Below, one piece after another: positions 1 to 64,000 of a DNA stretch of 64,000 nt. The translations under genes and the position numbers were made by a program. The DNA lies in NCBI RefSeq assembly GCF_028680575.1, contig NZ_JAPCKI010000005.1:248001-312000 (forward strand), given 5' to 3'. The stretch comes from Acidovorax benzenivorans (lineage in GTDB: Bacteria > Pseudomonadota > Gammaproteobacteria > Burkholderiales > Burkholderiaceae_C). The notes under the pieces were generated by a model. The model did not search any database. It was not told the DNA's origin and was given only the letters and a program-made list of their open reading frames with translations. The stretch's first letter is position 1. The number at the start of each line of letters is the position of its first letter.

Positions 1-1277
1 ACCACACCCTGCGATTCGCCGTTGGTGCCCTTGATGTGCGAGCCGAGGGCACGCACGCGGGTCCAGTCGTTGCCCAGGCCGCCAGCAAACTTGGACAGCA
101 GGGCGTTTTCCTTGATCGACTCGTAGATGCCATCGAGGTCATCGGGCACCGTGGTCAGGTAGCAGCTCGACAGTTGGGAGCGCAGCGTACCGCTGTTGAA
201 CAGCGTGGGGGTGGACGACATGAAGTCGAATGACGAGAGCACTTCATAGAACTCGATGGCGCGTGCTTCGCGGTCGGCTTCATTGAGCGCCAGGCCCATG
301 GCCACACGCATGAAGAACGCCTGCGGCAGCTCGATGCGGGTTTTCTTGACGTGCAGGAAGTAGCGGTCGTACAGGGTTTGCAGGCCGAGGTAGTCAAACT
401 TCAGGTCGCGGTCAGCCTTGAGGGCGGCACCCAGGCGCTGCAGGTCGTACTGCAGCAGGCGTTCGTCCAGTAGTTCGTTGTCCACACCTTTCTTGATGAA
501 CTGAGGGAAATACTCGATGTACGCCTGGCCCATCGCATCCTGCGTCACCTCGCGGCCCAGCACCTCGCGCACGATGGTGTGCAGCAGCAGGCGGGCGGTG
601 GCGTAGGTGTAGTCGGGATCCTTCTCAATGAGGGTACGGGCAGCCAGGATGGAGGCCTTGTACACCTCGTCCATGGGCACGCCGTCGTACAGGTTGCGCA
701 TGGTTTCGGCCACGATGGGGTCGGCCTTCACGTCGGCACCCAGGTTCACGCACGCCGACTCGATCAGGGCCTGCAGGCGCTTCGGGTCCAGCGCAACACG
801 CTCACCACCGTCGATGACCTGCAGCAGGGGGATGGATACCGCAGCGGTTTGCTGTTCGGCTTGGCGGGCACGTTCTTGGGTGCGGCGCTCGCGGTACAGC
901 ACGTAGGCGCGGGCAATTTCGTGGTGACCGCTACGCATCAGGCCCAGTTCAACCTGGTCTTGCACGTCTTCAATGTGGAAGGTGCCGCCGCCAGGACGCG
1001 AGCGCATCAGGGCGCGCGTGACGTTATGGGTCAGTGTGTCCACCACTTCACGCACGCTGGCCGATGCAGCGCCTTGTGTGCCGTGGACTGCAAGGAAGGC
1101 CTTCATCATGGCCACCGCGATCTTTTGCGGCTCGAAGGGCACCACTGCGCCGTTGCGGCGAATGATCTGGTAGTGCGCAAACGTGTTGGAGGCCGTGGCC
1201 GCAGGCGTAGCCTGGGATGCCGGGGCATCGGTGGCAACGGCATGGGCATTGGAAGGCGTGTTCAAAGCAGCTTGCAT
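1..1277 (-). CDS. nrdA: Ribonucleoside-diphosphate reductase, alpha subunit (5' part, cut by window edge)
   Basis: Class I ribonucleotide reductase large subunit, which reduces ribonucleotides to deoxyribonucleotides for DNA synthesis. About 425 N-terminal residues are present; the rest lies beyond base 1. After a roughly 35-residue Ala/Thr-rich leader comes an ATP-cone region (HYQIIRRNGAVVPFEPQKI), then the all-alpha N-terminal domain and the start of the barrel with FMSSTPTLFNSG and the redox-cysteine context LSSCYLTTVPDDLDGIY. The ATG at 1277 begins MQAALNTPSNA. The promoter region upstream carries two NrdR boxes, so repression by NrdR when nucleotides are plentiful is expected. The missing part should carry the other active-site cysteines. 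Confidence 0.95.
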   Translation of the reverse strand, partial: MQAALNTPSNAHAVATDAPASQATPAATASNTFAHYQIIRRNGAVVPFEPQKIAVAMMKAFLAVHGTQGAASASVREVVDTLTHNVTRALMRSRPGGGTFHIEDVQDQVELGLMRSGHHEIARAYVLYRERRTQERARQAEQQTAAVSIPLLQVIDGGERVALDPKRLQALIESACVNLGADVKADPIVAETMRNLYDGVPMDEVYKASILAARTLIEKDPDYTYATARLLLHTIVREVLGREVTQDAMGQAYIEYFPQFIKKGVDNELLDERLLQYDLQRLGAALKADRDLKFDYLGLQTLYDRYFLHVKKTRIELPQAFFMRVAMGLALNEADREARAIEFYEVLSSFDFMSSTPTLFNSGTLRSQLSSCYLTTVPDDLDGIYESIKENALLSKFAGGLGNDWTRVRALGSHIKGTNGESQGV

Positions 1278-1368
1278 GGGGTCCTCTTCTGTGGGCTGTC
1301 TGGGGTGGGCGTGCGGCCTGGAGTGCCGTCGCAGTGTGCGAGTGATGCGCCGGACTTCAGTCTGGCGC

Positions 1369-1384
1369 ACACTATATATGGTGT
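1369..1384. promoter_or_regulatory. NrdR box 1 upstream of nrdA
   Basis: The 16-bp near-palindrome ACACTATATATGGTGT fits the NrdR consensus (acaCwAtATaTwGtgt). It overlaps the predicted -10 element of the nrdA promoter, so a bound repressor would block transcription directly. Confidence 0.85.
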
Positions 1385-1399
1385 GTCGAGGCGGTTCAA
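1371..1399 (-). promoter_or_regulatory. Sigma70-type promoter of nrdA
   Basis: On the minus strand TTGAAC (bases 1394-1399) and TATAGT (1371-1376) are separated by 17 bp, the optimal spacing. The promoter lies about 95 bp before the nrdA ATG. The -10 is inside NrdR box 1, and NrdR box 2 begins 2 bp upstream of the -35. Predicted from sequence only. Confidence 0.7.
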
Positions 1400-1400
1400 G

Positions 1401-1416
1401 ACACTACCGGTAGTGT
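1401..1416. promoter_or_regulatory. NrdR box 2 upstream of nrdA
   Basis: ACACTACCGGTAGTGT is a perfect 16-bp palindrome. Its centre is 32 bp from that of box 1, about three helical turns, as is usual for paired NrdR sites. It lies just upstream of the -35 element. Confidence 0.85.
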
Positions 1417-1654
1417 ACCGCGTGAATGAGCCCTAAAAAGCGGAAACAGTATGTTCCCAGCCCCGGTACGTCCGTTACCGGTGTCTGCGGCCAGCCCTTG
1501 TGGATGCGACGCGTGGGATGCCAAACCGCGCAGCGGCGGACCTTGGCGGCAGATTTCCTGTGCCAGGCCGCGCGGCGCTTGGGTGTAAAACCATGTGCAA
1601 ACGCACAAAGAAAAATATGCGTTGATGCGCCCGTGCGACAGTGAAAGCGCGGCG
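1417..1654. other. Intergenic stretch between the nrdA promoter and the ampD stop
   Basis: This is the rest of the 377-bp gap between nrdA and ampD. No gene, convincing terminator or repeat was recognised. Open frames here are extensions antisense to ampD. Confidence 0.5.
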
Positions 1655-2267
1655 TCAGCGAGGCGGCGACAGGTCCAGCAGTGTGCCTTGCGGGAATCGC
1701 TGCGCAGGCCAGTCCAATGCCCTTTGCAGCCGGGGCCAGTCAAACCCTGGGCCTGGGTCCAGTTTGCGCCCCGGCGCGATATGTTCATGCCCCGCGATGT
1801 GCTCGAGGGGGTAGCGCAGCGCAATGTCCTGGCAGACCCTGGCCAGGGTTTCGTACTGTGCGGGCTCGAAGTGCAGGCCCTCCAAGCCTTCCAGTTCAAT
1901 GCCGATGGAGTCGTCGTTGCACTGACTCCGCCCCCGATAGAACGATTGCCCAGCATGCCAGGCGCGCAGGTCGCAATCCACAAACTGCCACAGCGCCCCG
2001 GTGCGCTCAATGAAGAAATGCGCGGACACCTGCAGTCCGCGAATGCCCTGGTAGTAGGGGTGGGCGTCCCAGTCCAGGGTGTTGGTGAACAACTGTTGCA
2101 CGGCACCGCCGCCGTATTCGCCCGGCGGCAGGCTGATGGAGTGCACCACGATCAGATCGACCTGCGACGCTTGCACCGGGCGCGGCCCGTGATTCGGAGA
2201 TGCCAGCCGCTGGGCTGCCCGGTGCCAGCCGCCCTCCCAGGGCGTTGAGGTCGCCGCTGGTTCGCTG

Positions 2268-2284
<17 letters not shown>
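1655..2284 (-). CDS. ampD: 1,6-anhydro-N-acetylmuramyl-L-alanine amidase AmpD
   Basis: Cytoplasmic zinc amidase that cleaves the peptide from 1,6-anhydroMurNAc-peptides during murein recycling. Loss of AmpD raises inducers of beta-lactamase in many Gram-negatives. The 209-aa product has the Amidase_2 landmarks: IVVHSISLPPG with the first zinc His, SAHFFIERTG, RAWHAG and GHEHIAPGRKLDPGPGFDW with the last ligands. I chose the ATG at 2284 because AGGA lies just before it; an in-frame ATG at 2299 would add five residues. Either start overlaps the 3' end of pilR (by 17 or 32 bp), so ampD is probably co-transcribed with pilSR, although its job is not related to pili. Confidence 0.9.
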
Positions 2285-3824
<1,540 letters not shown>

Positions 3825-3835
3825 GGAGGTGGCAG

Positions 3836-5542
3836 TCAGACCACGATGGTGTCAAACAAGGTGGCAGTGTCGGCGGGGCGGGTCGTGCGGCGGAAGCCCA
3901 CCGTGAAGGCATTGCCTCCGATGTCACCGCGTGTTGTGGTGGGGCGGTTCAGGCGCTGGTAGCTGATGGAGGCGCCATGGCGCTGGCACAGCTCCCGGCA
4001 AATATAGAGGCCCAGACCGCTGGAGCGGCTCTCTGACGAGAAGAAAGGCTCGAACAAATGCCGCTCCACGGATTTGTCCATCGGGGCACCGTCGCTCCAC
4101 ACCTGCAGGCTGACCTGCCCGGCGGGCGTGCTGCGCGTGGTCACTGACAACGAGTCGGGCTCCGGGCCCATGTAGCGCAGGGCGTTGTCCAGCAGGTTGA
4201 CCAGTACGCGACGCAGGTGCTCCACATCAAACTCCACCTGGGTGGCACCAGTATCCAGCGACACCACGGCGCGCCGCCGGGCAGGGTCCTGAGCCTGCCA
4301 GTCGTTCCAGACCTGGGCGACGGTTTCGTCCAGCGCCACGGTCGAAGCGGGGGCATGGCTGATCTGGTGTTGTACCCGGGCAATGTCCAGCACTTCTTCT
4401 GCGATGCGGGCCAGGCGGTCGGCGTTTTGCTGCACCATGTGCGCCAGGCGTTTTTGAGCCGGGTCGTGCAGGTCTTCTTCCAGCAAGGCATTGGCCTGCA
4501 CGATGGCCGCCAGCGGGTTGCGGATCTCGTGGGCCACTGCGGCGGACATGCGTCCCATGGCCGCGAGCTTTTCGGTGCGCAGCCGCGCTTCCATCTCCCG
4601 CAGATCGTGCAGAAACATCACGCACAGCCGCTCGGTGTGCGTTTGCAGGGCGGCATTGCGGGTGGATGTGAGCCAGGTGCGCACATGCAGGCCGGTGGGG
4701 CTCTGGCCGTCGTGCAGCAGATCGACATCGGCTGTCTGGGGTTGCTCGTGCCGGAAGGTGCGTCTCGCCAGGATCACCAGGGGGTGCCAGGGCGCGGTGG
4801 ATGTCAGGGCAAAAGGCAACTCGGTCAGTGCCGTGCCGCCCAGCAACTGCAGCCCTGCGGGGTTGGCAATGCGCACCACGTCGCTTTCGTCCACCACCAG
4901 CACACCATCGGTCAGGTTCTGGATGACCAGTGCACTGACCTGCGTTTGTACGCGGGCAGTCACCTGGCTTTGTTGTGCCATCTCCTGTTCGCGCGCCAGT
5001 CGGATGGCGAGCTGGTGCACTAGGTAGCTCACGATGAAGTAGCCCGTGCCGGTAAGTGCGCTTTGCAGGTAGCGCTGTCCTTCGTCCCCCGGGTTGTATT
5101 GGCCCGCCCACCAGGCCCAGCCCAGCAGCAGCAGGGTGACGGCGGCGGTGGTGCCGAGGGCCAGCGTCAGCGTGCCCATGACCGCGGCGATCAGGATGGG
5201 CAGGCCGAACAGCGGCGTGTAGTTCATGGTGCCCGCATGCAGCAACTGCAGCGCGGTGATCGCGGCCAGGTCCACCCCGATGGAGGGGAGCCACTGCGGC
5301 CCGGCGCCGGGCGAGGGGGGGCCCTTGCGCGAGAGCACCCGCAGTACCACGGTGGCTACCAGGTAGGCCACACAAACCGCCAGCACGGTGGTGCCTATCA
5401 CCTGGTTGATGAGCAACCCGGCGCCTTGCAGCACCAGCAATACCAGGGCCACCATGACGCGGCCCGTCAGAAAACCCAGCCACAGCCGTGCAAAGGGCGC
5501 ATCCGCCGACGGCGGCAGGGTACCTGCGGGCACAGCTTGCAT
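3836..5542 (-). CDS. pilS: Membrane sensor histidine kinase PilS
   Basis: Sensor kinase of the PilS-PilR pair that controls type IV pilin expression, located in the inner membrane. The 568-aa product has about six hydrophobic N-terminal segments (residues ~20-190), a PAS-like middle region (residues ~215-320, LTDGVLVVDESDVVRIANPAG), the H-box AVAHEIRNPLAAI, N-box NLLDNALRYM and G-box SSGLGLYICREL. The start is placed at the ATG at 5542 (MQAVPAGTLPPSADAP); the longer open frame runs back through the preceding gene and has no family resemblance. The gap to the upstream 75-aa gene is 23 bp and that to pilR is 11 bp. Confidence 0.92.
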   Translation of the reverse strand: MQAVPAGTLPPSADAPFARLWLGFLTGRVMVALVLLVLQGAGLLINQVIGTTVLAVCVAYLVATVVLRVLSRKGPPSPGAGPQWLPSIGVDLAAITALQLLHAGTMNYTPLFGLPILIAAVMGTLTLALGTTAAVTLLLLGWAWWAGQYNPGDEGQRYLQSALTGTGYFIVSYLVHQLAIRLAREQEMAQQSQVTARVQTQVSALVIQNLTDGVLVVDESDVVRIANPAGLQLLGGTALTELPFALTSTAPWHPLVILARRTFRHEQPQTADVDLLHDGQSPTGLHVRTWLTSTRNAALQTHTERLCVMFLHDLREMEARLRTEKLAAMGRMSAAVAHEIRNPLAAIVQANALLEEDLHDPAQKRLAHMVQQNADRLARIAEEVLDIARVQHQISHAPASTVALDETVAQVWNDWQAQDPARRRAVVSLDTGATQVEFDVEHLRRVLVNLLDNALRYMGPEPDSLSVTTRSTPAGQVSLQVWSDGAPMDKSVERHLFEPFFSSESRSSGLGLYICRELCQRHGASISYQRLNRPTTTRGDIGGNAFTVGFRRTTRPADTATLFDTIVV

Positions 5543-5565
5543 GGTCAAAACGGGTGCAGTGCCGT

Positions 5566-5793
5566 TCAGGCCGGGCCCAGGCGCCGGTGCTCGGCGCTGC
5601 AATAGGCCTGGCTGCCCAGCATCAGGGCTTCGGCCTGCGGGATGTGCACGCCGCAGTGCGCGCAAGCGAGCATGTCCTGCGGTAGGGCTGGCGGGGTGGG
5701 GGGGGCCTTGGGCGCAGCGACATCAGGGGCGCGGCGACTGCGCCAGATACCAACGGCCACCGCGATGACAACCAACAAAACCAGGTATTTCAT
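5566..5793 (-). CDS. Small membrane-anchored zinc-ribbon-like protein (PP0621 family)
   Basis: A 75-aa protein with one N-terminal membrane segment (KYLVLLVVIAVAVGIW), a Pro/Ala-rich linker, and a C-terminal half with CAHC and later CSAEH, a cysteine/histidine spacing suited to one zinc ion. It matches the small PP0621-type family often found beside pilS; its function is unknown. Its ATG overlaps the stop of the upstream CcsA-like gene as ATGA, so the two are translationally coupled, and pilS follows 23 bp later. A role in membrane assembly or pilus regulation would be a guess. Confidence 0.75.
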   Translation of the reverse strand: MKYLVLLVVIAVAVGIWRSRRAPDVAAPKAPPTPPALPQDMLACAHCGVHIPQAEALMLGSQAYCSAEHRRLGPA

Positions 5794-6587
5794 GTGTTGC
5801 GGCCCAGAACAACTTCCAACACAAAACGCGAGCCCACATAGGCCAGCAGCAACAGGGCCGAGCCCGCATACAACACGCGCACCGCGTTGCGGCCTCGCCA
5901 GCCAAAACGGGCGCGGCCCAGCAACAGGGTGGCAAAGGTCAGCCAAGAGAGCATCGAGAACACGGCCTTGTGGTCCCACCGCCAAGCCCGGCCATACAGC
6001 GTCTCTCCAAACAGCCACCCGGCCAGCAAGGTGGCGGTGAGGAGGACAAACCCGGCCGTCACGAACCGGAAGGTCAGCCGCTCCAGCGTGAGCAGCGGGA
6101 TGCCGCTGTGCGGGTCTTCGGCCTGCCGGATGTGGCGCTCGGCGCGTGTCATGAGCCAGGCGTGCACCACGGCGGCTGCAAATAAGCCATAACACGCTAT
6201 GCCCAGCGCCAGGTGCAGCGGCAACCAGGCCGATGCGGCCACATGCAGGGGCTGCCCCGGGAACAACATGGCCAGCACAATGGCGGCGGCACCCAGACCT
6301 GCCAGCACCCAGCGCGATTGCATCTGCGGGAACAACTGCCGTTCGACGGCATACACCGTGAGCACCAGCCACGCGGTCATCGACAGCGCGGGCGCAAACC
6401 CAAACCGGGGCGCATCGCCCCACAGGCCCCACACCAGCACGGCGCAGTGCAGCAACCACGCCACCAGCAGTGCGTTGCGTGCCGCTGCGGCCCCCAGGCG
6501 GGAGGCTGCGGCGGCAGGCACGGCGTAGGCCACGGCAGCGGCCAGGGCCAGCAGCCAACTGACCGGAGAGCTACTCGTTAAAATCAT
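5790..6587 (-). CDS. CcsA/YpjD-like inner-membrane protein (cytochrome c assembly family)
   Basis: A polytopic protein of 265 aa with about eight transmembrane segments, ending in a CcsA-like region with WRWDHKAVFSMLSWLTFATLLL, the conserved tryptophan/histidine signature of the cytochrome c assembly superfamily. It resembles E. coli YpjD, which also lies next to ffh, and this supports the assignment. The true heme-handling role of YpjD-type proteins is not established. I chose the ATG at 6587; a GTG two codons upstream is possible. It diverges from ffh across about 98 bp that must hold both promoters. It is the first gene of a likely unit with the 75-aa protein, pilS, pilR and ampD. Confidence 0.85.
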   Translation of the reverse strand: MILTSSSPVSWLLALAAAVAYAVPAAAASRLGAAAARNALLVAWLLHCAVLVWGLWGDAPRFGFAPALSMTAWLVLTVYAVERQLFPQMQSRWVLAGLGAAAIVLAMLFPGQPLHVAASAWLPLHLALGIACYGLFAAAVVHAWLMTRAERHIRQAEDPHSGIPLLTLERLTFRFVTAGFVLLTATLLAGWLFGETLYGRAWRWDHKAVFSMLSWLTFATLLLGRARFGWRGRNAVRVLYAGSALLLLAYVGSRFVLEVVLGRNT

Positions 6588-6685
6588 GGGCACAGTTTAG
6601 CCTTTCGCCCACCGCCAGCGCCCTGGCGGGGCCGCGCGCACAACGCCCCTGTTGACGGCGCGCAGCCAATACCGGAAACACCCCT

Positions 6686-8065
6686 ATGGCCTCCGCCCTT
6701 ACCGACAAACTCACGCGCCTCGTCAAAGAGATGCGTGGCCAGGCCCGCATCACCGAATCCAATGTGACGGACATGCTGCGCGAAGTGCGCATGGCCCTGC
6801 TGGAGGCCGACGTGGCCCTGCCCGTGGTGCGGGACTTCATCGCCCGTGTCAAAGAGAAGGCCCTGGGGCAGGAGGTGCTGGGTTCGCTCAAGCCCGGTCA
6901 GACGCTGGTCAGCATCGTCAACCGCGAACTGGCCGCCACCATGGGCGAGGGCGTGGCAGACATCAACCTGGCCGCCCAGCCGCCTGCCGTGATCCTGATG
7001 GCTGGCCTGCAAGGTGCGGGCAAGACCACCACCACGGCCAAGCTGGCCAAGCACCTGATTGAAAAGCGCAAGAAGAAGGTGCTGACGGTGTCGGGCGACG
7101 TGTACCGCCCGGCCGCCATCGAGCAGCTCAAGACGGTGACCAAGCAGGCCGGTGCCGAGTGGTTCCCCAGCACGCCCGACCAGAAGCCGCTCGACATCGC
7201 CCACGCCGCGCTCGACTATGCCAAGAAGCACTACTTTGACGTGCTGCTGGTGGACACGGCCGGTCGTCTCGCTATCGACGAAGCCTTGATGAAGGAAATC
7301 AAGGACCTGCACGCCGCGCTGAACCCGGTCGAGACCCTGTTCGTGGTTGATGCCATGCAGGGCCAGGACGCCATCAACACCGCCAAGGCTTTCAAGGAAG
7401 CGCTGCCACTCACCGGCATCGTGCTCACCAAGCTCGATGGCGATTCGCGCGGCGGTGCTGCGCTGTCGGTGCGCCAGATCACGGGTGCGCCCATCAAATT
7501 CGCCGGTGTGTCCGAAAAGCTTGACGGCCTGGAGGTGTTCGATGCCGAGCGCCACGCAGGCCGCATCCTGGGCATGGGCGACATCGTGGCCCTGGTGGAG
7601 CAGGTCACGGCCGGGGTGGACATGGAGGCCGCACAAAAGCTGGCGGCCAAGGTCAAGAGCGGTGACGGGTTCGACCTGAACGACTTTCTGTCGCAGATCC
7701 AGCAGATGAAGCAGATGGGTGGGCTGTCCAGCCTGATGGACAAGCTGCCGTCTCAGCTCACCGCCAAAGCTGGCTCCATCGACATGGACAAGGCCGAGAA
7801 AGACATCAAGCGCAAGGAAGGCATCATCCAGAGCATGACCCCGCTGGAGCGCCGCAAGCCCGAACTCATCAAGGCCACGCGCAAAAAACGCATCGCCAAC
7901 GGGGCGGGCGTGCATGTGCAAGAGGTCAACCGCCTGCTCAAGGAGTTTGAGCAGATGCAGGGCATGATGAAAAAGATGAAGGGCGGCGGCCTGATGAAGA
8001 TGATGAAGAAGATGGGCGGCATGAAGGGCATGGGTGGCGGAGGCATGCCCAAGATGCCTTTCTGA
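6686..8065 (+). CDS. ffh: Signal recognition particle protein Ffh (SRP54)
   Basis: GTPase subunit of the signal recognition particle; it binds 4.5S RNA and hydrophobic signal sequences on nascent chains and hands them to FtsY at the membrane. The 459 aa comprise the N domain (residues ~1-90), a G domain with GLQGAGKTTTTAKLAKHL, DTAGR and TKLDGDSRGG, and a Met-rich M domain (residues ~300-459) ending in a run of KMMKKMGGMKGMGGGGMP. Length and motifs are normal for the family. It has its own promoter region, shared divergently with the YpjD-like gene, and is followed by a strong hairpin at 8138-8174. Confidence 0.97.
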   Translation: MASALTDKLTRLVKEMRGQARITESNVTDMLREVRMALLEADVALPVVRDFIARVKEKALGQEVLGSLKPGQTLVSIVNRELAATMGEGVADINLAAQPPAVILMAGLQGAGKTTTTAKLAKHLIEKRKKKVLTVSGDVYRPAAIEQLKTVTKQAGAEWFPSTPDQKPLDIAHAALDYAKKHYFDVLLVDTAGRLAIDEALMKEIKDLHAALNPVETLFVVDAMQGQDAINTAKAFKEALPLTGIVLTKLDGDSRGGAALSVRQITGAPIKFAGVSEKLDGLEVFDAERHAGRILGMGDIVALVEQVTAGVDMEAAQKLAAKVKSGDGFDLNDFLSQIQQMKQMGGLSSLMDKLPSQLTAKAGSIDMDKAEKDIKRKEGIIQSMTPLERRKPELIKATRKKRIANGAGVHVQEVNRLLKEFEQMQGMMKKMKGGGLMKMMKKMGGMKGMGGGGMPKMPF

Positions 8066-8137
8066 AGACCTTTAAGCCTTTTTGGCACCTGGCGCTACAA
8101 CCATATGCCTGAGCTGCTATAAAAATAGGAGTTAATG

Positions 8138-8174
8138 AAAAAGCCGACATACACGTATGTGTGTCGGCTTTTTT
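8138..8174. terminator. Bidirectional rho-independent terminator between ffh and opgH
   Basis: GCCGACA (8143-8149) pairs with TGTCGGC (8162-8168), flanked by A5 on the left and T6 on the right, so it reads as a terminator for ffh on the plus strand and for opgH on the minus strand. The loop contains a further ACGT-centred dyad. Confidence 0.88.
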
Positions 8175-8207
8175 GTGGGGTGGTGGACGGTGGTTCTGCC
8201 TGGCGCC

Positions 8208-10304
8208 TCAGGCAGCCTGCAAAACCACGGGCCGCGCCAGTCGGCTGGCGTGCAACCAGGCACGGCGCAGTACCGGCGGAGACCACGATTCCTCAGGGAT
8301 CAGCAGCAGCCGCTGCGCACGCAGCGCCCGGCCCAGCGCGATCTGGCTGGTCCATACCGCCAGCGGAATCGCCAGCGCCAGCGGCAGGCCCACGGGCATC
8401 AGCCACAACAGTGCGCTGCTGTCGATCAGCGCCACACCCGCTGCCAGCAGGGCGATCACTGCGCTCATGGGGGCGAGCTGGCGCACGGCGTGGCGCCAGG
8501 GCACGGCGTGGGCTTCTCGCGGGGGGGATTTCCATTCCAGCTTCAGGCCGGTCAACGCGATCAGCACAAACAGCGAGTGCGCCAGCATGCGCACCGGCGC
8601 CTGCAGGATGGCCATGACGCTCTCCAGCGCTGCGCTCTTGAGCAGGCTGAAAGCGCCGCCGTACTGCTTCTGTTCCCGGCGCATGAACACGGCCGTGACG
8701 CCCAGGATGCGTGGCAGGAACAGCAGGCACAAGGTCCAGGCCCACAGCGCAAGCAACTCGGCGGGCAGGATGTGCCAGTCCGCCACCAGCTTGGCGCCCG
8801 ACAGCCACAGCGCCGTGCCCAGCGTGAGGAAGGCCAGCCACAGCGGGGCCGACAGATAGGCCATGGCGCCGGTGATGAACATGGAGCGGTGCAAGGGGTG
8901 GATGCCGGGCTCGGCCATCAGGCGCGCGTTTTGCAGGTTGCCCTGGCACCAGCGCCGGTCGCGTTGCAGTTCGGCCAGCAGGTCGGGCGGTTGCTGCTCG
9001 TAGCTGCCGATCAGGTTGGCCACCAGCCACACGTGGTAGCCCGCACGGCGCATCAGCGCGGCCTCGACAAAATCGTGCGACATGATGCCGCCTGCCAAGC
9101 CACCCTTGCCGGGGATGGGCGCTAGCGCGCAGTGCTGCATGAAGGGCGCTACGCGGATGATGGCGTTGTGGCCCCAGTAGTGCGATTCGCCCAGCTGCCA
9201 GAACTGCATGCCCAGCGTGAACAGGCGGCCCGTGACGCGCGATGCGAACTGCTGCGCGCGGGCGTGCAGCGTGACGTGGCCAATCGCCTGCGTGGCGGTC
9301 TGGATGATGCCGGCCGTGGGGTTGGCCTCCATCAGCTTGGCCATCGAGACAATGCAGTCGCCGCTCATCACGCTGTCGGCGTCCAGCACCACCATGTAGC
9401 GGTAGTCCTTGCCCCAGCGGCGGCAGAAGTCGGCCACGTTGCCCGCCTTGCGGTGCGTGCGGCGGGTGCGCAGGCGGTAGTACACCTGCACCTGAGGCTG
9501 CTGGCTGTGCTGCGCCAGGGCGCTGCGCAGCTCTTCCCAGGCGGCGCGCTCGGCGCGGGCAATGGCGGGGTCGTTGCTGTCGGACAGTACAAACACATCG
9601 AACGTGGTGCCATGGCCGGTGGCGGCCACCGACTCGCAGGTGGCGCGCAGCCCGGCAAACACGGTGGCCACGTCTTCGTTGCAGATCGGCATGATGATGG
9701 CGGTGCGGGCTTCAGGCGCCAGCGTTTGCTCCACGACACTGCGTACGGACAGCGCGTGTTTGTCGCCGCGCAGCATCACCCAAAAGCCCATCAGCCCCGT
9801 GAGGAAACCTGTGACCACCCAGGCGGACAGCAGCGCGAACAGCGCGATCTGGCCGTAACCCAGCCAGGGGTTTTCATAGTCTGGCTGCACGCTGGCAAAC
9901 AGGGTGCTGGCCAGTGCGGTGGTCAGCACGGTGAGCAGCGCAAAGGTCCAGCGGCGGCGCTGGGCTGCGCTTTGCCAGGCGGCGCTGGATTCGGTCGGGG
10001 CTTTCGCAGTCGGGGTGGAGGCAGTCTGTGCAGATGTGCGGCCCGTCAGGCGCAGCAGTGCGGCAGTGCCCAGGCTGTTCCAGAACCCGCGCCAGGGCTC
10101 GGGCACCATGGAGCCTCGGTGCACGGGCGGCGCCGTCACCGCATTGGGGTGGCGCTCTTCGCGCAACGTGCTGCGTCGACTGGGGGGCGGCCGGTGGTAG
10201 GCCGCGCCGCGCCGTGCCACCACGGCAGGGCCTGTGGGGGCGTGTGAGCCGTGGGGGCCATAAGGGGCGTGAGGGCTTACTCGGGAAGACTGATGTGCGT
10301 CCAT
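8208..10304 (-). CDS. opgH: Glucans biosynthesis glucosyltransferase OpgH (MdoH)
   Basis: Inner-membrane family-2 glycosyltransferase that makes the beta-glucan backbone of osmoregulated periplasmic glucans from UDP-glucose and exports it. The 698-aa protein has an N-terminal cytoplasmic region rich in His/Pro/Ser, membrane segments at about residues 125-175, a catalytic domain with VLDADSVMSGD and DRRWCQGNLQN (the QxxRW-type motif), and several C-terminal membrane segments. The start overlaps the end of opgG by 28 bp, so the two are co-translated. The first ~65 residues are variable in this family, so the true start could be further in, for example at the Met of MVPEPWRGFW. Confidence 0.93.
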   Translation of the reverse strand: MDAHQSSRVSPHAPYGPHGSHAPTGPAVVARRGAAYHRPPPSRRSTLREERHPNAVTAPPVHRGSMVPEPWRGFWNSLGTAALLRLTGRTSAQTASTPTAKAPTESSAAWQSAAQRRRWTFALLTVLTTALASTLFASVQPDYENPWLGYGQIALFALLSAWVVTGFLTGLMGFWVMLRGDKHALSVRSVVEQTLAPEARTAIIMPICNEDVATVFAGLRATCESVAATGHGTTFDVFVLSDSNDPAIARAERAAWEELRSALAQHSQQPQVQVYYRLRTRRTHRKAGNVADFCRRWGKDYRYMVVLDADSVMSGDCIVSMAKLMEANPTAGIIQTATQAIGHVTLHARAQQFASRVTGRLFTLGMQFWQLGESHYWGHNAIIRVAPFMQHCALAPIPGKGGLAGGIMSHDFVEAALMRRAGYHVWLVANLIGSYEQQPPDLLAELQRDRRWCQGNLQNARLMAEPGIHPLHRSMFITGAMAYLSAPLWLAFLTLGTALWLSGAKLVADWHILPAELLALWAWTLCLLFLPRILGVTAVFMRREQKQYGGAFSLLKSAALESVMAILQAPVRMLAHSLFVLIALTGLKLEWKSPPREAHAVPWRHAVRQLAPMSAVIALLAAGVALIDSSALLWLMPVGLPLALAIPLAVWTSQIALGRALRAQRLLLIPEESWSPPVLRRAWLHASRLARPVVLQAA

Positions 10305-11857
10305 GTTTCACTCACAGCGTGGTTGTCGTGTTGGAGAAAAGCGCGCAGCTCGACGGGCCGGTCGGCCTGCAGGCGCTGGATGCGAACGGTCATGCGCCAC
10401 CCGCCGGTGGCGGGGTTGCGGTAGGCGATGTTTTCCAGCACCTGGCCGTTGGCGTCGCTGGTCACTACCGCCTTCACGGTGGCGTCTAGGGGCAGGGCCT
10501 TCAGGGCGGGGCCCTCGAAATCGACCACGTACTGCGCCTGCTGGCGCAGCGCCTCGGTAGAGAGCTTGGTGTAGCCCATGCCGCGGCGTGACTGGGTGAC
10601 CCAGGCGCTGGGCGGGTGCTGTGGTTCATCGCCCTGCCAGCTCAGTTCGTAGGCGAATTCGAGGGGTTGGCCGGGCGCGGGCATCTGGGCGGGCACCCAA
10701 TACGCCACGATGTTGTCGTGGGTTTCGTCCGGGGTGCTCAGCTGCACCAGTTCCACGCGGCCAGCGCCCCAGTCATGCAGCGGGCGCACCCAGGCGCTGG
10801 GGCGGCGCTCGTAACGGGCCTCCACGTCCTCGTAGCTGGCCCACTGGCGGTCGCGCTGCATCAGGCCGAACCCCTTGGGGTTCTTGGTGGCGAACGAGGT
10901 GACCAGCGTCTGCCGAGGGTTTTGCAGCGGGCGCCATAGCCATTCGCCTTCGCCGGTGGCGACCATGAGGCCGTCAGAGTCATGCACTTCGGGGCGGAAG
11001 TCTTCCTTGCGCGGCTGGTTCTCGCCAAAGAAGAACATGCTGGTCAGCGGCGCAACGCCCAGTGTGGCGATGGGTGGGCTGCCGGAGGCGGCCCGCACAA
11101 AAATGCGGCTGCGCACCGTGGTGGTGGTCTGCGGGCCCGGCTGGATGTCAAAGCGGTAGGCGCCCGTGGCACGGGGCGAGTCGAGCAGTGCGTAGACCGT
11201 GACCTGCGTGGCATTGGCGTCGGGCTTGACCAGCCAGAACTCGGTGAAGCGGGGGAACTCCTCGCCCCGGCCGCCCACGGTGTCGATGGCCAGCCCGCGT
11301 GCCGACAGGCCGTACTGCTGGCCTTTGCCCAGCGCGCGAAAGTAGCTGGCACCCTGAAAGACCACCAGCTCGTCCTTGTAAGCGCTGGAGTTCAGAGGGG
11401 TGTGCAGCCGAAAGCCTGCAAAGCCCAGGTCGCCCCAAGCCTCGGGCCGCACCTGGTTCTTGCCGTAATCGAAGTCTGCGCGGCTGTAGCGGATGTGGCG
11501 CACGCCCTGGGGCGTCACCTCATTGATCAGCACCGGCTCCTTCTGGTACAGCCCCAGATGGAAGAACATGGCTTCAAAGGGCAGTTGGTCGGCCCGCCAC
11601 AGCGCACGATCAGGGCGCCAGCGGATGTCGCGCACTTGGTCGTAGTTGAGCTGGGCGAGATCGGCCGGGAGCTTGTCGCTCACGGGCCGGTAGGGCTGGT
11701 TGGCGCGGTCGCGGGCGAGGCGGGTCACGCTCTCGAAGTCAAAACTCTGTGCGTGCGCGCCTGCGGCCATCAGGGCGGTGGCCAGCGCCACTGCCGGGCC
11801 TGCGCGCCTCCAGGTCTGGAAAGAAAAAGATGAAAAAACAGCGTGCATGCCAGGCAT
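10277..11857 (-). CDS. opgG: Periplasmic glucan biosynthesis protein OpgG (MdoG)
   Basis: Periplasmic protein needed with OpgH to build and branch osmoregulated periplasmic glucans. It is 526 aa with a Sec signal peptide (AGPAVALATALMAAGAHAQ, cleavage near AHA-Q), then the family start FDFESVTRLARDRANQPYRP and conserved blocks such as YDQVRDIRWRPDRALWR and SRRGMGYTKLS. The Met at 11857 and the one three codons on (11848) are both possible starts. It is the first gene of the opgGH pair; about 170 bp upstream separate it from the glrR stop and must contain the promoter. Confidence 0.93.
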   Translation of the reverse strand: MPGMHAVFSSFSFQTWRRAGPAVALATALMAAGAHAQSFDFESVTRLARDRANQPYRPVSDKLPADLAQLNYDQVRDIRWRPDRALWRADQLPFEAMFFHLGLYQKEPVLINEVTPQGVRHIRYSRADFDYGKNQVRPEAWGDLGFAGFRLHTPLNSSAYKDELVVFQGASYFRALGKGQQYGLSARGLAIDTVGGRGEEFPRFTEFWLVKPDANATQVTVYALLDSPRATGAYRFDIQPGPQTTTTVRSRIFVRAASGSPPIATLGVAPLTSMFFFGENQPRKEDFRPEVHDSDGLMVATGEGEWLWRPLQNPRQTLVTSFATKNPKGFGLMQRDRQWASYEDVEARYERRPSAWVRPLHDWGAGRVELVQLSTPDETHDNIVAYWVPAQMPAPGQPLEFAYELSWQGDEPQHPPSAWVTQSRRGMGYTKLSTEALRQQAQYVVDFEGPALKALPLDATVKAVVTSDANGQVLENIAYRNPATGGWRMTVRIQRLQADRPVELRAFLQHDNHAVSETWTHISLPE

Positions 11858-12030
11858 GGGGCAAACCCTGTGCCAGCTGCAAAAAATGCTTTTAAATCAA
11901 TGGGTTGGGGTTGACTCTGCGTGTAAGCAGTTGTGCGGCGGGGTGAAGACACCCGTCAGGCCCCGATTTTTGTCGCTGTCTGGCGACAAGGGATGGGTGG
12001 TTCGGTCAAAACGCCCTGTAAATCAACGGC

Positions 12031-13443
12031 TTACTCGTGTCGCTCATCCACGACATCGTCAGTGTCGCCCGCGTCCTGCTTGAACTGGCCGGGCGTCAGC
12101 GCGTGCTTTTGCAGCAGGCGGTAGAACTCGGTGCGGTTGCGTTGCGCCAGCCGTGCTGCATCGGCCACGTTGCCGTCGGTCATTTTGAGCAGGCCCACCA
12201 GGTACTCGCGCTCGAAACGCTGGCGGGCTTCGGCAAAGCTCAGCACCTGGGTGGACGGGGTGCGCAGCGCGCGCTGCACCAGTGTGAGGGGCACCAGCGG
12301 CGTGGTGGACAGGGCGCACACCTGCTCGACCACGTTGTAGAGCTGGCGCACATTGCCCGGCCAGGCGGCAGTGGTCAGCGCCTTGAGCGCCTCGGGCGCA
12401 AAGCCCGACAGGCGTTTGTCGTATTTGCGGGACAGGCGGTCCAGAAAGTGGTTGGCCAGCAGCGCAATGTCTTCACGCCGCTCGGCCAGGGTGGGCAGCA
12501 CCAGCGACACCACGTTCAGGCGGTAATACAGGTCCTCGCGGAACTGGGCGTTGGCCATGGCGGCCTCCAGGTCCCGGTGTGTGGCCGAGATGATGCGCAC
12601 GTCGATGGGCGTGGCCTGGCTGGCGCCCACGGGGCGCACGGCGCGCTCTTGCAGCACCCGCAGCAGCTTGACCTGCAGGGCCGGGGGCATGTCGCCAATC
12701 TCATCCAGCAACAGGGTGCCACCGTCGGCTGCCTGGAACAGGCCCTTGTGGTTGCTCACCGCGTCGGTGAAGGCGCCCTTGACGTGGCCGAACAGCTCGG
12801 ACTCCAGCAGCGCCTCGGGGATGGCGCCGCAGTTGACCGCCACAAACGGGCGAGCCGCACGCGGGCTGGCACGGTGAATGGCCCGCGACAGCAGCTCCTT
12901 GCCCGAGCCACTGTCGCCACGCAGCAGCACGCTGGCGTCGGACTGGGCGACCATGTACGCCTCGGACAACAGGTCCGTCATGCGGTGCGACCGGCTCACG
13001 ATCTCAGCCCGCCAGTCGTCGTTGGCATGTGGATGCGCGACGGCTGGGGCGCTGAGCGCCAGCGCCTGTGCAATCTTCTCCAGCAGCTCCTTGCCGTCGT
13101 AGGGCTTGGTCAGGTAGGTAAACACCCCGCGCGACGTGGCCTCTACCGCATCGGGAATGGTGCCGTGTGCTGTCAGCAGGATCACGGGCAGTGAGGGGTG
13201 GCGGGCGCGCACTTCGTCGAACAGGGCCAGGCCGTCGCGTCCCGGCAGGCGCACATCGCTGAGCACGAGCTGCGGGCGGGCAGTGTCCAGCTGGGCCAGC
13301 GCTGCCTCGGCCGAGCCTACGGCCACCACATCGTGCCCGGCGGCGTTCAGGCGCAGCGACAGCAGTCGCAGCATGTCGGCGTCGTCGTCCACCACCAGGA
13401 TGCGGGCGGGTGGGGCGGCGCGGGTGGGGGTGGAAGAGGCCAT
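12031..13443 (-). CDS. glrR: Sigma-54-dependent response regulator, GlrR/QseF-like
   Basis: NtrC-type regulator of 470 aa that closes a GlrK-QseG-GlrR-type cluster. It has an N-terminal receiver (ILVVDDDADMLRLL; acceptor Asp in LVLSDVRLPGRDG), an AAA+ core with GDSGSGKELLSRAIH and GGTLLLDEIGD, and a C-terminal Fis-like HTH (NVADAARLAQRNRTEFYRLL). The sigma-54 loop reads GAFTDA instead of the near-invariant GAFTGA, which the nucleotide sequence confirms (codons GGC GCC TTC ACC GAC GC). In enterobacteria this system governs envelope-stress functions such as glmY; targets here are unknown. It starts 14 bp after the lipoprotein gene. Confidence 0.88.
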   Translation of the reverse strand: MASSTPTRAAPPARILVVDDDADMLRLLSLRLNAAGHDVVAVGSAEAALAQLDTARPQLVLSDVRLPGRDGLALFDEVRARHPSLPVILLTAHGTIPDAVEATSRGVFTYLTKPYDGKELLEKIAQALALSAPAVAHPHANDDWRAEIVSRSHRMTDLLSEAYMVAQSDASVLLRGDSGSGKELLSRAIHRASPRAARPFVAVNCGAIPEALLESELFGHVKGAFTDAVSNHKGLFQAADGGTLLLDEIGDMPPALQVKLLRVLQERAVRPVGASQATPIDVRIISATHRDLEAAMANAQFREDLYYRLNVVSLVLPTLAERREDIALLANHFLDRLSRKYDKRLSGFAPEALKALTTAAWPGNVRQLYNVVEQVCALSTTPLVPLTLVQRALRTPSTQVLSFAEARQRFEREYLVGLLKMTDGNVADAARLAQRNRTEFYRLLQKHALTPGQFKQDAGDTDDVVDERHE

Positions 13444-13457
13444 GGCGGGTGGGTCAG

Positions 13458-14141
13458 TCAGGGGGCGGGCCGTGGCGCCGCGCCATTGCTTGTGGCAGGC
13501 GCGGCCGGGGCCGAGGGAGTGGGCGATGGTGCTGGCGTGGGTCGCGTGCTCAGGCTGCGCTCGATGGCGCGCACGGCTTCGAGGCGTTCGCTGAGCTGGT
13601 CGTTCCGGCGTTGGCTGTCGCGCAGCTGTTGGGCCTGGCGTTCGAGCTGGTCCTCCAGCCGACGTTGTTGTAGCAGCCGCGCCTCCAGCAGCCGGGCCAG
13701 GGGGTGCAGGGGCTGTGCAGCGGTGCTGGTGTTGCTCAGCACGCGCTGCACCAGACCCAGTGCACGGGCGGTGTCCACCGCCTGGCGCGTTTGGGCCAGG
13801 GCCGTGGCCAGCAGCAGCGGCGTGTCGGTTGTGGCGTCTTCTGCTTCGCTCAGCCGGGCAATTTCCTTGGCGAGTTCGGCCGGGGGCAGCTTGAGCACAC
13901 GGTCTGTCTGGGTCAGCAGCAGGGCAACGGGGGCGTTGGTATTGGGCTCCGCGCCGCGCGCTTCGGCGGAACCCACTTCAATCGCCGGGGCCACTGGCAC
14001 GGCGATGATCATGGCCACCGGTGGCGGCTTGGCGGGGGCGGGTGGAGGCGGGGTGCTGGCGCAGCCCGCCAGCAGAGCGCCCAGTGCAAGCAGCGGCCAC
14101 CGCAGGGCGCATGAAGGCAGGGGGGTGGGGCTAGGTGGCAT
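13458..14141 (-). CDS. Lipoprotein between glrK and glrR, QseG-like by position
   Basis: A 227-aa predicted lipoprotein: hydrophobic signal with lipobox LLAGC near residue 26, a Pro-rich tether (STPPPPAPAKPPP), a helical middle, and a strongly charged coiled coil (RLLEARLLQQRRLEDQLERQ and beyond, residues ~140-195) before an Ala/Pro tail. Its ATG overlaps the last codons of the kinase gene by 11 bp. The order kinase-lipoprotein-regulator matches glrK(qseE)-qseG-glrR(qseF) of enterobacteria, where QseG is an outer-membrane lipoprotein that acts on the kinase. Sequence similarity to QseG is not obvious by eye, so the functional link rests on position and architecture. Confidence 0.78.
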   Translation of the reverse strand: MPPSPTPLPSCALRWPLLALGALLAGCASTPPPPAPAKPPPVAMIIAVPVAPAIEVGSAEARGAEPNTNAPVALLLTQTDRVLKLPPAELAKEIARLSEAEDATTDTPLLLATALAQTRQAVDTARALGLVQRVLSNTSTAAQPLHPLARLLEARLLQQRRLEDQLERQAQQLRDSQRRNDQLSERLEAVRAIERSLSTRPTPAPSPTPSAPAAPATSNGAAPRPAP

Positions 14142-15594
14142 GGGGCAGTTCGATGCGAAAGATGGAGTGTGCGCCTTCGTCCACCAGGCGCACGCTGCCG
14201 CCATGGGCCTGCACGTATTCCTGCACGATGGACAGACCGATGCCGGTGCCGCGCACGGCATCGTCCGGTTGGCGAACACCCCGGTAAAAGGGTTCAAACA
14301 CCCGGTCACGGTCCACCCGGTCCACGCCAGGGCCTTGGTCAAAGACATCCAGGCGCACTTGGCCGGGAGGTTGCGAGAGCACCAGCCGCACCGTGCCCTG
14401 GGGCGGAGAAAAGCGGATGGCGTTGGACAGCAGGTTACTGACCGCCGAGGTGATCTTGTCGGCATCGATGGGCATTCGCACGGGCGGCCCCTCCACCCGT
14501 ACGGTCAGGCCTTTGGCCTGCCACTGCAGCCGCTGGACTTCGACCTGGGCCTCCAGCAGGGCCAGCAGATCGGTGTCGCGCCGCTGCAGTTGGCGCGCCT
14601 CGAAGGCGGCGGCGTTGAAGCGCAGCAGGGCCTCGATCTCGCTTTGTAGCTGCAGCGTGTTGTGGTGCAGGATCTGCGCCACCTCGCGCTGGCCAGCGGT
14701 GAGTTCGCCCGTCACGCCGTCCTGCAGCAGCGCCACGCCCTCGCGCAGCGCGGCCAGAGGGGTCTTGAGTTCGTGGGACACATGGCGCAGGAACCGCGCC
14801 TTGTCGGCATCGAGCTCCAGCAGCCGCAGCCGCAGCCACTCCAGCTGTTGGCCCAGCCGTCGCACGTCGTCAGGTCCTGAGATCAGCACCGGCTGGCCCA
14901 GCTGGTTTTCGCCCAACTGCCGGATGGCGCCTTCGAGCCGCTTGAACGGTCGTGCCAGCCAGATGCCCAGAGACAGCGCCAGTACCAGCGCCAGCACGAT
15001 GGCGCCCACCACCTGGTGCGTCACGTTGCGGCGGCTGTGCTCCACCTGATCCTGCAGGGCTTGGTTGCGTTGGGTATTGATGTCCTGCACCGACTGCACC
15101 AGGGTGCCGTGCAGGGTCTCCAGGGCCACAAATTCTTCGGCGACCAGGCGTTCGTTGTCGAGGGCACGGTCCGGTGGTGCGTCCAGCAGGGCTTTGACGG
15201 CGTCCAGGTGGGCGCGCCATGCCTGCGTCTGCGTGGCTGGCAGGCCTGCGGCCTGCAGATGGTCGAGCACGGTGAGGGCTTCGACCGCCATGTCGTCAAA
15301 GCTGCGGCGCAGCGGCGCATCGCGCAGCACCAGGGACTGCCGCGCCGCACGCTCCAGGGCTTGCCCGCGTTGGTTCAGGCCTTGCACGACCGTGGTCAGT
15401 GCGGTGGCCTCGGCAGTGCCATGACGGCTGAGCACCATGAGCTGCTCCAGCGTGTGCAAGGCCCGCAGCGAGCTGACACCCAGTACGCCTGCAATCAGCA
15501 CGAACGCCAGCAGCAACAATTGCTGGAAAGAGAGGCCATGCAGCAGGCCTTCGGCGGGTGGCGGTGCTGTGGGGGGCGTGCTCTGGTTGGGCAT
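14131..15594 (-). CDS. glrK: Sensor histidine kinase, GlrK/QseE-like
   Basis: Inner-membrane histidine kinase of 487 aa, first gene of the three-gene envelope-sensing cluster. Two membrane segments (residues ~24-42 and ~175-195) flank a helical periplasmic domain; then come a HAMP region (RPFKRLEGAIRQLGENQLGQ), the H-box RHVSHELKTPLAAL, N-box NLLSNAIRFSPPQG and G-box GTGIGLSIVQEYV. All kinase motifs look intact. The 3' end overlaps the lipoprotein gene. miaB lies upstream in the same direction, 45 bp away. Confidence 0.88.
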   Translation of the reverse strand: MPNQSTPPTAPPPAEGLLHGLSFQQLLLLAFVLIAGVLGVSSLRALHTLEQLMVLSRHGTAEATALTTVVQGLNQRGQALERAARQSLVLRDAPLRRSFDDMAVEALTVLDHLQAAGLPATQTQAWRAHLDAVKALLDAPPDRALDNERLVAEEFVALETLHGTLVQSVQDINTQRNQALQDQVEHSRRNVTHQVVGAIVLALVLALSLGIWLARPFKRLEGAIRQLGENQLGQPVLISGPDDVRRLGQQLEWLRLRLLELDADKARFLRHVSHELKTPLAALREGVALLQDGVTGELTAGQREVAQILHHNTLQLQSEIEALLRFNAAAFEARQLQRRDTDLLALLEAQVEVQRLQWQAKGLTVRVEGPPVRMPIDADKITSAVSNLLSNAIRFSPPQGTVRLVLSQPPGQVRLDVFDQGPGVDRVDRDRVFEPFYRGVRQPDDAVRGTGIGLSIVQEYVQAHGGSVRLVDEGAHSIFRIELPHAT

Positions 15595-15639
15595 TGCAGC
15601 CAGGTGGGGCGGTGCGTGCGCGGGGTCTGTGCCCGCGCG

Positions 15640-16986
15640 TCAGCCGGTCAGTGCCGCGGTTTCGTGCGTCAGCACCTCGCCGCGCAAGGTGTAGGCCTTG
15701 GCTTCGGTAATGGTCACATCCACCATCTGGCCCACCAGGCGGGGCTGGCCGACAAAGTTGACCACGCGGTTGCATTCGGTGCGGCCCATCAGCTCGGTGG
15801 CATCGCGCTTGGAGGCGCCTTCCACCAGAATGCGCTGCACCGTGCCCACGCGGCTTTCGCTGATGGACTTGATGTTGGCGTTAATGACGCCCTGCAGGTG
15901 CTGCAGGCGGCGCAGCTTCACATCGTGCGGCGTGTCGTCGTGCAGGCCTGCGGCGGGCGTGCCGGGGCGGGGGCTGAAGATGAAGCTGAAGCTGTTGTCG
16001 AAGTGGATGTCGTCGATGAGCTTCATCATCTTGTTGAAGTCGTCTTCCGTCTCCCCGGGGAAGCCCACGATGAAGTCGCTGCTCATGGCCAGGTCGGGGC
16101 GGATGGCGCGCAGCTTGCGCACCGTGCTCTTGTATTCCATGGCGGTGTAACCGCGCTTCATCGCCATCAAGATGCGGTCAGCGCCGTGCTGCACGGGCAG
16201 GTGCAGGTGGCTGGCCAGCTTGGGCAGCTTGGCATAGGCCTCGATCAAGCGGGGCGTGAACTCGTTGGGGTGGCTGGTGGTGTAGCGGATGCGCTCGATG
16301 CCGGGGATGTCCGACACGTATTCGAGCAGCAGCGCAAAGTCTGCAATCTCGGCCGTGCCACCCATCTTGCCCAGGTAGGCGTTCACGTTCTGGCCCAGCA
16401 GCGTGATTTCCTTCACACCCTGGTCGGCCAGGCCCGCCACTTCCACCAGCACGTCGTCGAACGGGCGGCTCACCTCTTCGCCACGGGTGTAGGGCACCAC
16501 GCAGTAGCTGCAGTATTTGCTGCAACCTTCCATGATGGAGACGAAGGCGCTTGCGCCCTCGACCCGCGCCGGGGGCAGGTGGTCGAACTTCTCGATCTCG
16601 GGGAAGCTGATGTCCACCTGCGGCTTGTCCAGGCGCTCGCGTTGGTTCAGCATCTCGGGCAGGCGGTGCAGGGTCTGCGGGCCAAACACCACGTCCACAT
16701 AGGGCGCGCGCTTGATGATCTCGGCGCCCTCCTGACTGGCCACGCAGCCGCCCACGCCAATCTTCACGCCACGTGCCTTCAGGTGCTTGATGCGGCCCAG
16801 GTCGCTGAAGACTTTCTCCTGCGCTTTTTCGCGCACCGAGCAGGTGTTGAAGAGGATGAGGTCGGCTTCGTCCACGTTCTGCGTGGGCTCGTAGCCCTGG
16901 GCGGCATTGAGCACGTCGGCCATCTTGTCCGAGTCGTACTCGTTCATCTGGCAGCCGAAGGTTTTGATGAAGACTTTTTTGGCCAT
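15640..16986 (-). CDS. miaB: tRNA-2-methylthio-N6-dimethylallyladenosine synthase MiaB
   Basis: Radical-SAM methylthiotransferase that adds the 2-methylthio group to i6A37 of tRNAs reading UNN codons. The 448-aa product has the N-terminal MTTase domain ([31 protein letters not shown], giving the three cysteines of the auxiliary cluster), the radical-SAM CxxxCxxC motif in [15 protein letters not shown], and a C-terminal TRAM domain ([11 protein letters not shown]). I used the ATG at 16986 ([12 protein letters not shown]); a start seven codons upstream adds nothing recognisable. Confidence 0.97.
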
Positions 16987-17087
16987 GGCTATTTCGCAAA
17001 AGAGCAAGCAAACACCGCGCCCTGCACGGTGCGGAGACTATGAATGTCACAACGGCGCAGTGGCTTTACGGCCGCGCCGGGAAGGGG

Positions 17088-17543
17088 TTACTTCAGAGCG
17101 GCGCCCGAGCCGGTCGTGATGTTGGTGGTAATGGCGTCGCTGCCCTTGCGGGGCTGTGCGGCCTCGCTTTCGGTCAGGATCCAGGCGGCATGCAGCATGC
17201 CGGTGCTGTTCTCCAGCACGTAGTTGACCTTGAAGGTCTGGCCCAGCACCGTATGTGCCATGACCAAGGTGTTCTGTGGGCTGAACAGCCGCATGCCAGG
17301 GGCCATGCGAATGGTCTTGCCATTGAGCGTGGCTTCGGAGGCGGTGTTGATGCTCAACGTGCCACGCAGCGCGGCATCGGGGAAGGGGCGTGAAAGGCCC
17401 AGGCCTGGCTGGATCTGGGCGGAGGCAGGCGCCACGGCACAGAGTGCGGTGCATGCCACCACGGCCAGCAGAGCAGCCTGCCGAAAGCGGGACGCCCGAT
17501 GGGCTGGTGAGAGGCCGGGAGAGGGTGTGGTGCAGCGGTTCAT
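17088..17543 (-). CDS. Small exported protein of unknown function
   Basis: A 151-aa protein with a long N-terminal signal (positive region SRFRQ, hydrophobic core ALLAVVACTALCAVAPASAQ, likely cleavage after ASA). The mature ~105 residues look beta-rich (GTLSINTASEATLNGKTIRM, FKVNYVLENSTGMLHAAWIL). I cannot place it in a characterised family. It lies alone between miaB and tRNA-Met on the same strand; its promoter should be in the ~130 bp after the tRNA terminator. Confidence 0.75.
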   Translation of the reverse strand: MNRCTTPSPGLSPAHRASRFRQAALLAVVACTALCAVAPASAQIQPGLGLSRPFPDAALRGTLSINTASEATLNGKTIRMAPGMRLFSPQNTLVMAHTVLGQTFKVNYVLENSTGMLHAAWILTESEAAQPRKGSDAITTNITTGSGAALK

Positions 17544-17670
17544 GGTTTACATCCAGGGGCTGAAGGCACAATTTTAGGAGGGGTTGCCAGCGTGGCACAT
17601 CCCTCTGGCAAGTCAAGCGGCCCCCGTGCATCAATGGGCACTGGAACGGGTTCTGGAGCTCGCCTGAAAG

Positions 17671-17707
17671 AAAAAACCCACAGTGGGTTGCCGCACTGTG
17701 GGTTTTT
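17671..17707 (-). terminator. Rho-independent terminator after tRNA-Met
   Basis: AACCCACAGTG (17675-17685) and CACTGTGGGTT (17694-17704) form an 11-bp stem with an 8-base loop. The minus-strand transcript ends in a U run (A6 at 17671-17676 on the plus strand). It lies 6 bp downstream of the tRNA 3' end. Confidence 0.88.
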
Positions 17708-17712
17708 GTATT

Positions 17713-17789
17713 TGGTGGTCGTAGGTGGACTTGAACCACCGACATCAGCATTATGAATGCTGCGCTCTAACCAACTGAGCTATACGACC
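17713..17789 (-). tRNA. tRNA-Met (anticodon CAU), CCA encoded
   Basis: A 77-base cloverleaf on the minus strand. The acceptor GGTCGTA pairs with TACGACC, followed by discriminator A and an encoded CCA. The D arm holds AGCTCAGTTGGTTAGAGC, the anticodon stem CAGCA/TGCTG encloses TTCATAA (anticodon CAT), and the T arm holds GGTTCAAGTCC. The first acceptor pair G-C and the lack of the three G-C pairs of an initiator stem indicate elongator Met. A CAU tRNA modified to read AUA (Ile) is less likely. Confidence 0.96.
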
Positions 17790-17814
17790 GGAAACCAGAA
17801 TTATAGAACAAAAA

Positions 17815-18594
17815 TTATTGGTGTGTGAAGTTCGCGGCGCGTTTGTTCATGAACGCATCCATGCCTTCCTTCTGGTCCTGCGTGGCAAACAGCGCGTGGA
17901 ACAGACGGCGCTCAAACATCACGCCGTCGGCGAGCGTGCCCTCGAAGGCACGGTTGACCGATTCCTTGGCCGCCATCACCGCAATCTGCGAGAACCCTGC
18001 AATGATGATGGCAGCGCCCAGCGCTTCGTCCATGAGCTTGTCGTAAGGCACCACGCGGCTGACCAGCCCGGCGCGCTCGGCTTCGGTCGCATCCATCATG
18101 CGGCCTGTCAGGGCCATGTCCATGGCTTTGGATTTGCCCACGGCGCGGGGCAGGCGCTGTGTGCCACCGGCACCAGGGATCACGCCCAGCTTGATCTCGG
18201 GTTGGCCGAACTTGGCGTTGTCGGCCGCGATGATGAAGTCACACATCATGGCCAGCTCGCAGCCGCCGCCTAGCGCAAAGCCGCTGACGGCGGCGATAAC
18301 GGGCTTGCGGATGGAACGGATGGTTTCCCAGTTGCGGGTGATGTAGTCGCCCTTGTAGGTGTCGGCAAAGCTGTACTTGGCCATGGCGCCAATGTCCGCG
18401 CCCGCAGCAAAAGCCTTCTCGCTGCCGGTGACGATCATGCAGCCAATCTTCTCGTCAGCATCGAACGCCTTGACGGCGGCGCCCAGTTCATTCATGAGTT
18501 GGTCGTTCAGCGCGTTGAGCTGCTTGGGCCGGTTGAGCGTGATGATGCCGACCTTGTCCGCTTCAACGCGCACCTCGATGGTTTCGTAAGCCAT
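17815..18594 (-). CDS. Enoyl-CoA hydratase/isomerase family protein
   Basis: Crotonase-fold enzyme of 259 aa, probably short-chain enoyl-CoA hydratase in fatty-acid beta-oxidation. Seen: [11 protein letters not shown] (first oxyanion-hole loop), [15 protein letters not shown] with the first catalytic Glu region, and [18 protein letters not shown] with the second. The start is the ATG at 18594 ([16 protein letters not shown]), with GGAG a few bases upstream. The open frame extends another 256 codons upstream but is antisense to, or precedes, other genes and lacks family sequence. No other fatty-acid genes are adjacent, so the substrate is not fixed by context. Confidence 0.92.
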
Positions 18595-18668
18595 GAAATC
18601 TCCTGAGTGTTTATGGTTGGTGATGGAAGCTGCTGCAATATACCCAAGCCGGTGGGGCTTTGCTGCCG

Positions 18669-20480
18669 TCAGGCGAGCCAGCGTCCTAGCGCTGCGACGT
18701 CTGTCACCGTCAGGCTGATGGTGTCTGGCGCCTTGGATGTCGCGGCGGCCTTGCCCCGGCCCTTGGTGGGGGCGTCGGCCATCTGGACCGGTGGCAACTC
18801 CAATGGCAGGCGCAGGAGTCGCCCGTCGCGGGCGATCAGTGCGTGCAGGCTCGCGTGGTTGCCCGCGTAAAAAGTGACGTCGTCGAGTTTGCTGATGCGC
18901 CAGCCCTGGCCCAGCACCTCCACCCCCAGCCACTCGTCGCCCGCAGACATCCCCGCCTTTTCTGCGGCTCCGCCGCGCAGCACGGTCTTGATCTGCACGC
19001 TGTGGTTCTCGGCCACGCGCAGGCCCAGGCGCTGGGCCAGCTGCGGTCGGTCGGCCTTGAGTGCCACGCCGTGGGCAGCCAGCAGTTCCTCCAGCGGCAG
19101 ATCTGCGGTGCTGTGCACCCAGTGCGCCAGCTCCTTGTCGAATGGGCGGCCGGTCAATTCGTGGAGCACGGCACGCAGATCCGCTTCGGTCATCGGGCCG
19201 CCCGCGCAGCGCTGCCACAGTGCGCGCATCACATCGTCCAGTGTGGCTTTGCCCTCGCGCCGCAGTGCCAGGTCCAGGCACAGGGCCACCAGCGAGCCCT
19301 TGGTGTAGTAGCTCACGGTGGCGTTGGGGGTGTTTTCGTCCTGTCGGTAGTATTTCACCCATGCATCAAAACTGGCCTGCGCCACGGTCTGTATCGACCG
19401 GCCTGGCGTTTGCAGCACCTGGTTGATGGTTTTGGTGATGAGCTTGAGGTAGGTCGCATCGTCCAGCAACCCGGCGCGGCGCAACAGCAGGTCGTCGTAG
19501 TAGCTGGTAAAGCCCTCGAAGAACCACAGAAGCTCGGTGTAGTTCTCCTGCGCATAGTCGTAGCTGGCGAACTCGGTGGGTCGCAGGCGCTTGACGTTCC
19601 AGGTGTGAAAGTATTCGTGGCTGATGAGGCCTAGCAGCGTGGTGTAGCCCTCACTGGTCCGCGCTTCGCCCTGGCGAGGCAGGTCGCGCCGCCCGCAGAT
19701 CAGTGCCGTGGAGTTGCGGTGCTCCAGCCCGCCATAGCCATCTCCCACCGCGTTGAGCATGAACAGGTAGCTTTTGAAAGGGGCCTTGCCTTCTGGGTGC
19801 CAGAAACGGATGGCGGTTTCGCAAATTTTCTGCGTGTCGGCCAGCAGGCGTTTGCCATCGAATGACGGAGCCGCACCGGCCACCACAAACTGGTGGGCAA
19901 CGCCACAGGCTTTAAAGCGCCCGACCCAGAAGTGACCCAGTTCCACCGGGCAGTCCACCAGTTCGTCGTAGTTGGCCGCTGCGTACAGGCCGAACCCTTG
20001 TTGGTCCACCGCCAGGGGCCGCAGACCCGTGGCCGCAGCCCAGGTGGCGGTGGCTGCGGTGCGTGCCAGCTCCAGCGCGTGGGGCTGTTTCTCCTGGCCG
20101 TGCACGCGCAGGCACAGGCTGGTGCCGTTGAAAAAGCCGCGCGATGCATCCAGCCAAGCAGTGCGCACAGAGCTGTCGTAAGCACACACCTGGTAGGTCA
20201 GCATCAGGGGCTTGCCTTCCGTGCATTGCACCTGCCAACGGTGCTTGTCCAGCTGAGCTGGTTGCAACGCGCGTCGGCCTTGTTGGGCCGTCAGAGCTTG
20301 CAGGTTCTTGGAGAATTCCCGCACCAGGTAGCTGCCCGGAATCCAGACCGGCAGCGACAGTTCTTGGGAGGCTGCTGGGCGCCGTACTGTGAGCGTTACC
20401 GTGAACAGATGCGCGTGCAGGTCCGTGGGTTCAATGCGGTAGTGAACGTCTGCGGCAGAGGCTTGGCGGGAAAGGGGCAT
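18669..20480 (-). CDS. M61 family metallopeptidase (glycyl aminopeptidase type, PDZ domain)
   Basis: Zinc peptidase of 603 aa. The N-terminal beta domain ([19 protein letters not shown]) is typical of M61. The catalytic region carries [12 protein letters not shown] and [17 protein letters not shown], with HEYFH as the HExxH zinc motif, and [20 protein letters not shown] supplies the third ligand region. A PDZ domain follows (residues ~480-570, [25 protein letters not shown]). No convincing signal peptide is visible, so the protein may be cytoplasmic. The substrate is unknown. It is followed by the enoyl-CoA hydratase on the same strand. Confidence 0.9.
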
Positions 20481-20537
20481 GGCGTGTGCGGCGTAAGGGC
20501 CGCGCGGGGTCGTCGGTCAGGGACTTTTAGCGGCTGT

Positions 20538-21269
20538 TCAATTGGAGGAGGGCGCGTCGCTGGCAGCTTCGGCCAGGCGCTTCTCCACCTCCTGGGCGCC
20601 AATGGCGCCGGGCACCCGTGTGCCGTTGGCAAAAATCAAGGTGGGCGTGCCGGTGATCTTGTGCTTCTTTCCGAAGGCCAGGTTGCGCTGCAGCGCGCTG
20701 GTGTCGCAGCTGGCCGCTGGCGCTGGCTTGTCGCGCACCATCTGGTCTTGCCATGCGGTGGCCTGTTCCTTGGAGCACCAGATGTTGCGTGACTTTTCAG
20801 CCGAATCAGGGCTCAGGATGGGGTACAGGAACAGGTACACCGTCACGTTGTTGATCTGCTGCAGGTCGCGCTCGAAGCGTTTGCAGTAGCCGCAGTTGGG
20901 GTCCTCAAACACAGCCACCTTGCGCTTGCCATCCCCCCGCACGATGGTCACGGCGTCTTTCAAAGGCAGGGCCGAGAAGCTCACAGCTGTCAGCTTGTTG
21001 ATGCGGTCTTCGGTCAGATTGCGGCGCGCCTTGGAGTCGATGAGTTCACCCTGGATCACATAGTCACCCTTGGCATCTGTGTAAAACAGGTCGGTGCCGA
21101 TGCGTACCTCGTACAAGCCCTTCATGGGTGTGGGTCGCACTTCGTCGATCTTGTCCATTTGAGGAATGCGCTCGGCCAATGCCTTGCGGATGACGTCCTC
21201 TTGCGCAGTGGCGCTCAGGCTCAGGGTGGCTGCCGCGACGGTCAGCAAAGCAGTGCTCAGTTTCATCAT
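20538..21269 (-). CDS. dsbC: Thiol:disulfide interchange protein DsbC
   Basis: Periplasmic disulfide isomerase of 243 aa that reshuffles wrong disulfides and is kept reduced by DsbD. It has a cleavable signal (TALLTVAAATLSLSATAQ), an N-terminal dimerisation domain (AERIPQMDKIDEVRPTPMKG), and a thioredoxin-like domain with the CGYC active site in FEDPNCGYCKRFERDL plus a cis-Pro-type GTPTLIFANG. The start is the ATG at 21269 (MMKLSTALL), preceded by a purine-rich stretch; an upstream TTG would add four residues. Confidence 0.95.
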   Translation of the reverse strand: MMKLSTALLTVAAATLSLSATAQEDVIRKALAERIPQMDKIDEVRPTPMKGLYEVRIGTDLFYTDAKGDYVIQGELIDSKARRNLTEDRINKLTAVSFSALPLKDAVTIVRGDGKRKVAVFEDPNCGYCKRFERDLQQINNVTVYLFLYPILSPDSAEKSRNIWCSKEQATAWQDQMVRDKPAPAASCDTSALQRNLAFGKKHKITGTPTLIFANGTRVPGAIGAQEVEKRLAEAASDAPSSN

Positions 21270-21295
21270 GTTCCCGTTCAATCAAACTTGCGCGT

Positions 21296-22438
21296 TCAGC
21301 GCATCCCCATGGCCTGACGGGCCACAAAATCTTTCAGCAGACCGCTGCGTTCAAAGCCCTTCATGCCCCAATTGCGCAGGGCTTGCCAGGGGGCTTCCTG
21401 ACGCGCAAACAGTTGCTGCAATCCATCGGTGGCCAGGCCCATCGCCACCAAAGCCGCCTTGCGTTGACGCTCATAGCGCCGCAGCAGCCGCAGATCGGCC
21501 ACGCTGCGCCAGTAGTCGCGGGTGCGCAGCACATCGGCCAGGGCCGCCACATCGGCCAGGCCCAGGTTCAGCCCTTGCCCTGCCAGCGGATGTACGTTGT
21601 GGGCCGCGTCGCCCGCCAGCACCCAGCTGCGTGCACCAGTGCCACCGGTTGGGGCAGCGCCGCACCAGCGGTCTGCCCTGGCCAGTTGCAGCGGCCAGGC
21701 AGCGCGTTCGGTGATGAGGCTCAAGCCACCCAGTGCCTGCTGGCTGGCAGTCTGCAATTCCTGCGCGAAAGCGTCGGCAGACAATGCCATCAGCGTTGCG
21801 ACCTGCTCCTCAGGGACGGACCACACCACGGCCACAGAGTTCCCTTGGTCCCCCTCCAGCGGCAAAAAAGCCAGGATGCCTTGTGGCAAAAACCACTGGC
21901 GCGCCACCTGTCCATGCGGATGTTCGCAGCGCACCCGCGTGGCAATGGCGTGCTGGGCATAGGGCGTCACGTCAAAGTGCACGCCAAACTCGGACCGGGT
22001 GGTGCTGGCACGGCCTTCGCACACGACGGTCAAGGGCGCCGCCACCGGGGCATCCACCACTTCCACCAGCGGCTGAAACCGCACGGCCTGCGCCAGTCGT
22101 TCTTCCAGGGCCGGGACATCCACGATCCACGCCAGCGCCTCTACCCCTTGGGGCGCGGCATCAAAATGCACGCAGCCATCCTGGTCGCCCTGCACCTGCA
22201 TGTGCTTGACGCCTGTGGCGTGTTCGGCGTCGGGCCAACTGCGCAGCGATTCGAGCAGGCTGCGCGACGCGGCATTCAGGGCGTAGGCCCGTACGTCAGT
22301 GGCCGCCGTGTTGTGTGGGGCAGGGGCCGGTACCAGGGCCACCTTCAGTCGTTCCCGCGCCAGCAACAACGCCAAGGTTCGGCCCACGATGCCGGTGCCA
22401 CGAATACAGATATCAAAGGTTGGGGCCATGAGAGGCAT
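21296..22438 (-). CDS. UbiH/UbiF/COQ6-family FAD-dependent monooxygenase
   Basis: Flavoprotein hydroxylase of about 380 aa of the family that hydroxylates the ubiquinone ring. It has an N-terminal FAD dinucleotide fold (FDICIRGTGIVGRTLALLLA), and near residue 280 the FAD/ribityl motif SWVLAGDAAHNVHPLAGQGL followed by NLGLADVAALADVL, a family hallmark. Starts at 22438 (MPLMAPTFD) or 22429 (MAPTFD) are equally possible. Which ring position it acts on cannot be read from sequence. It lies 26 bp upstream of dsbC on the same strand and diverges from the MOSC gene. Confidence 0.9.
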   Translation of the reverse strand: MPLMAPTFDICIRGTGIVGRTLALLLARERLKVALVPAPAPHNTAATDVRAYALNAASRSLLESLRSWPDAEHATGVKHMQVQGDQDGCVHFDAAPQGVEALAWIVDVPALEERLAQAVRFQPLVEVVDAPVAAPLTVVCEGRASTTRSEFGVHFDVTPYAQHAIATRVRCEHPHGQVARQWFLPQGILAFLPLEGDQGNSVAVVWSVPEEQVATLMALSADAFAQELQTASQQALGGLSLITERAAWPLQLARADRWCGAAPTGGTGARSWVLAGDAAHNVHPLAGQGLNLGLADVAALADVLRTRDYWRSVADLRLLRRYERQRKAALVAMGLATDGLQQLFARQEAPWQALRNWGMKGFERSGLLKDFVARQAMGMR

Positions 22439-22520
22439 TGTAGGAGGGGTCTTACGCCCTCCCAAGACAGGGCAGAATTGCGGTCCGGCCTTTGTGGCCC
22501 CTTCTTCAGGAGCACCCGGC

Positions 22521-23393
22521 GTGAGTTTCCCATCCGAGTCTGATCTGTCCGGCACCATTGCGCGGCTGTTTGTGTACCCCGTCAAATCCTGTGCGGGCAT
22601 CGAGGTGCAGCAGGCGCTGCTTACCGAAACCGGGCTGGATCTGGACCGCGCCTGGATGGTGGTGGACGCACAGGGCATGTTCCTCACCCAGCGCAGCCTG
22701 CCCCGCATGGCGTTGATCCGGCCTCAACTCAAGAGCGACGAAATGGTGCTGCGTGCCCCCGGCATGCTGGCGTTGCATGTGGCGATCGACGCGGTGGAGA
22801 CGCCGACCACGGTGACCGTCTGGCGCGACACGGTCCCCGCGTGGGACATGGGGCCCGTGGCGGCCCAGTGGTTCACGGATTTTCTCGGCCAACCCTGCCG
22901 TCTGGTGCGGTTTGACCCGGAGCACCAGCGTCTGTCCAGTCTGGAATGGACGGATGGTGTGGAGGCTCCCAACCAGTTTGCCGACGGGTTTCCGCTGCTG
23001 GTGACCAGTGAGGCATCTTTACAGGATCTCAACGCACGGCTCACGGCCGGTGGCCACGGCGCGGTGGGCATGGAGCGGTTCCGGCCCAACGTGGTGTTGG
23101 CGGGGGTGGATGCCCACGACGAGGACCGTGTGGATCGGGTCCATGTGGAGGGCGATGGCAACACCGACATCCACCTGCAGCCCGTGAAGCCCTGCGCGCG
23201 ATGCCCCATCCCTGACATCGACCCGGCCACGGCGGAGAGCAACCCGTCGGTGGGCGACACTTTGCGCACCTACCGCCAGGACAAGCGGCTGGACGGCGCC
23301 ATCACGTTCGGCATGAACGCCATCGTGCGCAACGGCGCGGGGCAATGGCTGCGCGTGGGGCAACGCATTGCCGCCGATTTGCGGTTTGAATGA
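22521..23393 (+). CDS. MOSC domain protein (YcbX-like)
   Basis: A 290-aa protein with an N-terminal MOSC_N beta-barrel (TIARLFVYPVKSCAGIEVQQA) and a C-terminal MOSC domain (residues ~125-285) with the conserved NVVLAGVDAHDEDRVDRV and KPCARCPIPDIDPAT, whose Cys is the candidate molybdenum-cofactor sulfur ligand. YcbX-type proteins reduce N-hydroxylated compounds and form mARC-like enzymes. The GTG at 22521 is chosen because AGGAGC precedes it by 5 bp and it yields the family N terminus. No 2Fe-2S domain is attached, unlike E. coli YcbX. Confidence 0.88.
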   Translation: MSFPSESDLSGTIARLFVYPVKSCAGIEVQQALLTETGLDLDRAWMVVDAQGMFLTQRSLPRMALIRPQLKSDEMVLRAPGMLALHVAIDAVETPTTVTVWRDTVPAWDMGPVAAQWFTDFLGQPCRLVRFDPEHQRLSSLEWTDGVEAPNQFADGFPLLVTSEASLQDLNARLTAGGHGAVGMERFRPNVVLAGVDAHDEDRVDRVHVEGDGNTDIHLQPVKPCARCPIPDIDPATAESNPSVGDTLRTYRQDKRLDGAITFGMNAIVRNGAGQWLRVGQRIAADLRFE

Positions 23394-23478
23394 CAGCTCG
23401 ATTCGGGCCATCTGTAGTGAGTGTTGGGCGGGCCCGTAAAATCGGCGGTTTGTCTCCAGAACACCAGAAAGCCCTGCC

Positions 23479-24573
23479 ATGAGCCTCCAATGCGGCATCG
23501 TGGGCCTGCCCAACGTCGGCAAGTCCACCCTTTTCAACGCGCTGACCAAGGCTGGTATTGCCGCCGAGAACTATCCCTTCTGCACCATCGAGCCCAATGT
23601 GGGCGTGGTGGAGGTGCCAGACCCCCGCCTTCAGCAGCTGTCCGAGATCATCTCGCCCGAGCGCATCGTCCCCGCCATCGTCGAGTTTGTGGACATTGCC
23701 GGCCTGGTGGCTGGTGCGAGCCAGGGTGAAGGCCTGGGCAACCAGTTCCTGGCCCACATCCGTGAAACCGACGCCATCGTCAACGTGGTGCGCTGTTTTG
23801 AAGACGACAATGTGATCCACGTGGCCGGCCGCGTGGACCCGATCTCGGACATCGAAGTCATCCAGACCGAACTGTGCCTGGCCGACATGGGCACCGTCGA
23901 GAAGGCGCTCAACCGCTACACCAAGGCCGCCAAGTCGGGCAACGACAAGGATGCCGCCAAGCTGGTGGCCCTGCTCACCCGCATCCAGGCAGCACTCAAC
24001 GAAGGCAAACCCGCCCGCTCCGTGGAGATCACCAAGGAAGAGCAGCCCCTGCTCAAGTCCCTGTGTCTCATCACGGCCAAGCCCGCCATGTTCGTGGGTA
24101 ACGTGAGTGAAGACGGCTTTGAGAACAACCCGTTCCTGGATCGCCTCAAGGACTATGCCGCCAGCCAGAACGCGCCGGTGGTGGCCATCTGCGCCAAGAT
24201 GGAAGCCGAGATGGCCGAGATGAGCGACGAAGACCGCGACATGTTCCTGGCCGAAATGGGGCAGACAGAACCAGGCCTGGCGCGCCTGATCCGTGGTGCC
24301 TTCAAGCTGCTGGGTCTGCAGACCTACTTCACCGCCGGTGTGAAGGAAGTGCGCGCCTGGACCATCCACATTGGCGACACGGCGCCCCAGGCGGCCGGTG
24401 TGATCCACGGCGACTTCGAGCGTGGCTTCATCCGTGCGCAGACCATTGCCTTTGAAGACTTCATTGCCTACAAGGGCGAGCAGGGCGCCAAGGATGCGGG
24501 CAAGATGCGTGCCGAAGGCAAGGAATACGTGGTCAAGGATGGTGATGTCCTGAACTTCCTGTTCAACGTCTAA
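23479..24573 (+). CDS. ychF: Redox-regulated ATPase YchF
   Basis: Obg-family P-loop ATPase of 364 aa associated with ribosomes and stress responses. Motifs: [15 protein letters not shown] (Walker A, residues ~8-22), [18 protein letters not shown] (G3), and the C-terminal TGS-like end ([19 protein letters not shown]). The last bases form the left copy of a 20-bp direct repeat whose other copy lies at 33486, so a mobile element has inserted at this 3' end. The reading frame is kept intact by the element's copy, with one silent change (GTC for GTG before the stop). Confidence 0.97.
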
Positions 24574-24575
24574 AC
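24556..24575 (+). repeat. Left attachment repeat (attL core) in the 3' end of ychF
   Basis: TTCCTGTTCAACGTCTAAAC matches 33486-33505 at 19 of 20 bases in direct orientation; the only difference is C versus G in the third base of the last sense codon. It spans the ychF stop codon, a usual kind of target for tyrosine integrases, and the integrase gene starts 170 bp away. Confidence 0.85.
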
Positions 24576-24673
24576 AGGAAGAGCTGTTCTTCAGAGTTCG
24601 CCAATGTTCGAAGGTGTTGGCTAACCCATTGATAGATATAGGGAAAGTTGTTCGCCGGTGAACTAGATCGTTC

Positions 24674-24752
24674 GGGGGCATTTTCCATATATGGGGGCAT
24701 GACAGGGGGCACGCACGGTGCATGCCCCCTCCCCAGGAGAAATCATGCCCCC
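24674..24752. repeat. Cluster of GGGGGCAT repeats before and across the integrase start
   Basis: Three direct copies, GGGGGCAT at 24674-24681 and 24693-24700 and GGGGGCAC at 24705-24712, are followed by two inverted copies, ATGCCCCC at 24722-24729 and 24745-24752. The last includes the integrase start codon. Such arrays usually are integrase arm sites and/or operators. Related sequences occur at the other end of the element (33411-33473). Confidence 0.7.
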
Positions 24753-26025
24753 AAACCACCTCGAAACCCGCATGGATGCTGGCGATGCAGCCGTTTCCCA
24801 TGCTCCAAAAAGTCCGACCCGGCGCGGTATCAGTGATGCAGCCCTTCGCGCTGCCAAGCCCACCAGCAAGCCCTACAAACTCTTTGCAGGTAACGGGCTT
24901 TATCTGGAAGTCAAACCCAACGGAGCCAAGCACTGGCGTTGGAAGTACCGCCTTCTTGGCAAAGAGAACCGCGTAGCCCTTGGGAGCTATCCGAAGCTGC
25001 CCCTTCGTGAAGCGAGAGAGGCAATGGAGGCCGCCCGCAAGTTGGTAGAGCAGGGCAAGCATCCTGCACAGCAAAAGCGCCTGGATCGCATCAAGCTGGG
25101 TTTGGAGCACTCCAACACCTTCGAGATCATCGCCCGCGAATGGGTGGGCCTTCGGGACTGGCAGGAGGTCACTAAGGCACGCCGGTTGAACATGCTGGAG
25201 CGCGTTGTTTTCCCTCATATAGGGGCGTTACCCGTCCGCCAAGTGGAACCCGCGCATGTGCTCGATATCTTGAGACGTGCGGACGCAAACAACGGCAACA
25301 GCGTGATGTGCGAGGCGAAGCGCACCATGTCTGCCATCTTCGAGTTTGCTGTCTCCACACTCAGAGCCAAGGTTGATCCGGTCTATCCAGTCCGCAAGGC
25401 CTTGCCTGCCAACAAGACCCAGCACAAGCGGCCTTTATCTTTCGAGGAGGTTGGCGCACTGCTGAACGCGGTGGAAGGCCATGGCGGCTACTACCAAATC
25501 CAGGCCGCGTTCTTTCTCATGTGGCTGACCCTGGCCCGTCCATCCGAAGTGATCGAGGCTGAATGGTGCGAGTTCGACTTGGATCAAGCGTTATGGCGTA
25601 TCCCAGCGCAGAGGATGAAGAAGCGCAAGGAACACCTGATCCCTTTGCCTGCCCAGGCCGTTGCATTGCTGCGCAGCCTACACACGCTCACCGGCAACCG
25701 AACCCATCTCTTCCCCCACCGGGACGACAGGAGAAAACCAATGGTCACTGCATCGTTCCGGCAGATGCTGAAGGCCTTGGGCTGGGCAGGCAAGTTCAGC
25801 CCGCATGCCACGCGCACCACGGGCAGCACACGGCTCAACGAGATGGGCTTCTCCCCGGACTGGATTGAACGCCAGCTGGCCCACGACGAGCCCAACGCCG
25901 TGCGCCGCACCTACAACCACGCGGACTATCTGAAGGATCGGGCCATCATGATGCAGCGATGGGCCGACCTGCTGGACGAGTGGAAAAAGAAGACGGCAGA
26001 CGCCATGAAACCCGTTTTGGGATAA
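24745..26025 (+). CDS. int: Tyrosine-type site-specific integrase (phage/island type)
   Basis: A 426-aa recombinase that would insert and excise the element at ychF. The N-terminal arm-binding region (residues ~25-110, GNGLYLEVKPNGAKHWRWKY) is of the DUF4102 type common in island integrases; a SAM-like core-binding domain follows (~120-210). Catalytic residues are visible: Arg in LTLARPSEVIEAEW, Lys in KKRKEHLIPL, the HxxR box as HATRTTGSTRL, His in RQLAH, and the nucleophile Tyr in RRTYNHADY. All appear intact. The ATG at 24745 is preceded by AGGAGA; an in-frame ATG nine codons upstream is less likely. Confidence 0.95.
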   Translation: MPPNHLETRMDAGDAAVSHAPKSPTRRGISDAALRAAKPTSKPYKLFAGNGLYLEVKPNGAKHWRWKYRLLGKENRVALGSYPKLPLREAREAMEAARKLVEQGKHPAQQKRLDRIKLGLEHSNTFEIIAREWVGLRDWQEVTKARRLNMLERVVFPHIGALPVRQVEPAHVLDILRRADANNGNSVMCEAKRTMSAIFEFAVSTLRAKVDPVYPVRKALPANKTQHKRPLSFEEVGALLNAVEGHGGYYQIQAAFFLMWLTLARPSEVIEAEWCEFDLDQALWRIPAQRMKKRKEHLIPLPAQAVALLRSLHTLTGNRTHLFPHRDDRRKPMVTASFRQMLKALGWAGKFSPHATRTTGSTRLNEMGFSPDWIERQLAHDEPNAVRRTYNHADYLKDRAIMMQRWADLLDEWKKKTADAMKPVLG

Positions 26026-26052
26026 CCCAATTCAGGCTAGACAGTACGCGGA

Positions 26053-26337
26053 ATGTCGAATCCCATGCATGCGTCTCGCTACGGCATCCTGCGAGCACGC
26101 TTAGTTGAATTACGAGAAGCCAAAGGCCTGACCCAGACGGACATTGCCCTTCAGTTGGGCAAGCCGCAAAGCTACGTCTCAAAGTACGAGCGTGGGGAAC
26201 GACGCCTGGACATCGTGGAACTGATTGCGGTAGCGAAGACCCTGGGCGTTGATCCTGCGCAGTTGTGTTCTGAGCTGGCCTGTGAGCCCTTATTCGAGAA
26301 CTTTGACAAGATTTTTTATCCGGGAGGTTGTGAGTGA
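26053..26337 (+). CDS. XRE-family helix-turn-helix regulator
   Basis: A 94-aa Cro/CI-like protein: the HTH spans about residues 10-65 (LRARLVELREAKGLTQTDIA, then LGKPQSYVSKYERGERRLD). It starts 27 bp after the integrase stop in the same direction. Its TGA overlaps the GTG start of the lipoprotein gene (GTGA), so the pair is translationally coupled. It probably regulates the element's own genes; the target site is unknown. Confidence 0.85.
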   Translation: MSNPMHASRYGILRARLVELREAKGLTQTDIALQLGKPQSYVSKYERGERRLDIVELIAVAKTLGVDPAQLCSELACEPLFENFDKIFYPGGCE

Positions 26338-26867
26338 AGTATTCCGTATTGGGTGGATTGGTGTTGTCCGCTATGGCCTTGTTGTCCGGTTGTTTGGGGC
26401 CATCCGTGCCGGAAGCAAAAGATGTCGAGGGAGAGCTTCGGCAAATGTGGGCAGCTTGCAAGATGGTGCGCCCAACCAATATCAGAAAGACCAATGGAAT
26501 TCCTCAAGGTGATGCCTACAGAATTCAGTTTTCGTACAAGCTGGAGTTTGTTAGTGATATCGAAGAGGAGGTTTTGTGGGCATCCAAGATTCCAGACGAA
26601 ACGCCACCTTGGAAGCCGGGGATGAGCAGAGAAGAGTATGAAACGCTAACCCAGGAAGCTGCAGTTATTCGCAAGGCCGTACTGCCGAAGCGCGATAAAT
26701 TTTGGGAAGAGAATTGTCCTGGATTGGTCGGTATGGAGTTTCAGAAGATCGTTATTTCACTTGGAGAAAATACTATCATTGGTAAGCCAGCCCGCAAAGG
26801 TGAGGGTTTGGATATGAATGCAGAATGGGTGATGATTAAGTCTGAAAAAGGCTGGATCAGCCGTTAG
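26334..26867 (+). CDS. Predicted lipoprotein of unknown function on the element
   Basis: A 177-aa protein with a short signal and lipobox (YSVLGGLVLSAMALLSGC, Cys ~20). The mature part (~157 residues) is charged and has no domain I recognise; it contains WENC-like and CKM cysteines (ENCPGL, WAACKM) that could form a disulfide. The GTG at 26334 lies inside the stop of the XRE gene, with GGGAGG upstream as ribosome-binding site. Pairing a regulator with an exposed lipoprotein is typical of lysogenic-conversion cargo (for instance superinfection exclusion), but that is only inference. Confidence 0.7.
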   Translation: MKYSVLGGLVLSAMALLSGCLGPSVPEAKDVEGELRQMWAACKMVRPTNIRKTNGIPQGDAYRIQFSYKLEFVSDIEEEVLWASKIPDETPPWKPGMSREEYETLTQEAAVIRKAVLPKRDKFWEENCPGLVGMEFQKIVISLGENTIIGKPARKGEGLDMNAEWVMIKSEKGWISR

Positions 26868-26937
26868 TGGAACTGGCAGAGATAGACGACTTTAGGTTGC
26901 GACCTTATATACAGTGTTGAAACCACTGTGAGGCTGT

Positions 26938-27141
26938 ATGATGAAAGTTGTTAATTCTTTTGCCGAGGCTGGAGGATTGCTCACTGTCAGTGAATTTTGT
27001 AAGTGGGCCAGCATTGGTCGCACCAAGCTTTATGCAGAGATGAACGCCGGTAGACTCATTGCAAAGAAGTTTGGTAGTCGAACCTTGATTCCAAGGGCTG
27101 AAGCTCAAAAGTGGATGGAGCAGCTACCTACGAAGCATTAA
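26938..27141 (+). CDS. AlpA/excisionase-like small DNA-binding protein
   Basis: A 67-aa winged-helix/MerR-type HTH: LLTVSEFCKWASIGRTKLYA then EMNAGRLIAKKFGSRTLIP. This pattern (T-V-S-E-F ... G-R-T-K-L-Y ... L-I-A-x-K-x-G-x-R) is that of excisionase and AlpA-type regulators, which bend att DNA or control integrase transcription in P4-like elements. It is followed at once by a terminator, so it ends a transcription unit. It is the best candidate for the element's directionality factor. Confidence 0.75.
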   Translation: MMKVVNSFAEAGGLLTVSEFCKWASIGRTKLYAEMNAGRLIAKKFGSRTLIPRAEAQKWMEQLPTKH

Positions 27142-27158
27142 AGCCATCACCCCAATAG

Positions 27159-27188
27159 AAAAGCCGATCATTTGATCGGCTTTTTTGT
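27159..27188 (+). terminator. Rho-independent terminator after the AlpA-like gene
   Basis: GCCGATCA (27163-27170) pairs with TGATCGGC (27173-27180), preceded by A4 and followed by T6 and then more T-rich DNA. Separates the left regulatory genes from the cargo. Confidence 0.85.
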
Positions 27189-27362
27189 TTTTCAGAAAAA
27201 TTTTTACAAAAAGATAGAAGTTTTCCTTGTCAAACGCTACATAAAACGCCCCCCCCGCTTTCCCCTCTGCATTCCTCTCCCTCTATCTATCTGTCTTTGA
27301 TGTTGGGTTGGATGCTCTCTGCGAGAGTGAGTGATGGCAAACGCGATGTAAAGGAAATTTCT

Positions 27363-27623
27363 ATGTCTATGAAGTTATCTCTGAATAGAGCTGAGATGGC
27401 CCGTGAATCATTGATCCAGGCAACGGATTGGTTGGATGCCAAAGGCGTTTACTACAGGCACCTTCCACCTTCACAACTGAAGATCGGCCCCATCAACTAC
27501 TGGCCTTCTACGGGGACCATCACAGTAGACAATGAACCCGGCAAGCGCCCAGACCGAGGCCTTCAGGGGCTGGAACACGTTCTGGGTGAGCTGCAAGGAC
27601 GTTACCCCGTCAGGCGGTGTTGA
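27363..27623 (+). CDS. Small hypothetical protein on the element
   Basis: An 86-aa protein (MSMKLSLNRAEMARESLIQA; later LKIGPINYWPSTGTITVDNE). The ATG at 27363 has AAGGAAA upstream. An N-terminal helix is followed by a beta-rich middle and a helical tail; the IGPINYWPSTGTI stretch suggests a small alpha/beta fold. No family is recognised. It is preceded by a pyrimidine-rich leader (27247-27297) and is the only plus-strand gene between the AlpA-like gene and the nuclease. Confidence 0.5.
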   Translation: MSMKLSLNRAEMARESLIQATDWLDAKGVYYRHLPPSQLKIGPINYWPSTGTITVDNEPGKRPDRGLQGLEHVLGELQGRYPVRRC

Positions 27624-27771
27624 GAGGCGTTGCCCCTAGGGCGTTTGCTGACAATGCATTGTCTTGTAAGTTGTTGATTTTAAAAACAAATTACCAATCG
27701 TTAAGTTGTCTTTTCTGCGGTTTGAGACTACTGGTTCGACTGTTACAAACCGCAGAGGTTGCCCATCCGCC

Positions 27772-28815
27772 TCAAAGCTGGAGGTTCTTCAAGAGCGCCA
27801 AATTTTCCGCCTCAGTCTTCTCTTGCTGGCGAAATTTCCGACGGGGATACAACACATTGATGTCCAGAATCGACTTTTCGAGTGCTGACTTAAATGACGA
27901 GGCCTGTCGTACCTTTTTATTCAAGTTCTGTGAATGCGCTATGCGGCGCATTGCGTGGTTATTGCCAGGATTCTCGTATCTGAAGCGTATCAAGTCTTCA
28001 ATATAGACCTTTTCCCCGGTGGTGATGTGTTCCATGTATTGATTTCTATTGATGCCTTTGCATAAATACTGAAATCGCATCCATTGTTTGTATGGGTCCA
28101 TGCCTTTATCAAGCCTAAGTTTGAATGAGGCTGTGTTGAATTGTGGATTTCTGTTGATCTTTTTAATGCGCTTGGCAACATAGCTTTTAAAGCTATCTGC
28201 ATGCTCCTTCGGAATATGAAAAAGATAGTGAGTGTGAAGCCCCGATCTTTCCGAGTATTCGTTGGAGTACAGCCAATAGAAATTGCTCTTGTGTTTTAGC
28301 CAATCTCTTAGAGGATGAATGACTAGTTCATGAAGACCTGATTCATCCCTGGATGAGTTTTTGGGCTTCACGCCGAGCATTTCCCAGCAGATGGTGAGGC
28401 TAACGTTCAAGACGTAGCCAAGTTCGTTTGCATAGGCGACGGCGCTGTATGTCTCTGTGAGTTCTTCTTTATCAATGTCACGAGATAATACGAACGGATC
28501 ATCCAGGGATATGGTGACGTAGTCCGACCGCCGCAACGTTTCCGCACGGTATAGGTCCGTCTTCTTGGGGTTGAAGCGCTTCCAGCGATAGGGGGTCGCC
28601 TTGTACGAGTGCGGCTCCTCGGTGAACCCTAGTAGTCCTTGGAGAAATTCAGCCTCTGAGCTTCCATTCAGTGCCTTGAAGCGCTGAGCTTCTTCTGAGT
28701 TGCCTAAGTAGGTGGGGAAGCGCTCGCCCGGTTTGTGACCCCCATCCCCCCAGGAAAGGCGATCCCACGCCTTTCCATTGTCTCCGTGGTAACCTTCTTC
28801 ATAGCTATCCAGCAT
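27772..28815 (-). CDS. HUH/replication-initiator-like protein
   Basis: A 347-aa protein with an AT-rich gene. Residues 191-201 read SGLHTHYLFHI, a HxH pair (H194, H196) in a hydrophobic strand like the metal-binding motif of HUH rolling-circle replication proteins. A Tyr-x-x-Lys follows about 44 residues later (Y240-L-C-K243, in WMRFQYLCKG), where the catalytic tyrosine of such enzymes would be expected; a second YVAK is at 212-215. The overall look is that of inovirus Gp2 / YagK-YfjJ-type proteins in integrated elements. A role in replicating the excised element is inferred. Confidence 0.6.
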   Translation of the reverse strand: MLDSYEEGYHGDNGKAWDRLSWGDGGHKPGERFPTYLGNSEEAQRFKALNGSSEAEFLQGLLGFTEEPHSYKATPYRWKRFNPKKTDLYRAETLRRSDYVTISLDDPFVLSRDIDKEELTETYSAVAYANELGYVLNVSLTICWEMLGVKPKNSSRDESGLHELVIHPLRDWLKHKSNFYWLYSNEYSERSGLHTHYLFHIPKEHADSFKSYVAKRIKKINRNPQFNTASFKLRLDKGMDPYKQWMRFQYLCKGINRNQYMEHITTGEKVYIEDLIRFRYENPGNNHAMRRIAHSQNLNKKVRQASSFKSALEKSILDINVLYPRRKFRQQEKTEAENLALLKNLQL

Positions 28816-28854
28816 GTTGACCTCGTAAGGTAGTTTTGGTGCTGGATATGGCTT

Positions 28855-29130
28855 TCAGGAGGTCAAATGATCTAGCGATTTTTGGAAATTTTCTTTATGC
28901 GAAAATACCAATCGATAGTTATCTTGTATTGGATGGGCAGTCAATAGTCGTTGGCGACCCAAAGGCTCTGATCGCAATATAAAACCTTTCCCTGAAATCC
29001 GAAATTTGAATCTGTATTTAATCTTGCTAAGTAGCCGTCGTTTATTTCGAAAAAGATCGGGAAGCGATTTAAAGCCATCAGGCCATGGCGTCAGGCGGAG
29101 AGGCTGCTCTGATTTTGCCCTCGGGACCAT
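28855..29130 (-). CDS. Possible small basic protein of unknown function
   Basis: A 91-aa frame starting inside the 3' end of the metallopeptidase gene (53-bp overlap) and ending 39 bp before the Rep-like gene. It is basic (FRNKRRLLSKIKYRFKFRIS) with no recognised domain. Position between two same-strand genes supports it, but the long overlap and lack of a clear ribosome-binding site make it uncertain. Confidence 0.35.
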   Translation of the reverse strand: MVPRAKSEQPLRLTPWPDGFKSLPDLFRNKRRLLSKIKYRFKFRISGKGFILRSEPLGRQRLLTAHPIQDNYRLVFSHKENFQKSLDHLTS

Positions 29131-30331
29131 GCCCCCAAATTATCACGCCAGAAATTCTTTTTCTGAACGAGTCAGTAAAATTCATCAAACCTAGAGGAGA
29201 GCCAAATCGGCGGATCTCCTTAACTCTGGGTAGCATTTCATCCCAGCACGTCACAATTGGCTGGAGATATTGGAGAACGACAGGGTTAGTAAGGAGTCCC
29301 TTGAGCAAGAATCGATCATCGAACTCGTGTTTCTCCGTTTTATTCATTGACCAATACAACGTGGCCGAAAGTGCGGCCTTTCCGCAAAGAAAAACGAGTT
29401 GTTTGCGATCGAGGCCGTGATCTATAACCTTCCCTATCATGTCCAAGCTCTCGAAGATTTGCGGCACATTGATTTCCAGTCGAACCAATGGATTGGGATG
29501 AGAGCCTTCGATGACCGCTGTCGGCAGAATCGGTTGACTTCCATTGAAGCGGAAGAAGAGCAAAGAGAGGCCGCATACCATCAGGTAAATCAAACCGGAT
29601 AAAACTTCGGTTCGCTTCTTGTCGTCGACGAAATCTGGATCTGTGACATGTCGAAGTAGCTCGAAGACGTAGAAGTGCATCGCCTCAAAGTCGGCTGCCA
29701 GTTCTGTAACGTGAGAGACTAGCGCCTCTCGACCAATGAGGCGTTTGTCGTGTGAGGCTTCAAAATCATGGATGTCGGTCGTCTGCGCGGCGTTGCTATG
29801 GCATTCCGCGAATTCGGCACGGATAACACCATGCTCTTGCATGAGGTGGCCGATCTCGTGAAAATACACCCACGTTATAGCTGCGACGAATATGTTCTTG
29901 ACGATTTCCTCGTCGTCGAAGCACTTCGGAAGCTTTATCCTATCGCCGTAGAAGTCATAGAGCTTGTCGACCCCAGAATCTTCGGGAATGCGTCGCAAGA
30001 ACTCGCAAAGGTTCTCAGCATCACGCCATACTTGGCGTACTAACTCGTAGTGCATAGTGACGCGATGCCTCGGCGGCTTGCCTGCTTCACTCAGCGTGGA
30101 TGCGAAGGCACCGAACTTTTTCTCTTCGCGCCAAATAATCGTCAACTCTCCGCCTAGCTTGGCGTATGTAGTTTCATTCAGATCATGAGTGATGTCGCCA
30201 ATGACACGACTCGCTAAGTCATAGATCTCTATGTCCTCCAATGAGCACCCCCTTTTGTGCAGTTCACCAACTTTGGGCAGACGTAGACAGTATTTTCTGC
30301 GACAAGATGCACGCTCAAGAGGTCGAAGCAA
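29078..30331 (-). CDS. Unfamiliar HExxH zinc metallopeptidase on the element
   Basis: A 417-aa protein. Residues 156-166 (VYFHEIGHLMQ) carry an HExxH zinc motif (H158, E159, H162). A second acidic motif ELAAD at 210-214 supplies the expected third ligand (glutamate ~48 residues on), and SHPNPLVRL (277-285) resembles the HP..R signature after the active site of M48-like peptidases. One hydrophobic stretch (LSGLIYLMVCGLSLLFF, ~244-260) may be a membrane segment. It is not clearly of a named family. Phage-exclusion protein Lit (U49) is also an HExxH protease carried by an element, so an abortive-infection role is possible but unproven. The start at 30331 is tentative. Confidence 0.65.
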   Translation of the reverse strand: MLRPLERASCRRKYCLRLPKVGELHKRGCSLEDIEIYDLASRVIGDITHDLNETTYAKLGGELTIIWREEKKFGAFASTLSEAGKPPRHRVTMHYELVRQVWRDAENLCEFLRRIPEDSGVDKLYDFYGDRIKLPKCFDDEEIVKNIFVAAITWVYFHEIGHLMQEHGVIRAEFAECHSNAAQTTDIHDFEASHDKRLIGREALVSHVTELAADFEAMHFYVFELLRHVTDPDFVDDKKRTEVLSGLIYLMVCGLSLLFFRFNGSQPILPTAVIEGSHPNPLVRLEINVPQIFESLDMIGKVIDHGLDRKQLVFLCGKAALSATLYWSMNKTEKHEFDDRFLLKGLLTNPVVLQYLQPIVTCWDEMLPRVKEIRRFGSPLGLMNFTDSFRKRISGVIIWGHGPEGKIRAASPPDAMA

Positions 30332-30553
30332 CGCGGCGTCCGGCTCCTGTCAGTACGAGACTGTGATGCTAATGGAGGTGCGCGCATCGGCTGCGAATCA
30401 AGCCGTGAGAAACGCGGCAAGGGTCATGTCGAAAGCAGTCGATCACCGATGGCTCCTGGCCGACTTCAGCCTTACAAAGGCCTAAACAACGAGGCCTGTT
30501 CTTGGAATCTGAGCAAGAGGCGGTGATCCCCCTCGCTTCATCCAAGGATAGAC

Positions 30554-31516
30554 ATGTACCAAAACCGACTTCCGCTAGTTCCCCCAGATATCCTCCAGGC
30601 ACACATGGTGCATGAGCCTGGAGACACCCGCTTCAAAGCCGCAGCGAGACTCCTGCAGGCCCTATGGCGAGCAGAGCGAGGCATCCCCATGGGCACCCAC
30701 GCCCCAGCCAATGGCGAGCCCCGCAAGCTGGGTAGCCGCATTGAAGCTAGCTATGCCAAGCAGGGGGCAAACTTCCTCTCCCCGGCCATCGCCAAGCTGG
30801 CTTTCCGTGAGTCCGTTTATCGGGAGATTGGTGCAGTCATCGAGCAGGAGCGCCTATGGACCAACATGCTGTCCAGCCAGCCCCTTTGCTTCAACCTGTT
30901 TGGTGACCTGAAGCTCAATCCCGACAAGGGCAACAAGTTCTTTCAGCAGCTTTTCCCCGACTACGTTGCAGAGGTGGAGGACATCTACTTCGAGCATTCA
31001 CCTGGGCGAGGGGATGCATCCTTCACTGCAGACAACACAGCCTTTGACGTGTTCGTGACCTGCCGCACACCCGAGGGCAAGCAAGGCTTTATTGCCGTCG
31101 AAGTGAAGTATTCCGAGGCCATGGCTGAGCCCCTGGCAACACTGCGCCCACGCTATGACGAACTCTCCCGAGCCGTGGGCATTTACCGTGAACCAGAATC
31201 CCAATCACTCAGGGGGAATCCGCTTCAGCAGCTATGGCGGGAGCACATGCTCAGCCGCGCCATGGTGGGCAATGGGCTCTATGAGTCAGGCCGATTCGTC
31301 CTGCTCTACCCAAAACAGAACCACCACTGCGAGAGTGCAGCCAAGCTTTATCAACGAGAGTGCATCAGTCCTGATCCTGCTGTGTCAGGTTTCCAGGCGG
31401 TGACCTTGGAGGCTTGTCTGGCGGCATACAAGGCCATCGGAGATGAAGAGGCAGCCCAAGCCCTGCATGAGCGATACCTAAATTTCAGCAAAATCGAAGA
31501 GGTTATTTTTGGGTAG
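30554..31516 (+). CDS. Putative restriction endonuclease, PD-(D/E)xK type (PGN_0703-like)
   Basis: A 320-aa protein starting with AAGGA before the ATG. The core reads FDVFVTCRTPEGKQGFIAVE followed by VKYSE, giving D165 ... E183-V-K185, a PD-(D/E)xK nuclease signature. The overall pattern resembles the PGN_0703 family of putative restriction endonucleases. No methyltransferase is adjacent, so if it restricts DNA it either recognises a modified or foreign feature or works as a stand-alone effector. Composition is nearer to the host than that of neighbouring cargo. It diverges from the metallopeptidase across about 220 bp. Confidence 0.7.
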   Translation: MYQNRLPLVPPDILQAHMVHEPGDTRFKAAARLLQALWRAERGIPMGTHAPANGEPRKLGSRIEASYAKQGANFLSPAIAKLAFRESVYREIGAVIEQERLWTNMLSSQPLCFNLFGDLKLNPDKGNKFFQQLFPDYVAEVEDIYFEHSPGRGDASFTADNTAFDVFVTCRTPEGKQGFIAVEVKYSEAMAEPLATLRPRYDELSRAVGIYREPESQSLRGNPLQQLWREHMLSRAMVGNGLYESGRFVLLYPKQNHHCESAAKLYQRECISPDPAVSGFQAVTLEACLAAYKAIGDEEAAQALHERYLNFSKIEEVIFG

Positions 31517-31620
31517 CGCTTGGCTGCAGATCTATCCTGCGTATCCAAGTGATACTTCCGGAGCATTTGCCCAAAAGGCGATTTTTTCATGCAGCATCAA
31601 TTGGATAGAATTTACCGAGA

Positions 31621-32181
31621 CTAAAGAGTGAAATTCCAATCTGAACTTGATCCTGATGTTTTTGAGAATTGCTCGTAATTTCTGGCAAATTCAGAAAAGA
31701 GGGTCCAGTGATCCTCGTCGAAATTCATGCCTTGGCGGAAGTTTTTTCCCTTGAATGCGCAGTTTGCATAATATCCAAACATGTATTGACATGCATCGGA
31801 ATTCAGCATTTCTGACCGAATCAGCAGCTCTACCTCCTCGATAAATACTGCGAATTTTCTATTTTTCTCCCAGCATTCCTCCTCTGCTAGGCGTGGATCA
31901 TCTCCGTCCAGATACTGGAGTACTATTTTTAGATCTGGGTCATCAAACAAACGGCGATGCTGGTCAAGGAAGAACTTCACTCTTTCCAGTTTATGACTCT
32001 TCTCGGCTTGCTTGCGAGCGACAGACTTATCCATGAAATATTTTATCAATGCGCCAATGGCGACACTTAGTGTGATTAATATTCCAAGTGATTGCCAAGT
32101 GGCGGACCACTCTGCCATCGTCATGCACTTATCAAGAAGTGGAGGCTTGATGGTTGCACAGAAAATTGCGTCGTCAGCCAT
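31621..32181 (-). CDS. Single-pass membrane protein of unknown function, second gene of a two-gene operon
   Basis: A 186-aa protein: a short N-terminal region, one transmembrane helix at about residues 30-50 (SLGILITLSVAIGALIKYFM), then a charged cytoplasmic domain (KSHKLERVKFFLDQHRRLFD, residues ~60-175) with many aromatic and acidic residues. No family is recognised. The start overlaps the end of the upstream gene by 8 bp, so the two are translationally coupled. The gene is very AT-rich for this chromosome. Confidence 0.65.
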   Translation of the reverse strand: MADDAIFCATIKPPLLDKCMTMAEWSATWQSLGILITLSVAIGALIKYFMDKSVARKQAEKSHKLERVKFFLDQHRRLFDDPDLKIVLQYLDGDDPRLAEEECWEKNRKFAVFIEEVELLIRSEMLNSDACQYMFGYYANCAFKGKNFRQGMNFDEDHWTLFSEFARNYEQFSKTSGSSSDWNFTL

Positions 32182-33007
32182 TGGGTAACTCGTTAATGCC
32201 TTCTACGTTGACTCGCTTGACTTGGTCGCGGCTACCCGTAACTGCATAAATTCCAAAGAGACGCTGCCCTCCTTCTCGAAGACCAGCCAAGGCCGCTTCC
32301 CTCATTGATTCTGCTGCTTGTAGGTGTGAATGATGCCCTGTTCCCAGTATATCTTTGATAAAAAAAGGAACAGTTCGACCATATTTTTTGAAATATGCGC
32401 GTCCTCTTCCGGTGAGGATGTTGTACTTGGTGACGTTGCCGACTAAATATTCTAAATCCGGACTGACATTCGATACGGATATGTAGTCCAATGTGTCGCG
32501 ATTAAATACCAATTTATCGCCAACTTTTGGGCGAACGAGTTTTACTGTTTGAGCGCTCGTTGACCAAATTGGTCGATGGACGTCTATTAAATGCTTTTCT
32601 ATGTTTGATGCAATATCATCAAATATAAATGGCTCTTCTGTATTTAAATTTATCCCCCAAGGGGTTAGGGGGTCATAGTCGATGCCGGCTGCTACACCCA
32701 TTGATAGTGATAAATAGTCCCAAAACCGTGCAACTATTACGCTGCTGCCGTGGTGTGCAATGGCTTTCTCGCTAAAAGAGATATCCATTTGCAACTCGAA
32801 GCATCCCTTCTTTGCTGCGGTCAGCGAAGTTCCAAAGTCAGTTCTTACTGGAACACGGTTTCGCACTTCATTTTCATGCACGAACGCATGGCCCACTATA
32901 TTTAATGAAACAGCAAAGCCTTCAAGTACCGCCGCAGCGTCAACCAAGTCCAGTTCGCCTTCGTCGGCTTGATTACCCTCGATTTGCAGCCAAATTCCAG
33001 CTCTCAC
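32174..33007 (-). CDS. Unknown protein, first gene of a two-gene operon on the element
   Basis: A 277-aa protein without signal or membrane segments. The N-terminal ~80 residues alternate in a beta-rich pattern (IWLQIEGNQADEGELDLVDA, then CFELQMDISFS), the middle is mixed, and the C-terminal ~50 residues are basic/helical (LQAAESMREAALAGLREGGQ). I recognise no named domain. Coupled by overlap to a membrane-anchored partner downstream, at the right border of an element that also carries a nuclease; this layout is common for two-gene anti-phage or toxin-type modules, but nothing in the sequence proves it. Confidence 0.65.
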   Translation of the reverse strand: MRAGIWLQIEGNQADEGELDLVDAAAVLEGFAVSLNIVGHAFVHENEVRNRVPVRTDFGTSLTAAKKGCFELQMDISFSEKAIAHHGSSVIVARFWDYLSLSMGVAAGIDYDPLTPWGINLNTEEPFIFDDIASNIEKHLIDVHRPIWSTSAQTVKLVRPKVGDKLVFNRDTLDYISVSNVSPDLEYLVGNVTKYNILTGRGRAYFKKYGRTVPFFIKDILGTGHHSHLQAAESMREAALAGLREGGQRLFGIYAVTGSRDQVKRVNVEGINELPNG

Positions 33008-33485
33008 AGTACCATCCCCCTCTTATGATGTGAATTTGAATCAGAATAGCACGGCTTGCGCCAATTCAAAGTGCTAGATGTACTCGCTACTAGCCTTGTA
33101 CTGCTCAGGAGTTCAACGCGAACAAGTGCACGAGGAGAAGCGGTGGGTAGGCGTCGCGTGATCGGCTTGAACGTAAACGCGCAGCTCGGAACGATGGAGG
33201 TCGATGCGCAATGGCCCCCGGAGCGGACTTGACTGGTCAGCTTGTTGATGACCGCTCAGCAGTCCGACACGTCAACTGGCGTGACCCTGCGACTCTGCTT
33301 AACAACTGACCGCCAAGATCGAACAGAGATCGAGGAGGTCAACTTCAGCTAGACTGAACCGAAGCAGGGAGCCCCGATGTTCGCCACTGTTCACCCGCAT
33401 CCGAAGGATTTGGGGGCATGGCAGGGGGCACCAAGCGAGTAGAGCAGAGACGATAACCAATCAAATCATGCCCTTACAGCGACAA
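33008..33485. other. Gene-free right end of the element
   Basis: A 478-bp stretch with no convincing gene. The first ~60 bp should hold the promoter of the two-gene operon. From about 33100 to 33350 the sequence is GC-rich again and broken by stops in all frames; it may be the remains of a decayed gene. The last ~100 bp resemble the DNA just upstream of the integrase (see the repeat at 33380-33473). Confidence 0.5.
33380..33473 (+). repeat. Right-end copy of sequences found before the integrase
   Basis: Three blocks recur in direct orientation and in the same order as in 24597-24750. TTCGCCACTGTTC (33380-33392) matches 24597-24609 with one change. The 21 bases 33411-33431 match 24692-24712 with one change and contain GGGGGCAT and GGGGGCAC. 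AAATCATGCCC (33463-33473) is identical to 24740-24750, which includes the integrase start. Confidence 0.7.
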
Positions 33486-33505
33486 TTCCTGTTCAACGTG
33501 TAAAC
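33486..33505 (+). repeat. Right attachment repeat (attR core)
   Basis: TTCCTGTTCAACGTGTAAAC, 19 of 20 identical with the end of ychF at 24556-24575, same orientation. It restores the likely original last codons and stop of ychF upstream of the terminator at 33548. Confidence 0.85.
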
Positions 33506-33547
33506 CTGGACCGGCCCGCAGGCCCGCTCGGGTCTGCGCGACTGTGC

Positions 33548-33590
33548 TCCCTGCCATCCCTGTCTGCCCTTGGGCTGGCAGGGATTTTTT
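33548..33590 (+). terminator. Probable original ychF terminator, now 9 kb from ychF
   Basis: TCCCTGCCA (33548-33556) pairs with TGGCAGGGA (33576-33584), with a nested GCCC/GGGC dyad in the loop and T6 after the stem. It lies 43 bp beyond attR with no gene between, so it fits as the ychF terminator displaced by the insertion. Confidence 0.8.
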
Positions 33591-33662
33591 CTGGTGGCTT
33601 CCATTCCATAGCACCCCACGCCAGGCAGTCCATCTATTCCCCCTTTGCTGGGTTTCTCACGC

Positions 33663-34541
33663 ATGAATACCGGAATCCTCTACGCCACTCTGGCCTATGT
33701 CGCCTGGGGGCTGTTCCCGCTGTACTTCAAGCAGCTGGCTGACGTGCCCTCGCTGGAGGTGGTGATGCACCGCACGCTGTGGTCGCTGGTGGTGGTGTTG
33801 GCGCTGCTGGCGGTGCGCAAGCAATGGGTGTGGATGGCGTCCGTGGCGCGCCAGCCGCGTGTGCTCGGGGCGTTTGCGTTGTCGGCGGTGCTGTTGTCGG
33901 GCAACTGGCTGACCTACGTGTGGGCGGTGCAGAACCACCATGTGGTCGATGCCAGCTTGGGGTATTTCGTCCTGCCGCTGGTCAATGTGGCGCTGGGTTT
34001 TGTGTTCCTGCGCGAGCGCCCCCGGCCGGGGCAGTGGCTGGCCGTGGCGGTGGCTGCGGCCGGTGTGCTGTGGCTGGCGGTGCAGGCAGGGCGCCTGCCC
34101 TGGATCGCACTGGTGCTGGCCTTGACCTTTGGGTTCTATGGCTTGTTGCGCAAGGTGGCGGTGCTGGGCGCGCTGGAGGGGCTCACCCTGGAGACACTCA
34201 TGCTGGCGCCGGTGGCTGCCGTGGTGCTGGCCTGGTGGAGTTGGCAGGGACAGGGCGCGTTGGTGCAGGGCGATGTGTCCACCGTGGGCTGGTTGCTGTT
34301 GGCCGGGCCCATGACGGCCGTGCCTTTGCTGCTTTTTGCAGCGGGCGCTCGGCGCATCCCCATGTCCACGCTGGGTATCCTGCAATACATCTCGCCCAGT
34401 CTTCAGTTTGCGCTGGGAGTGTGGGTGTACCACGAGGCCTTTCAGCCCGCGCGCCTAGTGGGCTTTGCGCTGATCTGGGCCGCGCTGGTGGTGTACAGCA
34501 TGGAGGGCTGGTGGATGCGCCAGCGCGTGGCGGCCGCGTAA
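33663..34541 (+). CDS. rarD: EamA-family transporter RarD
   Basis: Inner-membrane drug/metabolite-type transporter of 292 aa with ten predicted helices. The start GILYATLAYVAWGLFPLYFK and RTLWSLVVVLALLA, plus NWLTYVWAVQNHHVVDASLG, are characteristic of RarD (chloramphenicol-sensitive type). The substrate is unknown. The ATG at 33663 begins MNTGILY; an extension of six codons upstream is not needed. It stands alone, 72 bp after the ychF terminator. Confidence 0.9.
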   Translation: MNTGILYATLAYVAWGLFPLYFKQLADVPSLEVVMHRTLWSLVVVLALLAVRKQWVWMASVARQPRVLGAFALSAVLLSGNWLTYVWAVQNHHVVDASLGYFVLPLVNVALGFVFLRERPRPGQWLAVAVAAAGVLWLAVQAGRLPWIALVLALTFGFYGLLRKVAVLGALEGLTLETLMLAPVAAVVLAWWSWQGQGALVQGDVSTVGWLLLAGPMTAVPLLLFAAGARRIPMSTLGILQYISPSLQFALGVWVYHEAFQPARLVGFALIWAALVVYSMEGWWMRQRVAAA

Positions 34542-34697
34542 ATCGACGGAGGGCAGATTGTTGCCACCTGGCCTACTGGAAAACGCGCAGTTTGATTTTG
34601 TCAGCCACACGTAAGATCCTGCGATTTGTCTGACGGGTGCTGCGCGAGTGCCGTGGCCCCGCCCACCCCACCTATCCAGGCCTGAGCCCGCCACCAC

Positions 34698-35939
34698 ATG
34701 CTTTTTGGACGCAAAAACCTGTTTTCGGCGACGGATGCCTTCCCGTTGACCGATGCCGTGCTGGAGTTCGACGATTCGTCGTCGGTCGCCGTCCGACCTG
34801 GGCGGCGCGCGCTGGATGGCTTTGGTCCCCGGGGCGAGCGCGGCGCGCAGTCCAAGTGGTGGGCCGTGGCGGGGCTGATTGGCCTGTACGCCGTGGCCCT
34901 GGCTGGGTTTTATGCGCTGGGCGTGGTGGGTGCCCAGGTGCTGTGGGTGTTGGCCGGTCTCACGGCAGCGGGCTTTGCAGTGTTCGGAGCCTTGTTCCGC
35001 TCGGGCCTGCACCACAAACTGCGGCTGCGCCACCTCCAGCTGGGCATCGTGGTGGCGTCCATCAGCGGCATGCTGGTGGTGTTCTACCTGGAGCCCGTTA
35101 CGCAGATTCTGGTGGCGCCCTTCATGTTTTTGGCGGTGGCCTACGGCATCTTTACCGTGCCCCGGCGCACGCTGCTGGTGTTGACGGCCGTGGTGTTGTG
35201 CGCTTATGCGGCAGTGGTGGCCGCGCACTATGCAGAGCAGGGCAATGACGCCTTGTTGCGGCTGGAGCTGATGCATCTGCTGGCGCTGGCCGTGTCGGTG
35301 CCAGCGTTTATCGCGCTCATGGGCCGCGTGCAGCGGCTGTATCGCAGCCTCTACCGGGCCAGCCGCAAGATCAAGAATATCCAGGAAGACGCGCAGCGCG
35401 ACACCTTGCTGGGCTGCTTTAACCGCCGCTACATCCTGGCCGCGCTCGAAGAACAAAAGCAGCTGGCCGACGAAAGCGGGATTCCGCTGTGCCTGGCGGT
35501 GCTGGACATCGACCATTTCAAGCGCATCAACGACGAGATGGGCCACCTGGGGGGCGACGAGGTGCTACGTACCTTTGCCCGCATTGCGCAGCAGGGCGTG
35601 CGTGGTGGCGATGTGTTTGGGCGGTACGGCGGCGAGGAGTTCTTGCTGATCTTCCCGGCGACCTCGCTGCTGCCCTCGCTCAACACCTGCGAACGTATCC
35701 GGGCCCAGGTCGAGTCGCATGCCTGGACGGGCCTGCTCAAGGGCCGCGTGACGGTGTCCATCGGCGTGACCCAGTATGTGCTGGGGGAGTCGGTGCTGGA
35801 GTTCTTCTCGCGGGCGGACACCGCCATGTACATGGCCAAGGAGGGCGGGCGCAACCAGGTGGTCGTCGAGGAGCCCATTGCCAAAGGCGATTCGCAGCTG
35901 TCGGACCTGTCGATCCCCAGCAGCCACGCTTTCCTGTAA
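34698..35939 (+). CDS. Membrane diguanylate cyclase (GGDEF) with inhibitory site
   Basis: A 413-aa protein that should make cyclic di-GMP. After an N-terminal cytoplasmic stretch of ~55 residues come about six membrane segments (~55-210), then a linker helix and a C-terminal GGDEF domain (residues ~230-395). The active site reads GGEEF in FGRYGGEEFLLIF; the metal-binding LDIDHFKRINDEMG is intact. An RxxD (RGGD) lies exactly five residues before GGEEF, so product-inhibition I-site control is expected. No EAL domain is present. Confidence 0.92.
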   Translation: MLFGRKNLFSATDAFPLTDAVLEFDDSSSVAVRPGRRALDGFGPRGERGAQSKWWAVAGLIGLYAVALAGFYALGVVGAQVLWVLAGLTAAGFAVFGALFRSGLHHKLRLRHLQLGIVVASISGMLVVFYLEPVTQILVAPFMFLAVAYGIFTVPRRTLLVLTAVVLCAYAAVVAAHYAEQGNDALLRLELMHLLALAVSVPAFIALMGRVQRLYRSLYRASRKIKNIQEDAQRDTLLGCFNRRYILAALEEQKQLADESGIPLCLAVLDIDHFKRINDEMGHLGGDEVLRTFARIAQQGVRGGDVFGRYGGEEFLLIFPATSLLPSLNTCERIRAQVESHAWTGLLKGRVTVSIGVTQYVLGESVLEFFSRADTAMYMAKEGGRNQVVVEEPIAKGDSQLSDLSIPSSHAFL

Positions 35940-36107
35940 CTGCTGACCATCTGCTGGCGGTCTGCAGGCTATGGTTTGCGCTGGCTGGGTTGACAAGCGG
36001 CCTGCAGTGACCACACTGGGCGCTTGTTCCCACCTCCCGCGTGGGTGGCATCGCACCTTTTTTGCGCCTGCGCGTGGGTGCCGATGCACCGGCCCCGCGT
36101 CCGTTCC

Positions 36108-37748
36108 ATGCCCCCATCCACCGACCTGTCGGCCGAGTTCACCATCGCCCAGCAGCGTGTGCGCCTGCTGCAGCAGCAACCACAGGCTTTCCCGCATCCC
36201 GTAGACCCGATGGAGCCCGTGGAATGTATCGAGACCCATATCTCCTGGGTGCTGCTGGCCGGTGACTTTGCCTACAAGTTCAAAAAGCCATTGCAGCTGG
36301 ATTTTCTGGACTTCAGTACCCAGGCGCTGCGACATGCGGCCTGCGAGGAAGAGCTGCGCATCAACCGCCGCACGGCGCCGGGCCTTTACCTGGGCCTTGT
36401 CGGATTGGTGGACGGTGCGGCAAAAGATGCTTCTGCCACGCTCCGGCTGGTGTCGTGGCAAGACGCTCCACCAGGCGCCGAGCCCGCCGTGAGGATGCGG
36501 CGTTTTGCCCAGGAGGCACTGCTCGCCACCGCATTGGATGCGCATCGCGTGTCGCCTGCGCAGATCGACCAGCTGGCGCGCCACGTAGCGCAGTTCCACG
36601 CGGCAGCCGCCGTCGCATCAGGTGCCGACACCTGGGGCACGGCGGTGGCGGTGCGCGCGCCGGTGGACGACTGCCTGGCTGCCCTGCTTGCCCCCGTGAC
36701 AGGCGCACTGCCTGGTCATGGTCCGTTGCTGGCGCAGGTGGCCGACTGGTGCCGGCAGCAGGGGCAGGCCCTGGCCGCCGCGTTCGAGGCACGGCGGCCA
36801 GCCGGTCGGGTGCGCGAATGCCATGGCGATTTGCACTTGGCCAACATTGCGCTCATCGACGGCGAGGCCCAGCTGTTCGACGCCCTTGAGTTCAACCCTG
36901 CCTTGCGCTGGATCGACTGTGTGGCCGACATCGCCTTTGTGGTGATGGACCTCGCGGCCCATGGTCGGGCGGATCTGGCCTGGCGGTTCTTGAACCGGTG
37001 GCTGGAACACGCCGGGGACTACGCAGGCCTGGTGGTGTTGCGTTACTACGGCTGTTACCGTGCTCTGGTGCGGGCGCGGGTTGCTGCCCTGCGGATGGAC
37101 CCCGCCGGTGGCGGTAGTGGCAGCGTGCAGGCTGCGCAGACCATGGAGGAGTATCTGGAACTGGCGGGGGGCTTTGCAGGACAACGGCCTGCACGCTGGC
37201 CCATGGCACGCCCTGCCACGTTGTGGTTGGCCCATGGCTTTTCGGGCGCGGGCAAGAGCAGCCATGCGCTGGCCTTGGCGTGCCAGCGTGGCATGGTGCG
37301 TGTGCGGGCCGACGTGGAGCGCAAGCGCCTGTTTGGCCTGGCGCCCGACGCTGTCAGCGACGGTATACCGGGCGGCATCTACACCGCCGAGGCCACACTG
37401 CGCACGCACCAGCGGCTGGCGCAAGTGGCGCGCGAGGTGCTGGCAGCAGGCTACTCCGTGATCGTCGATGCCACCTTGCTGGACCGTGATGCGCGTACGC
37501 TTTTCCTGGCGCTGGCCGATTCTGCACAAGTGCCCTGCCACATCCTGTCGTTCGAGGCTCCCTTGCCGGTGCTGCGCGAGCGAGTGCGCCAGCGTGCGCT
37601 GGCCGGAGGCGGTGCGTCAGAGGCCGATGTGGCGGTGCTGGACGCCCAGTGGGCCCGCGCCCACCCCCTGCAGCCTCACGAAGAGGCCATCACGCTGCAC
37701 GTGGACACCACGGCGCCCGTGGACTGGGACCGTCTGCTGCCGCCCTGA
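36108..37748 (+). CDS. Fused aminoglycoside-phosphotransferase-like and AAA/kinase-type protein
   Basis: A 546-aa two-domain protein. The N-terminal ~340 residues are APH-like, with the catalytic loop CHGDLHLANIALIDGEAQLF and the metal site region FNPALRWIDCVADIAFVVMD. The C-terminal ~180 residues form a small P-loop kinase (HGFSGAGKSSHALAL, DATLLDRDARTLFLALA). This bifunctional arrangement is widespread in proteobacteria; its substrate is unknown and antibiotic resistance should not be assumed. The ATG at 36108 (MPPSTDLSAEF) fits the family better than one 28 codons upstream. Confidence 0.85.
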   Translation: MPPSTDLSAEFTIAQQRVRLLQQQPQAFPHPVDPMEPVECIETHISWVLLAGDFAYKFKKPLQLDFLDFSTQALRHAACEEELRINRRTAPGLYLGLVGLVDGAAKDASATLRLVSWQDAPPGAEPAVRMRRFAQEALLATALDAHRVSPAQIDQLARHVAQFHAAAAVASGADTWGTAVAVRAPVDDCLAALLAPVTGALPGHGPLLAQVADWCRQQGQALAAAFEARRPAGRVRECHGDLHLANIALIDGEAQLFDALEFNPALRWIDCVADIAFVVMDLAAHGRADLAWRFLNRWLEHAGDYAGLVVLRYYGCYRALVRARVAALRMDPAGGGSGSVQAAQTMEEYLELAGGFAGQRPARWPMARPATLWLAHGFSGAGKSSHALALACQRGMVRVRADVERKRLFGLAPDAVSDGIPGGIYTAEATLRTHQRLAQVAREVLAAGYSVIVDATLLDRDARTLFLALADSAQVPCHILSFEAPLPVLRERVRQRALAGGGASEADVAVLDAQWARAHPLQPHEEAITLHVDTTAPVDWDRLLPP

Positions 37749-37770
37749 TCCCGGTGATCTTGGCGGGCCG

Positions 37771-38253
37771 CTACATGGCCAGATGCCCCGGCATGAAGTA
37801 CAGCAGCACGCTGGTCATCACCAGGTAGCGCAGAAACTTGCCCACAGCCATGTAGGCCAGGCACGGCCAGAACGGCAGTTTGAGCCAGCCGGCCACCGCG
37901 CACAGCGGGTCGCCCACCACCGGCAGCCAGCTCAGCAGGCAGGCAGGCGCGCCAAAGCGCTTGAGCCAGTTCAGCGCCCGCACCTCGGTGGCATTGCCGC
38001 GCGCCTTGTCCACGGCCTTGTGCGCGCCCAGGCCCATCCACCAGCTCACGCCGCCGCCCAGGGTGTTGCCTGCAGTGGCCACCACGATGGCGGGCCAGAA
38101 CAGGTCGGGGTTGAGTTTGATAAGGCCAAACACGGCGGGCTCGGAGCCCAGTGGCAGCAGCGTGGCCGAGACGAACGACACCACAAAGACCGTGCTCAGG
38201 CCGAACTGCGGCAGGGCCAGCCATTCGAGCAGCTGGTGCATCCATATTTCCAT
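37771..38253 (-). CDS. YqaA/DedA-related small membrane protein
   Basis: A 160-aa inner-membrane protein of the SNARE-associated (VTT/DedA) superfamily, YqaA type. It has LSTVFVVSFVSATLLPLGSE near the start, then ATAGNTLGGGVSWWMGLGAH (a family G-N-T-L-G-G signature), and RFGAPACLLSWLPVVGDPLC, a hydrophobic re-entrant loop with conserved Pro. Role unknown, perhaps lipid scrambling as for other DedA-like proteins. It faces the APH fusion gene, with only 22 bp between stops. Confidence 0.88.
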   Translation of the reverse strand: MEIWMHQLLEWLALPQFGLSTVFVVSFVSATLLPLGSEPAVFGLIKLNPDLFWPAIVVATAGNTLGGGVSWWMGLGAHKAVDKARGNATEVRALNWLKRFGAPACLLSWLPVVGDPLCAVAGWLKLPFWPCLAYMAVGKFLRYLVMTSVLLYFMPGHLAM

Positions 38254-38404
38254 AGCTATCGAGTGTAGGGGCGGGTGGGGGCCCCATTCGCCCAGGGGGG
38301 CTCTGTCCTACAGCGGCGTGCGCCATCGGCGCATGGCTGGGTTGTGGGGGCTTTTGTATCGTGAAAACACATTGGCCCTGAATGACAAACCCAGGAGGTT
38401 GCCC

Positions 38405-38989
38405 ATGCCCGTATTGCCCACAACACCCGCGCCACGCCGCTTGCACCCCTCTGTTGCCTTGCCTTTCGCGACCCGCTGGTCATCGGTGGCTGTGGCCCTG
38501 TGGTTGGCGGCTTGTGTGCACAGCCCCCAGGCCGCCGTGTCCGCCCCCGTGTTGCAAGGAGAGCCAACGCTGTGGGAGCACGCTGCCCCGGCGCCTTGCG
38601 ACAAGGCGCCCGCCGCGCGGTCGGCGCTAGAGCGCATTGGCCGCGAGCTGCAGTCTCACGGCATGGCGCTGCAGGCCACATGCAACACCACCAGCGGTGG
38701 CTGGGTGGTGCAGGTGCAGGTGGTGGACGGCACCAAGGCCCACAAGGTGGTGCGTGGGCCACTGGCCGACGGGCAGGCCGTGGACATGGGCACCCCGGCG
38801 GGCGCTGCGCGGTCGGAGGCGGCGGCAGGTGCCAGCGGTTTCTCGCCGGATGTGCTGCACAACCGCCGGTGGCTGCGGGCGCTCATGGCGCGCCACCAGT
38901 TCGACAACCTGCCGGATGCCTGGTGGCATTTCGCGCAGCGGGGTGTGCCGCCCGCACAGGCTGCAGACACCGATCTCGCTGCCCGGTGA
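38405..38989 (+). CDS. Predicted lipoprotein with a degenerate VanX/DdpX-like domain
   Basis: A 194-aa protein with AGGAGG before the ATG. A signal with lipobox LAAC (Cys ~37) precedes a domain whose later part resembles M15D D-Ala-D-Ala dipeptidases: AVDMGTP (125-131), then HNRRWLRALMARHQFDNLPD and AWWHF (to 176), compare NR..L...M...GF.....EWWHF. The catalytic Glu position before WWH is Ala172, and the segment that should give SxHxxGxAxD (about 93-105) has neither His nor Asp. Only H175 of the zinc site remains. It is probably a non-catalytic relative. Confidence 0.6.
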   Translation: MPVLPTTPAPRRLHPSVALPFATRWSSVAVALWLAACVHSPQAAVSAPVLQGEPTLWEHAAPAPCDKAPAARSALERIGRELQSHGMALQATCNTTSGGWVVQVQVVDGTKAHKVVRGPLADGQAVDMGTPAGAARSEAAAGASGFSPDVLHNRRWLRALMARHQFDNLPDAWWHFAQRGVPPAQAADTDLAAR

Positions 38990-39176
38990 GGCTGCGGCGC
39001 CTGCGCCATGGGTTCCGACGGGGTCGAGGGAGAGCGTCTGGTGGGCTGAGTCAATGGAGCCCGGTCGGCAGATAGATAAGGTGTGTGCTCCATTTCAGTT
39101 GCTGAAATTTTGAGCAGGTACAATCCCGCCTCCTTTTTCAGCATCTGTTGCTGCCTCCCCCTCCCTATCCCCGCCC

Positions 39177-40223
39177 ATGCAAATTGGCCACATTCCTTTG
39201 GCGAACCGGTTGTTCGTCGCCCCGATGGCGGGCGTCACCGATCGGCCGTTCCGCCAGCTGTGCAAGGCGCTGGGTGCGGGCTATGCGGTGAGCGAGATGG
39301 TGACCTCGCGCAAGGACTTGTGGAACAGCCTCAAGACCTCGCGCCGGGCCAACCATGAAGGGGAGCCGGGGCCCATTGCCGTGCAGATCGCCGGCACCGA
39401 TGCGCCGATGATGGCCGAGGCTGCGGTCTACAACGTGGAACGCGGCGCGCAGATCATCGACATCAACATGGGTTGTCCGGCCAAGAAGGTCTGCAACAAA
39501 TGGGCGGGTTCCGCCCTGATGCAGAACGAGGCCCTGGCCGTGGAAATTGCCGAGGCCGTGGTGCAGGCCTGCGCGCCCTTCAACGTTCCCGTCACGCTGA
39601 AGATGCGTACCGGCTGGTGCCAGGAGCACAAGAACGCGGTGGCCCTCGCCCGCGCGTTCGAAGGTGTGGGCATCCAGATGCTCACCGTGCACGGCCGCAC
39701 GCGCGAGCAGGGCTACAAAGGCCAGGCCGAGTACGACACCATCGCAGCCGTCAAGGCGGCGGTGAAGATCCCCGTGGTGGCCAACGGCGACATCACATCG
39801 CCCGAAAAGGCGCGCGATGTGCTGGCCGCTACCGGCGCCGACGCGATCATGATCGGCCGCGCCGCTCAGGGGCGGCCTTGGATCTTCCGCGAGATCGGCC
39901 ACTTCCTGGCCACGGGCGAGCACCTGGCGCCACCGCTGGTGGCCGAGGTGCGCCGCCTGCTGCTGGACCACCTGCAAGACCACTACCGCCTGTACGGCGA
40001 GCTGACCGGGGTGCGCAGTGCACGCAAGCACATTGCGTGGTACCTGCGCGCGCTGCCGGGCGGCGAAGCCTTGCGGGCACATATCAATACGATCGAAGAC
40101 TGCACCACGCAGTGGCAGACCGTGGCCGACTACCTGGACGCCCTGGGCCAACAGATGGACCGGCTGCCCGCTGCCACCGACGTGGACGCAGAACCAGAAG
40201 AACAAGAGGGATTGGTTGCATGA
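39177..40223 (+). CDS. dusB: tRNA-dihydrouridine synthase DusB
   Basis: FMN-dependent reductase of 348 aa that makes dihydrouridine at position 17 of tRNA. It has MAGVTDRPFRQLCKALGAGY, INMGCPAKKVCNKWAGSALM with the active-site Cys, and the C-terminal helical tRNA-binding domain (DHYRLYGELTGVRSARKHIA). ATG at 39177. The last bases overlap the fis start as ATGA, the same dusB-fis arrangement as in enterobacteria, where this pair is growth-rate controlled. Confidence 0.96.
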   Translation: MQIGHIPLANRLFVAPMAGVTDRPFRQLCKALGAGYAVSEMVTSRKDLWNSLKTSRRANHEGEPGPIAVQIAGTDAPMMAEAAVYNVERGAQIIDINMGCPAKKVCNKWAGSALMQNEALAVEIAEAVVQACAPFNVPVTLKMRTGWCQEHKNAVALARAFEGVGIQMLTVHGRTREQGYKGQAEYDTIAAVKAAVKIPVVANGDITSPEKARDVLAATGADAIMIGRAAQGRPWIFREIGHFLATGEHLAPPLVAEVRRLLLDHLQDHYRLYGELTGVRSARKHIAWYLRALPGGEALRAHINTIEDCTTQWQTVADYLDALGQQMDRLPAATDVDAEPEEQEGLVA

Positions 40224-40453
40224 GCAAAAAACATATCGAAGAATGCGTGCGCGAAAGCCTGCAGGGCTACTTTCGCGACCTGGGCGGCGAGACGCCCGAT
40301 GGCATGTATGACATGCTGGTGCGCGTGGTCGAAAGGCCGCTGCTGGAAGTCGTGATGCAACAGGCCGACAACAACCAGTCGCGCGCCGCCGAATGGCTGG
40401 GCCTGAACCGCAACACCCTGCGCAAGAAGCTGGTCGAGCACAAGCTGCTCTGA
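40220..40453 (+). CDS. fis: DNA-binding protein Fis
   Basis: Nucleoid-associated and regulatory protein of 77 aa. It has an N-terminal part (ECVRESLQGYFRDLGG) and the C-terminal HTH (QSRAAEWLGLNRNTLRKKLV), the best-conserved part of Fis. It overlaps dusB by 4 bp (ATGA), so it is expressed with it. It is shorter than E. coli Fis (98 aa), as usual in betaproteobacteria. Confidence 0.94.
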   Translation: MSKKHIEECVRESLQGYFRDLGGETPDGMYDMLVRVVERPLLEVVMQQADNNQSRAAEWLGLNRNTLRKKLVEHKLL

Positions 40454-40466
40454 TGGATTGTCTCTG

Positions 40467-40525
40467 TTTGCTATTAATTTGATAGCTATTGGCGCATGAT
40501 TCACGAGCGCTATAGCCCGTTTTTA
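40467..40525. repeat. Dispersed intergenic palindrome of the GATAGCT...GCGCTA type
   Basis: TTTGCTATTAATTTGATAGC followed by an imperfect inverted repeat around GGCGC and GAGCGCTATAGC, ending in CGTTTTT. This resembles short repeated extragenic elements common in Comamonadaceae. Its position after fis and the T run suggest it also acts as the dusB-fis terminator. Confidence 0.5.
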
Positions 40526-40548
40526 TTCAAAACCTCCGCACCACCACC

Positions 40549-42150
40549 ATGAACGCACTCCTCTCCGTCTCCGACAAGACCGGCATCGTCGAATTCGCGC
40601 AAGCGCTGCACGCGCTGGGCATCAAGCTCTTGTCCACCGGCGGCACTGCCAAGCTGCTGGCCGACAAGGGCCTGCCCGTGACCGAAGTGGCCGAAGTCAC
40701 CCAGTTCCCTGAGATGCTCGACGGCCGCGTGAAGACGCTGCACCCCAAGGTGCACGGCGGCCTGCTGGCCCGCCGCGAGTTGCCTGCCCACATGGCGGCA
40801 CTCAAAGAACACGGCATCGACACCATCGACCTGCTGGTGGTCAACCTCTACCCCTTTGAAGCTACCGTGGCCAAGGCCGGTTGCACGCTGGCCGATGCCA
40901 TCGAGAACATCGACATCGGTGGCCCCGCCATGGTGCGCAGCGCCGCCAAGAACTGGAAGGACGTGGGCGTGATCACCTCGGCCGACCAGTACGAAGCCGT
41001 GCTGGCCGAGCTGAAGGCGGGCGGAAAGCTGCCTGACAAGCTGCGCTTTGCGCTGTCGGTGGCTGCGTTCAACCGCATCGCGCAATACGACGGCGCCATC
41101 AGCGACTACCTCTCGTCCGTCACGTTCGAAGAAGAAAAACTGTCGGAAACCTACGTGCCTGCGCGCACCCAGTTCCCCGGCCAAAGCAACGGCATCTTCA
41201 CCAAGGTGCAAGACCTGCGCTATGGCGAAAACAGCCACCAGCAGGCCGCGCTGTACCGCGACCTGCACCCCGCGCCCGGCTCGCTGGTGACCGGCGTGCA
41301 ACTGCAGGGCAAGGAGCTGAGCTACAACAACATCGCCGACGCCGATGCAGCGTGGGAATGCGTGAAGAGCTTTGACGCCGCCGCCTGCGTGATCGTCAAG
41401 CACGCCAACCCCTGCGGCGTAGCCGTGGGCCTGGATGCGCTGGACGCCTACAGCAAGGCCTTCCAGACCGACCCCACCAGCGCCTTCGGCGGCATCATCG
41501 CCTTCAACCGCGTGGTGGACGGCGCAGCGGCTGCGCAGGTGAGCAAGCAGTTTGTCGAAGTGCTGATGGCTCCCGACTTCACGGCCGAGGCGCTGGAGAT
41601 TTTCAAGGCCAAGGCCAATGTGCGCCTGCTCAAGATCGCGCTGCCCGCACACGGTGGCAAGACCGACTGGGAACGCGGCCGCAACGCCATGGATGCCAAG
41701 CGCATTGGCTCGGGCCTGCTGCTGCAGACGGCCGACAACCACGAGCTGTCGCTCATCGACCTCAAGGTCGTGACGCAAAAGCAGCCCACGTTGGAAGAAA
41801 TGGAAGACCTGCTGTTCGCCTGGAAGGTCGCCAAGTACGTTAAGAGCAACGCCATCGTCTTCTGCAAGGGCGGCATGACCATGGGCGTGGGCGCTGGCCA
41901 GATGAGTCGCCTAGACTCGGCCCGCATCGCCAGCATCAAGGCCAGCCACGCTGGTTTGACGCTGCAAGGCACGGCGGTGGCCAGCGACGCTTTCTTTCCC
42001 TTCCGCGACGGGTTGGATGTGGTGGTGGACGCTGGCGCGACCTGCGTGATCCAGCCCGGTGGTTCGATGCGCGATAACGAAGTCATTGACGCAGCGAATG
42101 AGCGTGGCGTGGCCATGGTCTTCAGCGGCGTGCGCCACTTCCGCCATTGA
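40549..42150 (+). CDS. purH: Bifunctional AICAR transformylase/IMP cyclohydrolase PurH
   Basis: Catalyses the last two steps of IMP synthesis. It is 533 aa: the N-terminal MGS-like cyclohydrolase domain ([31 protein letters not shown], residues 1-~200) and the C-terminal transformylase ([48 protein letters not shown]). All expected motifs are seen. It starts 96 bp after fis and ends with its own terminator. Confidence 0.97.
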
Positions 42151-42171
42151 TTCGACCGGCGGGCACCCAAC

Positions 42172-42202
42172 AAAAAGCGGCTTCCTTGGAAGCCGCTTTT
42201 TT
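42172..42202. terminator. Bidirectional terminator between purH and pobA
   Basis: GCGGCTTCC (42177-42185) pairs with GGAAGCCGC (42188-42196), with A5 before and T6 after. Serves purH on plus and, read backwards, pobA on minus. Confidence 0.88.
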
Positions 42203-42230
42203 ATGTCCGTTGTCAGGATGAAGGTGAGGT

Positions 42231-44424
<2,194 letters not shown>

Positions 44425-44494
44425 CGGCGGGGTGTTGCCTGGTGTCGTGTTTGCGACCCATCCAACCGCCATCAGAACCCCAGCCGGAACCCCA

Positions 44495-44567
44495 ACCGTT
44501 CGGGCTGAGCCTGTCGAGGCCAGGGCGCAGTCTTGCGCTGCGCTTCGACAGGCTTAGCGTGAACGGT
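44495..44567. repeat. REP-like intergenic hairpin
   Basis: ACCGTTCGGGCTGAGCCTGT at the left and its near reverse complement (ACAGGCTTAGCGTGAACGGT at the right end) form a long imperfect stem with ~4 mismatches over ~26 bp. The core (CGGGCTGAGCCTGTCGA) is a widely repeated extragenic palindrome in proteobacteria. It lies between the convergent pobR and phoD genes. Confidence 0.75.
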
Positions 44568-44624
44568 GATGGGGGATGCGCGGCTGGATTGTGATCGACG
44601 GGTGGGGTGCTGCGCGGCTGGCCC

Positions 44625-46370
44625 TCAAGCTGCGACGATGTGGCCCACGCCCGCGGTGCCCGCCACCACCTTGAGGGATTTGTCCGTGCTGGCGGTGTAG
44701 CTGCGGCTGGTGATGGTGCTCACGTACACCCAGTCGGCCCGGCATTCGGTGGCCGTGGCGGTGACCACCATGTAGCCGCGGCGCGAGGTGTCGCAGTATT
44801 GCAGCGGGCCAATCAGCTGTTCGAGCGCGCCTGCCAGCGTGGCGGGCTTTTCATGGGGCAGATATTCCTCAAACCCGGGCGAGGTGACGGACGAGGTAGC
44901 GAACTCCACGCCCACGGCTTTGCCGTTCATGTCCTGCAGCTCGTTGGCCCAGGCGTTGTGCGTGTCGCCCGCCAGCACCACCAGGTTCTTGCCCAGGCTG
45001 CGCGAGGTGGCCAGCACCGTCTCGCGCGCGGCCTGGTAGCCGTCCCAGGCGTCCAGGTTGTAGGGGATGGAGGGCTGCGCCAGGATGGCCTGCTCGGCGG
45101 GCGTGAGGCTGCTGGGGTTGCTTTGTGCACGGGCCACCAGGGCTGCGTACTGGCTGACGCTGACGCCTGCGCCGGGCTGCAGGGTTTCCATGAGGATGGG
45201 CGCAGGGATGTTCATGCGCCCCATCAGCACCTGCTGGCCCAGCACCTGCCAGGTGGCGGTGGATGCGGCCATTTGCTGCTGCAGCCACTGCGTTTGGGTG
45301 GTGCCCATCAGCTGGCGGCTGGTGTTGCCCACTGCCGCCGTGAAGCCCGCCGCATCAAAGCCGCTGGCGGTGAAGTACTTGCCGTAGCTCAGTTGCTCGT
45401 CGCGGGCGATGACGCGGGTGTCGAGCATGTGCAGGGCCACCAGGTTGCCAAAGGCAAAGCTGCGGTAGATCAGCTCAGGCTGCGTGTTGCGGGTGGGCAT
45501 CCACTCGTGGTAGGCCTGCATGGCGGCTGCCTTGCGAACGCTGAAGCTGCCTTCGGTGGCGCTTTGGTGGTTTTCTGCGCCGTCGCGCCAAGTGTCGTTG
45601 GTGACTTCGTGGTCGTCCCACACGGCAATCATGGGGGCAGCGGCGTGCAGGGCTTGCAGGTCGGTATCGGTTTTGTACTGCGCGTGGCGCTGGCGGTAGT
45701 CGGCCAGGCTCACGATTTCATTGGCGGGTGCGGACAGGCGGCCCATGGCGCCTGCGTTGGCCGAGGCGTAGCCGCCCTGGCCGTATTCGTAGATGTAGTC
45801 GCCCAGGTGCACGGTGGCGTCCAGGTCGTTGCGCTTGGCCGCGTCGGCGTACACGTTGAAGTAGCCCGCTGGGTAGTTGGCGCACGAGAACACCGCCAGC
45901 TTGACCTGCGCCACGCTGCCCGTGGGCAGGGTGCGGGTGCGGCCGGTGCTGGATGTGGCTGCATAGGCCTTGAAGCGGAAGTGGTACGCAGTGGCGGCCT
46001 TCAAGCCGCTGGCATCCACCTTGACGGTGAAGTCCTTGCTGGCGAGCGCGGTGGCCTGCCCCTGCGCCACGAGGGTAGTGAAGGTGCTGTCAGTGGCCAC
46101 TTCCCAGCTCACCGGGATGTCGCTGGTGTGGCCAGCGGGCGGCGTCACACGGGTCCACAGCATCACGCGGTCGGCCAGTGGGTCGCCGCTGGCAATGCCG
46201 TGGGCAAACTGCACGGCGGGCACGTCGTCGCTGCCGCCGCAGGCGGCCAGGGGCAGGGTGCCCAGGGCAGCGGCGGCCAGACCCATCTGGCGCACAAAGC
46301 GGCGGCGGCTGGGGTGGGCCTCGGCGGCGTCGCGGATGGGGTGGGGGGAGGAGAGTAGTTTGTCGGTCAT
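44625..46370 (-). CDS. phoD: PhoD-type alkaline phosphatase, Tat-exported
   Basis: A 581-aa phosphodiesterase/phosphomonoesterase. The N terminus has a twin-arginine signal (SRRRFVRQMGLAAAALGTLP, then LAACGG, which could also be a lipobox). The PhoD N-domain (VQFAHGIASGDPLADRVMLW) and calcium/iron-binding catalytic parts follow: FSCANYPAGYFNVYADAAKR, HLGDYIYEYGQGGY, AVWDDHEVTNDTWRDGAENH, and VVLAGDTHNAWANEL. It should release phosphate from organic phosphates in the periplasm. No Pho box was searched for by program; none stands out. Confidence 0.92.
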   Translation of the reverse strand: MTDKLLSSPHPIRDAAEAHPSRRRFVRQMGLAAAALGTLPLAACGGSDDVPAVQFAHGIASGDPLADRVMLWTRVTPPAGHTSDIPVSWEVATDSTFTTLVAQGQATALASKDFTVKVDASGLKAATAYHFRFKAYAATSSTGRTRTLPTGSVAQVKLAVFSCANYPAGYFNVYADAAKRNDLDATVHLGDYIYEYGQGGYASANAGAMGRLSAPANEIVSLADYRQRHAQYKTDTDLQALHAAAPMIAVWDDHEVTNDTWRDGAENHQSATEGSFSVRKAAAMQAYHEWMPTRNTQPELIYRSFAFGNLVALHMLDTRVIARDEQLSYGKYFTASGFDAAGFTAAVGNTSRQLMGTTQTQWLQQQMAASTATWQVLGQQVLMGRMNIPAPILMETLQPGAGVSVSQYAALVARAQSNPSSLTPAEQAILAQPSIPYNLDAWDGYQAARETVLATSRSLGKNLVVLAGDTHNAWANELQDMNGKAVGVEFATSSVTSPGFEEYLPHEKPATLAGALEQLIGPLQYCDTSRRGYMVVTATATECRADWVYVSTITSRSYTASTDKSLKVVAGTAGVGHIVAA

Positions 46371-46480
46371 GGCGCAGGCCGGTGGGGTAAAGCCACCGAG
46401 ACTGCCTGCGCCGCATGACGACGGTGTGAACCGGGCGGAGGCAGTATTGCCTCCGCTTTAGTTTTAAAGAAAATTAGGCT

Positions 46481-46505
46481 CTAGTGCTTATCCAATAAGC
46501 GCTAG
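46481..46505 (-). terminator. Hairpin after hemL, of the dispersed-palindrome type
   Basis: CTAGTGCTTA and TAAGCGCTAG (one G-T pair) flank a 5-base loop; on the minus strand T-rich sequence follows. It lies 12 bp after the hemL stop, so it may end hemL transcription. Flanking words resemble the element at 40467. Confidence 0.6.
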
Positions 46506-46517
46506 CGGCTATTCTTT

Positions 46518-47822
46518 TTATAGTGTTTTGAACACTTCACGCGCAGCGGCCACGGTGGCGGCGATGTCGTCGGCCGTGTGGGCACCGCTGACAAAGCCGG
46601 CTTCGTACAGCGCTGGGGCGATGTACACGCCGCGATCGAGCAGGCCGTGGAACAGCTGGTTGAAGCGGGCGCTGTCGGTCTTGAGCACGGCGGGGTAGTT
46701 CTGGGGCAGCTCGGGCAGCAGGAAGAAGCCGAACATGCCGCCTTCGCAATCGGCGCTGAAGGGCACGCCTTCTTCCTTTGCGGCTTGCGCAAGACCATGG
46801 ACCAGCGAGCGGGTGGAGGCCGACAGCGCATCGAAGAAGCCGGGCTTCTTGATCTCGCGCAGCGTGGTCAAGCCGCAGGCCGTGGCCACCGGGTTGCCCG
46901 ACAAGGTGCCCGCCTGGTACACGCCGCCCAGCGGGGCCAGGTGCTCCATGATGGCGCGCGGGCCGCCGAAGGCCGCCAGCGGCATACCGCCGCCAATGAC
47001 CTTGCCCAGCACGGTGATGTCGGGCTTGAAGCCGGGGATGCTCTTGGCGTACACGCTTTGCGCGCTGCCCAGGGCCACGCGAAAGCCGGTCATCACTTCG
47101 TCGAGCACCAGCAGCGCGCCGTATTCGGTGCACAGCTCGCGGCAGCGCTTCATGAAGGGCACGCTGGCGCGCACAAAGTTCATGTTGCCCGCGATGGGCT
47201 CGATCATCACGCAGGCCAGCTCCTTGCCGTGCAGGGCAAAGGCTTCTTCGAGCTGGGCGACGTTGTTGTATTCGAGCACCAGGGTGTGCTGCACCACTTC
47301 GGGCGGCACGCCCGCGCTGGTGGCGTTGCCGAAGGTGGCCAGGCCCGAGCCAGCCTTGACCAGCAGCGAGTCCGCGTGGCCGTGGTAGCAGCCCTCGAAC
47401 TTGATGAACTTGCTGCGGCCGGTGGCGCCACGGGCCAGTCGAATGGCGCTCATGCCGGCTTCGGTGCCCGAGCTGACCAGGCGGATCATCTCCATCGATG
47501 GCACCAGGCTCAGGATTTCTTCGGCCAACTCCACTTCGCGCTCGGTGGGAGCGCCGAAGCTGAAGCCTTCGAGCGCCGCCTTTTGCACGGCTTCGAGTAC
47601 GGCGGGGTGGCCGTGGCCCAGGATCATGGGGCCCCAGGAGCCGATGTAGTCGATAAAGCGCTGGTCGTTGGCATCCCAGAAGTAGGCGCCTTGCGCGCGC
47701 TTGACGAAGCGGGGTGTGCCGCCCACGGCCTTGAAGGCCCGCACGGGAGAGTTCACGCCGCCGGGGATCAGCGCCTTGGCGCGTTCAAACAGGGGAATAT
47801 TGAGATCAGTGCTTGGTGTCAT
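46518..47822 (-). CDS. hemL: Glutamate-1-semialdehyde 2,1-aminomutase HemL
   Basis: PLP enzyme that forms 5-aminolevulinate in the C5 pathway of heme synthesis. It is 434 aa with [50 protein letters not shown] and the PLP lysine K274 in [20 protein letters not shown] at 47822 overlaps the end of the ThiD-like gene by 17 bp; co-transcription of thiD-like and hemL is likely. Confidence 0.97.
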
Positions 47823-48756
47823 GGGGTGGCATCACAAAACCCTCCAGGGCCTGTGTTTCGTCAATCGTGGTTTCGTCGTCGGTCTCGTCGTCTTCTGGCT
47901 GGGCCCAGAACATGCGGTCGGGCACGATGTGCCCCATACCGGGGCGAAAGCCCGCATCCAGGCAGCGGTCGAGGTAGCCCAGCGCTTCGCTGGTGGCTTC
48001 GCCCAGGTCGTTGCCGCTGGCCACCAGGGCGGTGAGCGCGGCCGACAGTGTGTCGCCCGCGCCCGAGAAGGTGGCGTCGAACAGCTCGAACTTGCCACTG
48101 CCCAGCACGGTCTGGGGCGAGGCGAGCACGTTTTCGACAAACTGCTCGGGCAAGGGAATGCCAGTGACTAATGTGTAGGGCACGCCCATCTCGGACGCTG
48201 CGCGGGCAATGTCGCGGGCAGTGGGGCTGCGCTCGCCAGTCCAGTCGGGCAGCAGCCAGCGCCACAGGGTGCTGTGGTTTCCAACCAACACCGAAGTCTG
48301 CGGCAGCAGCAACTCGCGGAAGGCGTCGAGGTACTCGTCGATCAGCTCGTCCTGCCACCAAGACAGATTGGGCATGTAAGCGATCACGGGGACTTCGTCA
48401 TAGTCGGTCGTGATCTCGGCAATGGTGCTGATGTTCTCGGGGCTGCCGACAAAGCCGACCTTGATGGCCTGTACGGGCAGGTCTTCCAGCACGGCACGCG
48501 CCTGCTCGGAGACGGCTTCGTCGTCAAAGCTGAAGTGATCAAAAATCTGAGCGGTATCGCGGGCATAGGCCCCGGTGACCACGGCGATCGGATGCCCGCC
48601 GACCGAGGCAATGGTGGTGATGTCAGCGGTCAGTCCGCCCGCTCCGCTGGGGTCGCTGGCATTGAACACCAGCACACAAGCCGGGCTCGCTTCCTCCGCG
48701 TCATCGTCGTCAATATGGGGGATTTCGGAGGGAGGAAGGGAGGCTTTGGTGGTCAT
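47806..48756 (-). CDS. thiD: Hydroxymethylpyrimidine/phosphomethylpyrimidine kinase-like protein
   Basis: A 316-aa ribokinase-fold kinase like ThiD of thiamine synthesis. Seen: [20 protein letters not shown] (substrate/ATP start; usual form GSDSGGGAG) and [20 protein letters not shown] with the catalytic Asp in GAGD. It is longer than ThiD (~265 aa), with an acidic N terminus ([14 protein letters not shown]) and a C-terminal extension rich in Asp/Thr ([13 protein letters not shown]). Because the substrate loop differs ([10 protein letters not shown]), strict assignment as ThiD is a little uncertain. Confidence 0.8.
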
Positions 48757-48850
48757 GGACCAGATCCTGCTAGAGGGGTGGCACGGAAGCTGCAGGCCGC
48801 GGAGATCACTAGATACAATCGTTGCATTCTATGTGAAGGCCCTTTAAGCT

Positions 48851-49024
48851 GTGACCGACTTTAAAACTTGGATGTGTTTGATTTGCGGCTGGATTTATGA
48901 CGAAGCTGAGGGTTCTCCCGAGCACGGCATTCCACCCAACACGCCATGGGATCAGGTCCCAATGAATTGGACCTGCCCAGAATGTGGCGCCCGCAAGGAA
49001 GATTTCGAGATGGTCCAGATCTGA
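48851..49024 (+). CDS. rubA: Rubredoxin
   Basis: A 57-aa electron carrier with one Fe(Cys)4 site: CLIC at residues 9-12 (WMCLICGWIYDEAEGSPEHG) and CPEC at 42-45 (WTCPECGARKEDFEMV). It starts with GTG at 48851. It sits between the ThiD-like gene (divergent) and pilG, 59 bp before the latter. Rubredoxin genes in this spot next to pilG are common in betaproteobacteria, but the reason is not known to me. Confidence 0.95.
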   Translation: MTDFKTWMCLICGWIYDEAEGSPEHGIPPNTPWDQVPMNWTCPECGARKEDFEMVQI

Positions 49025-49083
49025 GGCGCTTCAGCACCGTTCGCTGCTGCGTTGTTTATTTTCTCCATCGGGAGCAGTGACAA

Positions 49084-49482
49084 TTGACTACAACAGGCGC
49101 ATCTTTCAAAGTGCTCGTGGTGGATGACAGCAACACCATCCGTCGAAGCGCCGAGATTTTTCTCAAGCAGGGGGGGCACGAAGTCTTGTTGGCCGATGAC
49201 GGCTTTGATGCTTTGGCCAAAGTCAATGATTACCAGCCTCAGCTGATTTTCTGCGACATCCTCATGCCCAAGCTCGACGGGTACCAGACCTGCGCCATTA
49301 TTAAGCGCAACGCCCGTTTTGCAGATACCCCGGTGGTCATGCTGTCCTCCAAGGATGGTGTGTTCGACAAAGCGCGTGGGCGCATGGTCGGCTGCCAGGA
49401 ATATCTCACCAAGCCGTTTACCAAAGACCAGCTGTTGCAGGCCGTGCAACAGTTTGGCAATTCCCAACAAGGAGCCATGTAA
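49084..49482 (+). CDS. pilG: Twitching-motility response regulator PilG
   Basis: CheY-like single-domain regulator of the Chp (pilus chemotaxis-like) system, 132 aa. Receiver motifs: KVLVVDDSNTIRRSAEIF, acceptor Asp in LIFCDILMPKLDGYQ, Thr/Ser switch in VVMLSSKDGVFD, and Lys in YLTKPFTKDQLL. The start is a TTG at 49084 with GGGAGCA upstream. Its TAA overlaps the next gene's ATG (TAATG). In Pseudomonas PilG promotes pilus extension and cAMP signalling. Confidence 0.92.
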   Translation: MTTTGASFKVLVVDDSNTIRRSAEIFLKQGGHEVLLADDGFDALAKVNDYQPQLIFCDILMPKLDGYQTCAIIKRNARFADTPVVMLSSKDGVFDKARGRMVGCQEYLTKPFTKDQLLQAVQQFGNSQQGAM

Positions 49483-49847
49483 TGCCCATTCAGAAAGTAT
49501 TGGTCGTCGACGACTCGAAGACCGAGTTGATGTTTTTGACGGACCTGCTTCAGAAAAAAGGCATGCAAGTCCGTACTGCAGAAAATGCCGAAGAGGCATT
49601 TCGCCGTCTGGCCGAAGACAAGCCTGACCTCATCCTGATGGACGTGGTGATGCCTGGTCAAAACGGTTTTCAGCTCACGCGTGCCATTACCCGCGACCCT
49701 CTTTATGCTGACGTGCCCATCATCATGTGCACCAGCAAGAACCAGGAAACCGACCGTGTCTGGGGCATGCGCCAGGGTGCGCGCGGCTACATCACCAAGC
49801 CGGTGGATCCCGCAGAGCTGCAGGCCAAAATTGACGCTCTGAACTGA
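49482..49847 (+). CDS. pilH: Twitching-motility response regulator PilH
   Basis: Second CheY-like regulator, 121 aa: QKVLVVDDSKTELMFLTDLL, acceptor Asp in LILMDVVMPGQNGFQ, VPIIMCTSKNQETDRVWGMR and GYITKPVDPAEL. In Pseudomonas PilH opposes PilG and favours retraction or acts as a phosphate sink. One-base overlap with pilG; 15 bp to pilI. Confidence 0.93.
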   Translation: MPIQKVLVVDDSKTELMFLTDLLQKKGMQVRTAENAEEAFRRLAEDKPDLILMDVVMPGQNGFQLTRAITRDPLYADVPIIMCTSKNQETDRVWGMRQGARGYITKPVDPAELQAKIDALN

Positions 49848-49862
49848 GGCAGCGGCTCGCTC

Positions 49863-50390
49863 ATGGCAAACCGCGAAGCCCTACGGGAGCTCCAGACCCG
49901 ACTTGCCAGCCGTTTGCAGGCTGCAAGGTCCGAAGGTACGTCAGTGTCCTCCTGGCTGGCTGTAGAGTCCGCCGGGAATTTCTATTTGCTGCCCTTGGGG
50001 CAGTCCGGGGAGATCTTCCCTTGGGTGTCGGTGCAGGCTGTTCCTTATACCCAGAGCTGGTTTCTGGGCGTTGCCAACCTGCGCGGCAGTTTGGTCGGCG
50101 TGGTGGATCTGGCTGGGTTGCTGGGTTCTGTCGCGCTGCGCACCGAGCAAGCCCTGTCTGAAGCCAGCCTGCTGGCGTTCAATGCTGCGCTTGATGTCAA
50201 CGCCGCATTGCTGGTGGATCGCCTTGCCGGTCTGCGTGGCACGGATGCGTTTGTGTCGTCCGAGCCGCCCGCCGAAGATTCGCCCAGTTTCTTCGGCACC
50301 ACCTATATCGATTCCAGTGGCACACGCTGGCAGGAGCTGAACTTGCAGATCCTGTCGCAACATCCCGCTTTCCTGAGCATCAGTGCTTGA
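49863..50390 (+). CDS. pilI: CheW-like adaptor PilI
   Basis: Chemotaxis scaffold protein of 175 aa that links the receptor PilJ to the kinase ChpA. CheW fold: SWLAVESAGNFYLLPLGQSG, then VPYTQSWFLGVANLRGSLVG and VVDLAGLLG, where a CheW dimer-like groove is expected. It is 21 bp before pilJ. It is the only separate CheW in this locus. Confidence 0.9.
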   Translation: MANREALRELQTRLASRLQAARSEGTSVSSWLAVESAGNFYLLPLGQSGEIFPWVSVQAVPYTQSWFLGVANLRGSLVGVVDLAGLLGSVALRTEQALSEASLLAFNAALDVNAALLVDRLAGLRGTDAFVSSEPPAEDSPSFFGTTYIDSSGTRWQELNLQILSQHPAFLSISA

Positions 50391-50411
50391 GTTTTTCTGT
50401 AAGGCTGCACC

Positions 50412-52700
50412 ATGTCCGTCGTCAATCAATTTGGAAAACTGTTCAACCGGAAACCCGCCACGCCTGACGCAGGCGCAGCCACCGGCACGACCGACGATGG
50501 GCAGGATCTCCTGGCCACGGGGGCTCTGGATGGTTCGCAACTGCGCGACTCTTATCAGGCGGAAGCCATGAACAGTGTCCAGGGTGATCCTGACGGCTAC
50601 ACGCCCGAACTGACTGCGCCCGAGGCTGAAGAGGATCTCATCAGCCTGCCGCTGCTGGGCCGCTCGACCGCTGCTGGCCATCAGCGCCGACTGCTGGCTC
50701 TGCTGGCCGTGGGTGTGGTGGTGCTGGCCCTGATCGCTGGTTGGGTGCTGCAGCAAGCCGACCGTTCTGCACAGCAGCTTGCGGCCACCGGCCAGTCGCT
50801 GATGCAGTCGCAACGTCTTGCCAAGTCGGTGTCGCAGGCGCTGGTGGGTAGTCCACAGGCCTTTCCGGACGTGGTCGAAAGCTCTGGCGTGCTGGCCCGT
50901 AACGTGCGAGCCCTGAATGCCGGTGACAACGAGTTGGGCGTGCAGTCGTTGGGCGAGCCCTTCAAGCCAGATCTGGATGCTGTCAACCCGCTGATGGAGC
51001 GTGCGGAGCGCAATGCCAGCGTGGTGATGGGGCAACAAAAGATTCTGACGCAGGTGGGTGATGCTCTGCGCACCATCAACCGCCAATCGTCTGACCTGCT
51101 GGAAATCGCCGAAACAGTCTCCTCGCTCAAGCTGCAACAAAACGCCCCTGCGGCTGAGATCTCTGCTGCGGGCCAACTGGTGATGTTGACGCAGCGTATC
51201 GGCAAGTCCGCCAACGAATTCCAGACCATGGAAGGTGTGAGCCCCGAGGCGGTGTTTCTGCTGGGCAAGGATTTGAACTCCTTCAAGGAAATCGCACAGG
51301 GCCTGCTGGAAGGTAGCCCCGAGTTGCGCCTGTCGTCCACCAAGGATGCGCAGACCCGTGAGCAACTGGAAGCCTTGATCAAGCTGTACGAGCAGACTCG
51401 CACCCAGGCCAGCGCCATTCTGGGCAACCTGCAAGGTCTGGTGTCTGCCCGTGAAGCGCAGTCCGCCATCATTGCCGACAGCGAACCGCTGCGTCGCCAA
51501 CTGGAAGGTCTGCAAAGCAAGCTGTCTGCACAGACAGGTCTGGGCGCAGGCCAGTTCGCCGCCCTGGCTCTGGCCGGTTTGTTCGTGCTGCTGTGCGGTA
51601 TCGGCATTTCGCGTGTCCAGCTGCTGGACAGCCGTGGTCGCCAAGTAGCTGCTGAAAATCAGCAACGCGACGCCAAACGCCAGGAGCAGGAAGCCAAGCG
51701 CGTCAATGACGCCAACCAGGCCGCCATTTTGCGTTTGATGAACGAACTGCAGTCGGTCGCTGAAGGTGACCTGACGCAAGAAGCCACCGTGACGGAAGAC
51801 ATCACGGGCGCTATTGCCGACTCCGTGAACTACACGGTGGAAGAGTTGCGTCAGCTGGTGGGCAGCGTGCAGAACACGGCGACTCGCGTGGCACAAACGA
51901 CCGCACAGGTGGACAACACCTCGACCGAACTGCTGGCGGCATCGACCGAACAGCTGCGCGAAATTCGTGAAACTGGCCGCTCCGTTCTGGACATGGCGAC
52001 ACGCATTAACGAGGTGTCCACGCAAGCGCAAGAGTCCGCCACGGTGGCCCGCCAATCGCTGCAAGCTGCTGACTCGGGCCTGCAGGCCGTGCAAAACGCC
52101 ATCGGCGGTATGAACTCCATCCGCGACCAGATCCAGGACACCTCCAAGCGGATCAAGCGCCTGGGCGAATCGTCGCAGGAGATCGGTGAAATCACCGAGC
52201 TGATTTCCGACATTACCGAACAGACGAACGTGCTGGCTCTGAACGCTGCCATTCAGGCGGCATCCGCTGGTGAAGCCGGTCGAGGCTTCTCGGTGGTGGC
52301 AGAAGAAGTGCAGCGTCTGGCTGAACGCTCGGCCGATGCGACACGCCAGATTTCTGCACTGGTGAAAGCCATTCAGACCGACACCCAGGACGCCGTGGCC
52401 GCTATGGAGCGCTCCACGCAGGGTGTGGTGGAAGGGGCACGCCTCTCGGACAGCGCCGGTACCGCACTGACCGAGATTGACCGCGTGTCGCGCCGTCTTG
52501 CTGAACTGATTGAGCAGATTTCGTCTTCGACTTCCCGGGAAGCTGTTCTGGCCAACGAAGTGGCCGACAACATCCAGCACATTTTTGCGGTGACCGAGCA
52601 GACGGGTGAAGGTACCCGAACCACGGCGCAGCAGGTGCGCGAGCTCTCGCACATGGCCGAAGAACTGCGCCAATCGGTGGCACGGTTCAAGATCGCCTGA
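50412..52700 (+). CDS. pilJ: Type IV pilus methyl-accepting chemotaxis protein PilJ
   Basis: Transmembrane receptor of the Chp system, 762 aa. Cytoplasmic N terminus of ~95 residues, first membrane helix ~96-116 (LLALLAVGVVVLALIAGWVL), a periplasmic region with two PilJ-type helical bundles (~117-375; RLAKSVSQALVGSPQAFPDV and MLTQRIGKSANEFQTMEGVS), second helix ~378-398 (FAALALAGLFVLLCGIGISR), then a HAMP-like part and the signalling coil with hairpin tip EQTNVLALNAAIQAASAGEA. The long N-terminal cytoplasmic arm is typical of betaproteobacterial PilJ. Confidence 0.94.
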   Translation: MSVVNQFGKLFNRKPATPDAGAATGTTDDGQDLLATGALDGSQLRDSYQAEAMNSVQGDPDGYTPELTAPEAEEDLISLPLLGRSTAAGHQRRLLALLAVGVVVLALIAGWVLQQADRSAQQLAATGQSLMQSQRLAKSVSQALVGSPQAFPDVVESSGVLARNVRALNAGDNELGVQSLGEPFKPDLDAVNPLMERAERNASVVMGQQKILTQVGDALRTINRQSSDLLEIAETVSSLKLQQNAPAAEISAAGQLVMLTQRIGKSANEFQTMEGVSPEAVFLLGKDLNSFKEIAQGLLEGSPELRLSSTKDAQTREQLEALIKLYEQTRTQASAILGNLQGLVSAREAQSAIIADSEPLRRQLEGLQSKLSAQTGLGAGQFAALALAGLFVLLCGIGISRVQLLDSRGRQVAAENQQRDAKRQEQEAKRVNDANQAAILRLMNELQSVAEGDLTQEATVTEDITGAIADSVNYTVEELRQLVGSVQNTATRVAQTTAQVDNTSTELLAASTEQLREIRETGRSVLDMATRINEVSTQAQESATVARQSLQAADSGLQAVQNAIGGMNSIRDQIQDTSKRIKRLGESSQEIGEITELISDITEQTNVLALNAAIQAASAGEAGRGFSVVAEEVQRLAERSADATRQISALVKAIQTDTQDAVAAMERSTQGVVEGARLSDSAGTALTEIDRVSRRLAELIEQISSSTSREAVLANEVADNIQHIFAVTEQTGEGTRTTAQQVRELSHMAEELRQSVARFKIA

Positions 52701-52751
52701 CGCAGCAGTTAGTCATCAACCAGCTGGCTCATTGCAGCCGGGGACGAATCC

Positions 52752-55700
52752 ATGTCATCTATTGATGTCAACAATGCACCGGCCGCTGACGGGACCCAGG
52801 GAGATCAGGACCTGGGTCCTTTGGCTTGGGTGCTTGACGAGCTTCGCAAATCGCTGGACGGCGCCGTCAAGGCGATGCGGCGTTTTGTGCGCGATGCCGA
52901 GGCAGCGCGCGAGTCTGATCTGGCGGCGCTCGACGCTGGCCCCCTGCGCATTGCGCGCCAGCAACTGCACCAAGCCTGCGGCGCATTGGAAATGGTGGGC
53001 ATGGGCCCACCGGCGCTCGTATTGCGGTCCATGGAGTCGGCGGTGCAGAAGTTTGTGCAGCGCCCCGAAACCTGCAGCGACGACGCTGCCGCAGTGATCG
53101 AGCGCGCCAGTTTTGCGCTGATCGAATACCTCGAAACCGTGTTGGCGGGCAAAGCCGTTTCGCCGGTGGCCCTGTTTCCGCAGTATCGCGATGCACAGGC
53201 CTTGGCAGGCGCAGACCGGGTGCACCCCGCCGATTTGTGGCCGGTGGAGCGCCGTTTCCGCGAGCCGGAAGGTGCTGTGTCGCGCCCACCGCTGCCCTAC
53301 GGCCCCGAGGCGCGGGCGCGGCTGGATGCGGCGGTGCTGCGCATTGTTAAATCGGGTGACCTCAAGGCTGCCCTGAGCTTGCGCGATACCTGTCAGGGCT
53401 TTGTGGCTGAGCAAACAGACCGGCAGGCGCGTGCCTTCTGGAAAATCTGCGCAGGTTTCTTCGAGGCGTTTGGTTCGGGCCTTTTGCCGCCGGATGTGTA
53501 CGTCAAGCGTGTGGCGTCTCGTGTGCTCATGCAGTACGCCACGTTGGCCAAGGGCGATCCGACGATCGCCGACCGGCTGGTGCAGGACCTGCTCTTCTTT
53601 TGCTCGCAGGCCAGGGTGGCAGATTTGGCGGAGGATGCTGCCCCCTCGTTGCGTGCTGTCCGCCAGGCTTTTGCGCTAGACCGCTTCAAGCCGGTGGACT
53701 ACGAGACAGCCCGCTTCGGACGCTTTGACCCGGCGGTGTTGACGCAGGCGCGCAAGCGCATTGCTTCGGCTACAGAAACCTGGTCGGCGCTGGCAGGTGG
53801 TGACCGCAACAAACTCAAGCCAGCCGCAGACCAGTTCAGTCTGGTGTGCGATTCGCTGCGTAAGCTCCATCCGGGCAGCGAAAACCTGGCGCAGGCGTTG
53901 ACGCGTGCCCTCGATTCGACCACCCGATCGGGCGAACCCCCGTCGCCCGCGCTGGCGATGGAGGTGGCCACTTCGGTGCTGTACCTGCAGGCAGCTTTTG
54001 AAGAGTTGGACGCGGCAGACGAACAGATGGAAGCCCGTGCCAGCCGTCTCGCAGAGCGCCTGGACGCGGTCACGGCCGGTGCCGAGCCTGAACCGCTCGA
54101 ACAATGGATGGAAGAGCTGTACCGCCGGGTCAGCGACAACCAGACCATGGGCAGCGTAGTCGATGAGCTCCGAGTGACTCTGGGCGAGGCCGAGAAGGCC
54201 ATGGATCAGTTTTTCCGTAACCCCACGGACACTGGTGTGCTGGCGACCGTGCCAGGGCACCTTGCGCAGATGCGTGGCGTGTTGTCGGTGTTGGGATTGG
54301 ACCAGGCATCCCTGGCCGTGGTCCGCATGCGAGATACGGTGGAGCGCCTGCTGATCAACGAGGTGCCCGAAGAAGAGCGCCAGAGCGTGTTTGAAAAGTT
54401 GGGCAATAGCCTGGGCGCATTGGGCTTCTTGATCGACATGCTGAGCTACCAGCGCACCATGGCGCGCAAGCTCTTTGTGTATGACGAAGATTTGGGCGAG
54501 CTGCGCATTCTCATGGGCAAAACCCGTGCGCGCGCTTCCGATGCGGTGGAAGAAGCGCCCGCCAAGCTGGAAGAACGCTCTGCCACCCTGGTGCCTGACG
54601 TGATTCCCCGCTTTCCGGTGCAGGAGCCTGTCAGCGAACCCACGGACTTTGCGCCGTTCCCTGATTTTGAGCCGGCCCCCGCGGCCGATTCAGGCGTGGC
54701 GGCACAGTCGATGGGTCTGGCCCCGGATATCTCCTTTGACGTACCTGCCCCGGCCGTGGCCATGGCTACACCGGCGTCGGCGGAAGCCTCTCTTCCTGTG
54801 TCCGCAGTCGTGCCGGCTGTGGTGCCCGATGTAGAAGACGAACTGCTTGAGGTGTTTCTCGAAGAGGCGCGCGAAGTGGTGGTTAATGGCCTGGCTGCCA
54901 TTGACCAGCTTCGGGGTGAACCAGGTGACCTCGGCGAGCAGACCACATTGCGCCGCGCGTTCCATACGCTCAAGGGCAGCTCGCGCATGGTGGGGCTGAA
55001 CGACTTTGGTGAAGCGGCCTGGTCGATGGAGCAGGTGCTTAACGTCTGGCTGGCCGAACAAAAGCCTATGCAGCCGAGCTTGCTGCAGTTGTCAACGGAC
55101 GCACTGCATGCCTTCGGCCGTTGGGCAGATGACATCGCTGCGGGCCGCGCGACGGGTTGGGACCCCGAGTCCTTCCGCCGGTCTGCTGACGCCATGCGGC
55201 TGGACGGCACGCTGGTGCCGTTGGTGATGCCAGTCGATGGTGGTGTTGCGCCCGAACCCACAGTACCTCAGGCTACGCCGGAGCTGGTAGCAGCCCTCTC
55301 CGCCGAGGCGCTCGACGACGAACTGACGGTGCCGGATTTCCAGGCCACCGAGATCTCGGAGCATGTGCACGAACCGCTTGCCGACGCCGCCAGTGCTGCG
55401 CCGGAGGCGGCTGAGGAGATCGACTTCTCGGTGTTCACAGCCGCACTGAACGAGTCCGCTCCCGAACCCGCACCGGTGGTTGATCCTTCCAGCGTGGACT
55501 TTGTCCTTGACCTGGAACTGCCTGATCTGGAGCCCGTGGCGGCCGAAACGCCCGCGCAAGAGGTTACCCATCCAGACCTGGTCGATGCGCCGCTGGAGGC
55601 TCCGGCAGACGCTTTGGGTGATGCGCTGCTGCTGCCAGAAGAGCTGGTGTTGGATGCTGCCGAGCCGCTGAATGTGGTGAGTGTCGATGCCGACACGCCG

Positions 55701-58700
55701 TCGGATGGATTGGAAGCCCTGGACGTCGCCGAGCTGGAGAAGCTGCTGGAGGCCGAGTCTGCCGAGGCGGCCGAATCGCGGGCGCCCGCCGCTGAGACGA
55801 TGCCAAGCTCCGAGGCACTGCCACTGGACGTTGGTGCGGATGTGGAGCCCGCGCAAGAGGTGTCGAATCTGCTCGATGCCCTGCCGCAGGAAGAAGGTGG
55901 CAGCGACGATGCCGTCAAGGTCATCGACACGCTGCGCATCGGTATCCCGCTGTACAACGTTTATCTGAACGAGGCCGATGAATGGTCGCGTCGCCTTGTC
56001 ACCTGCTTGCAGGAGTGGGCGCTGGAGCTGCACGAGCCCTTGCCCGACATGGCCGTTGCCCTGTCGCATTCGCTGGCAGGCAGTTCCGCCACCGTCGGTT
56101 TCACGGCTTTGTCCGAAATGGCCCGCATGCTGGAGCACACGCTGCAGCATGTCCAGCTGCAATCGGGGGGAACCCAGGAGCAGGCTGCAGCCTTTATGGC
56201 TGCAGCGGAAGACATCCGCCGCCTGCTGCATCAGTTTGCTGCGGGGTTTCTCAAGGAGCCCAGCCCGGAAGTGCTGGCCCAGTTGCGCCAGATCCTGGAA
56301 ACCGAGGTGGTCAGCACCCAGTCTCCACCCGAGGAAGATGCGCAGGCCTATCTCGATGCCGCAGAGCGGGACGCCTCCGAAGCATCGGTGGCCGGCTTGG
56401 CCCCCGAGCCGGAGCCCGTGGCACAAGCGCCTGTGGTTCCTGTGCCAATGGGGGGCCACGTAGCGCCTGCATTGTCTGCAGTCGTCCATGACCACGATCA
56501 GCGCATTGACGATGCCATCGCGCACGCTATTGCCTCGATCCCGGACGCGGACGACGACATCGATGCGATCGACGTCATCGACCCCGACCTGTTCCCCATC
56601 TTCGAGGAAGAAGCGGCCGAGTTGCTGCCCCAGCTCGGTGGTGCGTTGCGGCAATGGGCCTCACGCCCTGACAACCTCAGCGCCCGCAGCGAAGTGTTGC
56701 GGGCTCTGCACACGCTCAAAGGCAGTTCACGACTGGCTGGGGCGATGCGCCTGGGTGAAATGGCCCACCGGCTGGAATCAGCGATTGAGCAGCTGGACGT
56801 AGACACCGTCACGGCCGACCAGATCGAGCCGCTGCAAGGCAGTTTCGACGGCCTGCAAGCCAACTTCGAGGCACTGCGTGCCATTGGTCAGAGTCCCTCT
56901 GACACCGTGGTTGCCCTGCCGGTCGAAGCCACGCCCGTCTCTCGTGCCCATGTGGCGGATGCGGCCGAAGCCTCCGTCCCCTCAGCGGCCGCGCCTTCTG
57001 CCAAACCACTGGCGATATCGGCTCCGGCCGTGCGTCTGCCTGGGCCGTCCCAACTGGCGCCCCTGCGGGTGGCCGCCAACCAGTCGGTGCGTGTGCGTGC
57101 GCAGCTTCTGGACCGCCTGGTCAACCAGGCGGGCGAGGTGATGATCAGCCGCTCGCGCCTGGATGCGCGCCTGGGGCAGTTCCGCAGCTCGCTCACTGAT
57201 CTGTCGGGCAACCTGGACCGCTTGCGCCAGCAATTGCGCGACATCGAGGTGCAAGCCGAGTCCCAGATGCAGTCGCGCTTGGCGCTGTCCAAAGACTCTG
57301 CGGCAGGCTTCGATCCGCTGGAGTTCGACCGCTTTACACGGGTGCAGGAGCTGACCCGCATGATGGCCGAGTCGGTCAATGACGTGGCCACGGTGCAGCG
57401 CAATCTGCAGCGCGCCATGGAAGGCGCCGAAGACGACCTGATTGCCCAGGGCCGCCAGGCACGCGAGCTGCAGCGCGACCTGCTGCGTACCCGCATGGTG
57501 GAGTTCGAGGGCATCGCCGAGCGTCTGTACGCCGTGGTGCGCCAGGCCTCCAAGGAAACCGGCAAGCAGATCAAGCTGGACATCACTGGCGGCTCCATCG
57601 AAATGGACCGTGGCGTGTTGGATCGCATGACCCCTGCGTTCGAGCATTTGCTGCGCAACTGTGTGGCCCATGGCATCGAGGACCCCGAAGTGCGGGCGGC
57701 GGCGGGCAAGCCCGCCTCTGGCACGATCACGGTGGATCTGCGTCATGAAGGTAACGACGTCTCGGTCGAGTTCCGCGATGACGGTGCGGGCCTGAACCTG
57801 CCGCGTATCCGCGAAAAAGCCTTGTCCCAGGGCATCGTGGAACCCGGTGTGGAACTCAGCGATGCCGAAGCCGCCAACCTGATCTTCATGCCGGGCTTCT
57901 CGACGGCCTCTGAGGTGACTGGGTTGGCCGGGCGTGGCATTGGCATGGACGTGGTGCGTGCTGAGATCAATGCGCTCGGTGGCCGTATTGAGACCTCCAC
58001 CGAGGCCGGCAAGGGTGCGGCGTTCCGCATGGTGCTGCCGCTGACCACAGCGGTGACGCAGGTGGTGATGCTGCGCTCGGGCGACCTGGCGATTGGCGTT
58101 CCGGCCAACGTGGTCGAGATCGTCCGTCGTACCTCGGCCCCTGACCTCGAAGAGGCCTATCGGACCGGCGTGTTTGACGACGGCATGGAGAAAATCCCGT
58201 TCTTCTGGTCGGGAGCTCTGCTGCAGTCCTCCACGCGCAGCACCGAGCCAGCGGGCAAGACCCGCCCGGTGGTGATTTTCCGAAGCGCTGCCCAGCGCAT
58301 TGCCCTGCACGTGGACGAAGTGTTGGGCAACCAGGAAGTGGTGGTGAAAAATCTGGGGCCGCAGCTGTCCCGTCTGCCGGGCCTGGCGGGTATGTCCGTG
58401 CTGGCGTCGGGTGCCGTGGTGCTCATCTACAACCCGGTGGCCTTGGCTACCGTGTATGGCGATCAGGTGCGTGCGGCCAGTGCCGACATGGCTCCCGCGC
58501 CCGATGCACAGGGTGCAGGCAGCGCGGGCAAGGCTGTGGTGTCGCCCCAGCTGGCGGGCACCAGCCAGGTACCGCTGGTGCTGGTGGTGGACGACTCCAT
58601 TACCGTGCGCCGCGTGACGCAACGTCTGCTGCAGCGCGAAGGCTACCGTGTGGCGCTGGCGGCCGATGGCCTGCAGGCGTTGGAGCGGCTGCAGGAAGAG

Positions 58701-58952
58701 CGCCCGACGGTGGTGCTGTCCGACATCGAAATGCCCCGCATGGACGGTTTCGATCTGGCGCGCAACATCCGTGCAGACGGCGCTTTGCGCGATCTGCCCA
58801 TCATCATGATCACCTCGCGCATTGCTGAAAAGCACCGCGAGCATGCGATGGAGCTGGGTGTGAATCACTACCTGGGCAAACCGTACTCTGACGAAGAGCT
58901 GCTGAGCCTGATTCAGCACTACGCCCGCATCGCTGCGGCCGCAGAGGCCTGA
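52752..58952 (+). CDS. chpA: Hybrid chemotaxis histidine kinase ChpA (PilL), very large
   Basis: Kinase of the pilus chemotaxis system, 2066 aa. Three good Hpt sites are seen: H738 (AFHTLKGSSRMVG), H1106 (SHSLAGSSATVGF) and H1320 (ALHTLKGSSRLAG). Earlier helical bundles near residues 70-110 and 505-535 (LAQMRGVLSVLG) look like Hpt domains without His. After long Ala/Glu/Pro acidic linkers come the dimerisation and ATPase part (ELLRTRMVEFEG-like block; HLLRNCVAHGIEDPE, ~1630), CheW-like domain (~1760-1900) and C-terminal receiver (VLVVDDSITVRRVTQRLL, acceptor D1991). Fewer Hpt sites than Pseudomonas ChpA (8 Xpt), as is usual outside that genus. Confidence 0.94.
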   Translation: MSSIDVNNAPAADGTQGDQDLGPLAWVLDELRKSLDGAVKAMRRFVRDAEAARESDLAALDAGPLRIARQQLHQACGALEMVGMGPPALVLRSMESAVQKFVQRPETCSDDAAAVIERASFALIEYLETVLAGKAVSPVALFPQYRDAQALAGADRVHPADLWPVERRFREPEGAVSRPPLPYGPEARARLDAAVLRIVKSGDLKAALSLRDTCQGFVAEQTDRQARAFWKICAGFFEAFGSGLLPPDVYVKRVASRVLMQYATLAKGDPTIADRLVQDLLFFCSQARVADLAEDAAPSLRAVRQAFALDRFKPVDYETARFGRFDPAVLTQARKRIASATETWSALAGGDRNKLKPAADQFSLVCDSLRKLHPGSENLAQALTRALDSTTRSGEPPSPALAMEVATSVLYLQAAFEELDAADEQMEARASRLAERLDAVTAGAEPEPLEQWMEELYRRVSDNQTMGSVVDELRVTLGEAEKAMDQFFRNPTDTGVLATVPGHLAQMRGVLSVLGLDQASLAVVRMRDTVERLLINEVPEEERQSVFEKLGNSLGALGFLIDMLSYQRTMARKLFVYDEDLGELRILMGKTRARASDAVEEAPAKLEERSATLVPDVIPRFPVQEPVSEPTDFAPFPDFEPAPAADSGVAAQSMGLAPDISFDVPAPAVAMATPASAEASLPVSAVVPAVVPDVEDELLEVFLEEAREVVVNGLAAIDQLRGEPGDLGEQTTLRRAFHTLKGSSRMVGLNDFGEAAWSMEQVLNVWLAEQKPMQPSLLQLSTDALHAFGRWADDIAAGRATGWDPESFRRSADAMRLDGTLVPLVMPVDGGVAPEPTVPQATPELVAALSAEALDDELTVPDFQATEISEHVHEPLADAASAAPEAAEEIDFSVFTAALNESAPEPAPVVDPSSVDFVLDLELPDLEPVAAETPAQEVTHPDLVDAPLEAPADALGDALLLPEELVLDAAEPLNVVSVDADTPSDGLEALDVAELEKLLEAESAEAAESRAPAAETMPSSEALPLDVGADVEPAQEVSNLLDALPQEEGGSDDAVKVIDTLRIGIPLYNVYLNEADEWSRRLVTCLQEWALELHEPLPDMAVALSHSLAGSSATVGFTALSEMARMLEHTLQHVQLQSGGTQEQAAAFMAAAEDIRRLLHQFAAGFLKEPSPEVLAQLRQILETEVVSTQSPPEEDAQAYLDAAERDASEASVAGLAPEPEPVAQAPVVPVPMGGHVAPALSAVVHDHDQRIDDAIAHAIASIPDADDDIDAIDVIDPDLFPIFEEEAAELLPQLGGALRQWASRPDNLSARSEVLRALHTLKGSSRLAGAMRLGEMAHRLESAIEQLDVDTVTADQIEPLQGSFDGLQANFEALRAIGQSPSDTVVALPVEATPVSRAHVADAAEASVPSAAAPSAKPLAISAPAVRLPGPSQLAPLRVAANQSVRVRAQLLDRLVNQAGEVMISRSRLDARLGQFRSSLTDLSGNLDRLRQQLRDIEVQAESQMQSRLALSKDSAAGFDPLEFDRFTRVQELTRMMAESVNDVATVQRNLQRAMEGAEDDLIAQGRQARELQRDLLRTRMVEFEGIAERLYAVVRQASKETGKQIKLDITGGSIEMDRGVLDRMTPAFEHLLRNCVAHGIEDPEVRAAAGKPASGTITVDLRHEGNDVSVEFRDDGAGLNLPRIREKALSQGIVEPGVELSDAEAANLIFMPGFSTASEVTGLAGRGIGMDVVRAEINALGGRIETSTEAGKGAAFRMVLPLTTAVTQVVMLRSGDLAIGVPANVVEIVRRTSAPDLEEAYRTGVFDDGMEKIPFFWSGALLQSSTRSTEPAGKTRPVVIFRSAAQRIALHVDEVLGNQEVVVKNLGPQLSRLPGLAGMSVLASGAVVLIYNPVALATVYGDQVRAASADMAPAPDAQGAGSAGKAVVSPQLAGTSQVPLVLVVDDSITVRRVTQRLLQREGYRVALAADGLQALERLQEERPTVVLSDIEMPRMDGFDLARNIRADGALRDLPIIMITSRIAEKHREHAMELGVNHYLGKPYSDEELLSLIQHYARIAAAAEA

Positions 58953-59019
58953 CGCGATGCAGGACCGCTCCCGACCCTGCGGGTTAGCCTGGGTCGGGGG
59001 GGCTCCGTTGCCGCTTTCT

Positions 59020-59037
59020 CCCGCGCTTGTGCGCGGG
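59020..59037. other. Perfect hairpin after chpA
   Basis: CCCGCGC and GCGCGGG enclose TTGT. No T run follows, so it is not a standard terminator; it could slow ribosomes or RNA polymerase before the pilU-like gene or protect the chpA mRNA end. Confidence 0.5.
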
Positions 59038-59059
59038 CACAGTGGGTAAGGTCACCCTG

Positions 59060-60232
59060 ATGGACCCGCTGTCGCCACCCCCTTCCCCGGACCCCCGGCT
59101 GCTGGCCTGTCTGGCACTGGTGGCGCGTGAGCGGGCGTCTGACCTGTTCTTACTGGCGGGTGCAGCGCCCACCATCAAGCGCCAGGGTGCCTTTGTGCCT
59201 ATCGCCCAGCAAGTGCTGGCTGCTGACGATGTGCGACAGATGGCCTATTCCATCTTGCGCGAGGCACAGCGCAAGGAGTTCGAGGCCACGATGGAGTGCG
59301 ACCTCTCGTTGCAGACCGCCGAGGGCGAGCGCTTTCGCGTGAACGTGCACATGCAGCGGGGACAGGTTGGCATGGTGGTCCGCCATGTGATCGCCCGGAT
59401 CCCGACGCTGGAAGAACTGGGGCTGCCGCCCGTGCTCCAGCGGCTGGCGTTCCTCAAAGGGGGGCTGGTGTTGACTGTGGGGTCAGCAGGCTCGGGCAAA
59501 ACCACCACCCTGGCGGCGTTGCTGGACCATCGCAACACGCACACTGGCGGACACATCCTCACGGTGGAAGACCCCATCGAATACCTGCACAGCCACAAAA
59601 AGTCCCTAGTCACCCAACGCGAGGTGGGGCTCGACACCCTGTCGTATGACGAGGCGCTGCGCCGTGCGATGCGCGAGGCGCCCAACGTGATCATGATCGG
59701 CGAGATCCGCGACCGAGCCACCATGCAGCACGCGCTGCACTATGCGGAATCTGGCCACCTCTGCGTGTCCACCTTGCATGCCAACAACGCCAATCAGGCG
59801 GTGCAGCGCATCCTGAACTTCTTCCCTGAGGACGCCCACCGCCAACTGCTCATGGACTTGTCCCTCAACCTGCGAGCGGTGGTAGCGCAGCGCCTGGTGT
59901 CGGGCCTCGCGGGCCGCCTGGTGCCCGCTACCGAGATCATGCTGCTCACGCCCTATGTGGCCGAGCTGATCCAGAAGGGCCAGATCGACGAACTCAAGAC
60001 CGCCATCACCCGCAGTGGCGAGCAAGGCATGTGGAGTTTTGACCAGTCACTGCTGGGCATGGTGGAAGCGGGCACCATATCGCCCGAAGAAGCCATCGCC
60101 AATGCCGACAACCGCACCGACGTACGCTTGCGCCTGCGGCTGGCAGCCGGTGCATCGCTGGGCGGCGAGGGCATGCAGATGACGCCGGAAGAGCCACCGC
60201 AGGGAGATTCGCCACCCACGGCGCATCACTGA
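59060..60232 (+). CDS. pilU: PilT/PilU-family type IV pilus retraction ATPase (PilU-like)
   Basis: Hexameric AAA-type motor of about 390 aa. Seen: DLFLLAGAAPTIKRQGAFVP (N domain), Walker A VGSAGSGKTTTLAALLDHRN, Asp box HILTVEDPIEYLHSHKKSLV, Walker B NVIMIGEIRDRATMQHALHY, His box GHLCVSTLHANNANQAVQRI. The C terminus is long and acidic/Pro-rich, as in PilU rather than PilT. The ATG at 59060 is chosen; a TTG at 59027 would add 11 residues. It follows chpA by 107 bp and faces phr. Usually PilU aids PilT, whose gene is not here. Confidence 0.88.
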   Translation: MDPLSPPPSPDPRLLACLALVARERASDLFLLAGAAPTIKRQGAFVPIAQQVLAADDVRQMAYSILREAQRKEFEATMECDLSLQTAEGERFRVNVHMQRGQVGMVVRHVIARIPTLEELGLPPVLQRLAFLKGGLVLTVGSAGSGKTTTLAALLDHRNTHTGGHILTVEDPIEYLHSHKKSLVTQREVGLDTLSYDEALRRAMREAPNVIMIGEIRDRATMQHALHYAESGHLCVSTLHANNANQAVQRILNFFPEDAHRQLLMDLSLNLRAVVAQRLVSGLAGRLVPATEIMLLTPYVAELIQKGQIDELKTAITRSGEQGMWSFDQSLLGMVEAGTISPEEAIANADNRTDVRLRLRLAAGASLGGEGMQMTPEEPPQGDSPPTAHH

Positions 60233-60278
60233 CGGGGCCAGTCAATCCGCTTTTTCCGCAGGGTTGGAGGCGGTGCGA

Positions 60279-61763
60279 TCAATCCGTAAATGTCTTCACC
60301 ACGGCATACCGCTCCAGCGTGCGTTGCCGCGCGGCGTCGTGCTCCACCACCGGCAAGGGGTACGAATCTCCAAGGCGTACACCGGCTTCCTGCAGCTCCA
60401 GGGGGCGTGCCAGCCAGGGGGCGTGTAATGCCTTGGTCGGGAGCGCTGCGAGCTGGGGCAGGTAGCGGCGTATGAACTTGCCCTCCGGGTCGAACTTCTC
60501 GCTTTGGCTCACGGGGTTGAAGATGCGGAAATAGGGCTGGGCATCACACCCGCTGGAGCTGGCCCACTGCCAGCCACCATTGTTGGCGGCCAGATCGAAG
60601 TCATTGAGGTGGGTGGCAAAGTAGGCCTCGCCCCGGCGCCAGTCGATGCCCAGGTCCTTGACCAGAAAGCTCGCCACCACCATGCGCAGGCGGTTGTGCA
60701 TGTAACCGGTCTGGTTGATCTGCGCCATGGCTGCATCCACCAGCGGGTAGCCGGTGCGGCCCTCGCACCAGGCAGCAAACAGCGCATCTGCATCGGGGCC
60801 TGATTCCCATTGAATAGCGTCGTAGGCGGGCTTGAAGCTCCGGCCCACCACATGCGGATGGTGGTGCAGGATCTGAAAGTAAAAGTCGCGCCAGATCAGC
60901 TCACTCAGCCAGGTGGTCGCGCCCGGGTTGCCTTCCAGCATCAGGCGGTGCGCCGTACGCGCCAGCAAGCGTGGCGAGATGGTGCCAAAACGCAGATGCA
61001 CGCTGAGGTAGCTGGGTCCTTTCACCGCCGGAAAATTGCGCGTGTCCTCATACCGCGCAATGCGGCCCAGAAACTCGTCAAACAGTTGTTGCGCTCCCCG
61101 CGCACCGGTGGGCAGGCGCAACTGGGGCAGCGTTGTGGGCTCAAATCCGAGGTCCCGCAAGGTGGGTACGGGCTGGCAATAGGCCTGTGGGCGTGCTGCT
61201 AGATGGTGGGCGTGGCGCTCCACCGGATAGCTCTTGAGCTGGAACGCATCGATCTTCTTTAGCCAGGCATTCTTGTAAGGAGTGAACACGCTGTACGGGT
61301 TGCCGGTCTGCGTCAGCACCTCGCTGCGCTCCAGCAGGGCGTGGTCCTTGAACGTGTGAAAGGCTTTGCCTGCAGCGGCCAGTCGGGTTCGCACCCGTCG
61401 GTCTCGCTCCAGGGCCTGGGGTTCGTCGTCGTGGTTGGTAAATACGGCCTGCACCTCCAAGGCACTGGCCAGCGCCGGAATGGCATCACTGGTCACCGCG
61501 TGCCACACGATGAGGCCTCCCCGCTCCTGTTGCGAAAGTGCGCGCAGCGTACCGTCCAGCTCCACCAACGACTCCCGGATGAACTCCACCCGCCGGTCGG
61601 CGCGGGGCAGGGCATCGAGGATGTCCTTGTCGAAGACAAAGGCGCAGAACACTTGCTCGCAGCGCGTCAGTGCGTGGTACAGGGCTGTATGGTCTTGGGC
61701 GCGCAAGTCGCGGCGGAACCAGGCTAGGCCACGGGGGTAGGAGGGCTCGGGGGCGGGGGGCAT
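60279..61763 (-). CDS. phr: Deoxyribodipyrimidine photolyase
   Basis: Light-driven repair enzyme for cyclobutane pyrimidine dimers, 494 aa. The N-terminal Rossmann domain starts GLAWFRRDLRAQDHTALYHA. The C-terminal FAD domain has SYLSVHLRFGTISPRLLART, ELIWRDFYFQILHHHPHVVG, GYPLVDAAMAQINQTGYMHN, RLRMVVASFLVKDLGIDWRR and the DNA-binding NNGGWQWASSSGCDAQPYFR. The start is the ATG at 61763. yqgE starts only 22 bases away in the opposite direction. Confidence 0.95.
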   Translation of the reverse strand: MPPAPEPSYPRGLAWFRRDLRAQDHTALYHALTRCEQVFCAFVFDKDILDALPRADRRVEFIRESLVELDGTLRALSQQERGGLIVWHAVTSDAIPALASALEVQAVFTNHDDEPQALERDRRVRTRLAAAGKAFHTFKDHALLERSEVLTQTGNPYSVFTPYKNAWLKKIDAFQLKSYPVERHAHHLAARPQAYCQPVPTLRDLGFEPTTLPQLRLPTGARGAQQLFDEFLGRIARYEDTRNFPAVKGPSYLSVHLRFGTISPRLLARTAHRLMLEGNPGATTWLSELIWRDFYFQILHHHPHVVGRSFKPAYDAIQWESGPDADALFAAWCEGRTGYPLVDAAMAQINQTGYMHNRLRMVVASFLVKDLGIDWRRGEAYFATHLNDFDLAANNGGWQWASSSGCDAQPYFRIFNPVSQSEKFDPEGKFIRRYLPQLAALPTKALHAPWLARPLELQEAGVRLGDSYPLPVVEHDAARQRTLERYAVVKTFTD

Positions 61764-61784
61764 CTTCACCGTTAAAATTGCGGG

Positions 61785-62384
61785 ATGTCTTTTGATTCTG
61801 CGCCCATCAACCTGACGCATCACTTCCTGATCGCGATGCCCGGCCTGGAAGATGAGTCTTTTGCGCGCAGCGTCGTTTACCTGTGCGAGCACAGCGAGCG
61901 CGGTGCACTCGGCCTCATCATCAACAAGCCCTCGGACATCACCCTCAAAGGCCTGTTTGACAAGGTGGACCTGTCCCTGCGTCGGGAGGACCTCACCAAA
62001 GAGCCCGTCTTTCAGGGTGGCCCCGTGCAGACCGAGCGCGGGTTTGTGCTGCACGAGCCCATGCTCATGGACCGGGCCGAAACCGACGAGTCGGCCTACG
62101 CCTCCACCATGACTATCCCCGGCGGACTGGAGATGACCACCTCCAAGGACGTGCTCGAAGCCCTGTCTACAGGCGCAGGCCCCCGTCGCGTGCTCATCAC
62201 GCTGGGGTATTCGTCCTGGGGCGAGGGCCAGCTTGAATCGGAGCTGGCCGAGAACGCCTGGCTCACCGTGGCGGCCGATCTGTCGGTGATCTTCGACACC
62301 CCTGTGCCCGAGCGCTACGACCGTGCCCTGGCGCTGCTGGGCCTGAAGGCCTGGATGCTGTCGCCCGAGGCGGGGCACGCATGA
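61785..62384 (+). CDS. YqgE/AlgH family protein
   Basis: A 199-aa protein of UPF0301: INLTHHFLIAMPGLEDESFA, SVVYLCEHSERGALGLIINK, FQGGPVQTERGFVLHEPMLM and LGYSSWGEGQLESELAENAW are all family blocks. Function is unclear (named AlgH for an effect on alginate in Pseudomonas). Its stop overlaps the ruvX ATG (ATGA). First gene of the yqgE-ruvX-pyrR-pyrB unit; its promoter must lie within or across phr's 5' end. Confidence 0.93.
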   Translation: MSFDSAPINLTHHFLIAMPGLEDESFARSVVYLCEHSERGALGLIINKPSDITLKGLFDKVDLSLRREDLTKEPVFQGGPVQTERGFVLHEPMLMDRAETDESAYASTMTIPGGLEMTTSKDVLEALSTGAGPRRVLITLGYSSWGEGQLESELAENAWLTVAADLSVIFDTPVPERYDRALALLGLKAWMLSPEAGHA

Positions 62385-62812
62385 CTGGCGTGCCCGCTCA
62401 GCCCATCCAGCCGCCAGCCGTTCCTGCGCATTTCCAGACCTTTCTTGCTTTTGACTTTGGCCTCAAGCGCACGGGCGTGGCCACGGGCAACCGCATGCTG
62501 CGCAGTGCCACGCCACAGCGCACCATCCAGGCCGAGGGCGACGCCCGCTTTGTCCATGTGGCCGAGCGCATCAAGGAGTGGCAGCCCGACGCGCTGGTGA
62601 TCGGCGTGCCCTATCACCCCGACGGTGCGAGCCACGAGAACACCCAGCGCGCGCTCAAGTTCGGCCGCCAGCTGCGCGGCCGATTCGGTTTGCAGGTGTT
62701 CGAGGTGGACGAGCGCTACAGCACCACCGAAGCCATTGCCAGCGGTGCCAAGGACGCCGACGCTGCGTCGGCCTGCATCATCCTGGAACAGTTTTTGAGG
62801 AATCTCCCATGA
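62381..62812 (+). CDS. ruvX: Holliday junction resolvase-like RuvX/YqgF
   Basis: RNase H-fold nuclease of 143 aa, implicated in 16S rRNA 5' processing. Motifs: FLAFDFGLKRTGVATGNRML (first Asp), DALVIGVPYHPDGA, and VFEVDERYSTTEA with the last acidic group DADAASACIILEQFL. Overlaps both neighbours by 4 bp. Confidence 0.94.
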   Translation: MTGVPAQPIQPPAVPAHFQTFLAFDFGLKRTGVATGNRMLRSATPQRTIQAEGDARFVHVAERIKEWQPDALVIGVPYHPDGASHENTQRALKFGRQLRGRFGLQVFEVDERYSTTEAIASGAKDADAASACIILEQFLRNLP

Positions 62813-63330
62813 CCACCCCATCCCCCGGAACGTCCGGCAGTCTGGTGCTTGACGCCGAGGCGCTGTACCGCGAGCTGCTGCGCGGTGTGCGCAGCATGTT
62901 GACCCCCACCACGCGCCTGGCGGGCATTGCCTCGGGCGGTGCCTGGCTGGCCGAGCGCCTGCAAAAAGACCTGGGCCTGGAAGGGCCTGCGGGCGTGCTC
63001 TCGTCGGTGATGCACCGCGATGACTTTGCCCAGCGTGGCCTGTCGGCTGGTGCGCAGACCACGCTGCCGTTCGACGTGAACGGTGCCGATGTGCTGGTGC
63101 TCGACGATGTGCTCTACACCGGCCGCACCATCCGCGCCGTGCTCAACGAGCTGTTCGACTACGGCCGCCCAGACAATGTGCGCCTGGCCGTTCTGGTGGA
63201 CCGTGGCGGGCGCGAGCTGCCGGTGCAGGCCGACTTTGCCGCTGCACGCGTGGCGCTGCCTGCCACTCAGTCGCTGGCCCTGGCGCGCGACGACAGCGGC
63301 ACCTTCCAATTCCAAGTCAAAGAGGCCTGA
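62809..63330 (+). CDS. pyrR: PyrR bifunctional regulator/uracil phosphoribosyltransferase
   Basis: PRTase-fold protein of 173 aa with the PRPP loop [20 protein letters not shown] and [14 protein letters not shown], the latter normally GI.RGG.L. In Bacillus PyrR binds pyr mRNA; in betaproteobacteria its regulatory mode is unclear, and no attenuator is visible in the 2-bp gap to pyrB. ATG at 62809 overlaps ruvX as ATGA. Confidence 0.92.
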
Positions 63331-63332
63331 CC

Positions 63333-64000
63333 GTGCTGCACAAGCGCAACCCCCAACTCAACGGCAACGGCGAACTCATCCACCTGCTGTCCATCGAAGG
63401 CCTGCCGCGTGACATCGTCACGCACATCCTCGACACGGCCGCCAACTTCGTCAGCGTGAGCGACCGCGAGGTCAAGAAGGTGCCCCTCTTGCGCGGCAAG
63501 AGCGTGTTCAACCTGTTCTTCGAGAACAGCACCCGCACGCGCACCACGTTCGAGATCGCGGCCAAGCGCCTGTCGGCCGACGTGATCAACCTGGACATCG
63601 CGCGCAGCTCGGCCAGCAAGGGCGAGTCGCTGCTGGACACCATCGCCAATCTGAGCGCGATGGCGGCCGATCTGTTCGTGGTGCGGCACAGCGAGTCGGG
63701 CGCGCCGTACCTCATCGCCCAGCATGTGGCACCCCATGTGCACGTGATCAACGCGGGCGATGGTCGGCATGCGCACCCCACGCAAGGGCTGCTGGACATG
63801 TTCACCATCCGCCACTACAAGAAGGACTTCAGCAACCTCACCGTGGCCATCGTGGGCGATGTGCTGCACTCGCGCGTGGCGCGCTCTGATATCCACGGCC
63901 TGACCACGCTGGGCTGCGCCGAAGTGCGCGTGGTGGGGCCGCGCACGCTGGTGCCATCCGACATGGCGCAGATGGGCGTGCGCGTGTGCCACACGCTCGA
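63333..64000 (+). CDS. pyrB: Aspartate carbamoyltransferase catalytic subunit (3' end cut by window)
   Basis: The first ~222 residues are present. A GTG at 63333 begins [20 protein letters not shown]. The carbamoyl-phosphate motif is seen in [20 protein letters not shown], and [20 protein letters not shown], with the next part [20 protein letters not shown], is the central signature of PyrB. It starts 2 bp after pyrR, so it is coupled. It converts carbamoyl phosphate and aspartate to carbamoylaspartate in pyrimidine synthesis. Confidence 0.96.

Follow-up and report, generated by a model that had tools for sequence, protein, structure and literature searches.

The dusA-specific integrases resemble the system described here in having one conserved protein-coding target, imperfect 21-bp repeats and a presence in many bacterial genomes (PMC4482086, available part). 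According to the same part of that account, dusA islands enter the 5′ end of the gene and supply a new one, whereas the element in the window (the whole 64,000-nucleotide stretch of Acidovorax benzenivorans DNA that was analysed) uses the 3′ end of ychF. PICMI of the Vibrionaceae, as presented in the accessible sections of PMC10803314, are like the window element in their compactness (6-kb scale), in combining int and AlpA with one replication gene, and in having short repeats, defence cargo and an insertion site next to a conserved gene of the chromosome. In those sections int, alpA and prim are the necessary genes and a defence system is carried; a DUF3987/DUF5906 primase and fis are needed, whereas the window element has a HUH-like Rep and ychF. 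No primase family is matched in the element in the Pfam, NCBIfam, PADLOC and PHROGs scans, so it departs from PICMI in this respect while possessing int and AlpA, and its insertion is in ychF, not beside fis. Gram-negative PICI, in the part of PMC6092414 available, likewise have int at one end, AlpA, a replication gene and cargo of the phage-resistance type. Compared with these, the window element has int and AlpA, its replication gene is Rep-like and not a primase, and the same four scans give no primase-replicase or packaging gene match. The P4 satellite is characterized by the alpha primase/helicase, psu, sid and delta genes. The window integrase is of the P4 type, 37-38% identical to P4 int over 89% of its length, while no alpha or psu/sid/delta-like family is matched in the element in the four scans. 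Prophages of S. pneumoniae also have ychF as a neighbour but, in the available portions of PMC8637289 and PMC10383233, they insert upstream, on the 5′ side of ychF, with a different attB, whereas the window element lies at the 3′ end.

The target gene and the sites at the two ends of the element are:

23479..24573, forward strand: ychF, the integration target, an open reading frame (YchF-GTPase_C, 2.8e-37) whose protein is complete and ends in NFLFNV
24555..24581, forward strand: perfect 9-bp inverted repeat with a 9-bp spacer at attL, CTTCCTGTT-caacgtcta-AACAGGAAG
24556..24575, forward strand: attL core, the left repeat TTCCTGTTCAACGTCTAAAC, which covers the ychF stop TAA at 24571-24573
24674..24711, forward strand: three GGGGGCA repeats at the left end, starting at 24674, 24693 and 24705
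33412..33430, forward strand: two GGGGGCA repeats at the right end, starting at 33412 and 33424
33486..33505, forward strand: attR core, the right repeat, with a single C/G change relative to the left copy
33548..33590, forward strand: putative displaced ychF terminator, a hairpin with a counterpart 3′ of ychF in the empty-site relative G017

Read directly from the sequence, the core repeats are 20 bp long and identical at 19 positions, and no further copy occurs in the window at up to four mismatches when any base is accepted at the variable position. The best match to the left core over the next 20 kb has one mismatch, while 40 first-order resamples give five to eight. A chance origin of the repeat is ruled out, since every resampled control has at least five mismatches. 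The hairpin past the right repeat (-31.7 kcal/mol, z -2.78) is placed by a terminator scan at 33563-33582 and 33568-33583, the scan giving 14 sites overall against 9.9 expected, and is credibly a terminator. The element has a G+C content of 50.9%, compared with 64.8% in 8 kb of flanks. In G017, ychF is followed by the same terminator as in the window and then, about 124 bp on, by rarD. The site is empty in 40 of the 46 Acidovorax-genus genomes that have ychF; five carry the integrase beside the gene and one is cut off. The genome G042 is scored as empty: its ychF end is like the left end of the element (AACAGAAAGAGCTG), but a terminator comes next, and no integrase lies within 1.5 kb of its ychF. 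The preliminary description had proposed that an integrative element occupies the 3′ end of ychF, keeping the frame and stranding the terminator, with AT-richer DNA enclosed by a 20-bp repeat at the ychF stop and at 33486-33505, and had asked for a comparison with empty sites. The repeat positions hold on re-reading, the difference in composition is confirmed, and G017, where ychF leads straight to the stranded hairpin, bears out the insertion itself. That the genes stand in their natural order and the repeat is fortuitous is therefore refuted by G017; with the insert absent from 40 of the 46 genomes, a repeat far above chance and five elements sharing their ends, this reading is given practically no weight.

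The inverted repeat at attL likely represents the core-type sites of the integrase, and its right half, AACAGGAAG, recurs in the left ends of the G027, A. delafieldii, MR-S7 and G337 elements. The GGGGGCA repeats, kept at both ends in all five aligned elements, are likely its arm-type sites. In MR-S7 the core is flanked by GTC-TAA on the left and GTA-TGA on the right, and this difference in host-specific bases on the two sides fits a crossover within the core. Neither the inverted repeat nor the GGGGGCA repeats appear in the preliminary description. The non-coding DNA of the right end (33008-33480) has one match in its own genome, of 35 bases at 86% (E 0.008).

The genes of the element are:

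24718..26025, forward strand: tyrosine integrase, 435 aa, open frame with arm-binding, central and catalytic domains in a P4-like layout
26053..26337, forward strand: XRE/Cro-type regulator (HTH_3, 2.4e-16)
26334..26867, forward strand: putative lipoprotein, from our own reading of the N-terminus; a variable slot in relatives
26938..27141, forward strand: AlpA/excisionase-like HTH protein (TIGR01764, 2.4e-7; HTH_17, 5.3e-6, at its cut-off)
27297..27623, forward strand: conserved 108-aa open reading frame, function not assigned
27772..28815, reverse strand: HUH-like Rep, 347 aa (weak PF23343; conserved GxHTHxLxHxP and YxxKR)
29078..30331, reverse strand: Lit-like metallopeptidase with a HEIGH motif, cargo (PADLOC Lit, 4.2e-7 over 42 residues)
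30554..31516, forward strand: PD-(D/E)XK nuclease-family protein (PDDEXK_13, 1.7e-110)
31621..32181, reverse strand: 186-aa protein, cargo, no match in NCBIfam, PADLOC and PHROGs scans
32174..33007, reverse strand: DUF7946/7947 protein, cargo (1.5e-9; phrog_13337, 7.2e-36)

Five elements of this type, 6.7-8.9 kb long (8.9 kb in the window), have an att site on each side, ends that match and a common core of int, XRE regulator, AlpA, 108-aa ORF, HUH-like Rep and PD-(D/E)XK protein, with varying cargo. Both att copies are also seen in G384. Of seven loci of other types (L120-L126), just one shows both. The PD-(D/E)XK protein is 93-96% identical in the four other elements, and the 108-aa ORF is 83-89% identical in G027, A. 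delafieldii and MR-S7 and about 51% in G337; the AlpA-like protein aligns with three relatives. The ends are kept in all five elements, yet the window Rep is just 42-47% identical to the other four. The lipoprotein ORF, with no family match in the Pfam, NCBIfam, PADLOC and PHROGs scans, is 36-46% identical to its counterparts in G027, MR-S7 and G337 and has no match in A. delafieldii. Among the cargo, the Lit-like ORF matches Peptidase_U49 at 6.4e-4, below cut-off, and at the DNA level its gene is 76.5% identical to four genes on P. fungorum plasmids. No structural genes were found within the element.

The explanation preferred here, which we consider highly probable, is an 8.9-kb non-conjugative element that uses its own tyrosine integrase at the last ychF codons, is replicated by its Rep and borrows transfer machinery. 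The integrase would recombine the attP core of a circular form with the matching 3′ end of ychF. Because the two match, ychF keeps its frame and stop while the terminator and rarD are pushed 8.9 kb away; the states before and after insertion are represented by the empty and occupied relatives. AlpA may act as an excision factor, an activator or both, and the XRE protein as a repressor. The excised circle would be replicated by the HUH-like Rep and would move between cells on the machinery of another element, most likely a phage, with the exchangeable defence-type cargo serving as payment to the host.

The Rep occurs in 3 of 299 family genomes and 3 of 47 genus genomes, giving five distinct copies including that of the window, and every copy in the genomes searched sits in a ychF element. 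PF23343 matches the window Rep at 9.7e-4 and that of G027 at 3.7e-5, both below cut-off, and an AF2 model (pLDDT 38) is unusable. HTH and YxxK motifs are of a kind common to relaxases and Reps. Their conservation in the Rep, together with an integrase 60% identical to that of the window on a conjugative P. veronii plasmid, would suit an integrative mobilizable element whose HUH-like relaxase/Rep nicks an oriT and which is moved by a conjugative plasmid or ICE resident in the same cell; since the nine element proteins other than the 186-aa ORF give no Pfam relaxase match and the only plasmid match of the Rep is weak, we regard this as improbable. The profile match to the window Rep continues beyond its stop, over further stops, so a C-terminal tail may have been lost relative to 390-aa forms, as might be expected of an immobile remnant retained for its cargo alone. 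The G337 Rep match lacks the tail as well, however, and the integrase, AlpA, both att sites and the conserved ends are all intact. Furthermore, int is near-identical across genera (98.6% between the window and MR-S7) and YchF is not (88%), which therefore indicates horizontal spread, and a remnant seems still more improbable.

Returning to the mobile element with borrowed transfer machinery, the label 'satellite-type' given in the preliminary description is plausible from the gene content. A true phage satellite would be induced by a helper, replicated by its Rep and packaged in helper capsids, and its cargo would block competing phages. The presence of int, a regulator, AlpA, a replication gene and defence-type cargo in 6.5-9 kb with no structural genes found agrees with this, as does the parallel with PICMI (6.1 kb, 17-bp repeats at fis; PMC10803314, accessible sections). 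Set against it, neither an attP pattern or excised-circle junction, nor attL, nor the right end has a match in viral contigs, and comparison of the element ends, DNA 24576-32500 and the Rep with viral and phage collections gives no close match. Phage records yield one 89-base stretch of the integrase at 74% for that DNA and one weak match, in two records, for the Rep, which has no confirmed relative among viral contigs. No terminase family is matched in the Pfam, NCBIfam, PADLOC and PHROGs scans, and neither a transfer system or helper nor a packaging site or virion copy came to light. We therefore place a true phage satellite somewhat below an even chance. A joint reading, in which a new and widespread ychF 3′-end integrase family includes a new type of Acidovorax phage satellite that relies on a HUH-type Rep in place of a primase and whose int expression depends on integration, is unlikely as a whole; in it, separation of ychF from its terminator would let transcription enter int, so that int expression would need integration.

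The integrase itself is intact, as the preliminary description had noted, and the like integrases beside ychF that it had suggested seeking are found at the family and order levels; among 5,426 E. coli genomes, 627 have a ychF-int junction of the same kind, and many of these are clonal. All ten family-level integrase matches adjoin ychF, as do 14 of 17 order-level places at ≥46% identity and none of 13 at ≤44% (12 of these being informative). Accidental proximity of any P4-type integrase to ychF is ruled out, ychF being near none of 52 distant integrase loci in genome contigs (46 with enough upstream DNA to tell). The integrases at L139 and L140 and that of the P. veronii plasmid are exceptions that do not adjoin ychF. 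In a tree of 71 rows, a clade of 30 rows (SH-aLRT 100) contains 28 that are ychF-adjacent, and the ychF label needs 3 changes compared with 22.6 when shuffled; two non-ychF rows fall inside this clade and one ychF-adjacent integrase (L154) outside. For this tree 12 rows and nine rows of unknown status were left out, and L139, L167, L186 and L187 were added. The first of two earlier trees (88 rows, nine of unknown status) needs 4 changes against 23.3 shuffled, with long outlier branches and the ychF rows not in one clean group; in the second (69 rows, from which we chose to leave out 10 outlying rows and the nine unknowns) the ychF rows fall to one side of a branch whose SH-aLRT is just 63. Related integrases thus group by one target gene across hosts, as in target-specific families of the dusA type, and this branch appears to have kept its specificity for ychF nearly always. 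By adjacency, it lies beside ychF in unrelated islands of Burkholderiales, Aeromonas, Salmonella and E. coli.

In the literature searched, no paper was found that describes integrases targeting the 3′ end of ychF, in keeping with the earlier remark that ychF is less familiar as a target, yet the site is in wide use. The gene, which encodes a universally conserved, translation-linked ATPase, joins those protein-coding genes that have a dedicated integrase clade, and exact ends can now be given for islands earlier visible merely as an integrase next to ychF. The compact Acidovorax element offers a tractable model for asking if a satellite-like life cycle can be sustained by a Rep of the HUH type. 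The ychF site may also be a hotspot for defence genes: the A. delafieldii element contains a SIR2 protein (PADLOC PDC-S25), and an E. coli ST131 island at ychF carries, by its record annotation, both a reverse transcriptase of the retron Ec67 type and an ABC-three-component system.

The ychF gene (23479-24573) closes with a 20-bp core that is found again 8,930 bp away. This direct repeat, which the preliminary description had placed at the end of ychF and downstream of it, is far beyond chance, with 1 mismatch as against 5-8 in 40 resampled controls. The enclosed DNA is AT-richer, as had been described, with a G+C content of 50.9% inside and 64.8% in the flanks. The features referred to below are:

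24556-24575, left core (attL), at the ychF 3' end
24718-26025, integrase gene (int)
27772-28815, Rep gene
29078-30331, Lit-like metallopeptidase gene
30554-31516, PDDEXK_13 protein gene
33486-33505, right core (attR)
33548-33590, ychF terminator hairpin, beyond attR

Both att sites are present in the window element (8.9 kb) and in the elements of A. delafieldii DSM 64 (7.8 kb), Acidovorax sp. MR-S7 (6.7 kb) and the genomes G027 (6.7 kb) and G337 (6.8 kb), and the left and right end types of these five are identical. An element of a different type, in genome G384 (6.5 kb), also has both sites. Paired att sites were not found in the fetched loci L120-L124 and L126 (9-19.5 kb per locus), while L103 and L104 run out at contig edges. 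The core differs between its copies at host-specific bases, reading GTC-TAA (left) versus GTA-TGA (right) in MR-S7, and CTCTTC (left) versus CTGTTC (right) in G027; a crossover within the core would explain these differences. The YchF terminus, read by eye, is Val-stop in the 45 genus genomes with the stop in view. The attL core is bordered by a perfect 9-bp inverted repeat, an arrangement typical of integrase core sites. At either end of the element, two GGGGGCA repeats stand with 12 bp spacing, and the left end has a third copy; all are kept in 5/5 elements and are likely candidates for the arm sites of the Arm-DNA-bind_3 domain.

Most of the ychF ends read in genomes of the genus have no insert. 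Among the 47 genomes searched, YchF is found in 46 and the integrase in 5, the single genome without a YchF match being G032, which is 72% complete. The integrase follows ychF in 5 of these 46 genomes, another 40 are empty within the 1.5-2 kb covered, and 1 is cut short by a contig end. The expectation that an element-free relative would join ychF directly to the stranded terminator is borne out by genome G017, in which the gene ends ...TTCCTGTTCAACGTC-TGA, the same hairpin as at window 33548-33590 follows, and the match to the downstream gene rarD starts 124 bp on. By a crude scan, 13 of the 40 empty genomes have a terminator-like hairpin that starts no more than 250 nt after ychF, compared with none of the 5 that are occupied. 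In genome G042 the empty ychF end is followed by AACAGAAAGAGCTG, which is close to the left end of the element and could be a scar, or a hint to the origin of the attP arm.

Among the matches listed in the open-licence PMC literature, nothing comes closer to the ychF 3' end as an integrase site than prophages of S. pneumoniae, which lie on the 5' side of ychF, although it may stand in other papers, databases or supplements. For the prophage of PMC6375853, whose matched passages deal with its integrase, the position relative to ychF is that given in the matched part of PMC8637289. Other mentions of ychF among these matches are in marker-gene lists, reports of expression or protein abundance, vaccine antigens and one prophage gene list.

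Integrases of the same type do lie beside ychF elsewhere. At a cut-off of E 1e-110, the family search (399 genomes) gives matches in 10 genomes, the window's own included, with 52-100% identity, and 10/10 lie directly after ychF. The order search (399 genomes) gives 30 places in 28 genomes at 1e-85; both searches scored up to 4 candidates per genome, so further copies are possible. Of the 17 order places with at least 46% identity, 14 adjoin ychF, one (L137) begins at a contig edge and two (L139, a truncated frame, and L140) are elsewhere. None of the 13 places with at most 44% identity is beside ychF, one of them (L148) having only 560 bp upstream. In the genome_contigs search, ychF is present at 5 of 57 loci, 4 of them with an integrase of 84-98% identity and one (L100) ending 22 residues into the integrase; the other 52 lack ychF, 6 of these having too little upstream DNA to tell. 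Some loci represent one and the same record (L044/L118, L045/L102, L046/L103 and L047/L104). In a tree of 71 rows, 28 members of a 30-row clade (SH-aLRT 100) are ychF-adjacent, the other two being L139 and a P. veronii plasmid integrase; the ychF-adjacent L154 falls outside, and earlier trees gave a less clean ychF grouping. Upstream of L140 and its sister L155, the gene product, from an ORF read by eye, resembles the C-terminus of anthranilate synthase component I. Neighbouring integrase branches may thus have other fixed targets, the 3' end of this gene being a possible second protein-gene target.

The five elements have in common the integrase, an XRE regulator, an AlpA-like protein, a 108-aa ORF, Rep and the PDDEXK_13 protein. 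Rep has conserved GxHTHxLxHxP and YxxKR motifs, which we take to be the HUH pattern, and its matches to PF23343 are weak and sub-threshold. Rep relatives at E 1e-6 or better occur in 3/299 family genomes and in 3/47 genus genomes, 5 of them distinct, and every one is within a ychF element. In the window, the Rep profile match extends beyond the Rep stop across further stops (27652-27772), and this Rep may lack a C-terminal tail that is present in three relatives. The right-hand slot differs among elements. In A. delafieldii it holds a SIR2-like defence candidate (L102:8406-9962, matching PDC-S25 at E 9e-183), whereas G027, MR-S7 and G337 have a protein of some 331 aa that matches no family; in the window the slot is occupied by a 186-aa protein and a DUF7946 protein. 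The window also has the Lit-like metallopeptidase, placed between Rep and the nuclease. The window's PDDEXK_13 protein shares 93-96% identity with those of the other four elements while its Rep shares 42-47%, so cassettes have probably been exchanged.

Among named relatives, the closest integrases are those of MR-S7, assigned to a genus other than that of the window, and A. delafieldii DSM 64. The window and MR-S7 integrases are 98.6% identical, as against 88% for the conserved host protein YchF, which argues for recent transfer between hosts. The insertion site, the kept frame, the empty site, the conserved ends and the integrase clade are all directly visible in these genomes. The element would be excised with AlpA, replicated by Rep and transferred by borrowed machinery. 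On the + strand, the terminator scan has no entry between ychF and int, so that ychF transcription may reach int.

Three records outside Burkholderiales have an integrase of 58-63% identity right after ychF: Aeromonas caviae KAM479, in which the integrase is split in two, E. coli STO_Bone4 and Salmonella IndS104. Although each is deposited as a plasmid, the stretches from E. coli and Salmonella include the hemA-prs-pth-ychF region of the chromosome. In 5,426 complete genomes, the E. coli integrase turns up in 628 and the ychF-integrase junction in 627; these are not independent events, because many carriers are close kin (512/628 at 99% or above). In the chromosome of E. coli ST131 MB1341 (L189:196-27508), island-like DNA after ychF has a same-clade integrase, an AlpA gene and, by annotation, an ABC-three-component system and a reverse transcriptase of the retron Ec67 type. 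About 27 kb on, some 400 bp before dhaR, the ychF end recurs with 15/18 matches, which is suggestive of the far end of this island. In Aeromonas caviae a hairpin and T run (AAAACCCCGGAATACCGGGGTTTTT) lie between ychF and the integrase (L166:5491-5718); this branch, unlike the Acidovorax type, seems to have a terminator there. The P. veronii integrase (L167), a ychF-clade member with 60% identity, is on a conjugative plasmid and does not adjoin ychF.
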